From Halorussus sp. MSC15.2 (lineage in GTDB: Archaea; Halobacteriota; Halobacteria; Halobacteriales; Haladaptataceae), in NCBI RefSeq assembly GCF_010747475.1, contig NZ_VSLZ01000001.1, forward strand, positions 930,001 through 994,000: 64,000 bases of DNA. The letters are read 5' to 3'. The translations under genes and the position numbers were made by a program. Positions 1 through 64,000 of this stretch are shown here, piece after piece; position 1 is the first letter of the stretch; each line of letters opens with the position of its first letter. The notes beneath the pieces are model-generated. The model was not told the DNA's origin. It saw only the letters and a list, made by a program, of their open reading frames with translations, and searched no databases.

Positions 1-1
1 C

Positions 2-178
2 GCGGGCCGTGACGCCGACGCTCGCGCCGACTGTCGTCCGGACCGCGCCGAACGCGAGATGCTCCCGTCGTCGGGTGACTGCTCGCTGGCGGTCCAGTGT
101 CCGGCCTGCGACAGCACCGACGTCGGCGTCGCGGCCAGCGACCTGCTGGTGTGCTACGGACCGACCACTACGTCGTAG
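2..178 (+). CDS. C-terminal end of a gene entering from the left; possible zinc-binding tail
   Basis: This reading frame is open from the window edge to a TAG at 176-178 and gives about 58 residues. It contains a CPAC pair followed by an acidic stretch, which could be half of a zinc ribbon, plus further cysteines. Codon third positions are GC-rich, as in the neighbouring genes. Its end overlaps the 3' end of the convergent gene at 154-633 by 25 bp, an arrangement common in compact haloarchaeal genomes. The product cannot be identified from this fragment. It could also be a chance open frame antisense to the gap beyond its neighbour. Confidence 0.45.
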   Translation, partial: AGRDADARADCRPDRAEREMLPSSGDCSLAVQCPACDSTDVGVAASDLLVCYGPTTTS

Positions 179-633
179 CGGTCCTCGACCGCCTCGTCGT
201 CTTCGACCGCCGCGACCGATTCGTCGCCGTCGTCAGTCCAGACGACCAGTCGCGCGTCCGCGCGCCGCGCAGCAGTGGCGAGACGGCGTTCGAGCAGGTC
301 GGCGATGCCGACGCCCCACCACGAGCGAATCTGTCCGCGCTCGCAGAGCCACACCGCTCGCGGGTCGCGCTCGGCAGCTAACTCCGCCGCACGGTCGGCG
401 GCCGCTCCGGCGTTCCGTCCGTCGTACCGCCGAATCGTCCGGCCGCTCGTGGCTTCGGCGGTAACGTACAGCGGTGCAGACCGCCCGGCGGGACCGACCG
501 TCGCGACGACGCCCGGTTCGACCGTCACGGTTTCGGGCGGACGCGGCGGTGCGTAGGTGCCCCGGACGAGTGCGGTCTGCGCGCCACTTTGGTCCAACTC
601 CGAACGGAGTTGGTTCATCTCGCGCGTAGCCAT
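154..633 (-). CDS. Conserved-looking haloarchaeal hypothetical protein, 159 aa
   Basis: The protein is soluble, with no signal peptide or membrane segment. It starts MATREMNQLRSEL, has a proline-rich turn near residue 30, an alanine/arginine/glutamate-rich helical middle, a GQIRSWWGVG stretch near residue 105 and an acidic C-terminus. GC-rich third positions and the acidic composition support real coding. A 12-bp inverted repeat (gacta-tt-tagtc, 638-649) lies immediately before the start codon and may mark a promoter or operator. I do not recognise the family and assign no function. Confidence 0.6.
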   Translation of the reverse strand: MATREMNQLRSELDQSGAQTALVRGTYAPPRPPETVTVEPGVVATVGPAGRSAPLYVTAEATSGRTIRRYDGRNAGAAADRAAELAAERDPRAVWLCERGQIRSWWGVGIADLLERRLATAARRADARLVVWTDDGDESVAAVEDDEAVEDRYDVVVGP

Positions 634-957
634 TATAGACTATTTAGTCGAAAATACGCAGCAATCATAAGTGTGTCGATACGTGTCGTTCGTGGACGAG
701 TGACTCCGGGTCCACCTCGTCCCGTGGAGGTTCGCGAAGGCCAGTAAAGTCATTGGAGACGGGTTGAAATCGGTGGATTCGGAGAAGTGACTCACCGCTA
801 CCCACGTGGAAAGTTCCTCTATTTCGATACGGCTGTTGGAAAAATCATCGTCGATTCGTCCAACACGTCGAAAAACAATCAGTCGTTCCACCATTTAGCC
901 GATATAGTCGAAATAGCTAAGAGTCCATAACAACACCGATACCAAAGACGGCCGTAG
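634..957. other. AT-enriched divergent intergenic region
   Basis: No convincing gene lies here. The stretch separates the leftward gene ending at 154 from the rightward AbrB-like gene at 958, so it should hold both promoters. A short motif, tagtcgaaa(a)ta, occurs near each end (645-656 and 905-915), which would fit one regulator acting on both promoters. An 84-codon leftward frame (640-894) has an atypical composition and was not accepted. Confidence 0.5.
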
Positions 958-1137
958 ATGAGTTCAGACGACACCGAGGAGAAGATACTCGGCACGACGA
1001 CAGTGACCCAGCGATGGCGCATCAGTCTGATAAAGGCAGTCCGCGAGGAGTTCGCCGAAGACGGTCTCGACGTCGAAGAGGGCGACCGCCTCGTCTACAA
1101 ACTCCGTGACGGTCAAATCGTCATCGAACCCGCGTGA
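958..1137 (+). CDS. AbrB/SpoVT-type swapped-hairpin DNA-binding protein, 59 aa
   Basis: The 59-residue product reads like a single AbrB/MazE-type beta-hairpin domain: an N-terminal TTTVTQRWRISL strand, a short helix, a central EEGDRLVYKL strand-turn and a final DGQIVIEP strand. Proteins of this family bind DNA as dimers and act as transcription regulators or antitoxins. No toxin gene is adjacent, so a free-standing regulator is more likely. The start is the ATG at 958. The gene ends about 150 bp before gcvT on the same strand, and it is unclear whether they are co-transcribed. Confidence 0.72.
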   Translation: MSSDDTEEKILGTTTVTQRWRISLIKAVREEFAEDGLDVEEGDRLVYKLRDGQIVIEPA

Positions 1138-1288
1138 AGTCTCGACCTCGCCGATTCGAGCGTTCGCCCGTTCGACCTCCACCCGGCCGTTCGACGTACG
1201 CGCTTCGACGCTCGCTAACTCGGACGCGAGTACCTGTCGAGCGTCCGGAAGACAAAGCATTACGTGCCGGGCGTCCAACCGTCCTACC

Positions 1289-2386
1289 ATGACCCTTCGG
1301 AAGCCGCCACTGCGCGACGTTCACGCCGGCGAAGGAGCGACGTTCACCGAGTTCGGCGGATGGGACATGCCCGTGGAGTTCGAATCCATCAAGGTCGAAC
1401 ACGCCGCGGTCCGCGAGGACGCGGGCATCTTCGACGTGTCCCACATGGGGCAAATCGAGGTGGCCGGGCCGGACGCCGAGGAACTCATGCAGCGACTCAC
1501 CTCGAACGACGTGACGCAACTCGGCCACGGCGACTCCCACTACTCGATGATAACCGACGAGGAGGGCGCGATTCTGGACGACACCGTGGTCTACCGACTC
1601 CCCGACGACCGCGACGCGACGTTCCTGTTCGTTCCCAACGCGGGCCACGACGAGCAGATGTACCAGCGGTGGACCGACTACCGAGAGCAGTGGGAGTTGG
1701 ACGCCAGCGTCGAGAACGTCACCGACGAGTACGCGATGTACGCGGTACAGGGTCCGGAGGCCCCGGACCTCGTGGCGGACGCGACCGACGACGACGTGAC
1801 TGACCTCTCGAAGTTCGAGGGCGCATACGCGTCGTTCGCGGGTGCCGACTGCTGGACCGCCCGAACCGGCTACACCGGCGAGGACGGCTTCGAGGTCATC
1901 GTCCCCGTGGACGCGGCCGAAGCGGTCTGGGAACTGTTCGACTGCCAACCGTGCGGTCTCGGCGCGCGCGACACACTCCGAATGGAGATGGGGTTCCTGC
2001 TGTCGGGACAGGACTTCGACGCCGAGAGCAACCCCCGAACGCCGTACGAGGCGGGCGTCGGGTGGACGGTGAAACTCGACACCGAGTTCGTCGGCCGCGA
2101 CGCCCTCGAACGCGCCGACGAGGAGGGAACGGACGAGAAATTCGTCGGCATCGAACTCGTGGACCGGGGCGTTCCGCGCCACGGCTACGACGTGACCGAC
2201 ACCGACGGTCACATCGTCGGCGAGGTGACCAGCGGTACGATGAGTCCGACGCTGGACGAACCCATCGCGCTGGGCTACGTTCCGACCGAGTACGCCGACG
2301 TCGGGACGAAGGTCCGCGTGATGGTCCGCGGCCAGCCGAAAAAAGCAAAGATTGCGAACACGCCATTTCTGAGTGACCAACAATGA
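1289..2386 (+). CDS. gcvT: Glycine cleavage system aminomethyltransferase (T protein)
   Basis: GcvT transfers the methylene group from the aminomethyl-lipoyl arm of GcvH to tetrahydrofolate and releases ammonia. The 365-residue product has the family start ([13 protein letters not shown]), the [12 protein letters not shown] folate-site region near residue 50, [13 protein letters not shown] in the middle and a C-terminal beta-barrel with [12 protein letters not shown]. The frame stays open upstream to 1106, but that extension is basic and unlike the family, so the ATG at 1289 is preferred. Its TGA overlaps the gcvH start as ATGA, implying translational coupling. Confidence 0.95.
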
Positions 2387-2766
2387 GCTTCGAAGTCCCT
2401 GACGACCGGACGTACAGTAGCGAACACGAGTGGGTCGAGACGACCGACGGCACCGCCAGAGTCGGCATCACCGACTTCGCGCAGGACGAACTCGGCGACG
2501 TGGTGTTCGTCGAACTCCCCGACGAGGGCGAGGACCTCACCGCTGGCGAGGAGTTCGGCGTGGTGGAGTCCATCAAGGCGGTTTCGGACCTCTACGCGCC
2601 CGTCAACGGCACCGTCACGGCGGTCAACGACGCGCTCGCGGACCAACCAGAACTCGTCAACGACGACCCCTTCGGTGAGGGCTGGATGCTCGAGGTGGAA
2701 CTCGCCGAAGATAGCGGTCTCGACGAACTGCTCTCCGCCGAGGAGTACCGCGAACAGATAGAGTAA
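2383..2766 (+). CDS. gcvH: Glycine cleavage system H protein (lipoyl carrier)
   Basis: GcvH carries the lipoyl arm that shuttles the aminomethyl group between the P, T and L proteins. The 127-residue product has the lipoylation motif [13 protein letters not shown] with the acceptor lysine at residue 65, preceded by the family region GDVVFVELP. Length and the EHEWV start are typical. It follows gcvT with a 4-bp overlap. The P-protein genes lie 3.5 kb downstream beyond two opposite-strand genes. No L protein (dihydrolipoamide dehydrogenase) gene is in the window. Confidence 0.96.
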
Positions 2767-2780
2767 CGCCGCCGCGTTAC
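2763..2780. terminator. Hairpin between convergent gcvH and DUF7504-like genes
   Basis: A perfect 7-bp inverted repeat, gtaacgc / gcgttac with a 4-nt loop, contains the stop codons of both gcvH (2764-2766) and the opposing gene (2777-2779). Only 10 bp separate the two coding regions, so the hairpin probably serves both. It has no T-tract, so terminator function is inferred. Confidence 0.45.
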
Positions 2781-3535
2781 AGCGGCGTCCACCCGACCGA
2801 GAGATTCCGATTCGGGACGTGCCACCGCTGCTCGCCGACCGGGCCGTCCTCGGCGGAATCGGCCAACCGAACTTCTACGACGGCGTCCGCGTCGTCAGCG
2901 AGCGTCTGCACGATATCGCTGTCGTACGGCTTCTGTAGCGTGTAGTGCGCCATGGCGTCGTGGTTCCGGACGTGCCCGCCGACGACTCGGAGACAGCGCC
3001 GAACCACGTCCTCGCCGTAGAAATCGACCAGCGGTTCCAGCGAATCGATACCCACCCTGAGGTCGGCCGGGCGGAGCGAGTCGGTCCGGGCCGCGAAGTC
3101 GTCGATGGCTTCGACCAGCGCGGCCTGAAGTCCGGCCAGTTCGGGGTCCGCGATGCGGGTCTCCTTGACGCCCGCCAAGTCCCGCGAAGGAGTTCCGTTC
3201 GTCGCAGCGACCGACCGAACTGCGCCGACGTGATTGAGGACGTGGGTCGTCTCACTGACCGGACGCGGCGACTCGCTCGGGTCGGGGAGTCGCTCGGCGA
3301 TACTCTCGGGCGTGGCGTCGGTGACCGCGAGGACGCGATAGCGGACTACGTCGTCGTCGCCCAGCATCCGCGAACTCGCGCGCGTGAGCAGTTCACGGGG
3401 TACGTCGCCCACGACCATGAGGTTACAGCCGGTGGACTTCAGTTCGTTCAGCAGGCCGAGGAAGTCCGCGAGGTCGTCGTCGGGCACCGACTCGTCCGAC
3501 CCGCGCGCAGGTTCGCTGGTATCTGGGGACGACAT
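2777..3535 (-). CDS. DUF7504-like (RecA/KaiC-type fold) haloarchaeal protein, 252 aa
   Basis: The region near residues 25-70 (LNELKSTGCNLMVVGD, then RYRVLAVTDAT) and the later IDSLEPLVDFYGEDVVRR resemble haloarchaeal DUF7504 proteins, which look like degenerate KaiC/RecA ATPases linked to signalling. No intact Walker A motif is visible. A TATA-like element (ttataaattt on the plus strand, 3569-3578) would place transcription start near 3550, so the ATG at 3535 is preferred over one at 3556 (259 aa). The gene faces gcvH and is transcribed away from the CHAT gene. Its role is unknown. Confidence 0.7.
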   Translation of the reverse strand: MSSPDTSEPARGSDESVPDDDLADFLGLLNELKSTGCNLMVVGDVPRELLTRASSRMLGDDDVVRYRVLAVTDATPESIAERLPDPSESPRPVSETTHVLNHVGAVRSVAATNGTPSRDLAGVKETRIADPELAGLQAALVEAIDDFAARTDSLRPADLRVGIDSLEPLVDFYGEDVVRRCLRVVGGHVRNHDAMAHYTLQKPYDSDIVQTLADDADAVVEVRLADSAEDGPVGEQRWHVPNRNLSVGWTPL

Positions 3536-3883
3536 TCGTTTTCGTGTGACTGTCATTTTCAGGGACAGGTTATAAATTTTCCTCCATAGGTATAGTGGAT
3601 ATATTATCTTATTCTCTGCAGAAAGGGACAGTCATCATACAAAACAGGAACTGCTGACGGAAACGGATACATTTCCGTAGGATGAAACCCCTAGTTGAGT
3701 ATAGAAAATTCTATATGATTTTGCCTCTAACTTATGATAGCATGAATTTGCCCAAATTTAGAGGTTGTTCCATCGAACCTATTAAAATATTGCAAGTTGT
3801 TTGGATTGGTATGCTGTTCCTGAATAATACTGGCATAAGAATTAATATATGTTGTGCGAAACCGGGGCCATAGTCTAACCCAA
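3536..3883. other. Strongly AT-rich intergenic segment
   Basis: This stretch is far lower in GC than the surrounding genes, and the low GC continues into the 3' end of the CHAT gene up to about 4240. A 63-codon rightward frame (3682-3873) exists, but its hydrophobic, lysine/isoleucine-rich product matches nothing I recognise. The segment holds the promoter of the DUF7504-like gene at its left end. No inverted or direct repeats large enough to mark an IS end are visible. The composition suggests acquired DNA. Confidence 0.6.
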
Positions 3884-6052
3884 CTAGAACCAGTTGTCAC
3901 TCCAGATTAATTCGCCATCAACAATTAATGGTTCTTGGTCGTTTTCTATCCATTCCTGAAGTGCCCCTAGTGTAGCTGTCCCATTACCGTATTCTCCGAG
4001 AGCGATGTGATATGGTTGGTCGTCAAAGAATGTAGGTTTGAGATTAGTGCCGATTCCATATCCGTGAGTTGGATATGCACGGACAGTAACGCTCATCTCC
4101 GAATCACACTTATATTTTCGCGATATGTGAAACAACGTTGGAATCCCTCCCTTACATGGCGCTATTACCACACTAGAGTCGCCAACTACCACGTACCGAC
4201 TACCAATTGAGGTGTACTTACGGATAATCTTCATCGCGCTACTAGCGTTGAACCCGTGATGCAATAGCCGAGCCAACGTCTCGCCGACTTCGACCGCACC
4301 CGAGTTGTAGAGGTCGGATAAACTCACGACGGCGGCGTTCGCACCGGCTTTCACGAGTTCGACACCTTGGTCGTGAGACCGGCATCCGTTCAGCAGGGCT
4401 ACGGTCGCGTTCGTCTCGTCCAGTGTGGCGGCGTCGAGGACCCCGTCGGAACACTGGAATCCGCGGCCGTCGATGTGGCCGACGAAATGGAACACGTCGT
4501 GGTCTTCGGCGAGCAGGTCCCGGAGTTCGGCCGTCGAGACGCCCGATTCGGAGGTCACGCTGACGGGCACGTCGTCTCGACTGCCGTATATTTCGTCCAC
4601 GGAGTCCAGTTCCTCGCGCATCTGGTCGTCGTTGCAGACCACCGCGACGTCGACGGTGCCGTCCGAGGGTTCGGGCGTCTCGTGGTCGAACGCCTCCCGG
4701 ACGAGTTTCGTCCCGCGAACCGGCGTCCCGTCGCCGACCCACGCCTGTTCGAGCGCGTCCACCTCCGGGAGCGTCACGTACTCGTCCAGCGTCGGCACGC
4801 CGCGAGTCGCGTCGGTCCCGTCCTCGGCACCGTCGTTTCGCAGCAGATGCGGTGGGTCGGCTGACTGCAGAGAATCGTCGCCCGTCGCGGTCCGCTCTCG
4901 CCCGCTCGGCCGCCGGAGGAACGAATCCAGCGCACCGTCGAGTTGGTCGGGGACCTCCCGCTGGTTGGACGAGACGTCGCGCTCGGTCTTCGGTCGCACC
5001 AGCGAGAGGTCGTTGACGAGGTAGGGCAGGAACTCGACCGCTTCGGCGTCGGGTTGGACGTGCGTCACTCGGTGCCACGGTGACGCGATGGCCTCGATGG
5101 CGTCGTCGGGCACCGAGAGGTACGCCCGGAGTCGCTCGGCGGGCGACGCCTCGTAGAGGTCGGCGAAGTCGAGTTCGACGTGCGCTTCGAGGACCTCTCG
5201 CTCGTGGAGGTCGTCGGGGTACAGGCCCTCGGTTCGCGTCACGCAGTCGAGGAAGAACACGCGTTTGAGCAGTGCCGCCGTGGCGTCGGCGACCGCCGCC
5301 GGTTCCTCGCCGAGGTGGTGAGTGACGCCACCCGTCGCCGTCACGGCGGCGCGGTCGCCCGGGACGACGGTCGCACCGAGGTAGTACGCCAGCGGCGCGA
5401 CGGTGTACACCGCCCAGTACTCCGACGGGACCGTTATCTGAACGCCGGTCTCGGGCGCTTCGAGACCCGAGGGAATCGAGAGTTCGTCTCCGCGTTCGAC
5501 GCGGGGCGGATGTCCGCGTAGCGTCGGCCACGCTCGCTCGGGCGACGTGGTCTTCAGCGCCGACGAGAACGCCGACACCGCGTCCATCGTCGCTTCTGGG
5601 TCGTCCGGGACCGTAATCGTCGCGGCCGGAGCGCTGTGGTAGGACCGCGCGCCGACTTCGACGGTGGTCTCCTCCTCGAACTCGAAGGTCACGCGCTCGG
5701 GCGTCACGTCGATGCGGACGCGTCCCGAGACGCGCAGATACACCTTTATCGGCGAGTGGAGTTCCACGAGGTAATCGTCGTCCGAGAGTTCGCGGGTCGT
5801 CGGGCTATCGACCGACAGCAACGGGTCGCCGTCGGGCGTCCGCACGTCGGCGGGAACCATGTACGGGAGGCGAAGCCGTCCGGCCGAGATTCGGCAGGCC
5901 GTATCGACCGGAAAGGTGAACGCGTCGGTGTCCGCGGGCGTCGGGTCCACCGACTCGTCCGTGAGGAGCAGAAAGTGTCTGGTCTCGACCGGGTCGACGA
6001 TGTCGATACCGGTCTCGTCGTCGGGCGATTCGAATCTCGGATGGAGAGTCAT
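3884..6052 (-). CDS. CHAT-domain (caspase-like clan CD peptidase) protein, 722 aa
   Basis: The C-terminal half has CHAT hallmarks: a hydrophobic strand ending FHFVGHIDGRGF, placing the catalytic His at 526 (or 522), and a strand ending VALLNGCRS with the catalytic Cys at 557. CHAT peptidases share the caspase fold and act in bacterial defence and cell-death systems. The first ~450 residues are a large acidic region without TPRs that I cannot name. From about residue 604 the DNA becomes AT-rich (plus coordinates below ~4240) while the frame stays open to the TAA. The gene sits with one other gene between gcvH and gcvPA on the opposite strand. Peptidase activity is likely from the dyad; the substrate and any role in immunity are unknown. 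Confidence 0.75.
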   Translation of the reverse strand: MTLHPRFESPDDETGIDIVDPVETRHFLLLTDESVDPTPADTDAFTFPVDTACRISAGRLRLPYMVPADVRTPDGDPLLSVDSPTTRELSDDDYLVELHSPIKVYLRVSGRVRIDVTPERVTFEFEEETTVEVGARSYHSAPAATITVPDDPEATMDAVSAFSSALKTTSPERAWPTLRGHPPRVERGDELSIPSGLEAPETGVQITVPSEYWAVYTVAPLAYYLGATVVPGDRAAVTATGGVTHHLGEEPAAVADATAALLKRVFFLDCVTRTEGLYPDDLHEREVLEAHVELDFADLYEASPAERLRAYLSVPDDAIEAIASPWHRVTHVQPDAEAVEFLPYLVNDLSLVRPKTERDVSSNQREVPDQLDGALDSFLRRPSGRERTATGDDSLQSADPPHLLRNDGAEDGTDATRGVPTLDEYVTLPEVDALEQAWVGDGTPVRGTKLVREAFDHETPEPSDGTVDVAVVCNDDQMREELDSVDEIYGSRDDVPVSVTSESGVSTAELRDLLAEDHDVFHFVGHIDGRGFQCSDGVLDAATLDETNATVALLNGCRSHDQGVELVKAGANAAVVSLSDLYNSGAVEVGETLARLLHHGFNASSAMKIIRKYTSIGSRYVVVGDSSVVIAPCKGGIPTLFHISRKYKCDSEMSVTVRAYPTHGYGIGTNLKPTFFDDQPYHIALGEYGNGTATLGALQEWIENDQEPLIVDGELIWSDNWF

Positions 6053-6286
6053 GAGTCGAGAATCGGCTATCGTATTCTACCGGACGCAGGGCGCAAGTAA
6101 AAACCCTCGGACGAGGTGACATCAGGTCCGCGGCCTGTACCCGTGCCCTGATTCCCCCGACGTGACCAGCGGCTCGCTTTCGAACCTGACCCGCACTTTG
6201 TCTCCAACGCCAGAACGACGACGTTCACCGGAAATCGAAACCGAATACCCCCATCTTAAAACGATACACTCCGTACCTCCGTTTAC

Positions 6287-7630
6287 ATGAGCGGACGACA
6301 CGAGTCAGGGGAGCGGGGAAGCCCGTACGCACCGCACACCGCCGACGAGACGGCGGCGATGCTCGACGCGGTGGGCGCGGACGACGTGACGGAACTGTTC
6401 GACATCCCCGACCCCGTCGAGTTCGACGGGGAGTTCGGCATCGAGGCGAGGAGCGAGCGGGACGCCGAGCGCCACGTCAGGGGTCTGCTATCGCGCAACG
6501 ACGACCTGACCGAGTTCCTCGGCCGGGGTCACTACGAGCACTACGTGCCCTCGCTGGTGGACCACCTCTCGGCGCGCTCGGAGTTCCTGACCTCCTACAC
6601 ACAGTACCAGCCAGAAATCACGCAGGGGTTCCTGCAGGCCCTGTTCGAGTACCAGTCGATGCTGGTCGAGTTGACCGGTCTCGACGTCGTCAACGCCTCG
6701 ATGTACGACCACGCGACCGCGCTCGCGGAAGCGGCCCTGCTCGCGGCCCGCGTCCGGTCCACCGACGGCGACCGCGTACTGGTTCCCGACTACCTCCTCG
6801 CGAACCGCCGCGACGTCCTCGAAAACTACACCGACGGCGCGGGACTCTCGGTGGAGACGTTCGCTACCGACGACGGGAACGTGGACCCCGACGTTCTCGC
6901 CGACGCCATCGACGACGACGCCGTGATGGTGTACGTCGAGAACCCGACCACGCGCGGAACCGTCGAGGAGAACGTGGACGCCGTCGGCGAACTCGCCGAC
7001 GACCACGACGCGCTGTTCTGTCTCGGGTCCGACCCGGTCGCGCTCTCGATTCTACAGGAACCCGAGAGCGTCGGAGCGGACGTGGTGGTCGGCGACGCCG
7101 CCGCGCTCGGACTGCCCACAGCGTACGGCATGGGTCTGGGCCTGTTCGCCTGCCGCGAAGACTTCGTGCGACAGGTACCCGGCCGCCTCGTCGGCGCGAG
7201 CGAGGACGCCGCCGACAATCGCACCTACACCCTGACCCTCCAGACGCGCGAACAGCACATCCGCCGGGAGCGCGCCACGAGTAACATCTGCACGAATCAG
7301 GCGTGGGTCGCGCTGCGGACGGCCATCCACGCGGCCTACCTCGGTCCCGACGGACTGGTCGAACTCGCCAACGACTGCGTGCGTCTGGCCGCCGACCTCG
7401 CCGAACGGTTGGACGCCGTCAGCGGCCTCCGAGCGCCGGTCCACGACCGCCACCACTTCCGGGAGTTCGTGGCCCACACCGACCAACCCGCGAACGCGGT
7501 CGCCTCGGACCTCGAAGCCGAGGGGTTCGCGGTCCACGCCGTGGGCGACCACGAGGTACAGGTCTGCATCACCGACGCCAACGAACACGCCGCCGACGAA
7601 CTGGTCGCGGCCTTCGAGGAGGTGGCCTGA
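6287..7630 (+). CDS. gcvPA: Glycine dehydrogenase (decarboxylating) subunit 1 (P-protein alpha)
   Basis: GcvPA is the N-terminal half of the two-subunit P protein, which decarboxylates glycine and loads the aminomethyl group on GcvH. The 447-residue product has the family regions [36 protein letters not shown] and [14 protein letters not shown]. It lacks the PLP lysine, as expected for this subunit. A TATA-like cttaaaac about 30 bp upstream fits a leaderless start at 6287. The stop is one base before the gcvPB start. Confidence 0.95.
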
Positions 7631-7631
7631 G

Positions 7632-9110
7632 ATGAGATACGACCAAGCACGTTGGACGAACGAGAGCGCGGAAGGCGACGATGACGCGGAGGGACAGTAC
7701 GAACCGCTCCTCTCCGAGAAGAACTCGAAGAGGGTCGAGGTCGAGTCGCCGCTTCCGGACGACCTGACCCGCGACAGTCTCGAACTCCCCGACCTCTCGG
7801 AACCCGAACTCGCGCGCCACTACACGCGGCTCTCCCAGATGAACTACGGCGTCGATAGCGGGCCGTACCCCCTCGGGAGCTGTACGATGAAGTACAACCC
7901 CAAGTTCACCGAGGACGTGGCCGCGCTCCCGAGCGCCGCGGTCCACCCCGACCGCTCGGAGGGGAGCGTTCAGGGGAGCCTCGCGCTGATGCACGGGCTT
8001 CAGGACTATCTCGCCAGAATCGGCGGGATGGACGCGGTGAGCCTCCAGCCCCCGGCGGGCGCGGCGGGCGAGTTCACCGGGATTCTGGTCGCCAAGGCGT
8101 TCCACGAACAGAACGGCGAGGGCGACCAGCGCGACGAGATTATCGTCCCCGACAGCGCCCACGGGACGAACTTCGCCAGCGCCGCGCTGGCGGGCTACGA
8201 AGTCGTCGAACTCCCCTCGGGCGACGACGGCAGAGTCGATTTGGAGGCGCTCGAAGCCGCCGCCAGCGAGCGAACCGCGCTGTTCATGCTCACCAACCCC
8301 AACACGCTGGGTCTCTTCGAGCGCGACATCGAAGAGATAGCCGACGTCGTCCACGACGCCGGGGGACTGCTCTACTACGACGGCGCGAACCTCAACGCCC
8401 TGCTCGGACAGGCCCGGCCGGGCGACATGGGCTTCGACATCATGCACTACAACGTCCACAAGACGTTCGCCACGCCCCACGGCGGCGGCGGTCCGGGCGC
8501 GGGACCGGTCGGCGTCGTCTCGGACCTCGCGGAGTTCCTGCCCGCACCGCGCGTCCGGGAAGTCGGCAGACGCGACGGCGAGGGGACCGGAACCGGCGGC
8601 GTCTACGAGCGCTTCGACCCGGAGAACACGGTCGGCAAGGTCCACGGCTTCGCGGGCAACTGGCTCGTCCTCGTGAAGGCCTACGCCTACATCGCGCGAC
8701 TCGGCGACGAGGGTCTCACGGACGCCTCGGCGAAGGCGGTCCTCAACGCCAACTACCTCGCCAGCCAGATAGACTACGACATCCCGTTCGGTCCGTTCCA
8801 CCACGAGTTCGTCGCCAGCGCGGGCGACCAAGACGCCGCCGACGTGGCGAAGCGCATGCTCGACTACGGCGTCCACCCGCCGACGACCAAGTGGCCCGAA
8901 ATCGTCCCGGAAGCGCTGATGACCGAACCCACCGAAATCGAGGGCAAGGACACCCTCGACCAACTCGCGGAGGCGTTCGACGCCGTCGCGGCCGAAGACG
9001 ACGAGACGCTGGCGAGCGCGCCGAACCGGACCACGGCCGGACGAATCGACCAGACCAGCGCCGCGCGCGACCTCCGACTGTCGTGGCAGTCGCTGGACGA
9101 CGCGGAGTGA
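7632..9110 (+). CDS. gcvPB: Glycine dehydrogenase (decarboxylating) subunit 2 (P-protein beta)
   Basis: This is the PLP-binding half of the P protein. The 492-residue product has LGSCTMKYNPK, the PPAGAAGEFTG loop, and HYNVHKTFATPHGGGGPG, where Lys277 should form the PLP Schiff base. It follows gcvPA by one base, with a gaggaggtgg Shine-Dalgarno-like stretch inside the end of gcvPA, so internal initiation in a bicistronic mRNA is likely. A poorly conserved N-terminal ~25 residues precede the core. The convergent response regulator ends 30 bp downstream. Confidence 0.95.
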   Translation: MRYDQARWTNESAEGDDDAEGQYEPLLSEKNSKRVEVESPLPDDLTRDSLELPDLSEPELARHYTRLSQMNYGVDSGPYPLGSCTMKYNPKFTEDVAALPSAAVHPDRSEGSVQGSLALMHGLQDYLARIGGMDAVSLQPPAGAAGEFTGILVAKAFHEQNGEGDQRDEIIVPDSAHGTNFASAALAGYEVVELPSGDDGRVDLEALEAAASERTALFMLTNPNTLGLFERDIEEIADVVHDAGGLLYYDGANLNALLGQARPGDMGFDIMHYNVHKTFATPHGGGGPGAGPVGVVSDLAEFLPAPRVREVGRRDGEGTGTGGVYERFDPENTVGKVHGFAGNWLVLVKAYAYIARLGDEGLTDASAKAVLNANYLASQIDYDIPFGPFHHEFVASAGDQDAADVAKRMLDYGVHPPTTKWPEIVPEALMTEPTEIEGKDTLDQLAEAFDAVAAEDDETLASAPNRTTAGRIDQTSAARDLRLSWQSLDDAE

Positions 9111-9140
9111 GCGCCGAGCGAGGAAGGGAGCGTCGCCGCC

Positions 9141-9497
<357 letters not shown>

Positions 9498-9643
9498 TCG
9501 TTACTTGTCCGTCGTTGGAGAGGGGCACCAAGATAAAACCCGTCGAAAGTCGCGCTTCAGTTTCGGTTCGAACCGGCCGACGCGACCTGCCGACCGGTGA
9601 CGATTCGGTACGCTTTTTCTCGCCGAAGGTCGGATGGAAATCC

Positions 9644-10558
9644 GTGCGCGAACTCTCGCTTGACGACCTGCCGAAGCACTCGCCGTGGCCCGCGCGCCTG
9701 CTCGGACGCGAGGACTGGGACGAGCAAGCCGGGTTCGGCGGCATCGGCGTGTCGGTCTACGACGAGGTGTACGGCAAACTGCTATCGCTCGCCCGCGCGA
9801 ACCCCGAGATGGACTACCGCGCGGTCCAGCGGTCGGCGAACCACCACGCCGAGGAGAGTCCCGTGGCGATTTCGCGGGGCGAGAGCCTCTATCTCGTGGA
9901 CGTGGACGAGAAGCAGGAGCTACAGGACGAGGCGCTGGTAGCCTCGTTCGCGGGGACGCTCTCGGGCGGCGAGACGGTCGTCGCGCTGGGGTGTGGTTGG
10001 GGGTACGAACTCGGCGTCCTCGCCGACGCCTACCCCGACTGCGAGTTCGTCGGCGGCGACCCCGCCGAGAACGGCGTGGCGCTGGCCCGCGAACTGTTCG
10101 CCGACCGCGACCGCATCACGGTCGGCGAGTTCGACTTCCGCGACGACCGATGGGACCTGTTGGAGGACGTGCTGGCAGACGGGAGTGCGGACGACGGTAC
10201 GGGTGCAGACGACGGCAGGAATGCGGAAGGCAGCGAGGGGACGGGCGACGTGGTCCTGTTCACGCAGGGGTCGCTGACCGCGCTTCCGAGCGTCCGCGAC
10301 GTGATATCCGAAACTCTCGCGGACTATCTCGACCGAGTCCGGACCGGTGTCCACCTCGAACACGTCTTCGAACTCCACCCCGAGGACACGCTCCTCGGGC
10401 AACTCCGCCGGAGCTACACCGACCGGCGGGAGTACAACGACGACCTGTTGACCGCGCTCCGCGCAACCGACGGTATCGAAATCGCCAGCGCGACCTACGA
10501 CGTGGTCGGCGGTAACCCGCTCCATCCCCTCTCGGAGATTCGGTGGGAAGCGGTCTGA
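9644..10558 (+). CDS. SAM-dependent methyltransferase-like protein, 304 aa
   Basis: A Rossmann-type SAM motif (VVALGCGWGYELG) lies near residue 115, followed by an acidic strand end (DCEFVGGDP) and a later VVLFTQGSLTALPS strand, so a class I methyltransferase fold is likely. The substrate is unknown. The frame is open from 9515, but the upstream part is basic and overlaps the promoter region, so the GTG at 9644 (MRELSLDDLPKHS) is preferred. A low-complexity Asp/Gly insert occurs at about residues 180-205. It is divergent from the CheY-like gene. Confidence 0.7.
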   Translation: MRELSLDDLPKHSPWPARLLGREDWDEQAGFGGIGVSVYDEVYGKLLSLARANPEMDYRAVQRSANHHAEESPVAISRGESLYLVDVDEKQELQDEALVASFAGTLSGGETVVALGCGWGYELGVLADAYPDCEFVGGDPAENGVALARELFADRDRITVGEFDFRDDRWDLLEDVLADGSADDGTGADDGRNAEGSEGTGDVVLFTQGSLTALPSVRDVISETLADYLDRVRTGVHLEHVFELHPEDTLLGQLRRSYTDRREYNDDLLTALRATDGIEIASATYDVVGGNPLHPLSEIRWEAV

Positions 10559-10603
10559 GACGCGGAAACCGGCCGTCACAGAGAACCAGCGACAGTTCGC
10601 TCG

Positions 10604-12532
10604 TCAGTCGAGGAAGTTCGGTTCGACCGCCTTGCTCTCGACCTCGCCTTCGAGGTGGTCGCGGAACGCCTCGACGCTCACGTCCTTCTCCTCGCGCTCC
10701 TCGCGGTCGCGAACCGAGACGGTCCCGGCCTCCTCCTCGTTGTCGCCGACGACGAGCATGTAGGGCACGTTGTCGTCGTGGGCCTGCTGAATCTTCTTGC
10801 CGACCGTCCACGACCGGTCCTCGATTTCGACCCGGAAGTCGCCGAGGTAGCGGTTCTGGAGCTGTTTGGCGTAACCGATGTTGTCGTCGCTGACGGGCAG
10901 GATGCGGACCTGCTCGGGCGCGAGCCACGTCGGGAAGTTGCCCTTGAAGTGCTCGATGATGACGCCCATGAACCGCTCGAAGGAACCGAGTAGCGCGCGG
11001 TGGACCATCACCGGGCGGTGTTCCTCGTTGTCCTCGCCGACGTAGGTCAGGTCGAGGCGCTCGGGGATGTTGAAGTCGAGTTGGACCGTGCCGATGGTCC
11101 ACTCGCGGCCGATGGCGTCCACGGCGTTGATGCCGATTTTCGGGCCGTAGAAGGCCGCTTCACCGTGTTCGACGTCGTACTCCAGCCCCTCGGATTCGAG
11201 GGCGTCCTTCAGCGCGTCTGTCGCCTCCGACCAGATTTCGTCGCTGCCGACGGCGTTGTCGCCCTTGGTCTCCAGTTTGTACTGGACGTCGAGGTCGAAG
11301 TTGCCGTAGATGTCGTCGATGACGCTCAGCGCCGAGAGGATTTCGCCGCGAATCTGGTCCTTCCGGATGAAGGCGTGACCGTCGTCCTGCGTGAACCCGC
11401 GAACGCGGAGCAGGCCCGAGAGTTCGCCGGACTGCTCGTTGCGGTAGCAGGTGCCGAACTCCGAGAACCGGACCGGCAGGTCCCGATAGGAGTACTGGTG
11501 GTCGTCGAAGATGTGGGCGTGGTTCGCGCAGTTCATCGGCTTCAGGCCGTACTCGGTGTCGTCCTGCTCCCACGCGAACATCTCGCCCTCTTCCTTGAAG
11601 TTGTCGTAGTGACCCGTGGGCTTCCAGAGTTCCGCCTTGTTGAGTTCGGGCGTCCAGACCTCGTCGTAACCCAGTTCGTCGTTCTTGCTCCGGATGTAGT
11701 CCTCCAACTCGCGCCGAATCGTCATCCCGTTGGGGTGGTAGTGGGGCGCGCCCGGCGAGTGGTCGGGGATGGAGAACAGGTCCATCTCGCGGCCGATTTT
11801 CCGGTGGTCGCGCTCCTCGGCCTCCTCTCTGCGCTCGATGAACTCCTCCAACTCGCCCTCGCTCTCGAAGGCGGTACCGTAGACGCGGGTCAGCATCTCG
11901 TTGTCCTCGTCGCCGCGCCAGTACGCGCCGGAGATAGAGAGCAGCGCGAACCCGCCGATTTCGCCGGTGGACTCGACGTGGGGTCCCTTACAGAGGTCCT
12001 CGAACTCGCCCTGCTCGTAGAAGGAAATCGACTCCTCGTCGGCGGCCTCCTCGTCCAGAATCTCGCGCTTGAAGGGGTTCTCCTCGTAGAACTCGAACGC
12101 CTCCTCCCGAGAGCGCTCGAACCGTTCGATTTCGAGGTCTTCCTCGATGATGGCGTAGGCCTCCTCTTCGATGGCCTCGAGGTCCTCCTCGTCGAGTTCG
12201 ACGCCGTAGATGTCGTAGTAGAACCCGTCGTCGGTCCACGGCCCGATGGTCAGTCGGGCCTCGGGGTGGAGGCGCTGGAGCGCCTGCGCGAAGACGTGTG
12301 CCGCCGAGTGGCGGAGCACGTCGAGGTACTCGTCGCTGGAGGGCGTGACTATCTCCAGTCTCGCGCCGTCGGGGAGTTCGCTGGCTTTGTCCACGAGTTC
12401 GCCGTCGATGACGCCCGCGACGGTGTCCCGGCCGAGACCGGGGCCGATTTCGTACGCGGCGTCTTCGACCGTGGCCCCTTCCTCGAGTTCGAGTTCGGAC
12501 CCGTCGGGAAGGACGACCGTAATCTGGCTCAT
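10604..12532 (-). CDS. thrS: Threonyl-tRNA synthetase, bacterial-type with N-terminal editing domain
   Basis: ThrRS charges tRNA-Thr and hydrolyses mischarged Ser-tRNA. The 642-residue product has an N-terminal TGS domain (1-62), an editing domain with the zinc/catalytic set HSAAH (75-79) and CKGPH (181-185), class II catalytic motifs ([18 protein letters not shown], motif 2) and a C-terminal anticodon domain. The editing domain is the bacterial HxxxH type, unlike the DTD-like domain of most other archaea, as is known for haloarchaea. It is convergent with the methyltransferase-like gene and appears monocistronic. Confidence 0.97.
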
Positions 12533-13415
12533 GTTTCGTTTACGGTTCTGGTTACCTGATAACCCTTTCTACACGAGGGTTGTCCTCGCCCAACGCGCGT
12601 CGTGGCACCGACCCATCTATGGCTCACCACCGACCCATCAACGCTTCTCGACCTCCACTGGGATATACTCACTTTCAGTCCTGCTGGTCGCCCGAAACCG
12701 GTGAGAGGGAGTGCGTGCCTGTCGAGAACACTCATATCTCCGGTTCCTTCTGGTACACCGTCGAGTGATTCCGTTCGGGGAAAAAAGTGATGTCACTGCC
12801 ATCACCCCCGGTGTTTTCGTATACCAGAATACGATTTACGAGTTCGTCCAGTATCGAATCCTGACCGCTGTTCGGCGACGGATGCGTCGTAAATTCGGAA
12901 CAAGACCTACGAACTCTACGATGGGAGACCGGAGCGCTGCCGCGAGTACGAGTCGGTGACGTCGCCAAGGGAGGACGAGACGGACCGGAATAGCCGACGA
13001 CCGTCCACCGACGTGACGTCTGACCGTTCGATTTTCGATTCGGGTCTGGGTGCACGTGACGCAGCAAACGCCACGGCCCGGGTCCATCAACATCATCTCC
13101 GCCTTTCGCACGTTCACATGGAATCTGACGGCCGCCGAACCGGGAATTCGACGGTCCGGACGTGCAATCTCCGGTCGTACGCCCGGGTTCGTCCCGTCGA
13201 GACGCCGCTTCGGATGCCTCGAGTTGCGGTCGCTCGTGATAACTACCGACGAACGGCACTCTCGGCAGGACCCCTACAGTGGTCTCTCGGCCAGTGTGTG
13301 TGTGTGTGTCCAGAAGACGCGTTTCCGGGATGGCTCTTTCAGGTGGTGCAACACGCAGAAGTTGCTACGAGGAGCCGTGGGGTGGAGAACCTAAAGTCCG
13401 GACTTGGGCCGGTGC
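12533..13415. other. 883-bp intergenic region without a convincing gene
   Basis: Several open frames cross this stretch on both strands, but none has the acidic bias or a recognisable motif, and composition is mixed. It contains the thrS promoter at its left end and a (GT)8 microsatellite. It may hold decayed gene remnants or untranslated RNA; I see no clear structure. Confidence 0.5.
13294..13309. repeat. (GT)8 dinucleotide microsatellite
   Basis: Eight uninterrupted GT units lie within the long gene-free stretch between thrS and the zinc-ribbon gene. No coding region is affected. Such runs are length-variable and prone to sequencing error. Confidence 0.85.
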
Positions 13416-13583
13416 TCAAGCTTCGGCCGAGTCGATGTCGCCGTCGATGCGGACGAACCGGTAGTCACACTCCGGGCATCCCCACTTGGTCTTCTCGCCG
13501 AGGTGGAGGTGCGTGCTCGCGGTGCGGTAGAACGTCCGCTCGGTGCCACACTGCGGACAGTCGTGGTCGAGTTCCTGAGCCAT
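13416..13583 (-). CDS. Small zinc beta-ribbon protein (DUF7838-like), 55 aa
   Basis: The 55-residue product has two CPxC knuckles, CPQCG at 9-13 and CPECD at 36-40, separated by a strand with FYRTASTHLHLGEKTKWG. This pattern matches a small protein conserved across haloarchaea, for which I recall the label DUF7838. It probably binds one zinc ion as a rubredoxin-like ribbon; its partner (RNA, DNA or protein) is unknown. It is transcribed alone, downstream of the glutamate-cysteine-ligase-like gene and separated from it by a structured 387-bp spacer. Confidence 0.85.
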   Translation of the reverse strand: MAQELDHDCPQCGTERTFYRTASTHLHLGEKTKWGCPECDYRFVRIDGDIDSAEA

Positions 13584-13970
13584 GTTCCAACGTCGAATCC
13601 CGTCGCATTTCAGGATACTGGTTTGGTCGCGCTCGTCTCTCCGTCAACGTCGTGTTGAGCGTAGATGCGTGGGGTCTGCGCGCTCGTCGTCCCCCCACGG
13701 TACGCTCGTCGTCGTGTCTCGGCTCTTCCGAGCGTTCGCCTCGGCCGGTGGTGAAGTAGAGAACGCGCCGACGAAACGGCAATAAATTAAATAACGATAT
13801 ATCAATACTCTTCGTCTGCGATGGTTGGACAGTGTGGGTAAACGACTGGAAAGAGAGGTCCTCCGAGGCGATACGCCTCTCTAAGCAACCGTCGGCGTTG
13901 CCCGACTGTGAAGGCCGTCCGTCCGCGTTCGGTCTCTCGAACGCGGTGACTACGTCACGATTCGGACGGT
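13584..13970 (+). other. Structured intergenic region; candidate non-coding RNA
   Basis: No protein gene is visible. An AT-rich promoter-like run (ataaattaaataacg, near 13783-13797) is followed by four hairpins: gaggcg/cgcctc (13865-13879), gtcgg/ccgac (13891-13906), a perfect 9-bp ccgcgttcg/cgaacgcgg stem with a 6-nt loop (13923-13946), and gtgac/gtcac (13946-13958). A longer agagagg/cctctct pairing can enclose the first. The density exceeds what one terminator needs. A rightward RNA from about 13815 to 13960 would explain it; alternatively these are terminators for the leftward gene ending at 13971. Confidence 0.35.
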
Positions 13971-15485
13971 TCAGTCGTTCAGCCACTCGTGGAAGGTCCC
14001 GTCCACGAGGGTCTCGGACTGCCGTTCGACGTAGGCCGCCTGCATCCCCCGGACCGCCGATACGAGCGATTCGCCGTCTTCGACGCGTCGGCGGACTTCC
14101 CGACGTTTCCACTCGGCCGGGGTGACGCCCTCGGTGAGGCGGACGCGAAGCAGGTCGAGGTACTCGTCGGCCTCGGACGCCGAGAGACCGCGTAGCGAGA
14201 GACCGTCGCGAGCACACTCCAACAGTTCGGCGAGAATCGTCTCGGTGTCGGTGACGTCCTCGCCGTTCGAAGTTATCCACCGGAGGTCGGCGTCGAGACC
14301 GTCCCGCATCGCGGCGTCGAAGTTCTCGCGGGCGACCTCCCAATCGAGGGCCAGTACCGGGTGTTCGCGCCGCGGGAGACTCTCCATGAGTCCGGCGAAC
14401 GCCGCGACGAACGCGAGACTGTCGCGAATCGTCGGTTGGGCCGGGAGCGCTCGGAACTCGATGCGGGCGTTGGCGGCCGACCGAGTCGCGCCGTCGAACA
14501 CGGGTCGTACCCACCGCCAGAAACTCCCGTGTTTGTGCTCGAAGTGGCGGAACGTGTCGTCGAACCGTCCCTCGGATTCGACCCGCATCGGCACCAGCGT
14601 CGGGTCGGTCGCGATGCGGTCGATGGCCTGCTCGACGGTCGTCACGTCCGCCGGGAATCGAACCTTGTCCCGGCGTTCCTCGGGGTTGAACACGCCCTCG
14701 AAGACCGGGATTCGATTCTCCATCCACTGGTCGTCGAGGACTGCGTAGGCGTCGTCGGTGTCGTACAGTTCCGGCGGGAAGAACGGCGAGTTGACCCCGA
14801 GCACGAGCAGCGGCCCGGCGACCCGGAGCGCGTACCGGAAGCGCTCGGGCAGGTCGGGAGCATGGGGCACCTGATAGTGCGGTTGGATGGAGGTGGTCAG
14901 ACTCTCGGGCATCACCACGTCCGCCGAGAGTTCGACGTGGGGCGTCTCGATTCGCCGCTTCGGCGAGTAGGTGTCGGCGTTCGCCATCGCCTGATACCGC
15001 GTATCGTCGGCCATGTTCGTCGTGATGCGCGTTCCATCGCGGACGACGCTGTCGGTCAGATACGTCTCGGCCGACTCGCCCGCGGGCGGAACGGTCCAGA
15101 GACCGTCGCTCACCAGCCTTATCTCCTCGGTCCGCGCTCTCGTCTGGGCGGCTTCGAGTCGGGACTGCGCCTCGGTCTGCTGGGCGCGCAGGCCGAACGC
15201 GTTGAACGGCTGGGGGTTCGTGTGGAACTCGGCGTTGTGCAGGCCCAGTTCACCCTCGAAGTTGACGAGTTCCAGCAGCGGACGCGGCATCCGTTCGAGG
15301 GTGGCGTCGTTCTCCGCGACCCCGTACAGTTCGTATTCGAGACCGACGATGGCCTGCGGGTTGTCGAACGTGCCGTCGCGGAGTTCCTCCTTGAGTCGCT
15401 CGGCCTCGCGTTCGACCGTGGCCGCGAAGTCGTCCTCCGAGACTGTCAGTGCCTCCTGCACCGAATCGACCAATTCGGCGCTCAT
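13971..15485 (-). CDS. Glutamate-cysteine ligase-like (GCS2-fold) haloarchaeal protein, 504 aa
   Basis: The region around residues 45-55 (AIVGLEYELYG) resembles the substrate/metal-binding strand of GCS2-type glutamate-cysteine ligases, with Glu50 and Glu52 as candidate ligands. Other supporting stretches are ELGLHNAEFHTNPQPF (about residue 80), SIQPHYQVPHAPDLP (about 215) and RSAANARIEFRALPAQPT (about 335). Haloarchaea use gamma-glutamylcysteine as their major low-molecular-weight thiol, so this chemistry fits. At 504 aa it is longer than typical YbdK-type enzymes, so it may be a paralogue with another substrate. It is divergent from the glutaredoxin gene 150 bp away. Confidence 0.55.
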   Translation of the reverse strand: MSAELVDSVQEALTVSEDDFAATVEREAERLKEELRDGTFDNPQAIVGLEYELYGVAENDATLERMPRPLLELVNFEGELGLHNAEFHTNPQPFNAFGLRAQQTEAQSRLEAAQTRARTEEIRLVSDGLWTVPPAGESAETYLTDSVVRDGTRITTNMADDTRYQAMANADTYSPKRRIETPHVELSADVVMPESLTTSIQPHYQVPHAPDLPERFRYALRVAGPLLVLGVNSPFFPPELYDTDDAYAVLDDQWMENRIPVFEGVFNPEERRDKVRFPADVTTVEQAIDRIATDPTLVPMRVESEGRFDDTFRHFEHKHGSFWRWVRPVFDGATRSAANARIEFRALPAQPTIRDSLAFVAAFAGLMESLPRREHPVLALDWEVARENFDAAMRDGLDADLRWITSNGEDVTDTETILAELLECARDGLSLRGLSASEADEYLDLLRVRLTEGVTPAEWKRREVRRRVEDGESLVSAVRGMQAAYVERQSETLVDGTFHEWLND

Positions 15486-15635
15486 GTGCGGGCGTTCAAT
15501 CTCTTCCGACGTGAATCTAATCCCGGAATCGAAGTCCGTCCGGAGTCCGCGCCGTCAACCGTTCGGAGTCCGTGGTATCAACAGTCCGGAATTCGCGGCA
15601 TCAACTACTTGCCCGGCGAGGACGAACTGTCGCGC

Positions 15636-15875
15636 ATGTCAGTGATACTCTACGCGCTCGACGGTTGTCCGTACTGCGAAACGGTCCACGACGCGCTCGA
15701 CGACAACGATATCGAGTACGAGACGCGATGGGTCGAGGCGCTCCACTCCGAACGCGACGAGGTGAAACGGGTCAGCGGCCAGCGCGGCGTCCCGGTTCTG
15801 ATAGACGAAGACGCCGGCGTGACGATGGCCGAGAGCGAGCAAATCGTGGAATACGTCGAAACCTCGCTGGCCTGA
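15636..15875 (+). CDS. Glutaredoxin-family thiol-disulfide oxidoreductase, 79 aa
   Basis: This compact thioredoxin-fold protein has the CPYC active site at residues 11-14, the cis-proline segment GVPVLID with Pro53 and a C-terminal ESEQIVEYVE helix, at typical glutaredoxin length. In haloarchaea the likely thiol partner is gamma-glutamylcysteine rather than glutathione. The ATG at 15636 is chosen because the long upstream extension of the frame is antisense to the ligase-like gene. The divergent ligase-like neighbour makes a shared thiol-redox role plausible. Confidence 0.9.
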   Translation: MSVILYALDGCPYCETVHDALDDNDIEYETRWVEALHSERDEVKRVSGQRGVPVLIDEDAGVTMAESEQIVEYVETSLA

Positions 15876-15934
15876 CCGCCGACGAACCGTAGTTCGGGAC
15901 GGGAGTTAAGTGCGGTCGGTCGGTAGTCGGAGGC

Positions 15935-16468
15935 ATGAAGATTTACACCGGACGCGGCGACGAGGGCCAGACCGACCTCCGAGACATGTCGCGAGTCTCG
16001 AAGGCCAGTCCCCGAATCGAGGCCTACGGCACGGTAGACGAGGTGAACGCGCTCGTCGGGCGGGTTCGACCCACGGGACACGACGACGTGGACGACCAGT
16101 TACGGGAGATTCAGAACCACCTCCACGTCGTACAGGCGGACTTCGCCAATCCCGACCCCGACGAGGACGACCCGCGCGTCCGCGAGGAACACGTCGAGCA
16201 ACTGGAGAGGTGGATAGACGGCTACGACGACGAACTCGACCCTCTCGAATCGTTCATCCTCCCCGGCGGCGGCGACGCGGGCGCACGACTCCACCACGCC
16301 CGGACGGTCTGTCGCCGCGCGGAGCGCCGCGCCGTGGCGCTCGAAGCGGAAGAGGACGTCAACGACGCCGCGGTGACGTACCTGAACCGACTCTCGGACG
16401 CCCTGTTCGTCCTCGGACGGGTCGTCAACCAGCGCGAGGACGTGCCCGAAGAGTCGCCGACGTACTGA
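15935..16468 (+). CDS. pduO: Cob(I)yrinic acid a,c-diamide adenosyltransferase, PduO type
   Basis: The enzyme adenosylates cob(I)alamin or its precursor using ATP. The 177-residue product has the N-terminal nucleotide loop KIYTGRGDEGQTDL, the IEAYGTVDEVNALVG helix, and LPGGGDAGARLHHARTVCRRAERR, typical of the PduO/EutT five-helix bundle. The ATG at 15935 sits about 30 bp after a gttaag box. The stop codon lies inside the first unit of a 24-bp tandem repeat. No other cobalamin genes are in the window, so it probably serves salvage or a dispersed pathway. Confidence 0.93.
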   Translation: MKIYTGRGDEGQTDLRDMSRVSKASPRIEAYGTVDEVNALVGRVRPTGHDDVDDQLREIQNHLHVVQADFANPDPDEDDPRVREEHVEQLERWIDGYDDELDPLESFILPGGGDAGARLHHARTVCRRAERRAVALEAEEDVNDAAVTYLNRLSDALFVLGRVVNQREDVPEESPTY

Positions 16469-16551
16469 CCTCGATTATCGCCGACGTACCCGCCTCGATT
16501 ATCGCCGACGTACCCGCCTCGATTATCGCCGACGTACTGACCTCGATTCTC
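16456..16551. repeat. Four tandem 24-bp units spanning the pduO stop codon
   Basis: The units start at 16456, 16480, 16504 and 16528, each beginning gccgacgtac. Units 1 and 4 continue tgacc while units 2 and 3 continue ccgcc, so the pduO stop exists in units 1 and 4 only. The unit length is a multiple of three. This is best read as duplication of the 3' end of pduO, with loss of the stop in the middle copies. Confidence 0.9.
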
Positions 16552-16612
16552 CGATGGAGTAATGCAGAGACCGACACGTTAATTCAGTCTCGGCCGCATG
16601 TAACGTGTAAGC

Positions 16613-17164
16613 ATGCGGATACGCGAGTGGCAGGACATCGTCGAGGACGTGGTCGAGAAAGACGTTGACCCCGACGACTGGCGGGCGGTCGGCGGTAAGC
16701 GGGCCGGCGGCGTCGGCGAGGACCTCTACCTCGGCCACCCGCGCGGGGGCGTTTACCACCTGAAGACCTACGCCAAGAACCCCTACGAGGTCCGCGGCGT
16801 CGGCGCGCGGGTCGCGCGCAAACTCGACGACGAAATCGGGTCGTTCCTCCCCGAGCAGGAGACGGAGGGCCGCTTCGCGGTCCAGAACCCGCCCGAGAGC
16901 GAGGACGACGCCGAGGAGAAGGCCCGCCACCTCGAAGCGGTCGTCGAGGCCCACGCCGAGGCACCGACCACGCCCAACGACTTCTTCGACGACGTGATGG
17001 ACGCGCTGGACAGTCCGGCGTTCGGTCCCATCGACTTCGACAGGTACGACCGTCCGGACTCCACCGAGGAACTCGCCGAGCGGTTCGAAGAGGCCGAGGA
17101 GTTGCTGAACGAGGAACTGGAGGACCTCGTCGAGGAGGACGACGTGGGTCGCGGGTTCCAGTAG
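16613..17164 (+). CDS. Conserved haloarchaeal hypothetical protein, 183 aa
   Basis: The product is acidic and soluble. It has an N-terminal domain (REWQDIVEDVVEK, GEDLYLGHPRGGVYHLKTYAKNP, GVGARVARKLDDEI) and a helical glutamate-rich C-terminus (about 145-180), possibly a coiled coil. Sequence and codon use look native. A cgttaatt box about 35 bp before the ATG at 16613 fits a short-leader transcript. I recognise the pattern from haloarchaeal genomes but know no function. Confidence 0.75.
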   Translation: MRIREWQDIVEDVVEKDVDPDDWRAVGGKRAGGVGEDLYLGHPRGGVYHLKTYAKNPYEVRGVGARVARKLDDEIGSFLPEQETEGRFAVQNPPESEDDAEEKARHLEAVVEAHAEAPTTPNDFFDDVMDALDSPAFGPIDFDRYDRPDSTEELAERFEEAEELLNEELEDLVEEDDVGRGFQ

Positions 17165-17292
17165 AACGCTCTGTTCGACTTCGGGTCCGGTGTACTCGTG
17201 GATACGGGTCCGGGATTGTGAGTTCGGGGCTGTAGTCCGGTATTCGGTGCGGGACGAGTAGTCTTAAACGAGTTGACGGACACTACTTCCCC

Positions 17293-17679
17293 ATGAACCC
17301 GACCGAGACCGTCGAGGACTACTACGCGGCGCTCCGCCGTGGCGACCCTCTCGCACCATTCTTCGCAGAGTGTGCGGACGCGGTGAAGTTCGGCGTGAGC
17401 GAGCGATTAGAGGGGTACGACGCCATCGCGGAGGGACTGGCCGAACAGACCCGGACGACGAAGGACTGGAGCGTCGAGAGCAGACGATTGCGGGTTAGCA
17501 CCAGCGACTCCGTCGCGTGGTTCACGGACGACGTCGGACTCGCGTGGACCGATTCGGCGGAGACCCGACAGTCGTTCGACACGCGGTGGAGCGGCGTTCT
17601 CGAAAGCCAGTCAGACGAGGGTGAGGAAGCGCGCTGGCGATTCGTCCAGATGCACGTCAGCGCCCCGCACGAGATTTGA
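17293..17679 (+). CDS. SnoaL/NTF2-like protein, 128 aa
   Basis: The protein has the NTF2-fold pattern: an N-terminal helix TETVEDYYAALRRGD, a helix-loop with SERLEGYDAIAEGLAEQ, then strands SVAWFTDDVGLAW and RWRFVQMHVS. Length is normal for SnoaL-like proteins, which act as small enzymes or ligand binders; the substrate cannot be told. A cttaaac box lies about 28 bp upstream. The stop codon is 2 bp before the start of the next small membrane protein, so the two are probably co-transcribed. Confidence 0.75.
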   Translation: MNPTETVEDYYAALRRGDPLAPFFAECADAVKFGVSERLEGYDAIAEGLAEQTRTTKDWSVESRRLRVSTSDSVAWFTDDVGLAWTDSAETRQSFDTRWSGVLESQSDEGEEARWRFVQMHVSAPHEI

Positions 17680-17681
17680 CG

Positions 17682-17879
17682 ATGGTCAGTCCGACATCCG
17701 AAGAGGAGAAGCGCGAGGCGATGGCCCGGCTCAAGGCCACCATCGTCGTACTGGTGGGGGCCTCAGCGGGTCTCATCACGCTATCGGGCGGCGGGTCGCT
17801 GGTACAGATAGGGGTCGCAGTCGTCGTGGGTTCGGTGGTCGGGACGGCCCTGCTCGCGTACGTCCTTCGTATTCTGTAG
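17682..17879 (+). CDS. Small two-helix membrane protein, 65 aa
   Basis: A charged N-terminus (SPTSEEEKREAMARLKA) is followed by two hydrophobic helices at about residues 20-38 and 42-62 joined by a glycine-rich turn. The ATG at 17682 follows the SnoaL-like stop by 2 bp; a TTG at 17676 would overlap that stop. It may be co-transcribed with the SnoaL-like gene. Function unknown. Confidence 0.7.
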   Translation: MVSPTSEEEKREAMARLKATIVVLVGASAGLITLSGGGSLVQIGVAVVVGSVVGTALLAYVLRIL

Positions 17880-18002
17880 TCGCCCGTTCTTGTCGGGGAT
17901 TTTCGCGGTTCGCTCGGGCTTCCCAGAGAATTTCGCGACTCAGTCCGGTTCACTAGCGTCCTTCGGTTTCGTCGGCTCTTTCTCCGGAGTTCCCCGGTTT
18001 CG

Positions 18003-18983
18003 TCAGGGACTCACCCGCGCCAACCAGCGTTGCGGGTCGTCCAGTTCCGCGTCGGTCGGGAGATTCTCCGGGCGGTCCCACACCACGCTCGCGCCTTCGA
18101 TACCGCGCGCGGCCGAGACTACGTCGAAGAAGGCCTTGCCGCGCTCGTACTGCCTCCGTTTCAGGCCGAGACCGAGTAGTCGGCGGACGAGTCGGGAGAC
18201 CGGGTCGCCGCCGCGCCTGCGTGCCTCCATCTTCTCGCGGAGGTCGGCGTACTCGTCGTCGAACGCGCCGTCCATCAGGAGTTCGGCGTACCCTTCGACC
18301 GCGGTCATCGCGGCGTCTAACTCGCGGAACGCCTCGCGGTCGAGGTGTCCCGTCGCCAGCGCGTCGATGCCCGACTCCATCCGGGATTCGAGGTGGTCCG
18401 AGAGCCACGGGGCCGCGCCGAACTCCGCGGCGTGGGTCACCTCGTGGAAGGCTATCCAGCGCCGGAACCGGTCGTAGTCTACGTCGAGTTCCCCGGCGAT
18501 GCGCTCGATGTTCGGCCGGACGAAGTAGAGGGCGTGTTCGTCGCCCTCGGCGAGGAGAAGGGGGTCGTACTGGCCGAGGACGTTCTTGGCCAGCACCGTG
18601 AGCATCACCGACATCGTACCGGTGTTAATCGTCCGGGCGACCCCCGGCATGACCGCGGGACCGTGTTCCTCGACGGGTCGCATCACCCGCCGGAAGGTGT
18701 CGATGTTGGCGTCAATCCAGTGGTGGCGATTCTGCACCTCGATGGTCTCGGGCACGTCGAACTCGGCCCCGGACACCTCGCGTACTCTGCTTCGGGCGTC
18801 GCGAACGTCCGCCGCGTACCCTTCCCGTTCGGTCTCCGAGAGGTCGAGCGAACCGGGAGGCGTCACCGCCTTCGCGGCCTCGGCGACGGCGGTCCAGTCG
18901 ATAGGTCCTTCGCCCGATGCGTCGGCAATCGCCCGGACGCTGCGATAGAGACTCACGGCTTCGAGTTGGGGACGGGCGGTCAA
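18003..18983 (-). CDS. Zinc-dependent metalloprotease, DUF2342 / zincin_2 family
   Basis: The 326-residue product contains a zincin motif FHEVTHAAEF (His180, Glu181, His184) and the family segment HHWIDANIDTFRRVM. This family (DUF2342) is labelled coenzyme-F420-biosynthesis associated because of its distribution; the real substrate is not known. A long helical region with a basic patch (EKMEARRRGGDPVSRLVRRLLG) follows the motif. Length and order match the family. It stands alone, between the small membrane gene and the gene-free stretch before orc1. Confidence 0.85.
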   Translation of the reverse strand: MTARPQLEAVSLYRSVRAIADASGEGPIDWTAVAEAAKAVTPPGSLDLSETEREGYAADVRDARSRVREVSGAEFDVPETIEVQNRHHWIDANIDTFRRVMRPVEEHGPAVMPGVARTINTGTMSVMLTVLAKNVLGQYDPLLLAEGDEHALYFVRPNIERIAGELDVDYDRFRRWIAFHEVTHAAEFGAAPWLSDHLESRMESGIDALATGHLDREAFRELDAAMTAVEGYAELLMDGAFDDEYADLREKMEARRRGGDPVSRLVRRLLGLGLKRRQYERGKAFFDVVSAARGIEGASVVWDRPENLPTDAELDDPQRWLARVSP

Positions 18984-19510
18984 AATCTTTCTGCTGGGTC
19001 TGGGCGGGTCTCACATCGATTCCGACGCAGTAGACCGATATCGTCACGCGTCGTGAGTCGGACTCCGGTCTCGTTCGACGGGGTGGGACACACCACCGTC
19101 GCGTTTGTAAGAGGGTCGAGAGGGGGTTCGGTGCGTCGGCGGTCTCGTCGGCCGCTGACACCACTACCGCGGATGTATTCGCAAGCAGTAGATATAGCAA
19201 CATTAGAACAGCTACAATCAGCTATCTCAGCCTGAGATGTTCGATTTTCGTGTATTTACATTCGAGACGGTGGTGTGTGTTTCACTAGTTACAGCGTGAG
19301 TCGTTACAGACGCGATGGAGGTGTGTGAGTCCCTCACTGACCGCATCACTGTCTAGTCTATTTTCCGTTTCGAGTTTACGGATTTATATTCGTATTTCGG
19401 TCTAATTTTCGTTCGTCTGCGCCTCGTACTTCTGTAGTCTTCGGTTATCGTCTCGCCATCTGGGATTCGTCGTACGGTTTCTTCGCAGCCTTATCCACGT
19501 CGTGTCAGTC

Positions 19511-19845
19511 GGATACCTCGCGGCCACCCCTCCTCCCCCTCCACTTACATCCGCGAGGTAGGTGTCTGTGGCAGTCGGCCACCCTACTCGAACCACTCGA
19601 CGGTCCCGTTCCGAAGAAGCGCGTCGAAGGAAGAGGTGTCCCAGAGAGGCGAAAAATCACGACGAGTAGAACGTCTACGGGAATCCCCGGTGCACCCGGT
19701 GAACCGCCAGAGCTTACGCGAGAGCATTCAGCGAGGTCACGGGACGAGAACATCCGCGAGGGTACTTCGAGCGGTCCTTCCCGGGAACTGGTTTCAAACC
19801 CTTGCTTTTCATCGTTCGACGGGGAGATACATCCGCGACGATACC
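19511..19845. repeat. Four dispersed copies of an origin-like motif, acatccgcgagg(g)ta
   Basis: Copies lie at 19511-19523 (inverted, ggatacctcgcgg), 19547-19560 (acatccgcgaggta), 19750-19764 (acatccgcgagggta) and 19829-19843 (acatccgcgacgata). The first two form a 10-bp perfect inverted pair with a 27-bp spacer. Their clustering upstream of orc1/cdc6 suggests recognition sites for the encoded initiator. Confidence 0.5.
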
Positions 19846-19852
19846 CCCTCCA

Positions 19853-19858
19853 TTTATA
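19853..19858 (+). promoter_or_regulatory. TATA-like box of orc1/cdc6
   Basis: The sequence tttata, centred about 31 bp before the ATG at 19887, would give a nearly leaderless transcript. This supports that ATG over an in-frame GTG at 19866. Confidence 0.6.
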
Positions 19859-19886
19859 TGCTGAAGTGCGAAGCAACTGCCATCAG

Positions 19887-21116
19887 ATGGCTACCGACGA
19901 CGACGTAGACCGCGACCCGCTCTTCCGGTACGACGAACCGATATTTGCCGATGAGGACCTCCTTCGAATCTCCCACCTCCCCGGGCCGAACCGAATCGTC
20001 GGCCGCGACGAACACATGCAGAAGGTCGCAGAGGCCCTCAACCCCGCCATCTTCGGTCAGGAACCCACCCACCTCTTCATCTTCGGAAAGACCGGGACCG
20101 GCAAGTCGCTCATCTCCCGCAGCGTCTCCAAGCGCGTCGAGAACGAGGCCCGCCACGAGGACGTGGACGTGGAGACGGCGTTCATCGACTGCGGCGAACA
20201 GACGACCGAAGCGTCGGTCATCAAGACGGTCGGCAGAGAACTCAACGACCGGAGCGAGACCGGCATCTCGGTTCCCCAGCGCGGACTCGGCACCGGCGAC
20301 TACTACGACCGCCTCTGGCAGATAATCGACGCGTGCAGCGACGTGGCGATAATAATCCTCGACGAAATCGACATGCTGGAGGACGACGAGGTACTCCGAA
20401 AGCTCTCGCGCGCCGGTGAGAACCGCCGCGTGACCGACTCGACCATCGGTATCATCGGTATCTCGAACAAGATAGATTTCCCCGACGAACTCAACGAGCG
20501 CGTCAAGTCGAGCTTCGCGCACGACGAACTCGTGTTCCCACCGTACGACGCTCACCAGCTCGTGGACATCCTCCAGAACCGTGCCGACGCGTTCCGGGAC
20601 GAGGTCCTCTCCGACGACGCCATCCCACTCACGGCTGCGTTGGCGGCGCAGGAACACGGCGACGCCCGAAAAGCGATAGACATCCTCCGGAACGCCGGGC
20701 GAATCGCAACCAAGGAGGAGGACGAGAAGGTGACCGAGCAACACGTCTACGCCGCGAAGGAGAAGACCGAGGCCGACCGGTTCGCCGAACTCATCGAGGG
20801 CGCGCCGACGCAGGCGAAGGCGATTCTGCTCGCGCTCACCGTACTGACCGAGAACAAGCCTCACGACCAGTTCCCGACCCAACAGATTTACCGGCAGTAC
20901 CAAACCATCGCGCGGAAACTCGACATGGACTCGCTGTCCGAGCGCCGCGTTCAGGAGATTCTACAGGAGCAGGACTTCCTCAACGTCATCAACTCCGAGA
21001 CCAAGGGCCGCGGCCGGGGCCGCGGAGTCCACACCAAGCACAGACTGCTCGAAGAACCCGAAATCGTGAAGAAGGTACTCAACCGGGATTCCCGAATCGC
21101 TGACCTCGGTATTTGA
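19887..21116 (+). CDS. orc1/cdc6: Orc1/Cdc6-type replication initiator
   Basis: Archaeal Orc1/Cdc6 proteins bind origin repeats, melt DNA and help load MCM. The 409-residue product has an AAA+ core with Walker A GKTGTGKS (67-74), Walker B IIILDEIDML (155-164), sensor 1 GISN (191-194) and sensor 2 GDARKAID (258-265), then a C-terminal winged helix including a Gly/Arg-rich GRGRGRGVHTKHR (375-386). Haloarchaea carry many paralogues, each tied to its own origin. The upstream non-coding region with repeats and the conserved small downstream gene fit an initiator beside its origin. Confidence 0.95.
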   Translation: MATDDDVDRDPLFRYDEPIFADEDLLRISHLPGPNRIVGRDEHMQKVAEALNPAIFGQEPTHLFIFGKTGTGKSLISRSVSKRVENEARHEDVDVETAFIDCGEQTTEASVIKTVGRELNDRSETGISVPQRGLGTGDYYDRLWQIIDACSDVAIIILDEIDMLEDDEVLRKLSRAGENRRVTDSTIGIIGISNKIDFPDELNERVKSSFAHDELVFPPYDAHQLVDILQNRADAFRDEVLSDDAIPLTAALAAQEHGDARKAIDILRNAGRIATKEEDEKVTEQHVYAAKEKTEADRFAELIEGAPTQAKAILLALTVLTENKPHDQFPTQQIYRQYQTIARKLDMDSLSERRVQEILQEQDFLNVINSETKGRGRGRGVHTKHRLLEEPEIVKKVLNRDSRIADLGI

Positions 21117-21185
21117 CCCCGGATTCGCTATCGTGGTTCCGCTCCATCGGCGTATCTCCCTTTTTCAGTTCTCCACTTCGACTTC

Positions 21186-21233
21186 TCTTCTCGGTACTCC
21201 GCCCCTTCCTCTTCTCGGTACTCCGCCCCTTCC
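21186..21233. repeat. Two perfect tandem 24-bp units after orc1
   Basis: The units at 21186-21209 and 21210-21233 both read tcttctcggtactccgcccc followed by ttcc. They are pyrimidine-rich and followed within 100 bp by an AT-rich stretch (about 21310-21370). They may be part of the origin or a recent local duplication. Confidence 0.85.
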
Positions 21234-21394
21234 CCAGACTCGTCTCGCTGCTAAACTGTCTCACTGCGTCGAACGGGTCGAACGACTCCTCCGAGTGGCT
21301 GCCCCGGAGATATATTAGGGCCATATTATGACAGTAAAGGTATTTTAAATATATCTGGACAGAATTTATACGGCAGGACGTCGCGGTAACGTCC

Positions 21395-21571
21395 ATGTCA
21401 ACGACAGCAACGTGGAGCGACCCGAACGACTGCCCGTTCTGCGGTAGCGAGCTTCGGAACCCCGGTGCAGGGTTCATCGACCACATCGACGAGAATCCGG
21501 ACTGCGAAGCGGGGTTCCAGACGTGGCGGAGTCAGATAGCCGACGATATCCGCGGCGGTTGGTCCGGATAA
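21395..21571 (+). CDS. Small CCHC-type zinc-finger protein (DUF7501-like), 58 aa
   Basis: The 58-residue product has CPFCG (13-17), a GAGFIDHIDENPDC stretch with His30 and Cys37, and a conserved-looking TWRSQIADDIRGG tail; C-C-H-C spacing suggests one zinc site. I recall the same small protein next to orc1/cdc6 genes in other haloarchaea (DUF7501), which suggests a link to replication or origin biology. A tttata box 27-30 bp upstream implies a leaderless transcript separate from orc1. Function is unproven. Confidence 0.82.
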   Translation: MSTTATWSDPNDCPFCGSELRNPGAGFIDHIDENPDCEAGFQTWRSQIADDIRGGWSG

Positions 21572-21818
21572 GCCGTCTACACCGTACCAGATTCATTTTC
21601 TCGGGTCGAACTATCGGGAGTTATACCTTCGAAATCCGGTACTGAGTTCCTCGTAAACTCATTTACTAGCCTCATTCGGCTGTCACTCGCAACTCGACAA
21701 TATTCCGAGTACGTAACCGGAGAGAAGTCTCCGAACCATCCCTGCCTTATACGATAATAGGATTTTAACCGATATCATAGGAAGGCTTAAGCTCTAGACT
21801 CGGCTACCGACTCCTACG

Positions 21819-21914
21819 ATGAGATGCCCACAATGCAGCGGTGAACTCGTGGCCGCCCACGGCTACGAGTCGTGTGCGGACTGCGGTCACGTACCGCCAC
21901 ACGGTGCCGACTGA
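21819..21914 (+). CDS. Zinc-finger micro-protein, 31 aa
   Basis: This very short frame encodes two zinc knuckles, CPQC at 3-6 and CADC at 19-22, arranged like the many haloarchaeal CPxCG micro-proteins. A cttaag promoter box about 31 bp upstream supports independent, leaderless expression. The TGA is at 21912-21914. Such proteins have been implicated in stress, biofilm or swarming phenotypes in Haloferax; the role of this one is unknown. Its position between orc1 and the Dna2-like gene is notable. Confidence 0.65.
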   Translation: MRCPQCSGELVAAHGYESCADCGHVPPHGAD

Positions 21915-21964
21915 CGACCCACGAGTAGACCGAGAGAGTACGGCCGGACCGTTCGTGGTCCAGT

Positions 21965-22015
21965 CCATTCGAGACGTGATTCCATTCGGGACGTAATTCC
22001 ACTCGAGACGTAATT
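21965..22015. repeat. Three tandem 17-bp iteron-like repeats
   Basis: The units at 21965-21981, 21982-21998 and 21999-22015 follow the pattern ccattcgagacgtaatt with 1-2 differences each, and a degenerate fourth (acccgagacgta) follows at 22023. They lie about 110 bp before the Dna2-like start and 850 bp after orc1. Phased direct repeats of this size resemble iterons or operators. Confidence 0.8.
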
Positions 22016-22122
22016 TCGGTCTACCCGAGACGTATCGCATCCGGAAACCATCCTCCGTTTTTCGACCCGAGTTCGACCGCGACCGAAGGGGTTTTTCTAC
22101 CGCCGGACGCTACGGTGTTCCC

Positions 22123-24855
22123 GTGAACGTCCGGGGAGAAGTCGTGGATGTCGGAGAAGTTCGTACCGTCAGTACGCAGTACGGCGAGCGCGAACTCGCC
22201 GAGGTCACGGTCCGCGAGGACACCGGTCCCAAGCGCGTCACGCTGTGGGGCAAGTGGACCGAGAGCGCCGACCTCCTCGAACCGGGTATGGAACTACTCG
22301 TGACCGACGTCGAGGAAGGCGAGTATCAGGGCGAGATGACCTACTCCACCGGCGAGGACTCGTACGTCGTCGTGGAACCGACCTTCCTCGTGGACGTGAC
22401 CGACATCCGGTCGTGGGTTCAGTGTCCGCGGATGTACTATCTCAACAAACTGTCCGGCATCCCGCTGGTCTATCCCGTGGTCAAAGGGACTATCGTCCAC
22501 GAGGTCTTCGGAGATTTGCTCCGGGGCCGCGACTTGGAGGAGTCCATCGACGAACGCGTCGCCGAGGCGGGACTCGAACTCGGTCTGCTCGGCCGGGAAC
22601 GCGAGGAGGTCGCGGAGGAGGTCCGTCAGAACGCGGCGGCCATCGAAGGCTGGCTCGCGCAGGGTGCCCTCACCGACGAGGACGACTGGCGGAGCGAGCA
22701 GACGCTCATCAGCGACCGATTCGGTATCAAGGGTCGGGCCGACGCGCTCCGACGCGGGATGCCCGTCGAACTCAAGACCGGCAAGAACCTCAAGCGCGAC
22801 CCGCGATTTCAGGACAAGATTCAGGCGGCGTGCTACGCCCTCATCCTCCGGGAGAAGGGCGTCCCCGCGGACACCGGCACCTTGCTCTACACGAAGAACT
22901 CCGCGCTCGACCGGACCGAAGAAGACGGCGACCTCTCGCCGGCCAAGGAGTTCACCATCGGCGACGGTCTCCTCGACTTCGTCGTGCGCACGCGTAACGA
23001 AATCACGGCGATGGAGTACGACGCGGTCGCCTCGGAGGCGGACGGTGCGGGCGTCCCCACCGGCTACGAGGCCGACGCCAAGTGCGAGTACTGCTTCGAA
23101 CAGGACACCTGTATGGTGGTCTCGGGCCGACTCGACCAAGAGTCCAAGGCCGGCCAAATCGGCAACGCGATTCCCGAAGAAGAGCGCGACTACTTCGACC
23201 GCGTCTACCGACTGATAGAGGAGGAGCGTCGAGCGACTCACGCCGAGTACGCTAAACTCTGGGAGCAAACCGCCGAAGAACGCGCGGACGACGACCGCGC
23301 ACTCATCGGTCTCGAACCCATCGACCACCGCCAACTCGACGGCGGTCGGTGGAAGATGCGGGCCAAACGCACGGGCGGTGCGGTCTCTAAAATCCGCGAA
23401 GGCGACGTGGTGCTCGCCAGCGATGGCGACCCGGTGGACGGCCACGCCGAACTGGCGCGCGTGGAGCGACTGGGCCGCGAGTCGCGCAGCGATTCGGACC
23501 TGTCGAGTGAGGAGCGAAGCGACCCGCGAGACGGGGAGGTCGTCGTCACCGCAGACGAACCGGTCGAACTCCGACGACTCGACGTCTACCCCTCGGAACT
23601 CTCGGCCGACCGGATGCTGACGGCGCTCCACGACTTCCTGTTGAAGGGCAACGAGCGCCGGAAGGACGTGCTGTTCGGCCGTGCGGAACCCGAGTTCGAG
23701 GACGGCCGCGAGACGTACATCGACAACAACGAGGCCCAGAACGACGCGGTCAACCTCGCGGTGAACGCCGAGGACTTCGCGCTGGTCCACGGGCCGCCGG
23801 GCACGGGCAAGACCTACACCATCGCGCGGACGATTCGAGCGATGGTCGAGCGAGGCGAGCGAGTTCTCCTCTCGGCGTTCACCAACCGCGCGGTGGACAA
23901 CGCGCTCGAAGCACTGCGCGACCAAGGGTTCGAAGACGTAGTCCGCGTCGGCACCGAGAGCGGCGTCCGCGAGGACATGCAGGACCTGCGACTGGAGCAG
24001 GAGGGCGACCCCGGCGAGCGCGTGGCGGAGTTGCGCGACGCCAGCGTCGTCGCCGCTACCACCGCGACCTGCGGGTCGCGCGTCATGCGCGAGCAGTCGT
24101 TCGACGCGGCGCTGGTGGACGAGGCGTCCCAGTTGACCGAACCAAACACGCTCGCGGCGGTCAACCTCGCCGAGCGGTTCGTCCTCGTCGGCGACCACCA
24201 GCAGCTACCGCCGGTCGTGCGGACCGAAAACGAGCTATCGACTTCGCTGTTCGAGCGTCTCATCGAGGACCACCCGGACGCGGGCGTGATGCTCGACCGC
24301 CAGTACCGGATGAGCCAGCGGATTCAGGCGTTCGCCTCCCGCGAGTTCTACGACGGTGAGTTGCGCCCCGCGTCGGGCGAAGTTGCCGCCCAGCGACTCG
24401 CGGACCTCCCCGAGGTCGCTCACACCGACCTGCCCGAGGACCTGCGAGGCGGAGGCGGCGTCTCCTTCGTGGACCCCGACGGATACACCGACGGCAACAC
24501 CAACCCGGTGGAGGCCGAACGCGTGGCCGAAGTCGTCGGCGAGTTCCTCGCGGCGGGCGTCGACCCCGAGGAAATCGGAGTTATCGCTCCGTTCCGCGCG
24601 CAGGTCGCCGAAATCGGTCGCCGAGTCCCCGACCCGGTGACCGTGGACACGGTGGACCGATTTCAGGGGTCGAGCAAGGAGGTCATCGTGGTCTCGTTCG
24701 TCGCCACCGAGAATCTGGAGAGTCCCATCTTCGAGGACCCCCGCCGGGTGAACGTGGCGCTCACGCGCGCGAAGAAGGCGCTGGTGCTGGTCGGCGACGC
24801 GGACGCCCTCCGGAGCGAGGGTCTCTACTCGCGCATGGTCGATTGGGCGGAATGA
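22123..24855 (+). CDS. Dna2-like protein: OB fold, Cas4/RecB-type Fe-S nuclease and SF1B helicase, 910 aa
   Basis: Residues 1-85 form an OB-like domain. Residues 95-335 are a Cas4/RecB-family nuclease with GRAD (204-207) and VELKTG (215-220) catalytic motifs and a four-cysteine Fe-S set (Cys101, 321, 324, 330). Residues 535-910 are an Upf1-like SF1B helicase with GPPGTGKT (557-564), VDEASQ (665-670), GDHQQLPPV and a C-terminal NVALTRAKKALVLVGD. This order is that of Dna2, which processes flaps and DNA ends. The start is GTG, 29 bp after a tttttcta box. An acidic/serine linker at about 450-480 is degenerate. Confidence 0.9.
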   Translation: MNVRGEVVDVGEVRTVSTQYGERELAEVTVREDTGPKRVTLWGKWTESADLLEPGMELLVTDVEEGEYQGEMTYSTGEDSYVVVEPTFLVDVTDIRSWVQCPRMYYLNKLSGIPLVYPVVKGTIVHEVFGDLLRGRDLEESIDERVAEAGLELGLLGREREEVAEEVRQNAAAIEGWLAQGALTDEDDWRSEQTLISDRFGIKGRADALRRGMPVELKTGKNLKRDPRFQDKIQAACYALILREKGVPADTGTLLYTKNSALDRTEEDGDLSPAKEFTIGDGLLDFVVRTRNEITAMEYDAVASEADGAGVPTGYEADAKCEYCFEQDTCMVVSGRLDQESKAGQIGNAIPEEERDYFDRVYRLIEEERRATHAEYAKLWEQTAEERADDDRALIGLEPIDHRQLDGGRWKMRAKRTGGAVSKIREGDVVLASDGDPVDGHAELARVERLGRESRSDSDLSSEERSDPRDGEVVVTADEPVELRRLDVYPSELSADRMLTALHDFLLKGNERRKDVLFGRAEPEFEDGRETYIDNNEAQNDAVNLAVNAEDFALVHGPPGTGKTYTIARTIRAMVERGERVLLSAFTNRAVDNALEALRDQGFEDVVRVGTESGVREDMQDLRLEQEGDPGERVAELRDASVVAATTATCGSRVMREQSFDAALVDEASQLTEPNTLAAVNLAERFVLVGDHQQLPPVVRTENELSTSLFERLIEDHPDAGVMLDRQYRMSQRIQAFASREFYDGELRPASGEVAAQRLADLPEVAHTDLPEDLRGGGGVSFVDPDGYTDGNTNPVEAERVAEVVGEFLAAGVDPEEIGVIAPFRAQVAEIGRRVPDPVTVDTVDRFQGSSKEVIVVSFVATENLESPIFEDPRRVNVALTRAKKALVLVGDADALRSEGLYSRMVDWAE

Positions 24856-25048
24856 GCGCGTCGCACATCTTCGTGCGACGTACCACTGGGGGCGTCCTCA
24901 CCATCGCCGTCGTTGGACGCCACTGTAGAACTCACAAACCGGACATAGAACGCGCGAACCGGTGTCTTTCGGGCGACCGTTCTTCGGCCGTCTCCGGCAC
25001 CGTTCGGTTCGGCGTCGGTCCCGAACCGGCCACACTTCAATTCGTTGA

Positions 25049-25482
<434 letters not shown>

Positions 25483-25834
25483 TCGCCGCCTGCCACCGAA
25501 GATGCGACTCTCCGTTCTCTCTATCGTCAGTCTATTAGCGACAGGTGTGTCTCCTCTCGGTGCGTCCGCGGCGGTGTCGTAAACTCGTCCATCCCGTGCA
25601 GTCTCCCCTTACCGGGCGCATTCTAGCGACTCACGTTATCGAGTCATACCAGTACCGTACACCACCGAGTGGTACCGGACCGAACACCCCGACCGACCGA
25701 CGTTGCGCTCGCTGTCGCGAACTATCGTCGTGACAACTGGAAGTATACATGTTCGTGTGTACTTCTACGGCTTCTGGCGGAAAATCCCGCACGATAGCGA
25801 GAGTTTTTACTACGGTGACCCAGTATCTCCGACC
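25483..25834. other. Intergenic region between rpl37e and purF
   Basis: It contains a 26-codon frame (25502-25582) whose product, MRLSVLSIVSLLATG and onward, looks like a signal peptide ending GASAAVS but has no mature part; it is not accepted as a gene. The right end holds a tttttac box (25803-25809) placed 28 bp before the purF ATG. Nothing else is seen. Confidence 0.5.
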
Positions 25835-27340
25835 ATGCCAGACGGCCGGGACCCGGTCCCCAGTAGTCCGACCGAGAACGCTAATTCGGGACGCTCCGAG
25901 ACGGCCCTCTCGGGACCGACCGAGAAATGCGGCGTCGTCGGCGTCTCGCTCACCGAGCGGGACGCCGCGCGGCCGCTCTACTACTCGCTGTACGCGCTCC
26001 AGCACCGCGGGCAGGAGTCGGCGGGCATCGTCACCCACGACGGGTTCCAGCAGCACGACCACGTCGAGATGGGTCTCGTCGGCGACGCCTTCACCGAGGA
26101 CGACATCGGGAGTCTGCGCGGGAGCGCGGGCATCGGCCACGTTCGCTACCCCACTGCTGGGAGCGTGGACAAGTCCTGCGCCCAACCGTTCACCGTCTCG
26201 TTCCGGAGCGGTGCCTTGGGCCTGAGCCACAACGGGAACCTCGTCAACGCCGACGAAGTGCGCGACGAACTCGCCGCGGAGGGTCACGCGTTCACCTCGG
26301 ACGGCGACACTGAGGTCATCGCCCACGACCTCGCGCGCAACCTGCTGGAAGAGGACCTCGTCCGCGCGGTCAAGCGCACGATGGGCCGCATCCACGGGTC
26401 GTACTCGCTGACCATCATGCAGGACGACACCGTACTCGGCGTCCGGGACCCCGAGGGGAACCGGCCGCTCTGCATCGGCGAACTCGACGACGGCTACGTC
26501 GTCGCCAGCGAGTCGGCCGCCATCGACACCCTCGACGGCGAACTCGTCCGCGACGTGAGACCCGGCGAACTCGTCGTCCTCCAACCCGACGGCGAGGGGT
26601 TCGACTCCTACCAGTTGTTCGAGCGCGAACACACTGCCCACTGCTTCTTCGAACACGTCTACTTCGCCCGGCCCGACAGCGTCATCGACGACAAACTCGT
26701 CTACGAGGTTCGGCGCGACCTCGGGCGCGAACTCTGGGAGGAGAACGGCATCGACACCGACGTGGTGATGCCGGTCCCCGACTCCGGGCGAGCATTCGCC
26801 TCGGGGTACGCCGACGCCGCGCAGGACGACGGCGCGACCGTCGAGTTCGCGGAGGGACTGATGAAGAACCGCTACGTCGGCCGGACGTTCATCATGCCGA
26901 CGCAGGACGAGCGCGAGCGCGCGGTCCGTCTGAAACTCAACCCCATCAAGTCCACCGTGGAGGGCAAGACGGTCACGCTCGTGGACGACAGCATCGTCCG
27001 CGGGACCACCTCCACGCAACTGGTCCAACTGCTCAAGGACTGCGGCGCGGCCGAGGTCCACATGCGAATCGGCGCGCCCCCCATCGCCGCGCCCTGCTAC
27101 ATGGGTATCAACATGGCGACCCGCGAGGAACTCATCGCCGCCGACCGGTCCACCGAGGAGATTCGGGACGAAATCGAGGCCGACAGCCTCGGATACCTCT
27201 CGCCAGACGCGGTCGCCGCCGCGCTCGGCGAGGACCGCGACGACCTCTGCATGGGATGTGTCACCGGCGAGTACCCCTACGACATCGACGGCGAGGAGAT
27301 GGACTCGGCCCACGCCGATAACCCCCGTCCCGAACTGTAG
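25835..27340 (+). CDS. purF: Amidophosphoribosyltransferase
   Basis: PurF makes 5-phosphoribosylamine from PRPP and glutamine, the first step of purine synthesis. The 501-residue product has a 31-residue leader before Cys32 (EKCGVVGVS), which must be removed to expose the N-terminal nucleophile of the Ntn glutaminase domain. The PRPP site VTLVDDSIVRGTTS lies in the C-terminal half, and cysteines in HCFFEHVYFA, APCYMGINM and CMGCVTG fit a 4Fe-4S cluster. The ATG at 25835 is supported by a TATA box 28 bp upstream. No other pur genes are adjacent. Confidence 0.96.
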   Translation: MPDGRDPVPSSPTENANSGRSETALSGPTEKCGVVGVSLTERDAARPLYYSLYALQHRGQESAGIVTHDGFQQHDHVEMGLVGDAFTEDDIGSLRGSAGIGHVRYPTAGSVDKSCAQPFTVSFRSGALGLSHNGNLVNADEVRDELAAEGHAFTSDGDTEVIAHDLARNLLEEDLVRAVKRTMGRIHGSYSLTIMQDDTVLGVRDPEGNRPLCIGELDDGYVVASESAAIDTLDGELVRDVRPGELVVLQPDGEGFDSYQLFEREHTAHCFFEHVYFARPDSVIDDKLVYEVRRDLGRELWEENGIDTDVVMPVPDSGRAFASGYADAAQDDGATVEFAEGLMKNRYVGRTFIMPTQDERERAVRLKLNPIKSTVEGKTVTLVDDSIVRGTTSTQLVQLLKDCGAAEVHMRIGAPPIAAPCYMGINMATREELIAADRSTEEIRDEIEADSLGYLSPDAVAAALGEDRDDLCMGCVTGEYPYDIDGEEMDSAHADNPRPEL

Positions 27341-27472
27341 CGGACGCGCGATACGGACCGGGGACCGGACGCCACCGGTCGTACGGGACACACCGATTTC
27401 TCACGCCGCGCCGCTCACCGCCTCGACTCTGTCGGCCACAGTTGCTACCTGTCTGGACGACGACGTTCCCGT

Positions 27473-27889
27473 ATGGTCGAAGAAGACCTCGGCGAGGCGA
27501 CTATCACCTACGAGGGACCTGACGGCGACACCGTCGAGAAGAACGTCCAGAACGAACACGTCGCGTACTTTCAGGACCACTGGATGGTCAAGACCGGCGA
27601 GGACGACGAGGGCCGGGACCTCGTGCGCCGCATCCCCGCTTCCCGGGTCTACCACGTCGAGCGGACGGTCGAGCAGTTCGAGCGCGAAGTCGAGACCCTC
27701 CGCGACCAAGTCCAGTCGGTCGCCGACGACCTCCGGTCGAAACTCCTCGGTAGCGGGGGCGGCGGCAGTGGAGGCAGTGGCGGAAGCGGCCGAACCGGCC
27801 GTGGCGGCGAGAGCGAGACGCTCCACATCGACGTGGAGAGCGGGAAGTCCGTGACGGACGACGGAGGCAGTGAGGGCGACGAGCAGTAG
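27473..27889 (+). CDS. Conserved haloarchaeal hypothetical protein, 138 aa
   Basis: An N-terminal ~60-residue beta-rich domain (GEATITYEGPDGDTVEKNV, YFQDHWMVKTGE, RRIPASRVYHVER) is followed by a helix (about 62-90, likely coiled coil: VEQFEREVETLRDQVQSVAD), a Gly/Ser linker and an acidic tail. The layout suggests an oligomerising helix with a flexible C-terminus. The family is familiar from haloarchaea but I know no function. The stop precedes the next small gene by about 85 bp on the same strand. Confidence 0.75.
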   Translation: MVEEDLGEATITYEGPDGDTVEKNVQNEHVAYFQDHWMVKTGEDDEGRDLVRRIPASRVYHVERTVEQFEREVETLRDQVQSVADDLRSKLLGSGGGGSGGSGGSGRTGRGGESETLHIDVESGKSVTDDGGSEGDEQ

Positions 27890-27974
27890 TCGTCTGCGAG
27901 GTAGCCTGTCGAGACGAATCCGGTGCTCTGAGGGGCCACAACGGTTAATCATCGCGGAACCGTTCAAAACGGTG

Positions 27975-28223
27975 ATGGCTCGTGGCCGCGACAGGAGCGA
28001 CCGGCGACTCCCCCGGGAGGAAGGCGAGGACCGCGCGCGAACCGACGCGGAAGCGGCGGCAGAGACCCGCCCGCAGGCCGAACTCCGGTGGGTCCAGATT
28101 CCGAACCCGAGGGAAGCGGTCGAACTCGGGCGCAACGGCCGCGTCGTCGACAGCCGCTTCCACGCCGGCTACGACTCGTGGGAGGTTCTGCTGGAGACCT
28201 ACGAAGGCGAACTGTCGCGGTGA
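27975..28223 (+). CDS. Small conserved haloarchaeal protein, 82 aa
   Basis: A basic, probably disordered N-terminus (about 1-35) is followed by a compact segment, ELRWVQIPNPREAVELGRN and VVDSRFHAGYDSWEVLLETY. The ATG at 27975 is chosen; the frame is open 35 codons upstream, but that part overlaps the end of the preceding gene and the promoter. I do not recognise a function. Confidence 0.7.
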   Translation: MARGRDRSDRRLPREEGEDRARTDAEAAAETRPQAELRWVQIPNPREAVELGRNGRVVDSRFHAGYDSWEVLLETYEGELSR

Positions 28224-28265
28224 CTGCGTAGTACGGAGACCCGTCGGAGTGGAAACGCCGCGCTG

Positions 28266-28823
28266 TCAGAACAGGTAGAGCATGAGGTAGACGACCACGC
28301 CGAGCGCGAAGGAGGTCAACCACAGCGAGGCCGCGACCCGGCCGACCCTCGCGTGGTTCGTCTTCGAGAGTTCCGACGCGGGCCGGGTCAGCGCCAACAG
28401 GAGGACGTAGTAGAGAAGCGGGATGCAGACCACGGCCAGCAGGACGTGAATCCCGAGAATCGGGTAGTAGACGAACTGCTCGACGACCGCCGGACCGTCG
28501 AAGTGGGTCGGGCCGAGGAGCGCGACCCGGTAGAGGTACAGCGTCAGGAACGCCGCGAACAGGACGACGCCCGCGAGCATGCCAGCGCGGTGGCGCGCGA
28601 CCTTCCCCTGCCGAATCCACCGCCACGAGGCCGCGATGACGCCGAACGCGACGACGCTGATGACGGCGTTGACGTGCGGGATGGCCGCCAGCACGGCGTC
28701 GGGCGCTCGCGGGAGCGTTCCCGCGGGCACGACGCGGAGCGCGGCCGCGAACACCAGCGCGAGCGAGACGACTGTCAGTAGTCCGGTCACCGCGGGGACG
28801 TGCCGCTCGACGAGTCGCTGCAT
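28266..28823 (-). CDS. DUF420 (YozB/CtaM-like) integral membrane protein, 185 aa
   Basis: The protein has five or six hydrophobic helices, with conserved-looking histidines at helix ends (IPHVNAVISV, ILGIHVLLAVV) and a short basic loop QGKVARHR. DUF420 proteins of this layout are found with haem-copper oxidase genes and are thought to help assemble cytochrome oxidase. No oxidase genes are within the window, so the link is by family only. Length and the histidine-bearing helices match. It is convergent with the 82-aa gene. Confidence 0.82.
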   Translation of the reverse strand: MQRLVERHVPAVTGLLTVVSLALVFAAALRVVPAGTLPRAPDAVLAAIPHVNAVISVVAFGVIAASWRWIRQGKVARHRAGMLAGVVLFAAFLTLYLYRVALLGPTHFDGPAVVEQFVYYPILGIHVLLAVVCIPLLYYVLLLALTRPASELSKTNHARVGRVAASLWLTSFALGVVVYLMLYLF

Positions 28824-28947
28824 AGTCGGGCGTAGGGAGCGGAGCGAAATACGCCTTACCGTGTGTGGCGGTGCCGTCCCCGTGTTGAAACGAAAGGCAT
28901 TTTATTCGGGTAGTGTCTACATCTGAGTGCAGCAAGAGAACGAGCGA

Positions 28948-29032
<85 letters not shown>

Positions 29033-29039
29033 TCGCATA

Positions 29040-29143
29040 GCGTGGCTTTGCCACGTTGAAAGAGTGGGCGAAGCCCACTGTAACCGAGGTGGTGTAACCG
29101 CCGAGGACGATGCAGGTGGAGTCCCTTGGGACTGCACCCACGC
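29040..29143 (+). ncRNA. Hairpin-rich element after tRNA-Leu; possible tRNA-derived structured RNA
   Basis: The segment starts gcgtgg and ends ccacgc, so its ends can pair just like the acceptor stem of the preceding tRNA. Inside are cgtggc/gccacg (29041-29055), agtgggc/gcccact (29063-29079), ggtgg/ccgcc, and ggtg-agtccc/gggact-cacc (29115-29138, one mismatch). No protein frame fits. It could be a processing/termination region, a tRNA relic, or an independent small RNA. Confidence 0.35.
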
Positions 29144-29233
29144 ACAATTCCTTTCGGACGCGACACCTTGAGCGACAGCTACGGCGGTACTCGTCTACGT
29201 CGAGTAACTAGCACACGCTGATTCCCGGAGTAC

Positions 29234-29650
29234 TCACTCCGTCCGCGAACGCGTCGGGCGGAACTTGACCGTCACCAGTCGCCCCGACCGGACGGACCGC
29301 ACCGCCGTGATGCGGTACGCCTGCGTCGGCGAGACGCCGGCCTTCGGGCCGACGAGAAGCGTCGTCGGTTCGCCTTCGACTCGGACCGCGAGTGTCCGGT
29401 ACATCTTCGTCTCCTCGCGCTGGCGAACTGGACGCCGGACGAACGTCGCGCCCCGACTGGCGTAGTCGCGGGGCAGGAGTCCGGAAGCGAGAGAATCGCG
29501 GTCGCTGGCGGTGTCGTCGCGTTCGGAGAGCGCTTCGCACTCGGAGGGAGCGTCACGGTCGGTGGCGGAGCGGCCGGCATGCCTTCGGTCGAAGTCGTTC
29601 ACTACGCGGCGGTTCCACCGAGAGGCGAATAAACCGTGACGACGGTTCAT
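29234..29650 (-). CDS. Hypothetical protein, up to 138 aa
   Basis: The C-terminal 56 residues (MYRTLAVRVEGEPTTLLVG, GVSPTQAYRITAVRSVRSG, LVTVKFRPT) look like a small beta-rich domain with proper codon use. The N-terminal 80 residues are Arg/Asp/Ser-rich and may be untranslated, in which case the start would be the internal ATG near 29407. I do not recognise the family, and transcription signals are unclear. Confidence 0.5.
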   Translation of the reverse strand: MNRRHGLFASRWNRRVVNDFDRRHAGRSATDRDAPSECEALSERDDTASDRDSLASGLLPRDYASRGATFVRRPVRQREETKMYRTLAVRVEGEPTTLLVGPKAGVSPTQAYRITAVRSVRSGRLVTVKFRPTRSRTE

Positions 29651-29820
29651 TCCGACGGCGCGTCCCCGGCCGGAATCGCGACCGATGAACGGTTCCGTCG
29701 CGGTCCAAACGGTTCACACGTTCCGGAAAGCGCCGGTTACAGCCTCTCGAACATCCGAACCGACTCGCAGTAATCGGCGATTCGACCGCAAAACGGCGGC
29801 GTCTCGACTCGCCGGGACGG

Positions 29821-30411
29821 CTACATCTTGTCGAGGAGGTCGTTCTTCTTCTCCTCGAACTCCTCGTCGGAGAGGACGCCCTGGTCGTGCAACTCCTTGA
29901 TGTTCTTCAGTTGCTCGGTCGGGTCGGGTTCGGAGGCCGCCGGCGCGTTCGCCTGCTGGCTCTCCTTCATCTTCTCGCGGATGAACCGGACCATCTCTCG
30001 GACTTCGTCGGCATCGGGGTCTTGAACCCCGAACTCGTAGGCGCTCCCGCTGGTCTTGACGGTCAACTTCTTGGTCACCAGTCCGGTGTCGAGGTCCACG
30101 CCCTCGATTCGGCTGTACGGGATGGTCTGTTCGTCGTCGCCGGTCATCTGCGGAATCTTCGAGACCAGTCGCTTGTCGGTCGCGCCCGTGAGAATCGAAC
30201 TGAGGAGGCTGTTTTTGGCGTCCACGTCCGAACCCAGTACGCCTCGCCCCTCGCCTTTCTCTTGGATGTTCTTGCCCTCGATGAGGAACATCACCTCTTC
30301 GTCGGGGTCGAGAACGTCGTCCATCTTGCCGATACGCTCGGCCGTTACGTAGTCGCCTTCTGGTTCGTAGTCGAGCGCCGCGTTACTTGTGTCACTTCCA
30401 AATAATCCCAT
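29821..30411 (-). CDS. PH-like domain protein with C-terminal SHOCT domain, 196 aa
   Basis: Residues about 25-135 resemble a bacterial/archaeal PH-type domain (EEVMFLIEGKN, TDKRLVSKIPQ, IPYSRIEGVDLDTGLVTKKLTVKTSG). The last ~32 residues are a SHOCT motif (LKNIKELHDQGVLSDEEFEEKKNDLL), a short helical pair thought to mediate oligomerisation. The ATG at 30411 (MGLFGSDTS) is preferred over one nine codons upstream because of an AT-rich run just before it. No signal peptide is present. Function unknown, possibly membrane-proximal. Confidence 0.8.
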   Translation of the reverse strand: MGLFGSDTSNAALDYEPEGDYVTAERIGKMDDVLDPDEEVMFLIEGKNIQEKGEGRGVLGSDVDAKNSLLSSILTGATDKRLVSKIPQMTGDDEQTIPYSRIEGVDLDTGLVTKKLTVKTSGSAYEFGVQDPDADEVREMVRFIREKMKESQQANAPAASEPDPTEQLKNIKELHDQGVLSDEEFEEKKNDLLDKM

Positions 30412-30524
30412 GGAATGATACATCAAACAGTAATGCAATAACGTTAACTGTATATTCTAACGCACATGTGTGGGGAATAAAATTATCTCGCTATCAGATT
30501 CGCTCGACCGTTCGAAAGCAGCGA

Positions 30525-30926
30525 TTACAGCCCTTCGAAATCCCGAATCTGCTCGCGCCACGCCTCCGGAATCGGCCGGGAGGACCCGGTCTCGCTATCG
30601 ACCGCCACCTGAACCGTCTCGCCGGTCGCCGCGATCTCGCCGTCCGCCCGGACCTCGTACTCCATCGGAATCGACGTGGTCCCGAGTTCGGTGACTCGCA
30701 CTCCGACGGTCACTTCGCCGACCATCTCGACCGGCCGTCGGAAGTCGATTTCCAGATTCGCAAGTACGGATTCCACCTCGTGTAAGGGCACGTCGAGCAC
30801 CTCCTCGAAGTAGGCCACGCGGGCCTGTTCGAAGTAGGTCGCGTAGACAGCGTTGTTGACGTGACCCATCGTATCGAGGTCTTGAAATCTCACGTCCACG
30901 TCGACGGTAAACGAGTAATCGCTCAT
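30525..30926 (-). CDS. Acyl-CoA thioesterase, 4HBT hotdog family, 133 aa
   Basis: The hotdog signature VRFQDLDTMGHVNNAVYATYF spans residues 12-32 with catalytic Asp18 (or Asp16) and the GHVNN turn, followed by the strand LANLEIDFRRPV and GTTSIPMEYEV. Enzymes of this type hydrolyse acyl- or 4-hydroxybenzoyl-CoA thioesters; the substrate cannot be told from sequence. The ATG at 30926 fits the family start; the longer upstream frame is antisense to the promoter region and rejected. It is a single gene, upstream of the PH/SHOCT gene on the same strand. Confidence 0.9.
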   Translation of the reverse strand: MSDYSFTVDVDVRFQDLDTMGHVNNAVYATYFEQARVAYFEEVLDVPLHEVESVLANLEIDFRRPVEMVGEVTVGVRVTELGTTSIPMEYEVRADGEIAATGETVQVAVDSETGSSRPIPEAWREQIRDFEGL

Positions 30927-31116
30927 CGGTGTCACCTCGGAGTGCCCGATAGTTCGGTCTATCGCTTTCCGGCGTCGGGGTAGCCTCGCGAATCGGGTCA
31001 GTTGGAACGCCCGCACTCGACGCACAGCGATAGGAATTAGCGAACCGTGTCGGACCCCGGTAACGGAGCGCCGCGAACGCCGCCGGAACCGACGAGTACA
31101 GCCACTCGTCCGCCGC

Positions 31117-31854
31117 TCAGTCGTAGGTCTCCCGGAGGTAGGCGTCGATGTCGGCGACGGTCTCGGGGTCGTAGGTCCAGAACCCGCGAAAGATTCCGGA
31201 GTCGTCGCCGATTTCCTCGCCGAGGAGCGCGCAGGCCCGACGCTCGTCGCCGCCCCCGTCGAAGACGACGAACCAGAACGCGCCGATTTCGTCGGCGTCG
31301 TCCTCGTGGACCGTCGCACCCGGCACGTCCGGCGACCAGTCTCGTTCGCCGTAGACGTGTACGTCGAGCAGACTCTCGCTCGCCAACGCGGCGTAGAGGT
31401 CGCGCTGGGCCTTCAGCGCCGACAGCGATTGAAACCCGGTCCGTAACGTTCCCCGCCCGTGCCGGTAGGCCCGGTCCTCGATTTCGCGGGCCGTCAGCAG
31501 CATCTGGCGCTTGTCGAACGAGGCGAACGTGGTGTCCGAGAGCAGGTCGAGCAGCGCCCGAGTCGCTTCGTCGTGGGTCGGGGCCGTCCCGTCTCGACCG
31601 AGTTCGAGGTCGGACTCGCTCGGCGATACGAGGTGGCGGACCGCGGCCGCACCGACGCTTCCGACGAACTCTCCGCCCGCGGTCACGACGACGAACCCGC
31701 CCGACCCGTCGTCCGGGAGGTGTTCGTGTTCGACCGTCACGTTGCGCGTCTCGAAGTGCGATTCGAGACCTTCGTAGGGGTCGGGCGCGAACACCGTGAC
31801 GGTCTTCCGGCGGTCTGCGACCGCGTCGAGGAACTGGCGGAGACCCATCGTCAC
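31117..31854 (-). CDS. DICT sensory-domain protein, 245 aa
   Basis: The sequence matches the haloarchaeal DICT-domain pattern: an N-terminal helix GLRQFLDAVADRRKTVTVFAP, VVTAGGEFVGSVG near residue 60, LLSDTTFASFDKRQMLLTAREIEDRAYR in the middle, and AFWFVVFDGGGDERRACALLGEE with GFWTYDPETVADIDAYLRE at the end. DICT domains occur with diguanylate cyclases and two-component proteins and are presumed sensors, often of light. It starts with a GTG overlapping the upstream DUF7344 stop (31851-31854), so the two are translationally coupled. Confidence 0.85.
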   Translation of the reverse strand: MTMGLRQFLDAVADRRKTVTVFAPDPYEGLESHFETRNVTVEHEHLPDDGSGGFVVVTAGGEFVGSVGAAAVRHLVSPSESDLELGRDGTAPTHDEATRALLDLLSDTTFASFDKRQMLLTAREIEDRAYRHGRGTLRTGFQSLSALKAQRDLYAALASESLLDVHVYGERDWSPDVPGATVHEDDADEIGAFWFVVFDGGGDERRACALLGEEIGDDSGIFRGFWTYDPETVADIDAYLRETYD

Positions 31855-32279
31855 CGTCCCGTGTGTCGGTCGAACGCCGACTCGTCCGACTGTTCGACCC
31901 CGTCACGCTGCTGGGCGAGCGAGCGGTCGAGGACGGTCTCGACGAACTCGGGGAGCGATTCGAGCGTCACGCCGCCGGCGTCGGCGTCGTAACTGACGTA
32001 CCCGGCGGCCGCGAGTCGCGGCAAGTGGACGTGGTGGAGTGCGGTCCGAACGCTGTCGCGGTCTCGGGGCGTGACCATGTCGGCCGGGTCGTCGTGAGTG
32101 CCGAGCCATCCGGCGACGACGGTGGCCACTTCGTCGAGCGTCGCCGACTCGCGGCCCCGGAGGTAGTACAGCACGTATCTGCGGTGAACGTCCGCGAGAA
32201 CCCCGAACGCGGCGTCCGTTTCGGCGGCCGCGTCGGGGTCCGGCGCGTCGTAGTTCATGCTCCCAAGAGAATTAGTCAC
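31851..32279 (-). CDS. DUF7344-type winged-helix regulator, 142 aa
   Basis: The core AFGVLADVHRRYVLYYLRGRESATLDEVATVVAGWLG, followed by ALHHVHLPRLAAAGYVSYDADAGGVTL, is a winged helix of the DUF7344 type, usually found in haloarchaeal regulators. It forms an operon with the DICT sensor downstream through a 4-bp overlap, so it is likely the DNA-binding output for that sensor. The N-terminal ~20 residues are acidic and flexible. An earlier in-frame ATG is used; an internal ATG eight codons in is also possible. Confidence 0.82.
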   Translation of the reverse strand: MTNSLGSMNYDAPDPDAAAETDAAFGVLADVHRRYVLYYLRGRESATLDEVATVVAGWLGTHDDPADMVTPRDRDSVRTALHHVHLPRLAAAGYVSYDADAGGVTLESLPEFVETVLDRSLAQQRDGVEQSDESAFDRHTGR

Positions 32280-32436
32280 GAACGACCATTAACTAGCGGG
32301 TCGTGACGGACGACGAACAACTAGTCGAGTCACGACGAGCGACGAGTAACTGGTCGGCAGGTGTCGGCACGAACGGTATTCAGGTTCGAATGACAAGCGG
32401 GGTATTCAAATGCGTCGTACCCTAACTGGGTCTCAC

Positions 32437-32940
32437 ATGGCTAAGTACTCGACTGGTGGGTCGTCCGGCGGCAGTAGCGGCGACTCGTGCGAACTCTGCG
32501 GGAAGTCGAGCGACTCGCTGACGGCGGCCAACGTGGCCGGAGCGCAGTTGCAGGTCTGCTCGGACTGTGCGTCCTCGCACAACGACAACGCCCAGACCCA
32601 GACCTCGACAGACGACGACCGGGAGCGCAAGCGGAAGGCCGCACAGAACACAGCGAAGGCGAGCGGCGTCTACGACGGCGATTCGAGTCACTGGGAGGAG
32701 GAGGGCACCGACTACGACGACGACCCGCTGCCGTATCTGGTCTCGGGCTACGGCGAGACGGTCGAGGAGGCGCGACGCGACGCGGGTCTCCAGCGCGACG
32801 AACTCGCCGAGGAACTCGACGTGTCGGAGAACGACCTGCTCGCGGTCGAACAGGGTCGCGCGAATCAGGCCAACGTCGGCGGGTCGCTCATCGAGGCGCT
32901 CGAAGACCGCCTCGACGTGCAACTGGCCGAAGAACAGTAA
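32437..32940 (+). CDS. mbf1: Archaeal multiprotein bridging factor aMBF1
   Basis: aMBF1 is a ribosome- and transcription-associated factor of archaea. The 167-residue product has an N-terminal zinc ribbon (CELC 18-21, CSDC 41-44), an acidic/Gln linker and a C-terminal Cro/XRE-type helix-turn-helix (YGETVEEARRDAGLQRDELAEELDVSENDL). This domain order is diagnostic. A tattcaa box 34 bp upstream of the ATG at 32437 serves as promoter; the nine-codon in-frame extension upstream is not used. The sugar isomerase gene follows after 180 bp. Confidence 0.93.
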   Translation: MAKYSTGGSSGGSSGDSCELCGKSSDSLTAANVAGAQLQVCSDCASSHNDNAQTQTSTDDDRERKRKAAQNTAKASGVYDGDSSHWEEEGTDYDDDPLPYLVSGYGETVEEARRDAGLQRDELAEELDVSENDLLAVEQGRANQANVGGSLIEALEDRLDVQLAEEQ

Positions 32941-33121
32941 CTTCGCCGAGCGAACGAGGTCTCCGCCTCGCGGACGGTGACTCCGCAGAACGAAGGTGAC
33001 GAATCGAGCAAACTGTTACTCTCGCGCTCGCGCGACTCTCTCCGAGGAATCGGCCTCTCGCCGTCTCTCGACGCGTTCCCCCTCCCGTAATCTTATTTAC
33101 GCCGACCGTGGTGCAACGGAC

Positions 33122-34090
33122 ATGGACATCGGCGTTCTCACAGTTCCGCTCGGCGGACAGTCGCTCGACGACGCGCTCGCGTACCTTCACGGTATCGGCG
33201 TGGACGCGGTCGAACTCGGGTGTGGCGGTCACCCTGGCGACTCCCACCTGCCGCGCGAGGAGTATCTGGACGACGACGCAGCACAGGACCACCTCTTCGA
33301 CCTGCTCGACGAGTACGAGATGCGTATCTCGGCGCTGGCGACCCACAACAACCCGCTGCATCCCGACGAGGAGACGGCCGAGCAGGCCGACACCGAACTC
33401 CGCGAGGCCATCGAACTCGCCGACCAGTTGGACGTGAACACGGTCACGTGCTTCTCGGGGCTTCCCGCGGGGAGTCCGAACGACGAGACGCCAAACTGGG
33501 TCACCGCGCCGTGGCCGGGCGAACACGCCGAGGCCCACGAGTACCAGTGGGAGGAGGTCGCCGTCCCGTACTGGTCGGACCTCGCGGACCACGCCGCCGA
33601 CCACGGCGTGGACGTGGCAATCGAGATGCACCCGAACATGCTCGTCTACGAACCCTCGGGCATGCTCCGCCTGCGCGAGGCGACCAACGAACACGTCGGC
33701 GCGAACTTCGACCCCTCGCACCTCTACTGGCAGAACATCGACATCACCGACGCCATCCGCTTCCTCGGCGAACACGACGCCATCCACCACTTCCACGCCA
33801 AGGACACCAAGGTCTACGACGCCAACGCGCGGTACAAGGGCGTCCTCGACACGACGCCCTACGACGAGGAGGCCGACCGCTCGTGGCTCTTCCGGTCTGT
33901 GGGCTACGGCCACGGCGAGGAACATTGGAAAGACATCGTCAGCACGCTCCGGATGGTGGGCTACGACGGTGCGCTTTCCATCGAACACGAGGACTCGCTG
34001 ACCAGTTCCAACGAGGGTCTGGAGAAGGCGGTGGCGATGCTCCAGCGCGCGGTGTTCCGCGACCGACCCGGCGAGGCGTACTGGGCCTGA
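33122..34090 (+). CDS. Sugar phosphate isomerase/epimerase (xylose-isomerase-like TIM barrel), 322 aa
   Basis: The TIM-barrel family is clear from VDAVELGCGGHPGDSHLP near residue 28, VAIEMHPNMLVY with Glu168, GANFDPSHLYWQ with Asp197/His200, IHHFHAKD with His223/His225, and ALSIEHED with Glu288; these are the usual divalent-metal ligands. Such enzymes act on inositol, tagatose, hydroxypyruvate or related sugars; the substrate is unknown. A Gfo/Idh/MocA oxidoreductase 3.2 kb downstream is the usual partner in polyol/inositol pathways. A cttattta box 28 bp upstream supports the ATG at 33122. Confidence 0.88.
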   Translation: MDIGVLTVPLGGQSLDDALAYLHGIGVDAVELGCGGHPGDSHLPREEYLDDDAAQDHLFDLLDEYEMRISALATHNNPLHPDEETAEQADTELREAIELADQLDVNTVTCFSGLPAGSPNDETPNWVTAPWPGEHAEAHEYQWEEVAVPYWSDLADHAADHGVDVAIEMHPNMLVYEPSGMLRLREATNEHVGANFDPSHLYWQNIDITDAIRFLGEHDAIHHFHAKDTKVYDANARYKGVLDTTPYDEEADRSWLFRSVGYGHGEEHWKDIVSTLRMVGYDGALSIEHEDSLTSSNEGLEKAVAMLQRAVFRDRPGEAYWA

Positions 34091-34171
34091 CTAGAGGGCA
34101 TAGAGAAATAGAGGGAGATTCGTTTTGCCCAGATTAGGTGATTTTATACTCTAGCTCAAGCTACTTCTATT

Positions 34172-34354
34172 ATGGCCAGTCCAAACCCAATAGAGCTTAT
34201 TATTCCGACGCTCGCGCTTGGAGTCTTTGGTTTTGTCCTTTTTGGCCCGTTTGGTGGTGTAATGGGTGCCGTCGTTGGGATGATTCTTGGCGCGGTCGCC
34301 AACGTCTCGGGCGAGGACGGTCCAGACGACGAGGGACGCGCTGGCGACGAGTAG
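34172..34354 (+). CDS. Small two-helix membrane protein, 60 aa
   Basis: A hydrophobic, glycine-rich product (IIPTLALGVFGFVLFGPFGG and MGAVVGMILGAVAN) ends in an acidic tail. The first part has unusually low GC for this window, the second normal. A ttttata box 28 bp before the ATG argues that it is expressed. Function unknown. Confidence 0.6.
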   Translation: MASPNPIELIIPTLALGVFGFVLFGPFGGVMGAVVGMILGAVANVSGEDGPDDEGRAGDE

Positions 34355-34365
34355 CGGGCTGAAGA

Positions 34366-34821
34366 TTAGAGTTCCGAGAGCACCCCGTCGGGATAGAAGG
34401 TCTCCTCGGTTTCGAGTGCAGCACGCGACTTCCAGACGCACTCGATTTCCTCGCCCGTCTCGGGTTCGCGGGCCGTGAACTCCTCGCGTTCGTAGGGCCA
34501 GTCTTCCACGACGTCGGTCTCGTACACCCGCCACACCTCGTGGTGGGTCTCACCGTCGAACGTGAACACGTCCTCGTCGGTCCCCAGATAGGAGACCCCC
34601 GTCAGTTCGACGCCCAGTTCCTCCCGGAACTCCCGGCGGAGCGCGTCTTCGCTGCGCTCGCCGAACTCGACGCCGCCGCCGAGCGGCCGGTAGAACGTCT
34701 CGCCCGACTCGGGGTCGCGGTGGCGCTCGACCAGCAGTTGCTCGTCGTCGGTAACCCGGTCGTCGCTCGTCCGGCGACTGACGACCCCGAGCGCGACCAT
34801 CCGGATACGCCGGCCGGTCAT
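34366..34821 (-). CDS. NUDIX hydrolase, 151 aa
   Basis: The Nudix box is intact: Gly-x5-Glu-x7-REFREELGV within residues about 49-74 (GGVEFGERSED then ALRREFREELGVEL), which places the metal-binding glutamates. These enzymes hydrolyse nucleoside diphosphates linked to another moiety; the substrate is unknown. Its ATG overlaps the upstream HxlR regulator stop (34818-34821), so the two are co-translated. This links it to the redox-regulated cluster. The start gives MTGRRIRMVALGVV. Confidence 0.9.
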   Translation of the reverse strand: MTGRRIRMVALGVVSRRTSDDRVTDDEQLLVERHRDPESGETFYRPLGGGVEFGERSEDALRREFREELGVELTGVSYLGTDEDVFTFDGETHHEVWRVYETDVVEDWPYEREEFTAREPETGEEIECVWKSRAALETEETFYPDGVLSEL

Positions 34822-35177
34822 GCGCTCTCGTCGGACGCGTGGTCGAGGTTGTCGGTCCCCCACTCCCGCAACTCCTCGAACACGGGCGCGAGTTCCCGGC
34901 CGCTCTCGGTCAGACTGTAGTACGTCGCCAGTCGCTGTTCGTCCACCCGACGGTTCACCAGTCCCGAGTCCTCCAGTTCGTCGAGGACGCGCGAGAGTGT
35001 ACTCGAACTCGCGTCGGTCTCCTTCCGGAGTTCGCTGAACCGCCGCTCGCCGTCCTGAAGCACGTGGAGGACGATGAGTCGCCACTCCGACCCGATTCGC
35101 TCTATCGTTCCTACGACCGGGCAGATGCCGTCGTTCTCCGCCTTCACGTTATCAGATGGATTAGGGGACGGTGCCAT
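34818..35177 (-). CDS. HxlR-family winged-helix regulator, 119 aa
   Basis: The family core is clear: ICPVVGTIERIGSEWRLIVLHVL (Cys19 conserved), RRFSELRKETDASSSTLSRVLDELEDSGLVNRR and LTESGRELAPVFEELREWG. In bacterial relatives (YodB, CatR) an N-terminal cysteine senses quinones and electrophiles. This gene is divergent from DoxX-VOC genes, the same arrangement as CatR with catDE in Bacillus, so control of those genes through the shared 139-bp gap is a reasonable inference. It heads a two-gene operon with the NUDIX hydrolase. Confidence 0.92.
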   Translation of the reverse strand: MAPSPNPSDNVKAENDGICPVVGTIERIGSEWRLIVLHVLQDGERRFSELRKETDASSSTLSRVLDELEDSGLVNRRVDEQRLATYYSLTESGRELAPVFEELREWGTDNLDHASDESA

Positions 35178-35316
35178 GAGTAGCAGTCACTTCGAGTCGT
35201 ATTGCCGAATCTACATATGGGTTCGGAATCGAAGTAGCATCCGTGATGAAATCGAGTTCCCGAACGACAACTCGAATCGGTCCTGAACCGCCGGAGAACG
35301 CAGGAGGTGGTCGGCC

Positions 35317-35781
35317 GTGAGTGGTGACGCCCCTGTCGGCCGGGGGTGGAGTCCGGTCGCGCTCAGACTGGCACTGGGGATTCCGATGCTCGTGGCCGGT
35401 CTCGGAAAGGTGGCCGGCGTCGGGCCGAAGGCGATGGGTATCGAGGGGTTCTCGGGGTTCCTGTCGAGTCTCGGCGTCCCGCTGCCGACCGCGTTCGCGT
35501 GGGGGGTCGGTCTCTTGGAACTGGTCGGCGGCCTGCTGTTGCTGGCCGGACTCTTCGTCAGAGTCGTGGGCGTTCTCGTCGCCCTCGACATGGTCGTCGC
35601 CACCGTGCTGGTCCACCTGCCGAACGGCTACCCGGCCGGCGACGGCGGCGTCGAACTGACGCTCACGCTGGCGCTCGTCGCCGTCGCGCTCGCGCTGAGC
35701 GGTCCCGGCGCACTCTCGCTAGAACGGGCGTTGTTCGACCGAGAGCTGGCGGTTCCACCCACGGGGGCCGAATCGCGATGA
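35317..35781 (+). CDS. DoxX-family membrane protein, CatD-like, 154 aa
   Basis: Four hydrophobic helices with the DoxX pattern (ALRLALGIPMLVAGLGKV, IEGFSGFLSSLGVPLP, LELVGGLLLLAGLFVRVVGVLVALDM, ELTLTLALVAVALALSGPG). DoxX/CatD proteins are membrane partners in quinone or thiol oxidation. The start is GTG at 35317. The VOC dioxygenase starts 37 bp downstream, so they form an operon comparable to catDE. It is divergent from the HxlR gene. Confidence 0.9.
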   Translation: MSGDAPVGRGWSPVALRLALGIPMLVAGLGKVAGVGPKAMGIEGFSGFLSSLGVPLPTAFAWGVGLLELVGGLLLLAGLFVRVVGVLVALDMVVATVLVHLPNGYPAGDGGVELTLTLALVAVALALSGPGALSLERALFDRELAVPPTGAESR

Positions 35782-35818
35782 GGGAGTTACGTCGCGCGCG
35801 ACGGCGAGTGGTTCGGTC

Positions 35819-36667
35819 GTGACCCGACCGACCGTCCCCGACCGCACGCGCGTCGGCCGCACCGCCCTGACCGTCGCCGACCTCGCGGAGACGACCGACT
35901 TCTACCGCGACGTGGTCGGTCTCGCCGTCCAGTCGCGCGACGACGAGTCGGCCACGCTGGGCGTGGACGGGACGCCGCTGCTCGTGCTGTCGGAGAGCGA
36001 CGTGCCCGACCGCGACCCGGAGAGCGCAGGTCTCTACCACAACGCGTTCCGGGTTCCCTCGCGCGGTGCGCTCGGCGACGCGCTCCGCCGGGTACGCAAC
36101 CGCTGGCGACTCGACGGCGCGTCGGACCACCTCGTGAGCGAGGCGCTCTACCTCACCGACCCCGAGGACAACGGCGTCGAAATCTACCGCGACCGGCCGC
36201 GCGAGGAGTGGGAGTTCGGCGACGACGGGACGGTCCGCATGGACACGCTTCCGCTGGACGTGGACGCTCTCGTCGCCGACGCGAGCGGGACGCCCGACGC
36301 CGGGGCACCGCCGGGGACCGCAGTCGGACACGTCCACCTCGAAGTATCGTCGCTGGCCCGGTCACGCGAGTTCTACGTCGACACGCTGGGACTCGGTGTT
36401 CGAGCGGCCTACGGCGACTCCGCGCTCTTCGTCGCCGCGGGGGAGTACCACCATCATCTCGGACTGAACACGTGGCGGCGTCGGTCGCGCCCGGCCGCGG
36501 GCCGCGGGCTGGCGTGGTTCGAGTTGGTCGTCCCGGACGAGGACGCGCTCGCGGCGGTGCGGCGACGACTCGCGGACGCGGGCGAGTCGGTGACCGACCG
36601 CGACGACGGCGTGGCGGTCACCGACCCAGACGGCGTCTCCGTCCGGTTGCGGGTCGATTCGAACTGA
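35819..36667 (+). CDS. VOC-superfamily protein, catechol-2,3-dioxygenase-like (CatE-like), 282 aa
   Basis: Two tandem VOC modules are visible, residues about 10-125 and 165-280. The second has VGHVHLEVSS (His171/His173) and YHHHLGLNTW (His211-213) as likely metal ligands; the first has HLVSEALYLTDPEDNGVEIY with Glu121. The layout matches CatE-type extradiol dioxygenases, which open catechol or hydroquinone rings. It starts with GTG and is co-directional with the DoxX gene. With the HxlR regulator it suggests a quinone detoxification set. Confidence 0.88.
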   Translation: MTRPTVPDRTRVGRTALTVADLAETTDFYRDVVGLAVQSRDDESATLGVDGTPLLVLSESDVPDRDPESAGLYHNAFRVPSRGALGDALRRVRNRWRLDGASDHLVSEALYLTDPEDNGVEIYRDRPREEWEFGDDGTVRMDTLPLDVDALVADASGTPDAGAPPGTAVGHVHLEVSSLARSREFYVDTLGLGVRAAYGDSALFVAAGEYHHHLGLNTWRRRSRPAAGRGLAWFELVVPDEDALAAVRRRLADAGESVTDRDDGVAVTDPDGVSVRLRVDSN

Positions 36668-36798
36668 CGCTACGGCCGACGCGTTCTCGTCGGCCGTAAA
36701 CGCTTCCACTCGTCACGTCCTGCGTGTTACGTCAGCGGCGACCGGTGCGGACTGCCCGGTTCGCGCCGCGCGAAGTCGCGTTCGAGAGGTGACGACAG

Positions 36799-37182
36799 AT
36801 GTCAGACAGCTCGGCCAACGATATCCCCGAACAGCTCAAGAGCGCCTGTAGAACCGCTATCGGAGACGAACTCCGGAGCATCACCTACTTCACCGAGGAC
36901 GGCGAGGAGCAACTCTACCTCCGCGAGGACCTCGACCCCGGCGCGGACCTCGTGGGGTTCGCGGACAACGAGCGCCTCGGGTTCCGGACGCAGGCGGTGT
37001 ATCAGGACACCGAACTCGGCGGCTACCGGTTCAACATACGCGTGTTCGAGCGCGGCTACCTGACCCGGGTCATCGTCGGCGACCACGGCGCGTTCGTGAC
37101 GACGGACGAGATGGAGATGGACCTGTTCAAGGAACTCGCTTCGGCAGTCGAGTCCGTGCTCGCCGAAGAGGACCCGGAGTGA
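36799..37182 (+). CDS. DUF7522-like haloarchaeal protein, 127 aa
   Basis: An acidic soluble protein with a start helix (DIPEQLKSACRTAIGDELRSITYF), beta strands (EDGEEQLYLREDL, GGYRFNIRVFERGYLTRVIVGDHGAFVTTDE) and a C-terminal helix LFKELASAVESVL. The fold looks like a PAS/roadblock-sized sensor module. I recall similar proteins labelled DUF7522. It is a single gene between the VOC and Gfo/Idh genes. No function can be assigned. Confidence 0.75.
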   Translation: MSDSSANDIPEQLKSACRTAIGDELRSITYFTEDGEEQLYLREDLDPGADLVGFADNERLGFRTQAVYQDTELGGYRFNIRVFERGYLTRVIVGDHGAFVTTDEMEMDLFKELASAVESVLAEEDPE

Positions 37183-37282
37183 GAAATTCACTGGCCGACG
37201 ACCGGAACCGGGCGACTCCCGACGACCCGCATCGGACGACCTCCTGAAACATTAAGCGTCTCCCCCGAGTACCTCCGACGAC

Positions 37283-38452
37283 ATGACTGTTCGAGTCGGC
37301 GTTCTCGGGTACCGATTCATGGGGAAAGCCCACGCCAACGCCATGGCGCGACTGCCGATGTTCTTCCCGGACGCCCCGGACGTCGAGCGCCACGTCCTCG
37401 TCGGCCGCGACGAGGACGCGCTCGCGGACGCGGCCGACCGCCTCGGATTCGAGAACACGGCGACCGACTGGGAGGACGTGGTCGGGGAGGTGGACGCCTT
37501 CTACAACCTCGGTCCGAACCACGTCCACGTCGAACCCTCCGTCGCGGCGCTCGAAGCGGGCACCCCGGTCCTCTGCGAGAAACCGCTGGCGAACGACCTC
37601 GACGGGGCCGAGCGCATGGCCGACGCCGCCGAAGATGCCAGCGTGCCGACCGCCACCGCGTTCAACTACCGGTTCGTCCCGGCCATCCGGTACGCGAAGA
37701 ATCTGGTCGAAGACGGCGCTCTCGGTGAAATTCGTCACTTCCGCGGGCGGTACCTACAGGACTGGCTGGCTGACCCCGAGGCCCCGTGGTCGTGGCGCAA
37801 CTCCGCGGAGATGGCCGGGAGCGGGGCGCTGGGCGACTTGGGTGCCCACACCGTCGACCTCGCCCGGTTCCTCGTCGGCGACGTGGAACGCGTCTCGGGC
37901 CACCTCCGGACGTTCGTAGACGAGCGCCCGGTCGAGGGTGAGGCGGGCGAGGACACGAGTGGCGAACCCGAGACCCGGCCCGTCACGGTGGACGACGCCT
38001 ACTCCGCGCAGGCCGAACTGGAGGGCGGCGTAATGGCGACCTTCGAGGCCTCGCGGTTCGCGACCGGCCACAAGAACGACCACACCATCGAAATTCAGGG
38101 GACGGAGGGGAGCCTGAAGTTCTCGCTCGAACGACTGAACGAGTTGGCGGTCCTCCGCGAGGGGAACCGCGGGTACGAGACGATTCTGGTGACCGAGGAA
38201 GACGACCCCTACGTCGAGCACTGGTGGCCGCCGGGTCACGTCCTCGGTTGGGAACACACCTTCGTCCACGAGAACTACGAGTTCCTCTCGGCGGTGGACG
38301 GCGCGGCGTCGGAGATGAGGAGCGGAGGCGGTGAAACCGCCGACGGGTCGGGCGACTACCACCCGAACTTCGAGGACGGACTGGCGGTCCAGCGCGTCCT
38401 CTCGGCGATTCAGGAGAGCGACGAGCGCGGCGAGTGGGTCGAAGTAGCATAG
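37283..38452 (+). CDS. Gfo/Idh/MocA-family NAD(P)-dependent oxidoreductase, 389 aa
   Basis: An N-terminal Rossmann fold starts VRVGVLGYRFMGKAHANAM, the family lysine lies in LCEKPLAND (Lys100), and the C-terminal half carries NYRFVPAIRYAKN, LGDLGAHTVDLARFLVG and GTEGSLKFSLERLNEL. These enzymes oxidise inositol, glucose-type sugars or sugar derivatives. The nearby TIM-barrel isomerase/epimerase (33122) suggests a shared pathway, though other genes intervene. A cattaag box about 30 bp upstream supports the ATG. A small Gly/Glu-rich insert near residue 345 looks degenerate. Confidence 0.93.
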   Translation: MTVRVGVLGYRFMGKAHANAMARLPMFFPDAPDVERHVLVGRDEDALADAADRLGFENTATDWEDVVGEVDAFYNLGPNHVHVEPSVAALEAGTPVLCEKPLANDLDGAERMADAAEDASVPTATAFNYRFVPAIRYAKNLVEDGALGEIRHFRGRYLQDWLADPEAPWSWRNSAEMAGSGALGDLGAHTVDLARFLVGDVERVSGHLRTFVDERPVEGEAGEDTSGEPETRPVTVDDAYSAQAELEGGVMATFEASRFATGHKNDHTIEIQGTEGSLKFSLERLNELAVLREGNRGYETILVTEEDDPYVEHWWPPGHVLGWEHTFVHENYEFLSAVDGAASEMRSGGGETADGSGDYHPNFEDGLAVQRVLSAIQESDERGEWVEVA

Positions 38453-38474
38453 TTCGTCCGGCGGCGAGCCGTTT

Positions 38475-38930
38475 TCACTCTATCTCTTCCGCGTCCTCGC
38501 CGAATCTGGTGGCTTCGACGAACTGCCGGGAGAGGAAGTCCTCCAGCAGAAGGAACACGTTGTACAGCACCGTGGCCTGAAACCCCACGAGCGGGAAGGC
38601 GAACCACCCCGGCGTCGAGTGGGTGACGACGAACCGGACCAGCAGGTAGGCCACGACGAGGTTGCCCAGCGTCGAAACCACGTGCACCATCGAGGTGACG
38701 ACGAGGGGCGTTTCGTCGGATTCCGGTTCTCTGACTATCTCTCGAAACGCCACCGCCCCGAGAACCCCGAAGCCGAGTATCGCGCCGAACGCCAGCAGGA
38801 GGATGTGAAAGAGGTCCGGCGTCTGGACCTTGTATATCAGCATCGCCCCCGACCCCCAGATGGTGAGCGTGTAGCCGTAGGCCTCCGACTCGGCGGTGAG
38901 GTTGTGGGCGAGTCGGCTCCTCGCGTCCAT
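38475..38930 (-). CDS. Four-helix membrane protein, 151 aa
   Basis: Hydrophobic segments lie at about residues 22-45, 48-65, 78-100 and 108-128. They are preceded by a soluble N-terminus (MDARSRLAHNLTAESEAYGY) and followed by an acidic tail. No conserved catalytic residues are visible. It is convergent with the oxidoreductase gene and separated by 22 bp. I do not recognise the family with confidence. Confidence 0.75.
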   Translation of the reverse strand: MDARSRLAHNLTAESEAYGYTLTIWGSGAMLIYKVQTPDLFHILLLAFGAILGFGVLGAVAFREIVREPESDETPLVVTSMVHVVSTLGNLVVAYLLVRFVVTHSTPGWFAFPLVGFQATVLYNVFLLLEDFLSRQFVEATRFGEDAEEIE

Positions 38931-39047
38931 CGACGGGAGTGAACACGGGCAACTCCTTTGGCTTGCTGGGCGGACCGCGCAACGGCCCCTGTCGGTCAGA
39001 ACTCCCGAGCGCGCTCGCCGGTCAGCATTCTCGGACCTCCTCGCCGG

Positions 39048-39898
39048 TCAGAACTCCCGGACTCCTTCGTCGGTGACGACCGCGTCGAGCAGGTCGGTCG
39101 GCGTCGCGTCGTAGGCCGGATTCTCCACCGAGAAGCCCTCCGCGGGTTCCAGCAGGACCTCGCTGGGCGACCGGAAGTCGTTCTCGAACCGGAAGCCCTC
39201 GCCGACGAGTTTCGCCGACGACCCGACGACGGTCACGGGGACGTCCACTCGGTCGGCGGTCGCGGCCAGCGGGAACGTGCCGATTCGGTTGTAGAGGGTG
39301 TCACCGACGATGCAGTCCATGCCCAACAGCACGCGGTCGCACTCGGGGAGGAAGTGGCCGGACGCCCCGTCCACGACGAGGTGGGCGTCCACGCGGTCCA
39401 TCTCGGCGAGGACGCGGGCGGTCTTGCGCCCGAGGTAGCGCGGCCGGGCCTCCGTGACGTACACCGTGAGATAGCGACCTTCGGAGACGGCCTGCTCGAT
39501 GGTCTCCAGCACCGTCGAGGAGTAGTCGTGAGTCAGAATCGTCGCGCCGTCCTCCACGAACTCCACGGCGTTCTCGGCCGCTCGGCGCTTGGCGGTCTCG
39601 ACCTGCTCGACCACGTCCTCCACTGCCTCGCCGAGTGCGTCCTTCGCGTCCACGACGTCTCGACGTCGGCGTCCTCGACCATCGAGACGATGGCGCGCTG
39701 GGTCGTCACCAGCGACGCGTGAGAGGGGTTGGCTCGCCGGAGCGCGGAGGAGTTGCGTTCGAGGTCGCGCTCGAAGTCCTCGACCGAGGCGAACTCGCGC
39801 TCGCGGAGGTCCTCCAGCGCGCGGGCGGCCTTCACGGCGACCACGGAGGAGCTGTGGGTCTGCATCTCCCGAATCTCCTCGACCGTCTCGTCTATCAT
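39048..39898 (-). pseudogene. eIF-2B alpha/beta/delta-family gene with a one-base frameshift
   Basis: The N-terminal part (MIDETVEEIREMQTHSSS, LEDLREREFASVEDFERDL, NPSHASLVTTQRAI) reads in one frame from the ATG at 39898. The C-terminal part (VVDAKDALGEAVEDVVEQ, TILTHDYSSTVLETI, VLLGMDCIVGDTLYNRIGTFPLA) reads in another down to 39048. The switch is at about 39656-39659, where one missing base between gag and gtcgtg on the coding strand would restore a 283-residue protein; 851 nt is exactly one short. Family members include ribose-1,5-bisphosphate isomerases. Either a real frameshift or a sequencing error. Confidence 0.82.
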
Positions 39899-40393
39899 AC
39901 AGAAACGGTCTCCGCCGCGGGCCAAATGTCTTGCCTCTCCGGGCGCGAGCGACCCGTTCGCGGGGTCGGCACGTCGTCGTTCCGAGATTCACGGGCGGCG
40001 TGTCTCCTGTCGAGCCATCGATTCCGTCGCCCGAGGGCACTGCTTTGCCTCCCCGACTGACCGAACCACCCGTTCCACGTGGTGCCCACGACCAACTCTT
40101 CGAACGAACTGCTCCGCTCTGTCGTTCTCGGACATCGGATTCGTGCTTCAGTCGGTGGTCTTCTGGACGGCTATCCCTCTCGATTACCGGATTTGGGTAT
40201 ATACTATAGCTCTAAAATATATACTATCGGGTCCTACAGCGACTACCAAAGAGGACCGAGTAGGCAGGACCTTCAGGAAACCCGGACGGAAACCGGACCA
40301 TCGAATCTCGTGCTCGCGGAACCGTCCTACCGGACCACCACCACGACGGTTCGCGGCGACAGTAGAAAGTACGCGCCCCATGTACCACCGCGT
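39899..40393. other. Intergenic region, 495 bp, with a short AT-rich core
   Basis: No supported gene. Near the middle, tatatactat occurs twice (40198-40207 and 40218-40227), 20 bp apart, in a short AT-rich patch that looks promoter-like. The reading frame of the next gene is open back to 40079, but the upstream part lacks coding character. Confidence 0.45.
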
Positions 40394-40741
40394 ATGACCG
40401 CAGTTCGCTACTACTGCCCGCGGTGCGGGGCCATCGCCGAACTCGACCGGGAGGGGTACCTCGCGGACAAGTGCGTGACGCCCGTTCCCCTCGACGGGTG
40501 GGAGTACGCCGACGCGTACGACGACTTCGACGATAGCGCGGCCGACGGCGTCGAAATCGTCTGCGGGGCGGCGGAGACGGAGGGCGAAGGCTGTGGCGAC
40601 GTCTACTACCTGAGTTTCGTGAAGTTCGAGGACGGCGAGGAGGTGGACCCGAAGGAACGGTCGTTCGTTCCGCCCTCGGTGGACGGTCCCTCGATAGGAG
40701 AGTCGGAGGACGACGGGCCGCGATTCGACTTCGAGCCGTAA
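40394..40741 (+). CDS. Acidic zinc-ribbon protein, conserved haloarchaeal, 115 aa
   Basis: Begins TAVRYYCPRCGAIAELDREGYL with CPRC at residues 8-11; further cysteines (DKCV, VCGAAETEGEGCGDVYYLSFV) could complete one zinc site. The C-terminus is acidic and Pro/Ser-rich, probably disordered. The ATG at 40394 is chosen because upstream codons lack coding character. Function unknown. Confidence 0.75.
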   Translation: MTAVRYYCPRCGAIAELDREGYLADKCVTPVPLDGWEYADAYDDFDDSAADGVEIVCGAAETEGEGCGDVYYLSFVKFEDGEEVDPKERSFVPPSVDGPSIGESEDDGPRFDFEP

Positions 40742-40773
40742 TCGCGGTCCACGGCCCGCCGCATCTACAGTTT

Positions 40774-40956
40774 TCAGTCCTCGTCGTCGGCCGATTCACT
40801 GTCGGCGCGCCGTTTCAGGTACTGGTCGAGGAGTTCTCGGATGGCGGCCTCGCGGTTCTCCCGGTGGTCCGCGAACGCGATGTCGTCGATTCGTTCGAGT
40901 TCCCCCTCGTCGAGTTCGAGCGTGACCGTCTCCATGTCGAGGTGGTCCTGATGCAT
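40774..40956 (-). CDS. Ribbon-helix-helix (CopG-like) DNA-binding protein, 60 aa
   Basis: The core METVTLELDEGELERIDDIAF followed by HRENREAAIRELLDQYLKRR is a classic beta-strand/helix/helix ribbon-helix-helix domain. A TATA-like run (aataaatt, 40984-40991) lies about 30 bp upstream of the ATG at 40956, favouring a leaderless start there; a later ATG at 40935 would give a shorter protein starting METVTLEL. No toxin gene is adjacent, so it is probably a stand-alone regulator. Confidence 0.82.
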   Translation of the reverse strand: MHQDHLDMETVTLELDEGELERIDDIAFADHRENREAAIRELLDQYLKRRADSESADDED

Positions 40957-41140
40957 ATTGGGAATCCACCGAAGCACGGACACAAATAAATTCGTCAGAC
41001 GGGCGGCCGACGCCGACCGAACGTGAACAGCTACTGGGTGAAACGAGAACGCAAATCCGGAAGAAGAGAAGTCGGAGACGGAGAAGACCGCAGACGAAGA
41101 ACGAGAGAAGAGGTAGTAGCGTAAATCGCGTGTTTTCAGT

Positions 41141-41335
41141 TTACTGCTGGACGGCCGGAGCGACCGGCGTCTCGGACGGCGTCCGGACGAACATCGCGTG
41201 ACCTATCATCCCGACCGAGACCATGCCGGCGAGCGGGACGGCGGTCGTGAGACCGAATCCGACGACGGTGAGGAGGGCAGTCAGGCCGAGGAGTGCGAGC
41301 GGGATTAGACCGAGAATCAAATCATAATAATTCAT
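41141..41335 (-). CDS. Small two-helix membrane protein, 64 aa
   Basis: Starts MNYYDLILGLIPLALLGLTALL, with a second hydrophobic helix TTAVPLAGMVSVGMIGHAMFV and a short polar tail. The same layout recurs as small haloarchaeal DUF proteins. It is divergent from the CAP-domain gene, and the gap between them is AT-rich with TATA-like runs for each. Function unknown. Confidence 0.78.
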   Translation of the reverse strand: MNYYDLILGLIPLALLGLTALLTVVGFGLTTAVPLAGMVSVGMIGHAMFVRTPSETPVAPAVQQ

Positions 41336-41405
41336 CGTACTATATACTACGCCACACGGGTATATAAATCTGCAGGGTTGGAGACGGAACGGATGGTAGT
41401 ATGTT

Positions 41406-42218
41406 ATGCATAAGTTATGGCTCTCGCGGACGGTCGTACCGAAGAGTCGAACTGAAACGCGACTAGCCGGACGATTTTCGTCTCTCGCGGCCGATAGCGT
41501 GGTCTGTACGGTCAGGGAGCTACTGCTCCGAATCTACGACCGCTCTCCCGATGCCGTCACAGTCGGCATTGCGGTCGTCGTGCTGTCCAGCGCGTTACTC
41601 GGTGCAACGTCGCCAGCTATCGCGGATTCTATAGATGGAACTGATTCTATTGAGTCTTCTCCGGAGTCCAGTAAGACGGTTATCGCTGCAAATCAATCGG
41701 GTTCCGACGCGGCGACTCGGCAAGCGAACGAGACGACGCAGTTCTCCCGCGAGCGAGTCAGACGGCTCGTTCACCGATTCGTCAACCGCGAGCGGGCACA
41801 GCGCGGTCTCGACCCGCTGGCACTCAACGAGACGCTATCGAGGATTGAGCGATACCACAGTAGAGACATGGCCGAGAGCGACTACTTCGCTCACGTCTCC
41901 CCGGGTAACGAGACGCTGACCGACCGATACGACCGTTTCGGCTTCGAGTGTCGAGTGTCGGTCGGGGAGAACCGATACGCCACGGGAGCGGAGAACATCG
42001 CCTACACGTACTACGAGGAGTCGGTAGACGTGGGTAACCGGACGGTCACGTACTCCACGCCAAAACAACTCGCACGGGGAATCGTCGCGCAGTGGATGAA
42101 CTCGTCGTCCCACCGGAAGAACCTCTTGCGGCCGTACTGGCGTCGCGAGGGCATCGGCATCGCGACGGAGGAGACGCCGACCGGGACTCGGGTGTACGTG
42201 ACCCAGAACTTCTGTTAG
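41406..42218 (+). CDS. Secreted or membrane-anchored CAP (SCP/PR-1) domain protein, 270 aa
   Basis: After a basic N-terminus, a hydrophobic segment VTVGIAVVVLSSALLGATSPAIA (about residues 51-73) forms a signal sequence or anchor, then a Ser/Thr-rich linker with N-glycosylation-type sites. The CAP domain follows: RFVNRERAQRGLDPLALNE, YHSRDMAESDYFAHVSPG, AENIAYTYYEE and IVAQWMNSSSHRKNLLRPYW, ending in YVTQNFC. CAP proteins bind lipids or act as proteases and are exported. A gtatataaat box lies about 30 bp upstream of the ATG. Confidence 0.88.
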   Translation: MHKLWLSRTVVPKSRTETRLAGRFSSLAADSVVCTVRELLLRIYDRSPDAVTVGIAVVVLSSALLGATSPAIADSIDGTDSIESSPESSKTVIAANQSGSDAATRQANETTQFSRERVRRLVHRFVNRERAQRGLDPLALNETLSRIERYHSRDMAESDYFAHVSPGNETLTDRYDRFGFECRVSVGENRYATGAENIAYTYYEESVDVGNRTVTYSTPKQLARGIVAQWMNSSSHRKNLLRPYWRREGIGIATEETPTGTRVYVTQNFC

Positions 42219-42348
42219 GGCAGGTCGTCTCGGCGCGCCGTCACTCGCTCGGCGAGGAAAGCGCCACCGAACACGCTCCGATAACTGGACAGGTTCGGAG
42301 AACACGCGTCAGGAAGCGAGCCATAGACGATGGCTACGCGAGGTCGGA

Positions 42349-43830
42349 CTACCCTTTGATGTTACAGACCGGGAACGTCCGGGCTACCTTGTCGCCGATG
42401 CCGAGCGCGTCCGAGACCCGGACCACTTCGTCCACGTCCTTGTAGACGCCGGGCGCTTCCTCGGCGACGGTCGCGCCGCTCTGTGCCTTGACGTAGATGT
42501 GTTCCTGTTCGAGGTCGTCCTGCACGTCGCCGCCCCAGAAGTCCTGCTTGGCCTGCGTCCGACTCATCGTCCGGCCCGCGCCGTGGGCGGTCGAACCGAA
42601 CGTGAGGTCCATCGAGTCCTCGCCGCCCCGGAGGACGTAGCTCCCCGCGCCCATGCTCCCGGGGATGATGATGGGTTGGCCTACGTCGAGGTACGCGCCG
42701 GGGACCTCCTCGTGGTCCGCGGGGAACGCGCGGGTCGCGCCCTTCCGGTGGACGTAGAGTTCGCGCTCCTCCCCTCCCTCGACCGAATGGGTCTCCTTCT
42801 TGGCGATGTTGTGGGCCACGTCGTAGAGCAGGTCCATGCCGAGCGACTCCCAGTCCGAGTCGAAGACCTTCTCGAACACCTGCCGGGTCCGGTGCATGAT
42901 GAGTTGGCGGTTCACCCACGCGAAGTTGATGGACGCGCACATCGCGTCGTAGTAGTCCTCGGCGAGTTGGCTCCCGGCGGGCGCGGCGGCGAGTTCCTTG
43001 TCGGGCAACTGCGAGAGCAACCCGGCGTGGGCCTTCTCGATGTCCCGGAGGTAGTCGGTGCAGACCTGATGGCCCAGTCCCCTGCTCCCGCAGTGGATGA
43101 GGACGACGATTTGGCCCTCTTCGAGTCCGTAGGCGTCGGCCACGTCGTCGAGATACGTGTCGGTCACACGCTGGACTTCGAGGAAGTGGTTGCCCGACCC
43201 GAGGCTCCCTATCTGGTTCTTGCCGCGGTCCTTGGCCTTCTGGGACACCTTCGAGGGGTCGCTGTCGTGGCGCACGCCTTCGTCCTCGCAGTGGGCCAAG
43301 TCCTCCTCGACGGCCCACCCCTCTTCGAGCGCCCACTCCATCCCCCGGTCGAGGATGGCCTCCACGGTGTCGATGTCGCCCTCCACGACGCCGCCGCCGC
43401 CGAGTCCGGAGGGAATGTTCGCGAAGAGGGCGTCCACGAGTTCCTCTTCGCGGCCCCGAACGTCCTCGTACGTGAGGTCGGTCTTCATCATCCTGACGCC
43501 GCAGTTGATGTCGTAGCCGACCGCTCCGGGCGAGATACAGCCCTCCTCGGCGTCGATTCCGGCCACGCCGCCGACGGGGAAGCCGTACCCCTGATGGCCG
43601 TCGGGCATGCAGACGTTGTACTTCCGGACGCCCGGCAGGTGAGTGGAGTTCCGCAACTGTTCGAGGGTCTTGTCGTCGGCTATCTGGTCGAGCAGGGTCT
43701 CGCTCGCGAGGACGCGCGCCGGAGCGCGCATGTCGCCTTCCTGCGGAATCTCCCAGACGTAGTCGCGCACCTTGCGGAGGGTGACCTCTCCGGCGTCGTA
43801 GGTGGTGTCTCCGTCGTCGTTCGCGGTCAT
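42349..43830 (-). CDS. rtcB: RNA-splicing ligase RtcB (3'-phosphate/5'-OH ligase)
   Basis: RtcB joins tRNA exon halves after intron excision using GTP and Mn2+. The 493-residue product has Cys110 in GYDINCGVR and the nearby metal site, GSGNHFLEV with His215, the IHCGSRGLGHQV loop and the guanylylated His416 in FGSTAHGAGR, and ends KG. All catalytic residues are in place. It lies last in a run with archease and a DoxX protein; the DoxX stop is 5 bp upstream of its start. Confidence 0.97.
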   Translation of the reverse strand: MTANDDGDTTYDAGEVTLRKVRDYVWEIPQEGDMRAPARVLASETLLDQIADDKTLEQLRNSTHLPGVRKYNVCMPDGHQGYGFPVGGVAGIDAEEGCISPGAVGYDINCGVRMMKTDLTYEDVRGREEELVDALFANIPSGLGGGGVVEGDIDTVEAILDRGMEWALEEGWAVEEDLAHCEDEGVRHDSDPSKVSQKAKDRGKNQIGSLGSGNHFLEVQRVTDTYLDDVADAYGLEEGQIVVLIHCGSRGLGHQVCTDYLRDIEKAHAGLLSQLPDKELAAAPAGSQLAEDYYDAMCASINFAWVNRQLIMHRTRQVFEKVFDSDWESLGMDLLYDVAHNIAKKETHSVEGGEERELYVHRKGATRAFPADHEEVPGAYLDVGQPIIIPGSMGAGSYVLRGGEDSMDLTFGSTAHGAGRTMSRTQAKQDFWGGDVQDDLEQEHIYVKAQSGATVAEEAPGVYKDVDEVVRVSDALGIGDKVARTFPVCNIKG

Positions 43831-43835
43831 ACTCG

Positions 43836-44939
43836 TCAGTTGGTCGTCCTACCGGAATACGTTTCGCCATCGGTCTCGCCGCGCGAGGCGTCGACAGACG
43901 CGCGCTCCCTTAGCCAGTCGTCCACCGCGAGCGGACCCGGTCCCGTGATGAACAGCATCGACACCATCCCGAAGAGGGTGACGTGGGCCAACACCGGGTC
44001 GTCGGCCAGTCCGAACAGCGTCAGGGTCAGCATCGTGAACGCCGTCGCCGCGGTGGCTCTGGTGAACAGGCCGACGAACAATGCGAACCCGACGGCCATC
44101 TCGGTCAGTCCCGCGCCGACGACCCAGAGACCGGGGTCCACGGGGACCACGGCGGTCAGGTCGTACTTCTCGACCACCGCGAGCGCCGGGCCGGGCGCGA
44201 ACAGCTTCTGGGTGAACCCGAGGTAGAAGAAGTTGAACCCCAGCGCGAGTCGGACCAGCGTCGGGGCGTACTCGTCGTACGGTTCGGTCCGGGCGTTCAG
44301 CCACGACGCCGCTCCGTGGACCGGGTCGAGGCGACCGTAGAGGGTGCCCTCCGCGTCGGCGACCCGCTGGAGCATCTGGTCGGCGCTGGGTCGGCCGCCC
44401 CCGAGCAGCACGAGCGCGAGGAACCCGCCGACGTACTCGCTGGCGAGGACGAGCGCGGGGTCGGCCAGCAGGCCGAAGGCGTAGACGAGCAGGCCGACCA
44501 GCGCGACCACTCGCGTCGCCAGTCCGAACAGCAGGAGGAAGCCGATGCCGACCTGCAGGACCCGCGCCTCGGCGTGGACGACCGGACTGAAGAAGTAGCC
44601 CGCGAACCCCGCGCCGACGAGCGGAAGCCCGATGGAGAGTCTGAGCATCCACGGGACGAGGTCGCCGTAGCCCCGGAGCGTCTCGCGCAGGACGTCGAAG
44701 TCGCGCTCGGCCGGGCGGAACCGGAGGTAGGCGAGCAGCGCGGCGACGACCGCGAGCGCACCGCCGCCCAGCAGCGCGGCGTTGAACGGGTCGGCGACCA
44801 CGTCCAGCAGGAACGCGAGCGCGTCCTTCACGTCGGCCGCGCTATCGACCACGTACCGGACGTGCGCGCTGGCGGTCCCGGAGACCGAGAGGAGGAGGAC
44901 CGCGAACGAGAGCGGGAGCGTCGGACGTCGCCAGTTCAT
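43836..44939 (-). CDS. DoxX-type multi-pass membrane protein, 367 aa
   Basis: Begins with a signal-like hydrophobic helix (LPLSFAVLLLSVSGTASA) and contains about eight further helices. Two repeats resemble DoxX units, for example LRLSIGLPLVGAGFAGYFF and LVRLALGFNFFYLGFTQKLFAPG. The second half fits the DoxX/SURF4 core. It lies between archease and rtcB on the same strand, 5 bp before rtcB and 66 bp after archease. Its function is unknown; a membrane thiol or quinone role is the family guess. Confidence 0.82.
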   Translation of the reverse strand: MNWRRPTLPLSFAVLLLSVSGTASAHVRYVVDSAADVKDALAFLLDVVADPFNAALLGGGALAVVAALLAYLRFRPAERDFDVLRETLRGYGDLVPWMLRLSIGLPLVGAGFAGYFFSPVVHAEARVLQVGIGFLLLFGLATRVVALVGLLVYAFGLLADPALVLASEYVGGFLALVLLGGGRPSADQMLQRVADAEGTLYGRLDPVHGAASWLNARTEPYDEYAPTLVRLALGFNFFYLGFTQKLFAPGPALAVVEKYDLTAVVPVDPGLWVVGAGLTEMAVGFALFVGLFTRATAATAFTMLTLTLFGLADDPVLAHVTLFGMVSMLFITGPGPLAVDDWLRERASVDASRGETDGETYSGRTTN

Positions 44940-45005
44940 ATCGCGTTCGACGCCCCCGCAGGCCGTAAAAGCCGGGTCTCGTTCACGGGTCGAAGCGCGT
45001 CTCGT

Positions 45006-45428
45006 TCACACGTCGAAGACCACGTAGGCCCGCCACCCCTCGTCGGTCTCCTCCAGCGCCATCTCGGAGTACGTGACCGCCTTGAGGTCGCGCGCCGAGA
45101 CGTCGGCGAGCGGAACGCCGCGGGCGCTCCCCTCCAGCACCCACTCCCCGTCTGCCTCGCGTTCCTCCCGGACCTCGGCCTCGTTGTCCACGGGGAGGAC
45201 GCCGCGTACGTCGCGCTGGTAGATGAGTTCGTCCAGATAGTCGAACAGCAGCGCCTCGCGGCCCTCGGCCCGCACGTCGAACTCGAAGCGCTCGCCGCCC
45301 ATCTCTGGAATCTCGTCGCACATCGCCGCGGCCATCCCGTCGGCCGCCGCGGCGAACACCGCGTCGAGCGTCGGTGCGTTCGCCGCCACCGCCACGTCGG
45401 CGGTGTGGTCGCGGAGTTCGTAGCTCAT
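45006..45428 (-). CDS. Archease (RtcB activator)
   Basis: Archease speeds RtcB guanylylation and broadens its nucleotide use. The 140-residue product has the family start YELRDHTADVAV (His8, Asp11), the FDYLDELIYQRD segment, and the end LKAVTYSEMALEETDEGWRAYVVFDV with the terminal Asp-Val that contributes to metal binding. The ATG at 45428 is used; the upstream frame is not protein-like. It is the first gene of a run archease-DoxX-rtcB. Confidence 0.94.
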   Translation of the reverse strand: MSYELRDHTADVAVAANAPTLDAVFAAAADGMAAAMCDEIPEMGGERFEFDVRAEGREALLFDYLDELIYQRDVRGVLPVDNEAEVREEREADGEWVLEGSARGVPLADVSARDLKAVTYSEMALEETDEGWRAYVVFDV

Positions 45429-45637
45429 ACTCCCACTCACGGAACCCCGCGGGAAAGGTTTCGCTTTCTCGCCGACGGTGGGTTCGCACCCGGCGTCCGG
45501 CAGTCCTCGGAGCGTCGTCCGGTGGAGGCGGGGAACCGAAACCGGCCGCGAGGCGTCGGCCGCCGGGAGGGAGGCGGGAGTCGGCCGTCCGGGACGGGGC
45601 GGTGGAATTATATTGACCACGGACCTACGCCAACCTA

Positions 45638-46129
45638 GTGAGCGTCAACGTCGATACCGAAATCGCTCGCCCCGGCGACGAGAGTCACGTCGATGCCGCG
45701 TGGGAACTCAAAGAGCGTATCCGGCAGGCCGAGGACGTCCTGAAACAGCGCAAGGGCTTCTTCACCGACGCCTACCGGCGCTCGACGGTGTACGTCCTCC
45801 TGACGCGCGACGGCGACGGCGACGAGAACCTGATGGGGTTCGCGGCGGTCCGACGCGACGGCTACATTCTCTTTCTCGCGGTCGCGCCCGAGTTCCGCGG
45901 CGAAGGCGTCGGTAAACGCCTCGTGGGACAGGTCGCGGAGAACCACGACAGCGTCACCTGTCACGCCCGCGCCAGCAACGAGAACGCGCTAGGGTTCTAC
46001 GAGCATCTGGGATTCGAGGTGGAGCGTCACATCGAGAACTACTACGAGGACGGCGGCGACGCCTACTACCTGAAACTCGGCGACCGCGGCGGCTTCACCG
46101 AGCGACTCTCGGAGTTCGTGCGGGGCTGA
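45638..46129 (+). CDS. GNAT-family N-acetyltransferase (RimI-like), 163 aa
   Basis: The acetyl-CoA motif A is clear: YILFLAVAPEFRGEGVGKRLV, with the R-G-x-G-x-G loop, followed by HARASNENALGFYEHLGFEVERHIENYY. This layout matches RimI/Naa10-like acetyltransferases, which acetylate protein N-termini; the archaeal target is uncertain. The start is GTG, 28 bp after an attatatt box. It is divergent from archease and upstream of priS, with its own stop 160 bp before priS. Confidence 0.9.
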   Translation: MSVNVDTEIARPGDESHVDAAWELKERIRQAEDVLKQRKGFFTDAYRRSTVYVLLTRDGDGDENLMGFAAVRRDGYILFLAVAPEFRGEGVGKRLVGQVAENHDSVTCHARASNENALGFYEHLGFEVERHIENYYEDGGDAYYLKLGDRGGFTERLSEFVRG

Positions 46130-46290
46130 CGGCGGCGAGACCGGCGGGGCAGTAGAGCGAGTTCGAGGAGAGTTCTCTGGGAGAGTCGAGTTCGAGCGGA
46201 CGCTGTCGTCCGGTCCGAACAGACGCTGGCGTCGAATCCGACGGGGGATAGATAGCCTTAAAGACGCGGCCCGAGCATAGCCCAGACAGC

Positions 46291-47487
46291 ATGGAAGAGC
46301 GCACCCGAGCGTACCTCCGCGGTCGGTTCCGCGACCACTATCGCCGGAAAGAGTGGCTCCCCGAGTCCTCCGGCGACGCACGCGGGTCCGAGGAGACGCC
46401 GCCGCCGGACCCGGAGGCGCGCGAGTGGGGGTACATCCCGTGGACCTCGGGAGCGACGACGATGGTCCGCCACCAGTCGCTGCTGGAACTCGGCGAACTC
46501 GGCGACTTCCTCCAGCGCGAGCGTCCGCGCCACGTCTACTTCTCGGCCGGGCGCTACGAGGACCCGGGTGCCGACGAGATGGAAGCCAAGGGGTGGCGCG
46601 ACTCCGACCTCGTGTTCGACATCGACGCGGACCACCTCGAAGGCGTGGACCCCCAGCGGGACGCCTACGGCGAGATGCTCGCGGCGGGCAAGGAGGAGGT
46701 GCAGAACCTGCTGGACCTGCTGGAGAACGACTTCGGCTTCTCGGACCTGACGGTCGTCTTCTCGGGCGGGCGAGGCTACCACGTCCACGTCCGCGACGAG
46801 GGCGTCCGCGGACTCAACCGGGACGAGCGCCGAGAAATCGTGGATTACATCCGGGGCGAGGGCATCGAACGCGACGCCATCCAGCGCGTCGAGATGGGCG
46901 GCACCGCGACCCGGCGCGTCCTCAAGAAAGACGGCGGGTGGGGTCGCCGGGTCCACCGCGAACTCCTCTCGCTGGCCGACGAACTGTTGGCGATGGAAGA
47001 CGACGACGCGCTCGAACGCCTCAAGGAGTTCGACGGCATCGGCGACGGTCGGGCGCAGACCATCCTCGGTGCGGTGTCCGAAGACTACGAGAAACTCGAA
47101 AGCGGGAACGTCGAGCGCGGCGGGCAGGGTATCCGCGAACTGACGAAGGTGATGACCCAGAAGGTAGTCGCCGAGCAGTCGGCGGCCATCGACGAACCCG
47201 TGACCACCGACCTCCGGCGACTCATCCGCCTGCCGGGAAGCCTCCACGGCGGGACCGGACTCGAAGTGACTCGCATCCCCCGCGACGAGGTGGCCGATTT
47301 CGACCCCCTCAGCGACCCGGTTCCCGAGACGTTCGAGGGCCACGAGGTGACCGTCGAGGTGACCGACCCGGGACCGGTCGAACTCCGCGGCGAAAGCTTT
47401 ACGCTCTCGGCAGGTGACGTATCGCTTCCCGAATACGTGGCCGTCTTCCTGATGGCGCGCGGCCGCGCCGAGAAGGGGAGAGAATGA
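46291..47487 (+). CDS. priS: DNA primase small (catalytic) subunit PriS
   Basis: PriS makes the primer in complex with PriL. The 398-residue product has the catalytic D-x-D motif in LVFDIDADH (Asp110/Asp112), the region VFSGGRGYHVHVRDEGVRGL with the conserved His, RRLIRLPGSLHGGTGLEV, and a C-terminal DPGPVELRG. The archaeo-eukaryotic primase core is complete. A ccttaaag box lies about 30 bp upstream. gins51 follows at 121 bp, a pairing known across archaea. Confidence 0.96.
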   Translation: MEERTRAYLRGRFRDHYRRKEWLPESSGDARGSEETPPPDPEAREWGYIPWTSGATTMVRHQSLLELGELGDFLQRERPRHVYFSAGRYEDPGADEMEAKGWRDSDLVFDIDADHLEGVDPQRDAYGEMLAAGKEEVQNLLDLLENDFGFSDLTVVFSGGRGYHVHVRDEGVRGLNRDERREIVDYIRGEGIERDAIQRVEMGGTATRRVLKKDGGWGRRVHRELLSLADELLAMEDDDALERLKEFDGIGDGRAQTILGAVSEDYEKLESGNVERGGQGIRELTKVMTQKVVAEQSAAIDEPVTTDLRRLIRLPGSLHGGTGLEVTRIPRDEVADFDPLSDPVPETFEGHEVTVEVTDPGPVELRGESFTLSAGDVSLPEYVAVFLMARGRAEKGRE

Positions 47488-47608
47488 CGGACTGCGGCCC
47501 CTCGCGGTACGGAAACCGACCGAGCGCGCGACGAAACGGCGACTACCCCCGAAGAACTGGCGCGACCGAACGCGACGAACGTGACAGAACGACCATGACA
47601 GCACGACG

Positions 47609-48535
47609 ATGAATCTGGACGAACTCCGCTCCGTACAGAGCAAGGAACGGTCGAAGGACAGCCTCCAGCACCTCCGGGAGTCGTTCTACGCCGACGTCGC
47701 CGACTACATCGCCGACCTCAAGGACCAGCGCGACCAGGCGGCCGACCGCGCGGAGAGTCCGTTCGACGACCCCGAAGTCAACCGACTGACCGACGAGATA
47801 CACACCGCCGAGGACGTGGTCGAGGCAGTCTACGAGCGCCGGGTCGGCAAAATCGTCAAGCGCGCAAGCCTCGCGGCGGCGGGGATGCCCGCCGACGAGG
47901 AGGGGTTGACCGGCGAGGAACAGGAACTGTTCACCGAACTGGTCGAGCGCATCGAGTCCAACAAGGAGGACGTGCTGGACATCCTCTCGGGCGAGGCCGA
48001 CGACGTCGGGGCCTCGCCGACGTCCGCACCCGGCGACTCCGCGACGGCCGACTCGGCGCCGGACCCCGCCGGGCCGTCCGACGCGGGGGCCGCACCCGAC
48101 CCCGGCGACGCGCCCACGGCCAGCGCGAGCGCGTCGAGCGAAGATGTGAGCGCCGCGGACGTGATGGGCGGCGACGACGGCGCGACGGACGCGGTGTCCG
48201 CCGCTGCGAACACCGATTCGCCTACCCCCGACTCGACGCCTCCCTCCGGCGAGTCGGACGCGGACGGCGCGCGCCCGGCCACCGCGGAGGCGGCCGCAGT
48301 CGCCGACGCCGACGCGGAGCAGTCGGCCGAGAGGGAGAGCGAGGCGTCGGAATCCGATTCGGACCCTCTCGACGGTCTGGACGAGCGAACGACGGTCCGC
48401 CTGACCGACGACGTGGGCGAGATTTTCGGCGTGGACGAGCGCACCTACGACCTCGCCAGCGAGGACGTGGTGACGCTGCCCGAAGCGAACGCCGAACCGC
48501 TCGTGGAACGCGGTGCGGCCGAGAAACTGGAGTAG
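47609..48535 (+). CDS. gins51: GINS subunit Gins51, with an extended acidic linker
   Basis: Gins51 is part of the GINS ring that joins MCM and GAN in the archaeal replisome. The first ~130 residues are the alpha-helical A domain (LRSVQSKERSKDSLQHLRESFYADVADYI, YERRVGKIVKRAS). A ~130-residue Ala/Asp/Ser/Pro-rich linker follows (about 133-255), then the short B domain with VRLTDDVGEIFGVDERTYDLASEDVVTLPEANAEPLVERGAA. The linker is unusually long, which is common in haloarchaea. The priS neighbour supports the call. Confidence 0.9.
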   Translation: MNLDELRSVQSKERSKDSLQHLRESFYADVADYIADLKDQRDQAADRAESPFDDPEVNRLTDEIHTAEDVVEAVYERRVGKIVKRASLAAAGMPADEEGLTGEEQELFTELVERIESNKEDVLDILSGEADDVGASPTSAPGDSATADSAPDPAGPSDAGAAPDPGDAPTASASASSEDVSAADVMGGDDGATDAVSAAANTDSPTPDSTPPSGESDADGARPATAEAAAVADADAEQSAERESEASESDSDPLDGLDERTTVRLTDDVGEIFGVDERTYDLASEDVVTLPEANAEPLVERGAAEKLE

Positions 48536-48625
48536 TCGGTTTTCTAGCCGAAGAATCAGCAGTCGCTACGCTCGGCGTAGTATTTCGTTCGAGAAAATTG
48601 TACAACCGTGAGAGTACATCTGCAA

Positions 48626-48650
48626 GGGAGAGCGCCGTCGGCGCTCCCCC
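48626..48650. terminator. Strong hairpin between convergent gins51 and cdc48
   Basis: gagcgcc/ggcgctc (7 bp) with a gtc loop extends through one mismatch to three more G-C pairs. It lies in the 128-bp gap between the gins51 stop and the cdc48 stop, so it can serve both transcripts. There is no T-run on either side; terminator function is inferred. Confidence 0.5.
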
Positions 48651-48663
48651 GCTGGAAACGGTC

Positions 48664-50925
48664 CTATTGGAACGTCCGGCCCAGCTGGTCCTTCTCGGCC
48701 TCGGGGTCGGCCGAGTCGAACTGCTCTTCGATTTCCTCGTAGCGCTCTCTGGTGTCCTCGGTGACGCTCGGCGTCACCTCGTCGAGCGCCTGCTCGAAGT
48801 GGTCCGCGTTGATGCGGACGTTGCCGACGCTCTCGTCGATGTCCTCGGGGTCCACGCTGTTGATGAACTCCCGGCTGGCGGCCATCGACGCCTCGCGGGT
48901 GACGGCTTCGATGTCCGCGCCGACGTAACCGTCTGTCCGTGCGGCCAACTCCTCGAGGTCAACGTCGTCCGCGAGCGGTTTGTCGCGGGTGTGGACCTCG
49001 AAGATGGCGCGGCGAGCGTCCTCGTCGGGCACCGGCACGTGGACGTGACGGTCCAGCCGTCCGGGCCGCAGGAGCGCGCTGTCGATGAGGTCCGGTCGGT
49101 TCGTGGTGGCGACGACCACCACGTCTTCGAGTTCCTCCAGTCCGTCCAGTTCCGTGAGGAGCTGGGAGACCACGCGCTCGCTGACCTCTGAGCCGCCGCC
49201 CTGACCGCCGCCGCGTTCGCCCGCGATGGAGTCTATCTCGTCGAAGAACACCACGGTCGGGGCGTTCTCGCGGGCCTTGCTGAACATCTCACGGACGCCC
49301 TTCTCGGACTCCCCGACCCACTTGCTGAGGAGTTCGGGACCCTTAATCGAGATGAAGTTGCTGTCGCTCTCGTTGGCGACGGCCTTCGCCATCAGGGTCT
49401 TGCCGGTCCCGGGCGGGCCGTACATCAGCACGCCCTTGGCGGCCTCCATGTCGAGCGTCTCGAACACCTCGGGGTAGTCCAGCGGCCACTGGATGGTCTC
49501 CCGGAGGCGCTCTTTGGTGTCTTCGAGTCCGCCGACTTGGTCCCACGTCACGTCGGGGACTTCCACGAACACTTCGCGCAGCGCCGAGGGTTCGATTCCC
49601 TTCAACGCCTCCTTGAAGTCCCGTTCGGTGACCTGCAGGGAGTCCAGCACGTCGGCCGGAATCTCGTCGGATTCGAGGTCGATATCGGGGCGGATGCGCC
49701 GGAGCGCGTTCATCGCCGACTCCTTCGAGAGGCTCTCCAAGTCCGCGCCGACGAAGCCGTGCGTGTTGTCGGCGTACTCTTCGAGGTCGATGCCGTCGGC
49801 GAGGGGCATCCCGCGGGTGTGGACCTGCAGGATTTCGAGGCGACCCTCGCGGTCCGGGACGCCGATGTCGATTTCGCGGTCGAATCGGCCGGGGCGACGG
49901 AGCGCGGGGTCGATGGCGTCCACGCGGTTCGTGGCCGCGATGACGGTGACCTCACCGCGCTCTTCGAGACCGTCCATCAGCGAGAGCAGTTGGGCGACGA
50001 CGCGTCGTTCCACGTCGCCACCGGCCTCCTCGCGCTTGGGCGCGATGGAGTCCAGTTCGTCGATGAAGATGATGGCCGGTGCGTTCTGCTCGGCCTCCTC
50101 GAACACCTCGCGGAGTTTCTCCTCGGACTCCCCGTAGTACTTCGACATTATCTCGGGGCCGGAGATGGTCTGGAAGTGGGCGTCGATTTCGCTTGCGACG
50201 GCCTTCGCCATCAGGGTCTTGCCGGTCCCCGGCGGGCCGTGGAGCAGCACGCCCTTCGGCGGGTCGATGCCGAGGCGACTGAACAGTTCGGGGTGACGCA
50301 TCGGCAGTTCAATCATCTCTCGAACCTGTTCGAGTTCGCCTTCGAGACCGCCGATGTCCTCGTAGGTCACGCTGGGGGTGCCTTCGCCGCCGGCGCCGCC
50401 CTGCGCGATTTCTTCGGCGGCGCGTTCGCTGACGTTAATCTCCGTCGAGTCGGTGACGACGACCGTCCCCTCGGGGTTGGTGCTGGCGACCTTCAGCGGG
50501 ATGGACTGTCCGGAACCCATCCCCATCAGGCCGAAGCCGAACGGGACGTTTTGGCCCTGCGTGATGGCCTGTCCGCTGAGTTTGTCCCGGATGTGGGGCG
50601 TGATGTCGCCCCGAATCTGGAGATTCTGGGGGAGCGCGATGGTGACCGAGGTGGCGGGCTTCACGTCCGCCTTCTCGATGCTGACTTTGTCGTCGATGCC
50701 GACGCCCGCCTCCTGACGGAGTTGGCCGTCGATTCGGACGACGCCGCGCCCCTCGTCCTCGGGGTATCCGGGCCAGACTCGGGCGACCGCCCGACTCTGG
50801 TTCTTCCCCTCGATGACGATGTAGTCGCCGTTTTCGACGCCGAGTTCGTGCATGGACTGGCGGTCCACGGCGGCGAGTCCGCGACCGGCGTCTTTCTGCT
50901 TTAACGGCTTGACAGTGAGTTTCAT
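48664..50925 (-). CDS. cdc48: Cdc48/VCP-like double AAA+ ATPase
   Basis: The enzyme unfolds ubiquitin-like or damaged substrates for degradation. The 753-residue product has an N-terminal double-psi/4-Cys-type adaptor domain (about 1-180) and two AAA modules, each with GPPGTGKT and a second-region FIDELDS or FFDEIDS Walker B, and SRH motifs ([20 protein letters not shown]). It ends RTFQ rather than the HbYX motif of proteasome-binding AAAs. The upstream Hsp20-like gene overlaps its start by 4 bp, so they are co-translated. Confidence 0.97.
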
Positions 50926-51167
50926 AGTCCCACCTCGATAGTGAGAACGCCGTTCGTGATAAACGCTTCCGCCCCGCCGTCGGGCAGTTGGAGTTCTATC
51001 TGGCGGGTGCCGTCCTCGTCCTCGAAGACCACGATGGCCTCGTTACCGAGGACGTCCACGGACGCGTCGCCCGCGTCGCCGAGGTCGGCCACGAGAACCT
51101 CCTCGTCGCCGTAGTCGTAGCGCCGGGCGAACACGTCGTCTCGTTCGGTGATGTGCTTCAATGACAT
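50922..51167 (-). CDS. Hsp20/alpha-crystallin-like small protein (DUF7127-like), 81 aa
   Basis: The product is a short beta-sandwich: [51 protein letters not shown], with the alternating pattern of the Hsp20 fold but lacking flanking arms. I recall this family (DUF7127) being annotated beside cdc48 in haloarchaea. The ATGA overlap (50922-50925) makes it an operon partner of cdc48, suggesting a folding or substrate-handling role with that ATPase. Activity is not demonstrated. Confidence 0.85.
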
Positions 51168-51375
51168 TTGATGCTAACTATAGGTTAGGGACTTTAGTAC
51201 TTAAGGCTTTCCCTGAAAAACCGCAGGAAGGCGTCGGTGTGGGGGATTAGTGATGAATTGCGGTTCAGGGTATGGACCGTCCGCAGCGCCGACCGAGAGG
51301 TCCCGAATCGTCCTCCGGAAGTCTCTCGAACCGCCGACCGGAGGTTTGTTGTCTCGCCCGCGCGAAGAGGTCGGC

Positions 51376-52155
51376 ATGCAACGGGTTACGCACCACGGGA
51401 GGGCCACGGCCTACAGAGTCGCCGACCGGGGCGGCGAGGGGTCACCGCTACTCGCCGTTCACGGGTCCGGCGGTACCCACGAGGTCTGGAAGGGGCAACT
51501 CGGCCGACTGGCCGGTCGGCGTCCGGTCGTCGCCCTCGACCTGAGTGGGCACGGTGAATCGGAGGACTTCGAGGCCGACCACGGGTGGGAGACGCTCTCG
51601 GCCTACGCCGACGACGTGCTGGCGGTCGCCGAGGAGACCGACGCGGGTGTGTTAGTCGGCAACTCTCTCGGCGGGGCGGTGGCTCTCCAACTGGTAATCG
51701 AGCGCGACCACGACTTCGACGGACTCGTCCTCGCCGGGACGGGGGCGAAACTCCCGGTGCTGGACGACCTGCTCCGGTGGCTCGACTCGGATTTCGACCG
51801 GGCAGTCGAGTTCCTCCACGGCGAAGACCGCCTCTTCCACGACGCAGACTCCCGGTACATCCAACTCTCTACGGAGGCGATGAAAGAGGTCGGCCGGCGC
51901 GTTACGCGCCGCGACTTCGAGTCCTGCCACGCGTTCGACGTGCGCGACCGACTCGGCGACGTCGACGTTCCGGCGCTCGCGGTCGTCGGCGAACACGACC
52001 ACCTCACTCCGCCGGCGTACCACGAGGAACTGGCCGACGGGATTCCCGACTGCGAGTACGCGGAAGTCCGCGGCGCGGCCCACCTCGCCATGCTCGAAGA
52101 ACCCGAGGGGTTCAACGCCGCGATTATGGACTTCTTGGACGCGGCCGACGTCTGA
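51376..52155 (+). CDS. Alpha/beta-hydrolase, 259 aa
   Basis: The catalytic set is in place: nucleophile Ser97 in VGNSLGGAVAL, acid Asp208 in VVGEHDHLTPP and His236 in GAAHLAMLEEPEG, with the oxyanion strand LLAVHGSGGTHEVW near residue 25. The substrate (ester, lactone or epoxide) is unknown. The ATG at 51376 is preferred over a frame extending to 51250 because the upstream part is basic and lies in the cdc48/Hsp20 promoter region. It is a single gene, divergent from the Hsp20-like gene. Confidence 0.9.
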   Translation: MQRVTHHGRATAYRVADRGGEGSPLLAVHGSGGTHEVWKGQLGRLAGRRPVVALDLSGHGESEDFEADHGWETLSAYADDVLAVAEETDAGVLVGNSLGGAVALQLVIERDHDFDGLVLAGTGAKLPVLDDLLRWLDSDFDRAVEFLHGEDRLFHDADSRYIQLSTEAMKEVGRRVTRRDFESCHAFDVRDRLGDVDVPALAVVGEHDHLTPPAYHEELADGIPDCEYAEVRGAAHLAMLEEPEGFNAAIMDFLDAADV

Positions 52156-52347
52156 AGCGAGTCTTCGGCGCGGGCGTCGGAAACACGGTCACCGTGACCG
52201 CGATGGTCGTGCCGTCCGGTCCCAGAAGACGTTCCTCACCACTTCTACCGGTAAGACTCTCCCCACTCCGTCTCGGGCCAGAATACCGAAATCAGGAATC
52301 CGGTCTTACCTAAAAACTTATGCCCGAAAACGATAGTACACTTACGT

Positions 52348-52599
52348 ATGCAACCGGGTGGCGAGCGCCGACTGCTCGAATTTCGTGTGCCAGTTTCGCG
52401 GGCGTTCTGGCGCGCGTACGGCGTCCCGCTCGGGTTCGTACTGCTCGTGCCGTCCGCCGTCGCGGTGGCAATCGCCCGCGAACCGGGGGACGGCGTCGTC
52501 GTCGGCGCGACCTTCGTCGCGCTCTCGGTCGGGGCGGTGCTGGCGGGGTTGGTTGTGTACAACGTCGTCGTCGCGGCGCTGCTGGCAGCGAAACAGTGA
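52348..52599 (+). CDS. Small two-helix membrane protein, 83 aa
   Basis: A basic N-terminus (QPGGERRLLEFRVPVSRAF) precedes two hydrophobic helices at about residues 26-42 and 51-79, with a short acidic loop (REPGDG) between them. The ATG at 52348 follows a short AT-rich run. Orientation is likely in-in with a short cytoplasmic N-terminus. Function unknown. Confidence 0.75.
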   Translation: MQPGGERRLLEFRVPVSRAFWRAYGVPLGFVLLVPSAVAVAIAREPGDGVVVGATFVALSVGAVLAGLVVYNVVVAALLAAKQ

Positions 52600-52681
52600 A
52601 TCGCGCCGCGAGAGGGGGTGTGTAATGGATTGTGTCGATGGTCCCCGACATTTATTATCCTGCTTTCGTTACACACACTCT

Positions 52682-53267
52682 ATGTCGAGCCACGGCCTCA
52701 CGACCGAGGCGTCCGAGGATAGAGTAAGTCGCCAGTCGGCGGCTGGTCGAGAAATTCTCCGCGGAGTGTAACTCTCGTTCCGACTCGGCCCGTCCCGACC
52801 CGGACGACGGGGACCGTGACGGTTCTGCCGACGCACGCGAGACGGTCGCAGTCACAGTTGCTGGAGACACTCACGAACTCACTAGAGCCGAGGCCGACCG
52901 ACTACGCGCGGCGCTCGGCGAGGCGCTGACCGAGCGCCGCGAGTTCGTCCGCACGGTCGGGACCCATCGCGAAGACGGAAGTTACGTCGTCGCCCGGCGG
53001 TGTGCGGACTCGTCGGGTCACCGCAAGGTGTTCGAGAGCTTCGCGGCCCTACAGCGACGCTACGACCGACTGCCCGACGAGTTCACCGCCGAGGACGTCG
53101 GCGAATCCGGACTGACCGGCGGGCGTCGTCACATGCTCGTGCATCACTTCGCCGAGCATCCCAGCTTCGACTGCGAACTGGAGAAGCGTCAACCGCTCAC
53201 CGCCCGAAAGCGAGCTGGCGACGGGCCAGACCCCCGAGGCGACGCCGGGGGTGAAACCGGATACTGA
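52682..53267 (+). pseudogene. DUF7528-like haloarchaeal gene without an intact start
   Basis: Codons from 52728 to the TGA at 53265 encode a coherent protein (ETVAVTVAGDTHELTRAEA, REFVRTVGTHREDGSYVVARR, SGLTGGRRHMLVHHFAEH) like haloarchaeal DUF7528. No ATG, GTG or TTG precedes it in frame before a TAA at 52725. An ATG at 52682, about 30 bp after a tttatta box, begins MSSHGLTTEASEDRVSRQ in another frame and stops at 52771. The simplest reading is an indel between about 52728 and 52768 that separates the start from the body. A shorter product from GTG 53028 is possible. Confidence 0.68.
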
Positions 53268-53313
53268 CGCCGCCGGGCGAACGCTTTTCGTCGTCGCTTC
53301 CGACGGTTCGGGC

Positions 53314-54255
53314 ATGGAACCGCGACCATCCACGTTCTCCATCGTCGCGCGCGACCCCGACACCGAGGCGGTCGGCGTGGCGGTTCAATCGAAGTTCGTC
53401 AGCGTCGGCTCCGTCGTGCCGTTCGCCAGCGCCGACGCCGGAGCGATAGCGACGCAGAGCTTCGCCAACGTCGCCTACGGTCCCGACGGTCTCGACCTCC
53501 TCCGCGGAGGCGCGTCGGCCGAGGAAGTCGTCGCGACGCTGACCGACGATGACCCGGAGTCGGCCCAGCGCCAGGTCGGCGTCGTCGGACGGGACGGCTC
53601 CGTCGCGGCGTTCACCGGCGAGGAGTGCTTCGAGGTCGCGGGCGACCGACAGGGCGAGACCTACACCGTGCAGGGCAACATCCTCCAAAACGAGGAGACG
53701 CTGCGCGCGATGGAGACCGCCTACGAGGAGACCGAGGGCGGCCTGCCCGAGAAGCTCCTCGCGGCCCTCCACGCCGGTAACGAAGCGGGCGGCGACAAGC
53801 GTGGCGAACAGAGCGCGGCCCTCTACGTCGCCAAGCCCGAGGGCGGGTACGACGGCAAAAACGACCGCTGGATAGACGTGCGCGTGGACGACCACGAGGA
53901 ACCTATCGACGAACTCGAACGCGCGTTCAAAATCTACGACGTGACCCTGCTCGAACGCGAGGAACCCGAGGACGTACGTGAACTCTCGGGCGAGACGGCA
54001 GCGGAAGTCGCGGAGACGCTGGCCGACCTCGGATTCTACGACGGCGGTGAACCCGCGAACGACTCCGTCGGGAGTTTCGGCGACGGGGACCGCGACGCGC
54101 TCGAAGCGTTCCGCGGGATGAACAACTTCGAGAACCACGACCTCGCGGTCATCGAGGACGCGCTGGCCCGCGGGTGGACCGACGCCGACGGCGAGGGCGA
54201 GGACCGGATGGTCGATGCCATCTGGCACGGTCTCTCGCGCCTCGACCGGAAGTAG
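53314..54255 (+). CDS. DUF1028 family Ntn-hydrolase-like protein, 313 aa
   Basis: The family start EPRPSTFSIVARDPDTEAVGVAVQSKF, with STFSIVARDP near residue 5, the SFANVAYGPDGLDLLRGG segment and the YTVQGNILQNEETLRAM segment are typical of DUF1028, whose core resembles Ntn hydrolases such as amidases. The C-terminal ~100 residues add an acidic helical extension. The ATG at 53314 is chosen; the frame opens at a GTG in 53251 but the family starts at the internal Met. Function unknown; a peptidase or amidase role is inferred from the fold. Confidence 0.85.
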   Translation: MEPRPSTFSIVARDPDTEAVGVAVQSKFVSVGSVVPFASADAGAIATQSFANVAYGPDGLDLLRGGASAEEVVATLTDDDPESAQRQVGVVGRDGSVAAFTGEECFEVAGDRQGETYTVQGNILQNEETLRAMETAYEETEGGLPEKLLAALHAGNEAGGDKRGEQSAALYVAKPEGGYDGKNDRWIDVRVDDHEEPIDELERAFKIYDVTLLEREEPEDVRELSGETAAEVAETLADLGFYDGGEPANDSVGSFGDGDRDALEAFRGMNNFENHDLAVIEDALARGWTDADGEGEDRMVDAIWHGLSRLDRK

Positions 54256-54334
54256 CGGAGTCGGTGAGAGGGTTCGTTCCGTCTCTCGGGGAATCCCACC
54301 GAACTCATTACGCGCGAAGCCGAATCGTCGGCAC

Positions 54335-54481
54335 ATGAGGGACGAAGAGGAAATCCGCGAGCAGTACGAGTTCCTGAAGGAGCAACTCGACGACGAGAAC
54401 ATGCGTCACGAGGGAGTTCGACAGATGTTCACGTATTACAAGCGAGCGCTCGGCTGGGTCCTTGAAGAGGAACACATATAG
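54335..54481 (+). CDS. Small conserved haloarchaeal protein, 48 aa
   Basis: A helical acidic protein: RDEEEIREQYEFLKEQLDDEN, RHEGVRQMFTYYKRALGWVLEEE. The pattern recurs in haloarchaeal genomes and the codon use is native. It lies 79 bp after the DUF1028 gene, in the same direction. It has no cysteines, signal or membrane helix. Function unknown. Confidence 0.75.
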   Translation: MRDEEEIREQYEFLKEQLDDENMRHEGVRQMFTYYKRALGWVLEEEHI

Positions 54482-54572
54482 GCTGTCTAACGTTTTTCGG
54501 AATGTTTCACGGTGGAGGTTCCGAAACTGGTGTTCAGCCCCGGAATCGGTACAAGGTTCCGGCGGCGTTAGG

Positions 54573-54578
54573 TTTAAG
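54573..54578 (+). promoter_or_regulatory. TATA-like box before the candidate small RNA
   Basis: The sequence tttaag lies 24-27 bp before about 54600, the same spacing and wording as the lsm promoter box (25090-25095). Confidence 0.4.
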
Positions 54579-54599
54579 TTCGTAGGGCGTTTTGTTCCA

Positions 54600-54690
54600 G
54601 TTGACGCTTCGCTTGGAGGGCCGAAGCGTCAGCGGGGACCAATTCAGGGCGGCAAGCGGTTCGCGGGGCTTTTTCACCCCCGCGTTTTCC
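54600..54690 (+). ncRNA. Candidate small RNA of about 90 nt with terminal hairpin and T-tract
   Basis: A tgacgcttcg/cgaagcgtca stem (10 bp perfect, 10-nt loop, 54602-54631) begins at the predicted transcription start. A second stem cgcgggg/ccccgcg (54662-54684, 9-nt loop) is followed by four T residues and a further T/C-rich run, like an intrinsic terminator. No coding potential. The unit promoter-hairpin-hairpin-T tract is coherent, but both hairpins could instead be terminators for the convergent genes at 54335 and 54834. Confidence 0.4.
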
Positions 54691-54833
54691 GCTTTCCTTT
54701 CCATATTCCTTTCCGAGTACGTTCGACTCCGAGCCATAGCTTCGTTTCGTTCGATAGCTGTGATTCTCACTGTCGAGACGAGGCGCTGCCTCGGGTTCAA
54801 CTGCGCTCAGTCGGACCACCTGTTCAGACGACC

Positions 54834-55121
54834 TTACTCTATCTCCAGTCCGGCGTCGGTCTCGCCCCCGCTGTCGTCTTCGTCCCACTCCAGTTCGAAC
54901 TCGATGCTGAGTTCGCCCGACCCGCCGCCGCTGGGCGTCTCGCGTTCGGCCTTGACCTCGAACGTCGGTTGCGTCGGTGGGTCGAGGGTCACCGATTGGT
55001 CGCCCGCAGACAGCGTGATGTCGCCGCCGGACTCCAACTTCTCGGCGACGGTCCGGAGGTAAGAGGCCACGTCGGTTCGGTTCATCCGGCGCTCGGTCTC
55101 GAAGAGAACTTCTTCTGGCAT
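54834..55121 (-). CDS. Amphi-Trp domain protein, 95 aa
   Basis: Start MPEEVLFETERRMNRTDVASYLRTVAEKLESG and the strand pair DITLSAGDQSVTLDPPTQPTFEVKAERE followed by LSIEFELEWDEDD match the amphi-Trp family, small beta/alpha proteins widespread in haloarchaea. The highly acidic tail is typical. The longer upstream frame to 55247 is basic and rejected in favour of the ATG at 55121. Function unknown. It is divergent from the PadR gene. Confidence 0.9.
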   Translation of the reverse strand: MPEEVLFETERRMNRTDVASYLRTVAEKLESGGDITLSAGDQSVTLDPPTQPTFEVKAERETPSGGGSGELSIEFELEWDEDDSGGETDAGLEIE

Positions 55122-55297
55122 ACTCGTAGACAGGTGGACGACCGGCTTAAAGTCGCTGCCTCTCCTGACGGTGACCGGAGATGTCCGTGTCTCGTCCCCG
55201 ATTCTCCGGAGACGTACCGCGTCGATTACACGCCGAGAGTCGGTCACGAGGGGCCGTTATCTTCATTTCCATCGGTATCCTAGTTCGTACGTTACCG

Positions 55298-55585
55298 ATG
55301 CACGACTTGACAGGATTCCAACGTGATTTGCTGTACACCATCGCGGGACTCGACGAACCGCACGGTCTCGCTATCAAGGACGAATTGGAGAACTACTACG
55401 AGAAGGAGATTCACCACGGCCGCCTCTATCCGAACCTCGACACCTTGGTCGACAAGGGGCTTGTCGAGAAGGGCCAGCGAGACCGTCGGACCAACTTCTA
55501 CACGCTGACCCGGCGCGGGGACCGCGAAATCGAGGCCCGCCGCGAGTGGGAGTCCCAGTACATCGACCTGAGCGTCGAGGCCTGA
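55298..55585 (+). CDS. PadR-family winged-helix regulator, 95 aa
   Basis: The core FQRDLLYTIAGLDEPHGLAIKDEL, EIHHGRLYPNLDTLVDKGLVEKGQRD, TNFYTLTRRGDREIEARREW is a PadR winged helix without the C-terminal dimerisation helix of longer members. PadR regulators often control stress and detoxification genes. The ATG at 55298 fits; an upstream in-frame extension to 55181 is Arg/Ser-rich and unlike the family. It is divergent from the amphi-Trp gene; the target is unknown. Confidence 0.9.
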   Translation: MHDLTGFQRDLLYTIAGLDEPHGLAIKDELENYYEKEIHHGRLYPNLDTLVDKGLVEKGQRDRRTNFYTLTRRGDREIEARREWESQYIDLSVEA

Positions 55586-55892
55586 GACGTGTCGGCGGAC
55601 CGCCACCGACGCCGGCCGGCCGGAGCATCGCGGATAGCCCTCCGCGGGACCCCGCGTCCTCCCCTCCCGTTCGCTGACCGAGTGACAGCGAGGAGAGTGC
55701 GTCTCCCCGACCGTCCGGTGAACCTCCGCCCTCCGCTCTCGTCTCTCTCCGTTCCCGTTGCCCCGCTCGCTGTACCCCTCCGAACTTTCGGCCTGTTTCC
55801 GCCGCGGGTCAAGCTCCGCTCTCCAATCGGTCGCCGATTGCGCCGCCTCGTCAGAAGGGTGTTCGCGCGTCGCCCGTCGACGAGAATCGTCT
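55586..55892. other. Gene-free stretch between PadR and the AI-2E transporter
   Basis: GC-rich and without a convincing reading frame, hairpin or repeat. It lies 3' to both flanking genes, which are convergent, so a terminator is expected but not visible. Confidence 0.5.
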
Positions 55893-57083
55893 CTACTGGT
55901 GGGAGACGCCCACGCTCTCGTCCGCGGCCTCGGTCTCGGTCGTCTCGACCCCGGCGGTCTCCGTCGCCCCCGTTTCGGGCGTCTCGGGGTCGAAGAGATA
56001 GGTCGGGTCCACGGCCCACGGCCGGATGTCCTCGCCAGCGACCAGTTCCGGCAGCACGACGCGAACGAAGTGGACGACCAGCACGAGTATCATCGGACCG
56101 AGGAAGATGCCGTACCACCCGAACAGGAGCGGGCCGAAGATGTACGCCAGCATGACGAGTCCGACGTGGAGGTTCCGGCCCGAGACGTACGGTCGGAGGA
56201 CGAGGTCCGGAATCGTGTCCACGACCACGAGCGAGACGCCGAAGAACAGCGCCGGGAACCAGAGGAACGCGGGGTCGGCCATCGCGGTCTCGGCCCCGAG
56301 AAACGCCGAGACCGGGAAGTAGACCAGTTTCATTCCGACGATGGGGATGAGGCTGGCCGCCCCGGTCAGCAGACCCAGCAGGGTCGGGTACGGAACGACC
56401 ACTTGGGTGGGTGCGAACATGTTGATGAGGTTGTACGAGGCCGCGCCGATGGTTCCCGTGAGCAGCGCGTTCAGGATGTTCCCGAAGAAGATGCTGTTGA
56501 AGTCCCTGTCCACCGCTCGGAGGTAGGCCTCGACCACCCCGCCCTCGTCGCCGAACTGCCGCCGGAAGAACCGCGAGAGTCGGTGGTCGTCCCGCAGCAG
56601 GTAGAACGCGATGGCTATCATCACGAACAGGTGGAGTATCGCGTTGCCGATGAGACCCACGTACTGGAGCGCCGCCTTCCCGAACTCGCTGACCAGCGCG
56701 GGGTCGGGGTTCGCCAGCAACTCCTCGGGACTCCGGGCGAGCGACGAGACGTCGATGTACGGTTGAATCGCCGTCTGGAGGACGGTGACGTCGGTCCGGT
56801 TGGCGATGTTGTTGAACTCCTGTAGTGCGATAGCGCCGGTGTAGGCCATCAACAGCAACACCGGAAGCGCCAGCGCGAACAGGGCGGTGGCGGCCGCGAG
56901 ACTCGCCGGACGGATGCGTCGCCGAAGTCGCTTGTACACCGGTCGCGTCGCGTAGTAGAGGAAGATACCGAAGACGAACGTCCCGATGAACGAGTAGACG
57001 ACGAACAGCACGGCTACGCCGAGCGATAGCCCGACGAGCCACCAAGCGGTTCGCGCGCGGTCGATGTTTACACCGCCGACCAT
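55893..57083 (-). CDS. AI-2E family transporter (PerM/TqsA-like), 396 aa
   Basis: The family layout is clear: N-terminal helices (WWLVGLSLGVAVLFVVYSFI), a large soluble loop (about 100-150), then helices with ILNALLTGTIGAASYNLI, LLTGAASLIPIVGMKLVYFP and LVVVDTIPDLVLRPYVSGRNLHVG. About seven membrane helices are expected. Some relatives are sodium/proton antiporters in halophiles, others export signals; which applies is not decided by sequence. The C-terminal ~55 residues are acidic and soluble. Confidence 0.92.
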   Translation of the reverse strand: MVGGVNIDRARTAWWLVGLSLGVAVLFVVYSFIGTFVFGIFLYYATRPVYKRLRRRIRPASLAAATALFALALPVLLLMAYTGAIALQEFNNIANRTDVTVLQTAIQPYIDVSSLARSPEELLANPDPALVSEFGKAALQYVGLIGNAILHLFVMIAIAFYLLRDDHRLSRFFRRQFGDEGGVVEAYLRAVDRDFNSIFFGNILNALLTGTIGAASYNLINMFAPTQVVVPYPTLLGLLTGAASLIPIVGMKLVYFPVSAFLGAETAMADPAFLWFPALFFGVSLVVVDTIPDLVLRPYVSGRNLHVGLVMLAYIFGPLLFGWYGIFLGPMILVLVVHFVRVVLPELVAGEDIRPWAVDPTYLFDPETPETGATETAGVETTETEAADESVGVSHQ

Positions 57084-57218
57084 ACGTTGGGGACGGGAGC
57101 GCTGTGGTAAAAATGTTCGCAGTTAGTAGAGTTCCGGACCGCGCTCTCGCGGCGAACCGTCACGGTTCCGGACGTTTCGGGGAGAGATATTTATACGCAC
57201 GTCGTCATAGTTGCGGAA

Positions 57219-58484
57219 GTGCCGAGTATCGTCGAGTTCCTCACGCAGGTACCGTTGGACAGTGAGGTCGTCCGCGTCGCGCTCGCCGCCGCGCTCGGAC
57301 TCTTCCTCGGACTGGAGCGCGAGTGGTCACACAAGCCCGCCGGGATTCGGACGTTCACTCTCATCAGTCTCCTCGGGGCGGTGTTCACCCTGCTCGACCG
57401 ACAGGCGCTCCTCCTGCTCGGTGGTCTGCTCGTCATCGTGCAGGGCATCATGCTCGGCGTTCAGGGGCTGATGGCCGACGAGGAGGAAGACGAAGGCCTG
57501 TCGCTGACGACGTCCGTGTCGATGCTGGTGGCGTTCGGCGTCGGCGCGCTCGTGATGGACGGGTACATCCTCGTGGGCGTCACGGTGGCGGTACTGTCGT
57601 CGCTGCTGCTCGTCCTCAAGCGCGAACTCCACAGTCTCGCGTGGGGGATGTCCCGCGAGGAACTCCGGTCGGCCGTCGAGTTCGCCATCCTCGCGTTCGT
57701 CATCTACCCGTTGCTCCCGAACGAGCAGTTCGCCTACGGAATCCAACCGCGGACGGTCTGGCTGATGGTCGTCACGGTGGCGGCCATCGGTATCGTCAAC
57801 TACGCGGTCGTAACGACCTACGGTGGCCGGGGTATCGCGGTCACGGGGTTCTTCGGCGGACTCGCCTCCTCGACTGCGGTGGTCGGGACGATGCTCGACC
57901 ACGTCCGTCAGCGTCCCGAGGCGGCCTCCTACGGCGTGGCGGCCATCCTGCTCGCCGACGCCGCGATGGCGGTCCGGAACCTCGCCATCGCGCTGGCGTT
58001 CACGTTCGGTAGCTCCAAGCCAGTCCTCTACGGCGCGGTGCTTCCGCTCGGGGCGGTCATCCTCGGGAGCGTCGCCATCGCGGCGTACGCGGCCGACTGG
58101 TCCGAACACGTCGATATCGACCTCGAAAGCCCGTTCTCGCTCCGGAACGCGCTCGGGTTCGGAGCCATCTTCCTGCTGGTCATCGTGGGCGGTGCCGTCG
58201 CCCAACAGCAGTTCGGGTCGGCCGGATTCTACGTGACCGCGCTCCTCTCTGGACTCGTCTCCAGCGCGGGCGCGACCTCCTCGGCGGTCTTACTTTACAT
58301 GGGCGGGACCATCGATTACCAGACCTCGGTGTTCGGCATCCTGCTAGCGACCGCGTCCTCGATTGCGGTGAAGGCCGCGCTGACCCTCTCCGCGCCGAAC
58401 CGGGCGTTCAGCTTTCGGGTCGCGGCGTGGAGCGGCGTGTTGCTCGCCGGGTCGGCGCTCGCGGCGGTACTGGCAGCAGTCTAA
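57219..58484 (+). CDS. MgtC/SapB-family membrane protein with DUF4010, 421 aa
   Basis: The N-terminal half is MgtC-like (ALAAALGLFLGLEREWSHKPAGIRTFTLISLLGAVF), and the C-terminal half carries the DUF4010 repeats (GFFGGLASSTAVVGTML, LLSGLVSSAGATSSAVLLYMGG), giving about ten helices. MgtC proteins help adaptation to low magnesium or acid in bacteria; the archaeal role is unproven. The start is GTG, 28 bp after a tttata box (leaderless). It is divergent from the AI-2E transporter. Confidence 0.9.
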   Translation: MPSIVEFLTQVPLDSEVVRVALAAALGLFLGLEREWSHKPAGIRTFTLISLLGAVFTLLDRQALLLLGGLLVIVQGIMLGVQGLMADEEEDEGLSLTTSVSMLVAFGVGALVMDGYILVGVTVAVLSSLLLVLKRELHSLAWGMSREELRSAVEFAILAFVIYPLLPNEQFAYGIQPRTVWLMVVTVAAIGIVNYAVVTTYGGRGIAVTGFFGGLASSTAVVGTMLDHVRQRPEAASYGVAAILLADAAMAVRNLAIALAFTFGSSKPVLYGAVLPLGAVILGSVAIAAYAADWSEHVDIDLESPFSLRNALGFGAIFLLVIVGGAVAQQQFGSAGFYVTALLSGLVSSAGATSSAVLLYMGGTIDYQTSVFGILLATASSIAVKAALTLSAPNRAFSFRVAAWSGVLLAGSALAAVLAAV

Positions 58485-58574
58485 CTTTGGCGGTGGAACT
58501 CGAAGCTGTTGCAAGTATTGCCCGAAGCGCAACGAACCAATTCAATTAAAGGGTGTGTGTCCCAACCACGCTTC

Positions 58575-59906
58575 ATGGACCGAGACTCCGCAGAACCGAC
58601 GGTCGATGTGATGCCCGGCGAACGGGCACAGGAGTGGGCCGACTACCACCACCAGTTCTCCGCACCGAGCACCTACGTCTACGACTTCGTGTGGGACTTC
58701 ACCGAGGAGGCCATCGGGCCGTTCTGTACCGACGTCGACGGGAACGTCCTGATGGACTTCACCAGCCACGTCGCGGCCGCGCCGCTGGGCTACAACAACC
58801 CCAAAATCATGGAGAAGTTCGAGGAGTTCGACCTCGTGGACCCGACCAACATCGCGGGGCAGGACTTCTACGCCGCGGGCGGGTGGTCTCCGGAGGACCC
58901 CGAACTCCCCAGTCCGACCCAACTGATGGACCGGTTGACCGACCTGACGAGCCACTACGACATGGACACCGTCTTCCTCTCGAACTCGGGGGCGGAGGCG
59001 GTCGAGAACGCCATCAAAATCTGCTACGCGCAGGGCGGCCACCGAGCATTCACGTTCGACGGGGCCTTCCACGGCCGGACGCTCGGCGCGCTCTCGCTGA
59101 ACCGCTCGAAGGTGAACCACCGGAAGGGCTATCCCGAAATCGGCGGCGTCGTCTCTGTTCCCTACCCGTCCACGCAGGAGGCCTACGAGAAGCAGTGGCT
59201 CACCGACGGGCCGGGCGGCAACGTCCTCGCCGACAAACTCGACCCCGAGCAGGGCGTCATCGCCCCCGAGGAAGTCGCCTACCTCGTCATCGAACCCGTG
59301 CAGGGCGAGGGCGGCTACCGGGTGCCCCACGACGGCTTCGTCAGCGACCTCGCCGAGATTCGGGAGCGCTTCGACGTGAACGTCATCGCCGACGAGATTC
59401 AGTCCGGACTGGGCCGGACCGGCGAGATGTGGGGCGTAGACCACCTCGACCTCGACCCCGACGTGATTACGTCGGCGAAGGGTCTCCGCGTCGGTGCGAC
59501 CGTCGCCAACTCCGACATGTTCCCCAAGGAGAAGGCCCGCCTCTCCTCGACGTGGGGCGCGGGCAAAATCGTGGACTCGATGCAGGGCGTGTTCACCATC
59601 GACGCCATCCAGGAGTACGACCTGCTCGACAACGTCGCCGAGCGCGGTCGCCAGATGCGCGAACTCCTCGAAGACGCCGACCTGCCGAACGCCATCGACG
59701 TCCGGGGCCGAGGGCTGATGCTCGCGGTCGAGTTCGACACCAAGGAGCGCCGTGAAGCCGTCGTCAAGGCGGCGCTGAAGCGCGGTCTGCTCGTGCTCGG
59801 ATGCGGGTACAAGACGCTCCGCCTCCTGCCGCCGCTCGACGTGACCGAGCGCGAAATCGAACTCGCGCTCGACGTGTTCCAGTCGGCGGTCGAAGACGTG
59901 GCTTAA
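58575..59906 (+). CDS. Class III aminotransferase (GABA/lysine-type), 443 aa
   Basis: The PLP lysine is Lys302 in SAKGLRVGA; other hallmarks are FLSNSGAEAVENAIK, AFHGRTLGALSLNR, EPVQGEGGYRVP with the catalytic Glu, and IADEIQSGLGRTG with Asp273 binding the PLP ring. Members act on GABA, ornithine, lysine or diaminobutyrate; sequence alone does not settle the substrate. The ATG at 58575 is preferred over an upstream in-frame start because a cattaaag-like box lies about 30 bp before it. Confidence 0.93.
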   Translation: MDRDSAEPTVDVMPGERAQEWADYHHQFSAPSTYVYDFVWDFTEEAIGPFCTDVDGNVLMDFTSHVAAAPLGYNNPKIMEKFEEFDLVDPTNIAGQDFYAAGGWSPEDPELPSPTQLMDRLTDLTSHYDMDTVFLSNSGAEAVENAIKICYAQGGHRAFTFDGAFHGRTLGALSLNRSKVNHRKGYPEIGGVVSVPYPSTQEAYEKQWLTDGPGGNVLADKLDPEQGVIAPEEVAYLVIEPVQGEGGYRVPHDGFVSDLAEIRERFDVNVIADEIQSGLGRTGEMWGVDHLDLDPDVITSAKGLRVGATVANSDMFPKEKARLSSTWGAGKIVDSMQGVFTIDAIQEYDLLDNVAERGRQMRELLEDADLPNAIDVRGRGLMLAVEFDTKERREAVVKAALKRGLLVLGCGYKTLRLLPPLDVTEREIELALDVFQSAVEDVA

Positions 59907-60080
59907 TCGTCTCGTTCGTCCGAACCCCCGTTTCGATTCGTTCTGCTATTCGACGCGCACGTAGACCCTCTGCCGAGAGGGCGTTCGTCCGGTGTCACAT
60001 CTGACTCACACGTTTTGGACGTCGGTGGCCCGACGGACGCCCCGACAAGATTGATAACGCGAATGGTCGTTGTGACGAGC

Positions 60081-60527
60081 ATGTATCAGCTCAGTGATTC
60101 CCTCCGCGAGGAGTCCTCGGCGCTCGCGAGACTCCTCGGCGCGGTCAGGAGTCGGGCCGCGGGCGCGTTGGGCATCGCGGCAGTCCTCGCAGTGGTCGCG
60201 CTCCCGGACCCGCTTCCGGCGTACCCCGCGGGGGCCTACGCGCTGGTCGGAGTCGCGGAGGGCGTGGGTCTCGCGGTCGCGGCCGAGAACCTCGTGTGGC
60301 GACCGGCCAAGCGGTTCGACTTCGGTCGCGCGAGCAGGCGCGTCGGCGGCGTGGTCGGAACCGCGGCGCTGTTCGTCGTTGCCATGGCCGCGCTCGGCGT
60401 CGAACTCGGCCCGCGCGACCGGGCGCTGTTGGCCGGGTTCTGCCTCTCCGCGCCGTCCGCGATAGCCGCCATCGACTACCTCAAAGCGCGGGTGCAGGCC
60501 GACTTACTCACGTCCGACTCGGCGTGA
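60081..60527 (+). CDS. Four-helix membrane protein, 148 aa
   Basis: Hydrophobic stretches at about residues 28-40, 48-67, 88-107 and 115-130 suggest four helices with short loops. It starts MYQLSDSLREESSALARLLG and ends with a soluble LKARVQADLLTSDSA. The later ATG at 60081 is preferred to an in-frame start 18 bp upstream. Codon use is native. I do not recognise the family. Confidence 0.7.
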   Translation: MYQLSDSLREESSALARLLGAVRSRAAGALGIAAVLAVVALPDPLPAYPAGAYALVGVAEGVGLAVAAENLVWRPAKRFDFGRASRRVGGVVGTAALFVVAMAALGVELGPRDRALLAGFCLSAPSAIAAIDYLKARVQADLLTSDSA

Positions 60528-60559
60528 GACTTTAGTCACCGCGCCGACTCCCGACTGGT

Positions 60560-61810
60560 ATGAGTCAACTCGCGGCACGCGAACCCGACGTACGGCGCTT
60601 CGAGGCGACCGTCGCGGACGTGGACGGTCGGACGGTCACGCTGGACGAGACGCACTTCTACGCCGAGAGCGGCGGGCAACCCGCCGACCGCGGCACGCTG
60701 GCCGGGACCGTGGTCGAGGACGTCCAGAAGCGCGAGGACGGCGAAACCGTCCACCGCCTCGCCGACGACCCCGACTTCGAGGTCGGCGAGACCGTCCGGG
60801 CGGAGATAGACGAGGAGTTCCGGACCTACTGCATGCGGGCGCACACCGCCAGCCACGCGCTCTACGGCGCGGGCCGCAGGATTCTGGACGACCTCGGCTA
60901 CGGCGGGTTCGACATCGGCGAGGAGAAGGTCCGGGTGGACTTCACCACCTCGACCGACATCACCGACGAGACGCTGGCGGAACTGGAGCGACTCACGAAC
61001 CGCGCGGTGTGGGACTCGCTCCCGGTCTCGTGGGAGGAGATTCCTCAGGCGGAAGCCAGAGAGCGTGAGGAAGTAGCGTTCAACACCAAGACCGAGGAGG
61101 GCGTGATGAGCGAGTCCGACGCGGTGCGCGTGGTCACGATAGACGGGTGGGACTGGGCGGCCTGCGGCGGCACCCACGTCTCGAACACGAGCGAAATCGG
61201 TCCCGTCACCGTCCTCGACCGGTCGAACCCCGGGGAAGGGCTGACTCGCGTGGAGTTCGCGGTCGGACCGACAGCCATCCGGCGCCGGGCCGCGGACGTG
61301 CGCGCCGCCCGCGAGGCCGCACGGACGCTCGACGTGGGCGTGGGCGAACTCCCGGACGCCGCCGAGCGAGTCGGCCAGCAGGTCGAGGAACTCGAATCCG
61401 AACTGGACGACGCCAGAGAGGAACTGCTCGACGCGCGCCTCGCCGACCTGCGAGAGGACTCGGTCGAGCGCGACGGCGGCGAGTGGCTGGTCGGCACCGT
61501 CTCGGACTTCGGTCCGAACGAGGTCGCCGACTCCGCCAGAGCACTCGCGGGCGACGGTGCAAACCCCGAGGAGGGTGAGTCGCCGAGCGAAGCGGAAGCG
61601 CCGCAGGCGTACGACGCTGTGGTCCTCGCGGGCGAGGACGGCGCGACGTTCGTCGTCGCCGCGACCGACGGAACGCCGGACGCGGGCGACCTCGTGGACG
61701 ACGTGACCGCGGAGTTCGGCGGCGGAGGCGGCGGCAGTCCGACGTTCGCGCAGGGCGGCGGACTGGACGCGAGTCCGGCGGACGTCGCGGCGTTCCTCCG
61801 CGAGCGATGA
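60560..61810 (+). CDS. AlaX-type alanyl-tRNA editing protein (AlaXp-II/L), 416 aa
   Basis: This trans-editing protein hydrolyses Ser- or Gly-tRNA-Ala. The four zinc/catalytic ligands are in place: HTASH (His95, His99) and CGGTH (Cys202, His206), with the preceding THFYAESGGQPADRG loop. Residues 270-416 form a C-terminal DHHA1-like domain with an internal helix and Gly-rich GGGGGGSPTFAQGGG, as in the long AlaX form. A low-complexity Ser/Glu insert sits near residue 335. The AlaRS itself is not in the window. Confidence 0.93.
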   Translation: MSQLAAREPDVRRFEATVADVDGRTVTLDETHFYAESGGQPADRGTLAGTVVEDVQKREDGETVHRLADDPDFEVGETVRAEIDEEFRTYCMRAHTASHALYGAGRRILDDLGYGGFDIGEEKVRVDFTTSTDITDETLAELERLTNRAVWDSLPVSWEEIPQAEAREREEVAFNTKTEEGVMSESDAVRVVTIDGWDWAACGGTHVSNTSEIGPVTVLDRSNPGEGLTRVEFAVGPTAIRRRAADVRAAREAARTLDVGVGELPDAAERVGQQVEELESELDDAREELLDARLADLREDSVERDGGEWLVGTVSDFGPNEVADSARALAGDGANPEEGESPSEAEAPQAYDAVVLAGEDGATFVVAATDGTPDAGDLVDDVTAEFGGGGGGSPTFAQGGGLDASPADVAAFLRER

Positions 61811-61913
61811 ACTGACGACGGAGCGGTCCCGGATTCGGCTTCGGGAGCGCCGTTGCTGCCCGAAATCGGGGTCGTGTGAAGACTTATCCGCCTCGGTACG
61901 TAGTACAGCGTGT

Positions 61914-64000
61914 ATGAGTGAACGGGTGGAGGCCTCAGGGACGACCTTCTGGGAGGACGCCGACGACGCCGAGGCCCTCCAGCGCTATCGGACGCTCGTG
62001 AACACCATCGACGACGGTATCTGCCAACTCGACGCCGAGGGCCGGTTCGTCGCGGTGAACGACGTTATCGTCGAGACGACTGGCTATACGCGGGAAGAAC
62101 TCGTCGGCACGCACGTCTCGTCGCTGCTGGACGCCGCCGACGCCGCGACTCTGGAACGCGAAATCCGCGAGCGTCTCGACGGGTCTGCCGACCGCAACCG
62201 GACGTTCGAAATCGCGGTGCAGACCGCCGACGGCGACCGGATACCCTGCGAACTGCGGTTGAATCTGCTCGTCGAGGACGACGCGTTCCGCGGGACTATC
62301 GGCGTCGTTCGCAACGTCACCGAACGCGAACGAACGCGGCGAGAACTCGACGAGCGCGAGCGCCAACTCGACCGCGAACGCGACCTGACCGACGAGATGG
62401 TCGAGGCCAGTCCTATCGGCGTCGGGGTCTTCGACGCGACGGGTCGGTCACGCAGATAAACGAGCGCGCCGGAGAACTCCTCGGCGTCTCCGACCCGGAG
62501 GCGTACGCGCCCGGCGACAGACCGGCCTACGACGAGAGCGGCCGACTCGTCCCGTCGGAGGAGCGGCCCTTCGCGCAGGTCGTGGCGACCGGCGAACCGG
62601 TGTACGACCGAGTCCTGCAGGTCGAACTGTCCGACGGGAACCGACGCTGGCTATCGGTCAACGCCGCTCCCGTGCTGAACGACGACGGCGACGTGGAGCG
62701 GGTCATCACCACCGCGGAGGACGTCACGGACATCAAGGAGCGCGAGCGCAAACTCGAAGACGAACTGAGCGAAATCTTCGGTCGAGTCACCGACGCGTTC
62801 TACGCGCTCGACGACGAGTGGCAGTTCACCCACGCCAACGAGCGCGCCGAGGAACTCATCGACTACCGCGGCGAGGGTCTCGTCGGCCGGGACCTCTGGG
62901 AGGTGTTCGAGTGGGCCACCGACTCGAAACTCGGCGAGGAGTACCGGACCGCGATGGAGACACAGGAGCCGACCTCCTTCGAGTTCTACTACCCCGAACC
63001 GCTGGCGGCGTGGTACGAGGTCCACGCGTACCCCTCCGACACGGGGCTGTCGGTGTACTTCCGGGACGTGACCGACCGCAAGGAGCGCGAGCGAGAACTC
63101 GAAGAGTCCGAACGGCGGTATCGGACGCTCGCGGAGTACTTCCCGAACGGAATCGTGACGCTGTTCGACCACGACCTCGAGTACACGCTGGCCGCGGGCA
63201 AGGGATTCGACGACATCCCCGTCGAACCGGCCGACGCCGAGGGTGAGCACTTCCGAGACGTCTGGGACGAGGACACCGCCGACGAACTCGAACCCGTCTT
63301 CGAGGCCGCGCTCGACGGTGAGGAGCGCTCGGTCGAACTCACTTACGTCGGCCGCGAGTGGGTCGTCCGCGGGGTCCCCATCACCGACGAACGCGGCGAG
63401 GTGTTCGCGGGCATGACGATGGCTCAGGACATCACCGAGCAGAAGGAGCGCGAGCGGTACCTGCGTGACGCCAAGTCGCAACTGGAGGCGGCGGCGGAGG
63501 CCGGAGCGGTCGGGACGTGGGAGTGGCGCGTCCCCGAGGACGAGTTCGTCACGGACGCCTCGTTCGCCAAGACGTTCGGGGTGGACCCCGACGCCGCCCG
63601 CGAGGGCGTCTCGATAGGCCGATTCGTCTCCGCCATCCACGAGGACGACCGCGAGCGAGTCGAGCGCAAGATAGAGCGGGCGGTCGAGTCCTGCGAGGAG
63701 TACGAGGCGGAGTATCGCGTCCGGAACGCGGACGGCGACGTTCGGTGGGTCGTTGCCCGCGGCCACGTCGAGTGCGACGACAACGGTAACCCCGTCACGT
63801 TCCCCGGTGCGCTCGCCGACATCACGGAGCGAAAGCGGGCCGAGCAGGCGCTCGACGAACACCGCAAACAACTCGAAACCCTCTTCGAGGTGCTCCCGGT
63901 CGGCGTGGTGGTCGCGGACGCGGACGGACGACTCGTCGAGGCGAACGACGCCGCGAAGGAACTCTGGGGCGGCGACGTGTTCGACGCGGAGTGCGTCACC
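61914..64000 (+). pseudogene. Multi-PAS sensor protein with a frameshift, running off the window
   Basis: Residues 1-180 (YRTLVNTIDDGICQLDAEGRF, TTGYTREELVG, RERTRRELDERER) read from the ATG at 61914 to a TAA at 62457. A second frame then continues open to the window edge with QINERAGELLGVSDPEAY, NGIVTLFDHDLEYTL, AGAVGTWEWRVPEDEF and VLPVGVVVADADGRL, about six PAS domains in all. One missing base at about 62443-62446 joins GVGVFDATGR to VTQINERAG. A histidine-kinase or other output domain presumably lies beyond 64000. Either a real frameshift or a sequencing error. Confidence 0.8.

Follow-up and report, generated by a model that had tools for sequence, protein, structure and literature searches.

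The stretch of DNA analysed here, the 64-kb window, is positions 930001 to 994000 of contig C1 in a 4.4-Mb Halorussus genome that is very close to H. aquaticus. It contains an orc1/cdc6 gene directly adjoined by a non-coding gap upstream; two zinc-finger micro-genes, two sets of tandem repeats and a Dna2-like gene lie downstream (Table 1). The 409-aa Orc frame is intact and its product is identical to the Orc of H. aquaticus. The protein has a Cdc6 lid and a Cdc6_C winged helix, a Walker A motif (GKTGTGKS) and a Walker B motif (DEID) were read in its sequence, and its closest solved structures are the archaeal Orc1/Cdc6 chains 2v1u and 2qby. A leuA-Halobacteria cis-regulatory RNA (RF03001, 63.9 bits) was also found in the window, at 52708 to 52760.

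The preliminary description had reported a 903-bp gap (18984 to 19886) with an AT-richer core and four copies of the motif ACATCCGCG, as well as the downstream genes and repeats named above; each of these observations was confirmed. GC content reached its minimum, 0.44, at 19200 to 19399, compared with 0.62 to 0.70 in the neighbouring genes. Exact copies of the 9-mer were located at 19168 (−), 19547 (+), 19750 (+) and 19829 (+); the whole 64 kb held five, against 1.1 expected, and no shuffle reached five. That description had seen the 9-mers alone and had overlooked a longer element, TTACANNCGCGANNNNGGTGT, for which a search allowing up to two mismatches returned five matches in 64 kb against 0.08 expected, each inside the gap. 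The highest A+T of the window was recorded at 3500 to 3860 (80-mers of up to 71% A+T), above that of the spacer described below.

Table 1. Positions in the window of the orc1/cdc6 gene, its upstream elements and its downstream neighbours.
Feature	Position	Strand	Sequence and basis
ORB 1	19087..19110	-	TTACAAACGCGACGGTGGTGTGTC, 23.7 bits; PWM from other genera; conserved in 5/6 Halorussus
ORB 2	19155..19178	-	ATACATCCGCGGTAGTGGTGTCAG, 21.1 bits; PWM from other genera and Halorussus conservation
Spacer between inverted ORB pairs, candidate unwinding element	19179..19255	.	77 bp, 60% A+T
ORB 3	19256..19279	+	TTACATTCGAGACGGTGGTGTGTG, 27.3 bits; PWM from other genera and Halorussus conservation
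ORB 4	19304..19327	+	TTACAGACGCGATGGAGGTGTGTG, 25.7 bits; PWM from other genera and Halorussus conservation
Second AT-rich stretch, right of ORB 4	19334..19413	.	62% A+T
ORB 5	19545..19568	+	TTACATCCGCGAGGTAGGTGTCTG, 31.8 bits; PWM from other genera and Halorussus conservation
Half-site without G-string, about -138	19748..19764	+	GAACATCCGCGAGGGTA; 16/17 columns invariant in six Halorussus, one excepted
Half-site without G-string, -60 from orc start codon	19827..19838	+	ATACATCCGCGA; candidate autoregulatory operator
TATA box of orc promoter, ATTTATA	19852..19858	+	Sequence; TTTAT conserved in relatives
orc1/cdc6 initiator gene	19887..21116	+	409 aa; TIGR02928 418.7 bits, cut-off 181.3
24-bp tandem repeat, two copies	21185-21232
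DUF7501 microgene	21395-21571
Zinc-ribbon ORF	21819-21914		MRCPQCSGELVAAHGYESCADCGHVPPHGAD; 31 aa, CxxC/CxxC
17-bp tandem repeat	21964-22034
Dna2-like gene	22123-24855

Alignment of the orthologous gaps resolved the element into an origin recognition box (ORB) composed of TTACAtcCGCGA followed by a tail. Many Natrialbaceae have the tail CGGGGGTGTGTG, and Halorussus has CGGTGGTGTGTG; for the G-string at the end of the box, many Natrialbaceae have GGGGGTGT, whereas in Halorussus it is GGTGGTGT at the longest. Five full ORBs with the family consensus TTACAtcCGCGAcgGgGGTGTgtG are present in the gap, 320 to 800 bp upstream of orc. A weight matrix (PWM) trained on 77 sites, all of them outside Halorussus, recovered exactly five sites in the 64 kb, every one in the gap and arranged <<>>>, with two leftward and three rightward boxes around the spacer, whose A+T content was 60% compared with 38% in orc. 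Downstream of orc within the window the matrix gave no site, and 13 further Orc hits in the same genome likewise had none; in 1.2 Mb sampled from H. aquaticus it gave one match of at least 14 bits. A text search of the published literature with ACATCCGCGA returned no match concerning haloarchaeal origins.

The same arrangement recurred widely. Either <<>> or <<>>> was found in 54 of 67 other loci (51 and 3, respectively), a set that includes four distant homologs or truncated loci without any site. The spacer was near-constant, with a median of 71 bp and 61 to 78 bp in most relatives, and its A+T content across loci was 0.46 versus 0.39 in genes. When the gaps of six Halorussus species were aligned, 67% of the columns were invariant in the sites and 7% outside them. 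In 195 sampled genomes of the order, orthologs with at least 65% identity were present in Halorussus and in many others, and 15 of the 18 Halorussus genomes searched had one with at least 89% identity. Named loci belong to Haladaptataceae, Natrialbaceae, Haloferacaceae and Natronomonadaceae. Most orthologs are chromosomal and some are plasmid-borne; no viral copy of an orc from this family was confirmed. The ORB drifts with the Orc protein, to TTACATTCGCGA in Halogranum and TTACAGCGGCGA in Halomarina. This drift and the lack of sites at the 13 other Orc hits support a recognition sequence peculiar to this Orc family; the sequence is kept in four families of haloarchaea. The Orc protein tree was used loosely, because several paralog rows contained indel stop codons and the family label required two changes on the tree. 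In several complete genomes (locus L029 and genomes G113, G129 and G072), contig numbering begins a few hundred to 2,300 bp before the orc ortholog, as if submitters had taken this place as the main origin.

Wu et al. (2012; PMC3528665) describe haloarchaeal orc/cdc6-adjacent origins with family-specific ORBs. In the standard plan (PMC3528665, PMC3936714), an AT-rich spacer is enclosed by inverted full ORBs, with the initiator gene next to them. The Halorussus locus resembles the origins of Wu et al. in that the initiator gene adjoins inverted ORBs and an AT-rich region and the ORB is tied to the Orc family; it differs in its short or broken G-string. Natrialbaceae were covered in PMC3528665, so the Natrialbaceae members of the present family were probably among the origins predicted there in 2012. 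We read 18984 to 19886, with high confidence, as a predicted origin of this kind, with the adjoining Orc1/Cdc6 as its own initiator. An origin with its own recognition sequence had been proposed earlier; the sequence does appear to belong to this Orc family and is a variant of the known ORB type, not an unrelated element.

The earlier proposal also let the origin span orc1/cdc6 and extend into the downstream flank. All the anatomical parts of a haloarchaeal origin are present upstream of orc; an extension across the gene and its downstream flank was not supported. Both downstream tandem repeats were absent in the five relatives compared (H. aquaticus, H. salinisoli, H. ruber, H. marinus and H. 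amylolyticus) and are private to the window genome among them; H. aquaticus lacks both despite its identical Orc and a Dna2 that is 97% identical. The zinc-ribbon genes and Dna2 form this neighbourhood only in some Halorussus, and DUF7501 and Dna2 were not found beside orc outside Halorussus. The zinc-ribbon ORF at 21819 to 21914 is visible also in H. aquaticus, H. salinisoli and H. ruber, where the region upstream of it is conserved. The core of the 17-bp repeat, TTCCATTCGAGACG, resembles ORB 3 (TTACATTCGAGACG) as well as the canonical ORB core, and in H. hispanica oriC2 there are ORB clusters on the downstream side that apparently titrate the initiator, so that one could imagine such a cluster as part of the origin here. 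Given the absence of the repeats in all five relatives, the lack of PWM sites downstream of orc and the restricted gene neighbourhood, we regard this as very improbable. The repeats were thus ruled out as part of the origin, and a conserved orc-Dna2 coupling was ruled out because the pairing is limited to some Halorussus.

The usual ORB core had been described as absent. This holds for the oriC1-type core TTCCANTNGAAAC, which had no exact match in 18501 to 22500, and does not hold in general, since ORBs of the family type are present. Near matches to TTCCANTNGAAAC (one or two mismatches) in the same interval comprised one within a new-type ORB and three in the downstream 17-mers. Exact and near matches were found at another orc of the same genome, on contig C9, which was equated with an orc of H. 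aquaticus at 3,035,909 by similar match to the query. The latter orc adjoins DP1, the small subunit gene of PolD, at 3,033,417, and the H. aquaticus ortholog of the present locus, at 523,453, is about 1.07 Mb from DP1 around the circle. The gap was rejected as oriC1 because the canonical core is missing here and DP1 does not neighbour the H. aquaticus ortholog, while oriC1-type ORBs occur at the C9 orc, whose H. aquaticus counterpart lies beside DP1. By sequence, the gap is predicted to be an origin of the second type, distinct from the ancestral oriC1, and the oriC1 role falls to the contig C9 locus. Like the oriC1 of haloarchaea, as exemplified by H. hispanica oriC1-cdc6A, it has an AT-rich region between inverted ORBs with the initiator gene alongside; unlike it, it lacks the TTCCA..GAAAC core and a position among replication genes. 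A long G-run is essential in H. hispanica oriC1, whereas the Halorussus tail is GGTGGTGT; this difference, like the very low yield of plasmid pFJ5 described below, counts against the origin reading.

Genome-scale signals were examined in H. aquaticus. In a sample of one third of the chromosome, GC skew was too weak to be informative and had no significant feature at the locus (permutation p = 0.17 for the cumulative range; rank 16 of 60 for the 523-kb step). The nearest rRNA operon is about 425 kb away, which ruled out a nearby operon of the kind seen at other haloarchaeal origins.

Evidence from related replicons bears on activity. ARS-5, the predicted chromosomal origin oriC9 of Natrinema sp. 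J7, was cloned as plasmid pFJ5, which replicates very poorly (few transformants, <10 cfu/µg; PMC5350488). The ARS-5 primers matched locus L049 of Natrinema gari JCM 14663 at both ends without mismatch, the match being to N. gari and not to J7 itself. The N. gari orc is 74% identical to that of Halorussus and has the same ORBs, although genus and gene neighbourhood differ; Ori-Finder 2 had assigned one ORB to ARS-5 (PMC5350488), whereas the family motif gives four or five full ORBs. On two Haloprofundus plasmids of 48 and 49 kb (L164 and L165), an orc of this family is the sole Orc hit, accompanied by its ORBs and by ParA; no other initiator is annotated, in a gene table that is incomplete, so these plasmids may carry a second one. 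The orc/ORB pair is their only recognisable replication system and seems to drive them. Both plasmids also encode RdfA and many surface-polysaccharide genes. The Orc4 locus on pNRC200 of Halobacterium salinarum NRC-1 is similarly built, with an Orc that is 54% identical and repeats of the form TTACGACGGAAACGTGGGGTG upstream, but its core is GACGGAAACG compared with ATCCGCGA in the Halorussus family, and the PWM found no site there.

The very weak activity of the Natrinema ortholog and the degenerate G-string of Halorussus are also what would be expected of an origin that is conserved yet dormant or very weak, in which anatomy and Orc binding are real and normal chromosomal firing does not occur, the element being a backup or left over from a captured plasmid. 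Dormant origins have been described in haloarchaea, as in Haloferax mediterranei (PMC4595724). In a disused element one would not expect sites and spacer to be so strongly conserved across four families, or the ortholog itself to be so within Halorussus, and the same pair appears to drive plasmids. We consider dormancy a serious possibility, though somewhat below an even chance. Firing in the Halorussus chromosome may thus be weak or dormant, and we give regular firing about one chance in two.

Two further sites in the gap lack the G-string. The one at -60 is immediately upstream of the orc TATA box, and a site at -58 to -71, mostly directly upstream of a TATA box, was found in 59 of 65 loci, in none of them with the GGTG tail. 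This fixed position of a tail-less site suggests that Orc regulates its own promoter. It could also mean that the whole array is an operator for control of the orc promoter by Orc or another regulator, with no replication starting there. Such an operator would make five full ORBs in inverted pairs far upstream, with an AT-rich spacer, superfluous, and would leave unexplained the weak ARS activity in Natrinema and the small plasmids with no other recognisable initiator system; we consider it improbable. The standard ORB plan, the Haloprofundus plasmids and the replication of pFJ5 argue for a replicator and not an operator alone.

For the predicted origin, we infer that Orc would bind the two leftward and three rightward ORBs, with their TTACAtcCGCGA core and G/T tail ending in GGTGT, help to melt the AT-rich spacer that separates the inverted pairs, and load MCM. 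Surplus Orc would fill the two half-sites without a G-string (about -138 and -60), and their occupancy would turn down the orc promoter, whose TATA box is just downstream of the -60 site. This Orc family would thereby use two grades of site in one gap, G/T-tailed ORBs to fire and tail-less half-sites about 60 bp before the start codon to shut off orc when Orc is plentiful, a scheme to which we assign only slightly less than an even chance.

Second-type origins of this sort are widespread but have been little described, and these results provide an ORB consensus for them that is precise and open to testing. They link this ORB family to an existing weak vector, pFJ5, and point out small plasmids whose replication seems to depend on it. 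With the tail-less promoter half-sites, changing a few bases would put initiator autoregulation in archaea to a direct test. If true, the two-grade scheme would give archaea an inbuilt equivalent of DnaA autoregulation that several families of haloarchaea have conserved.
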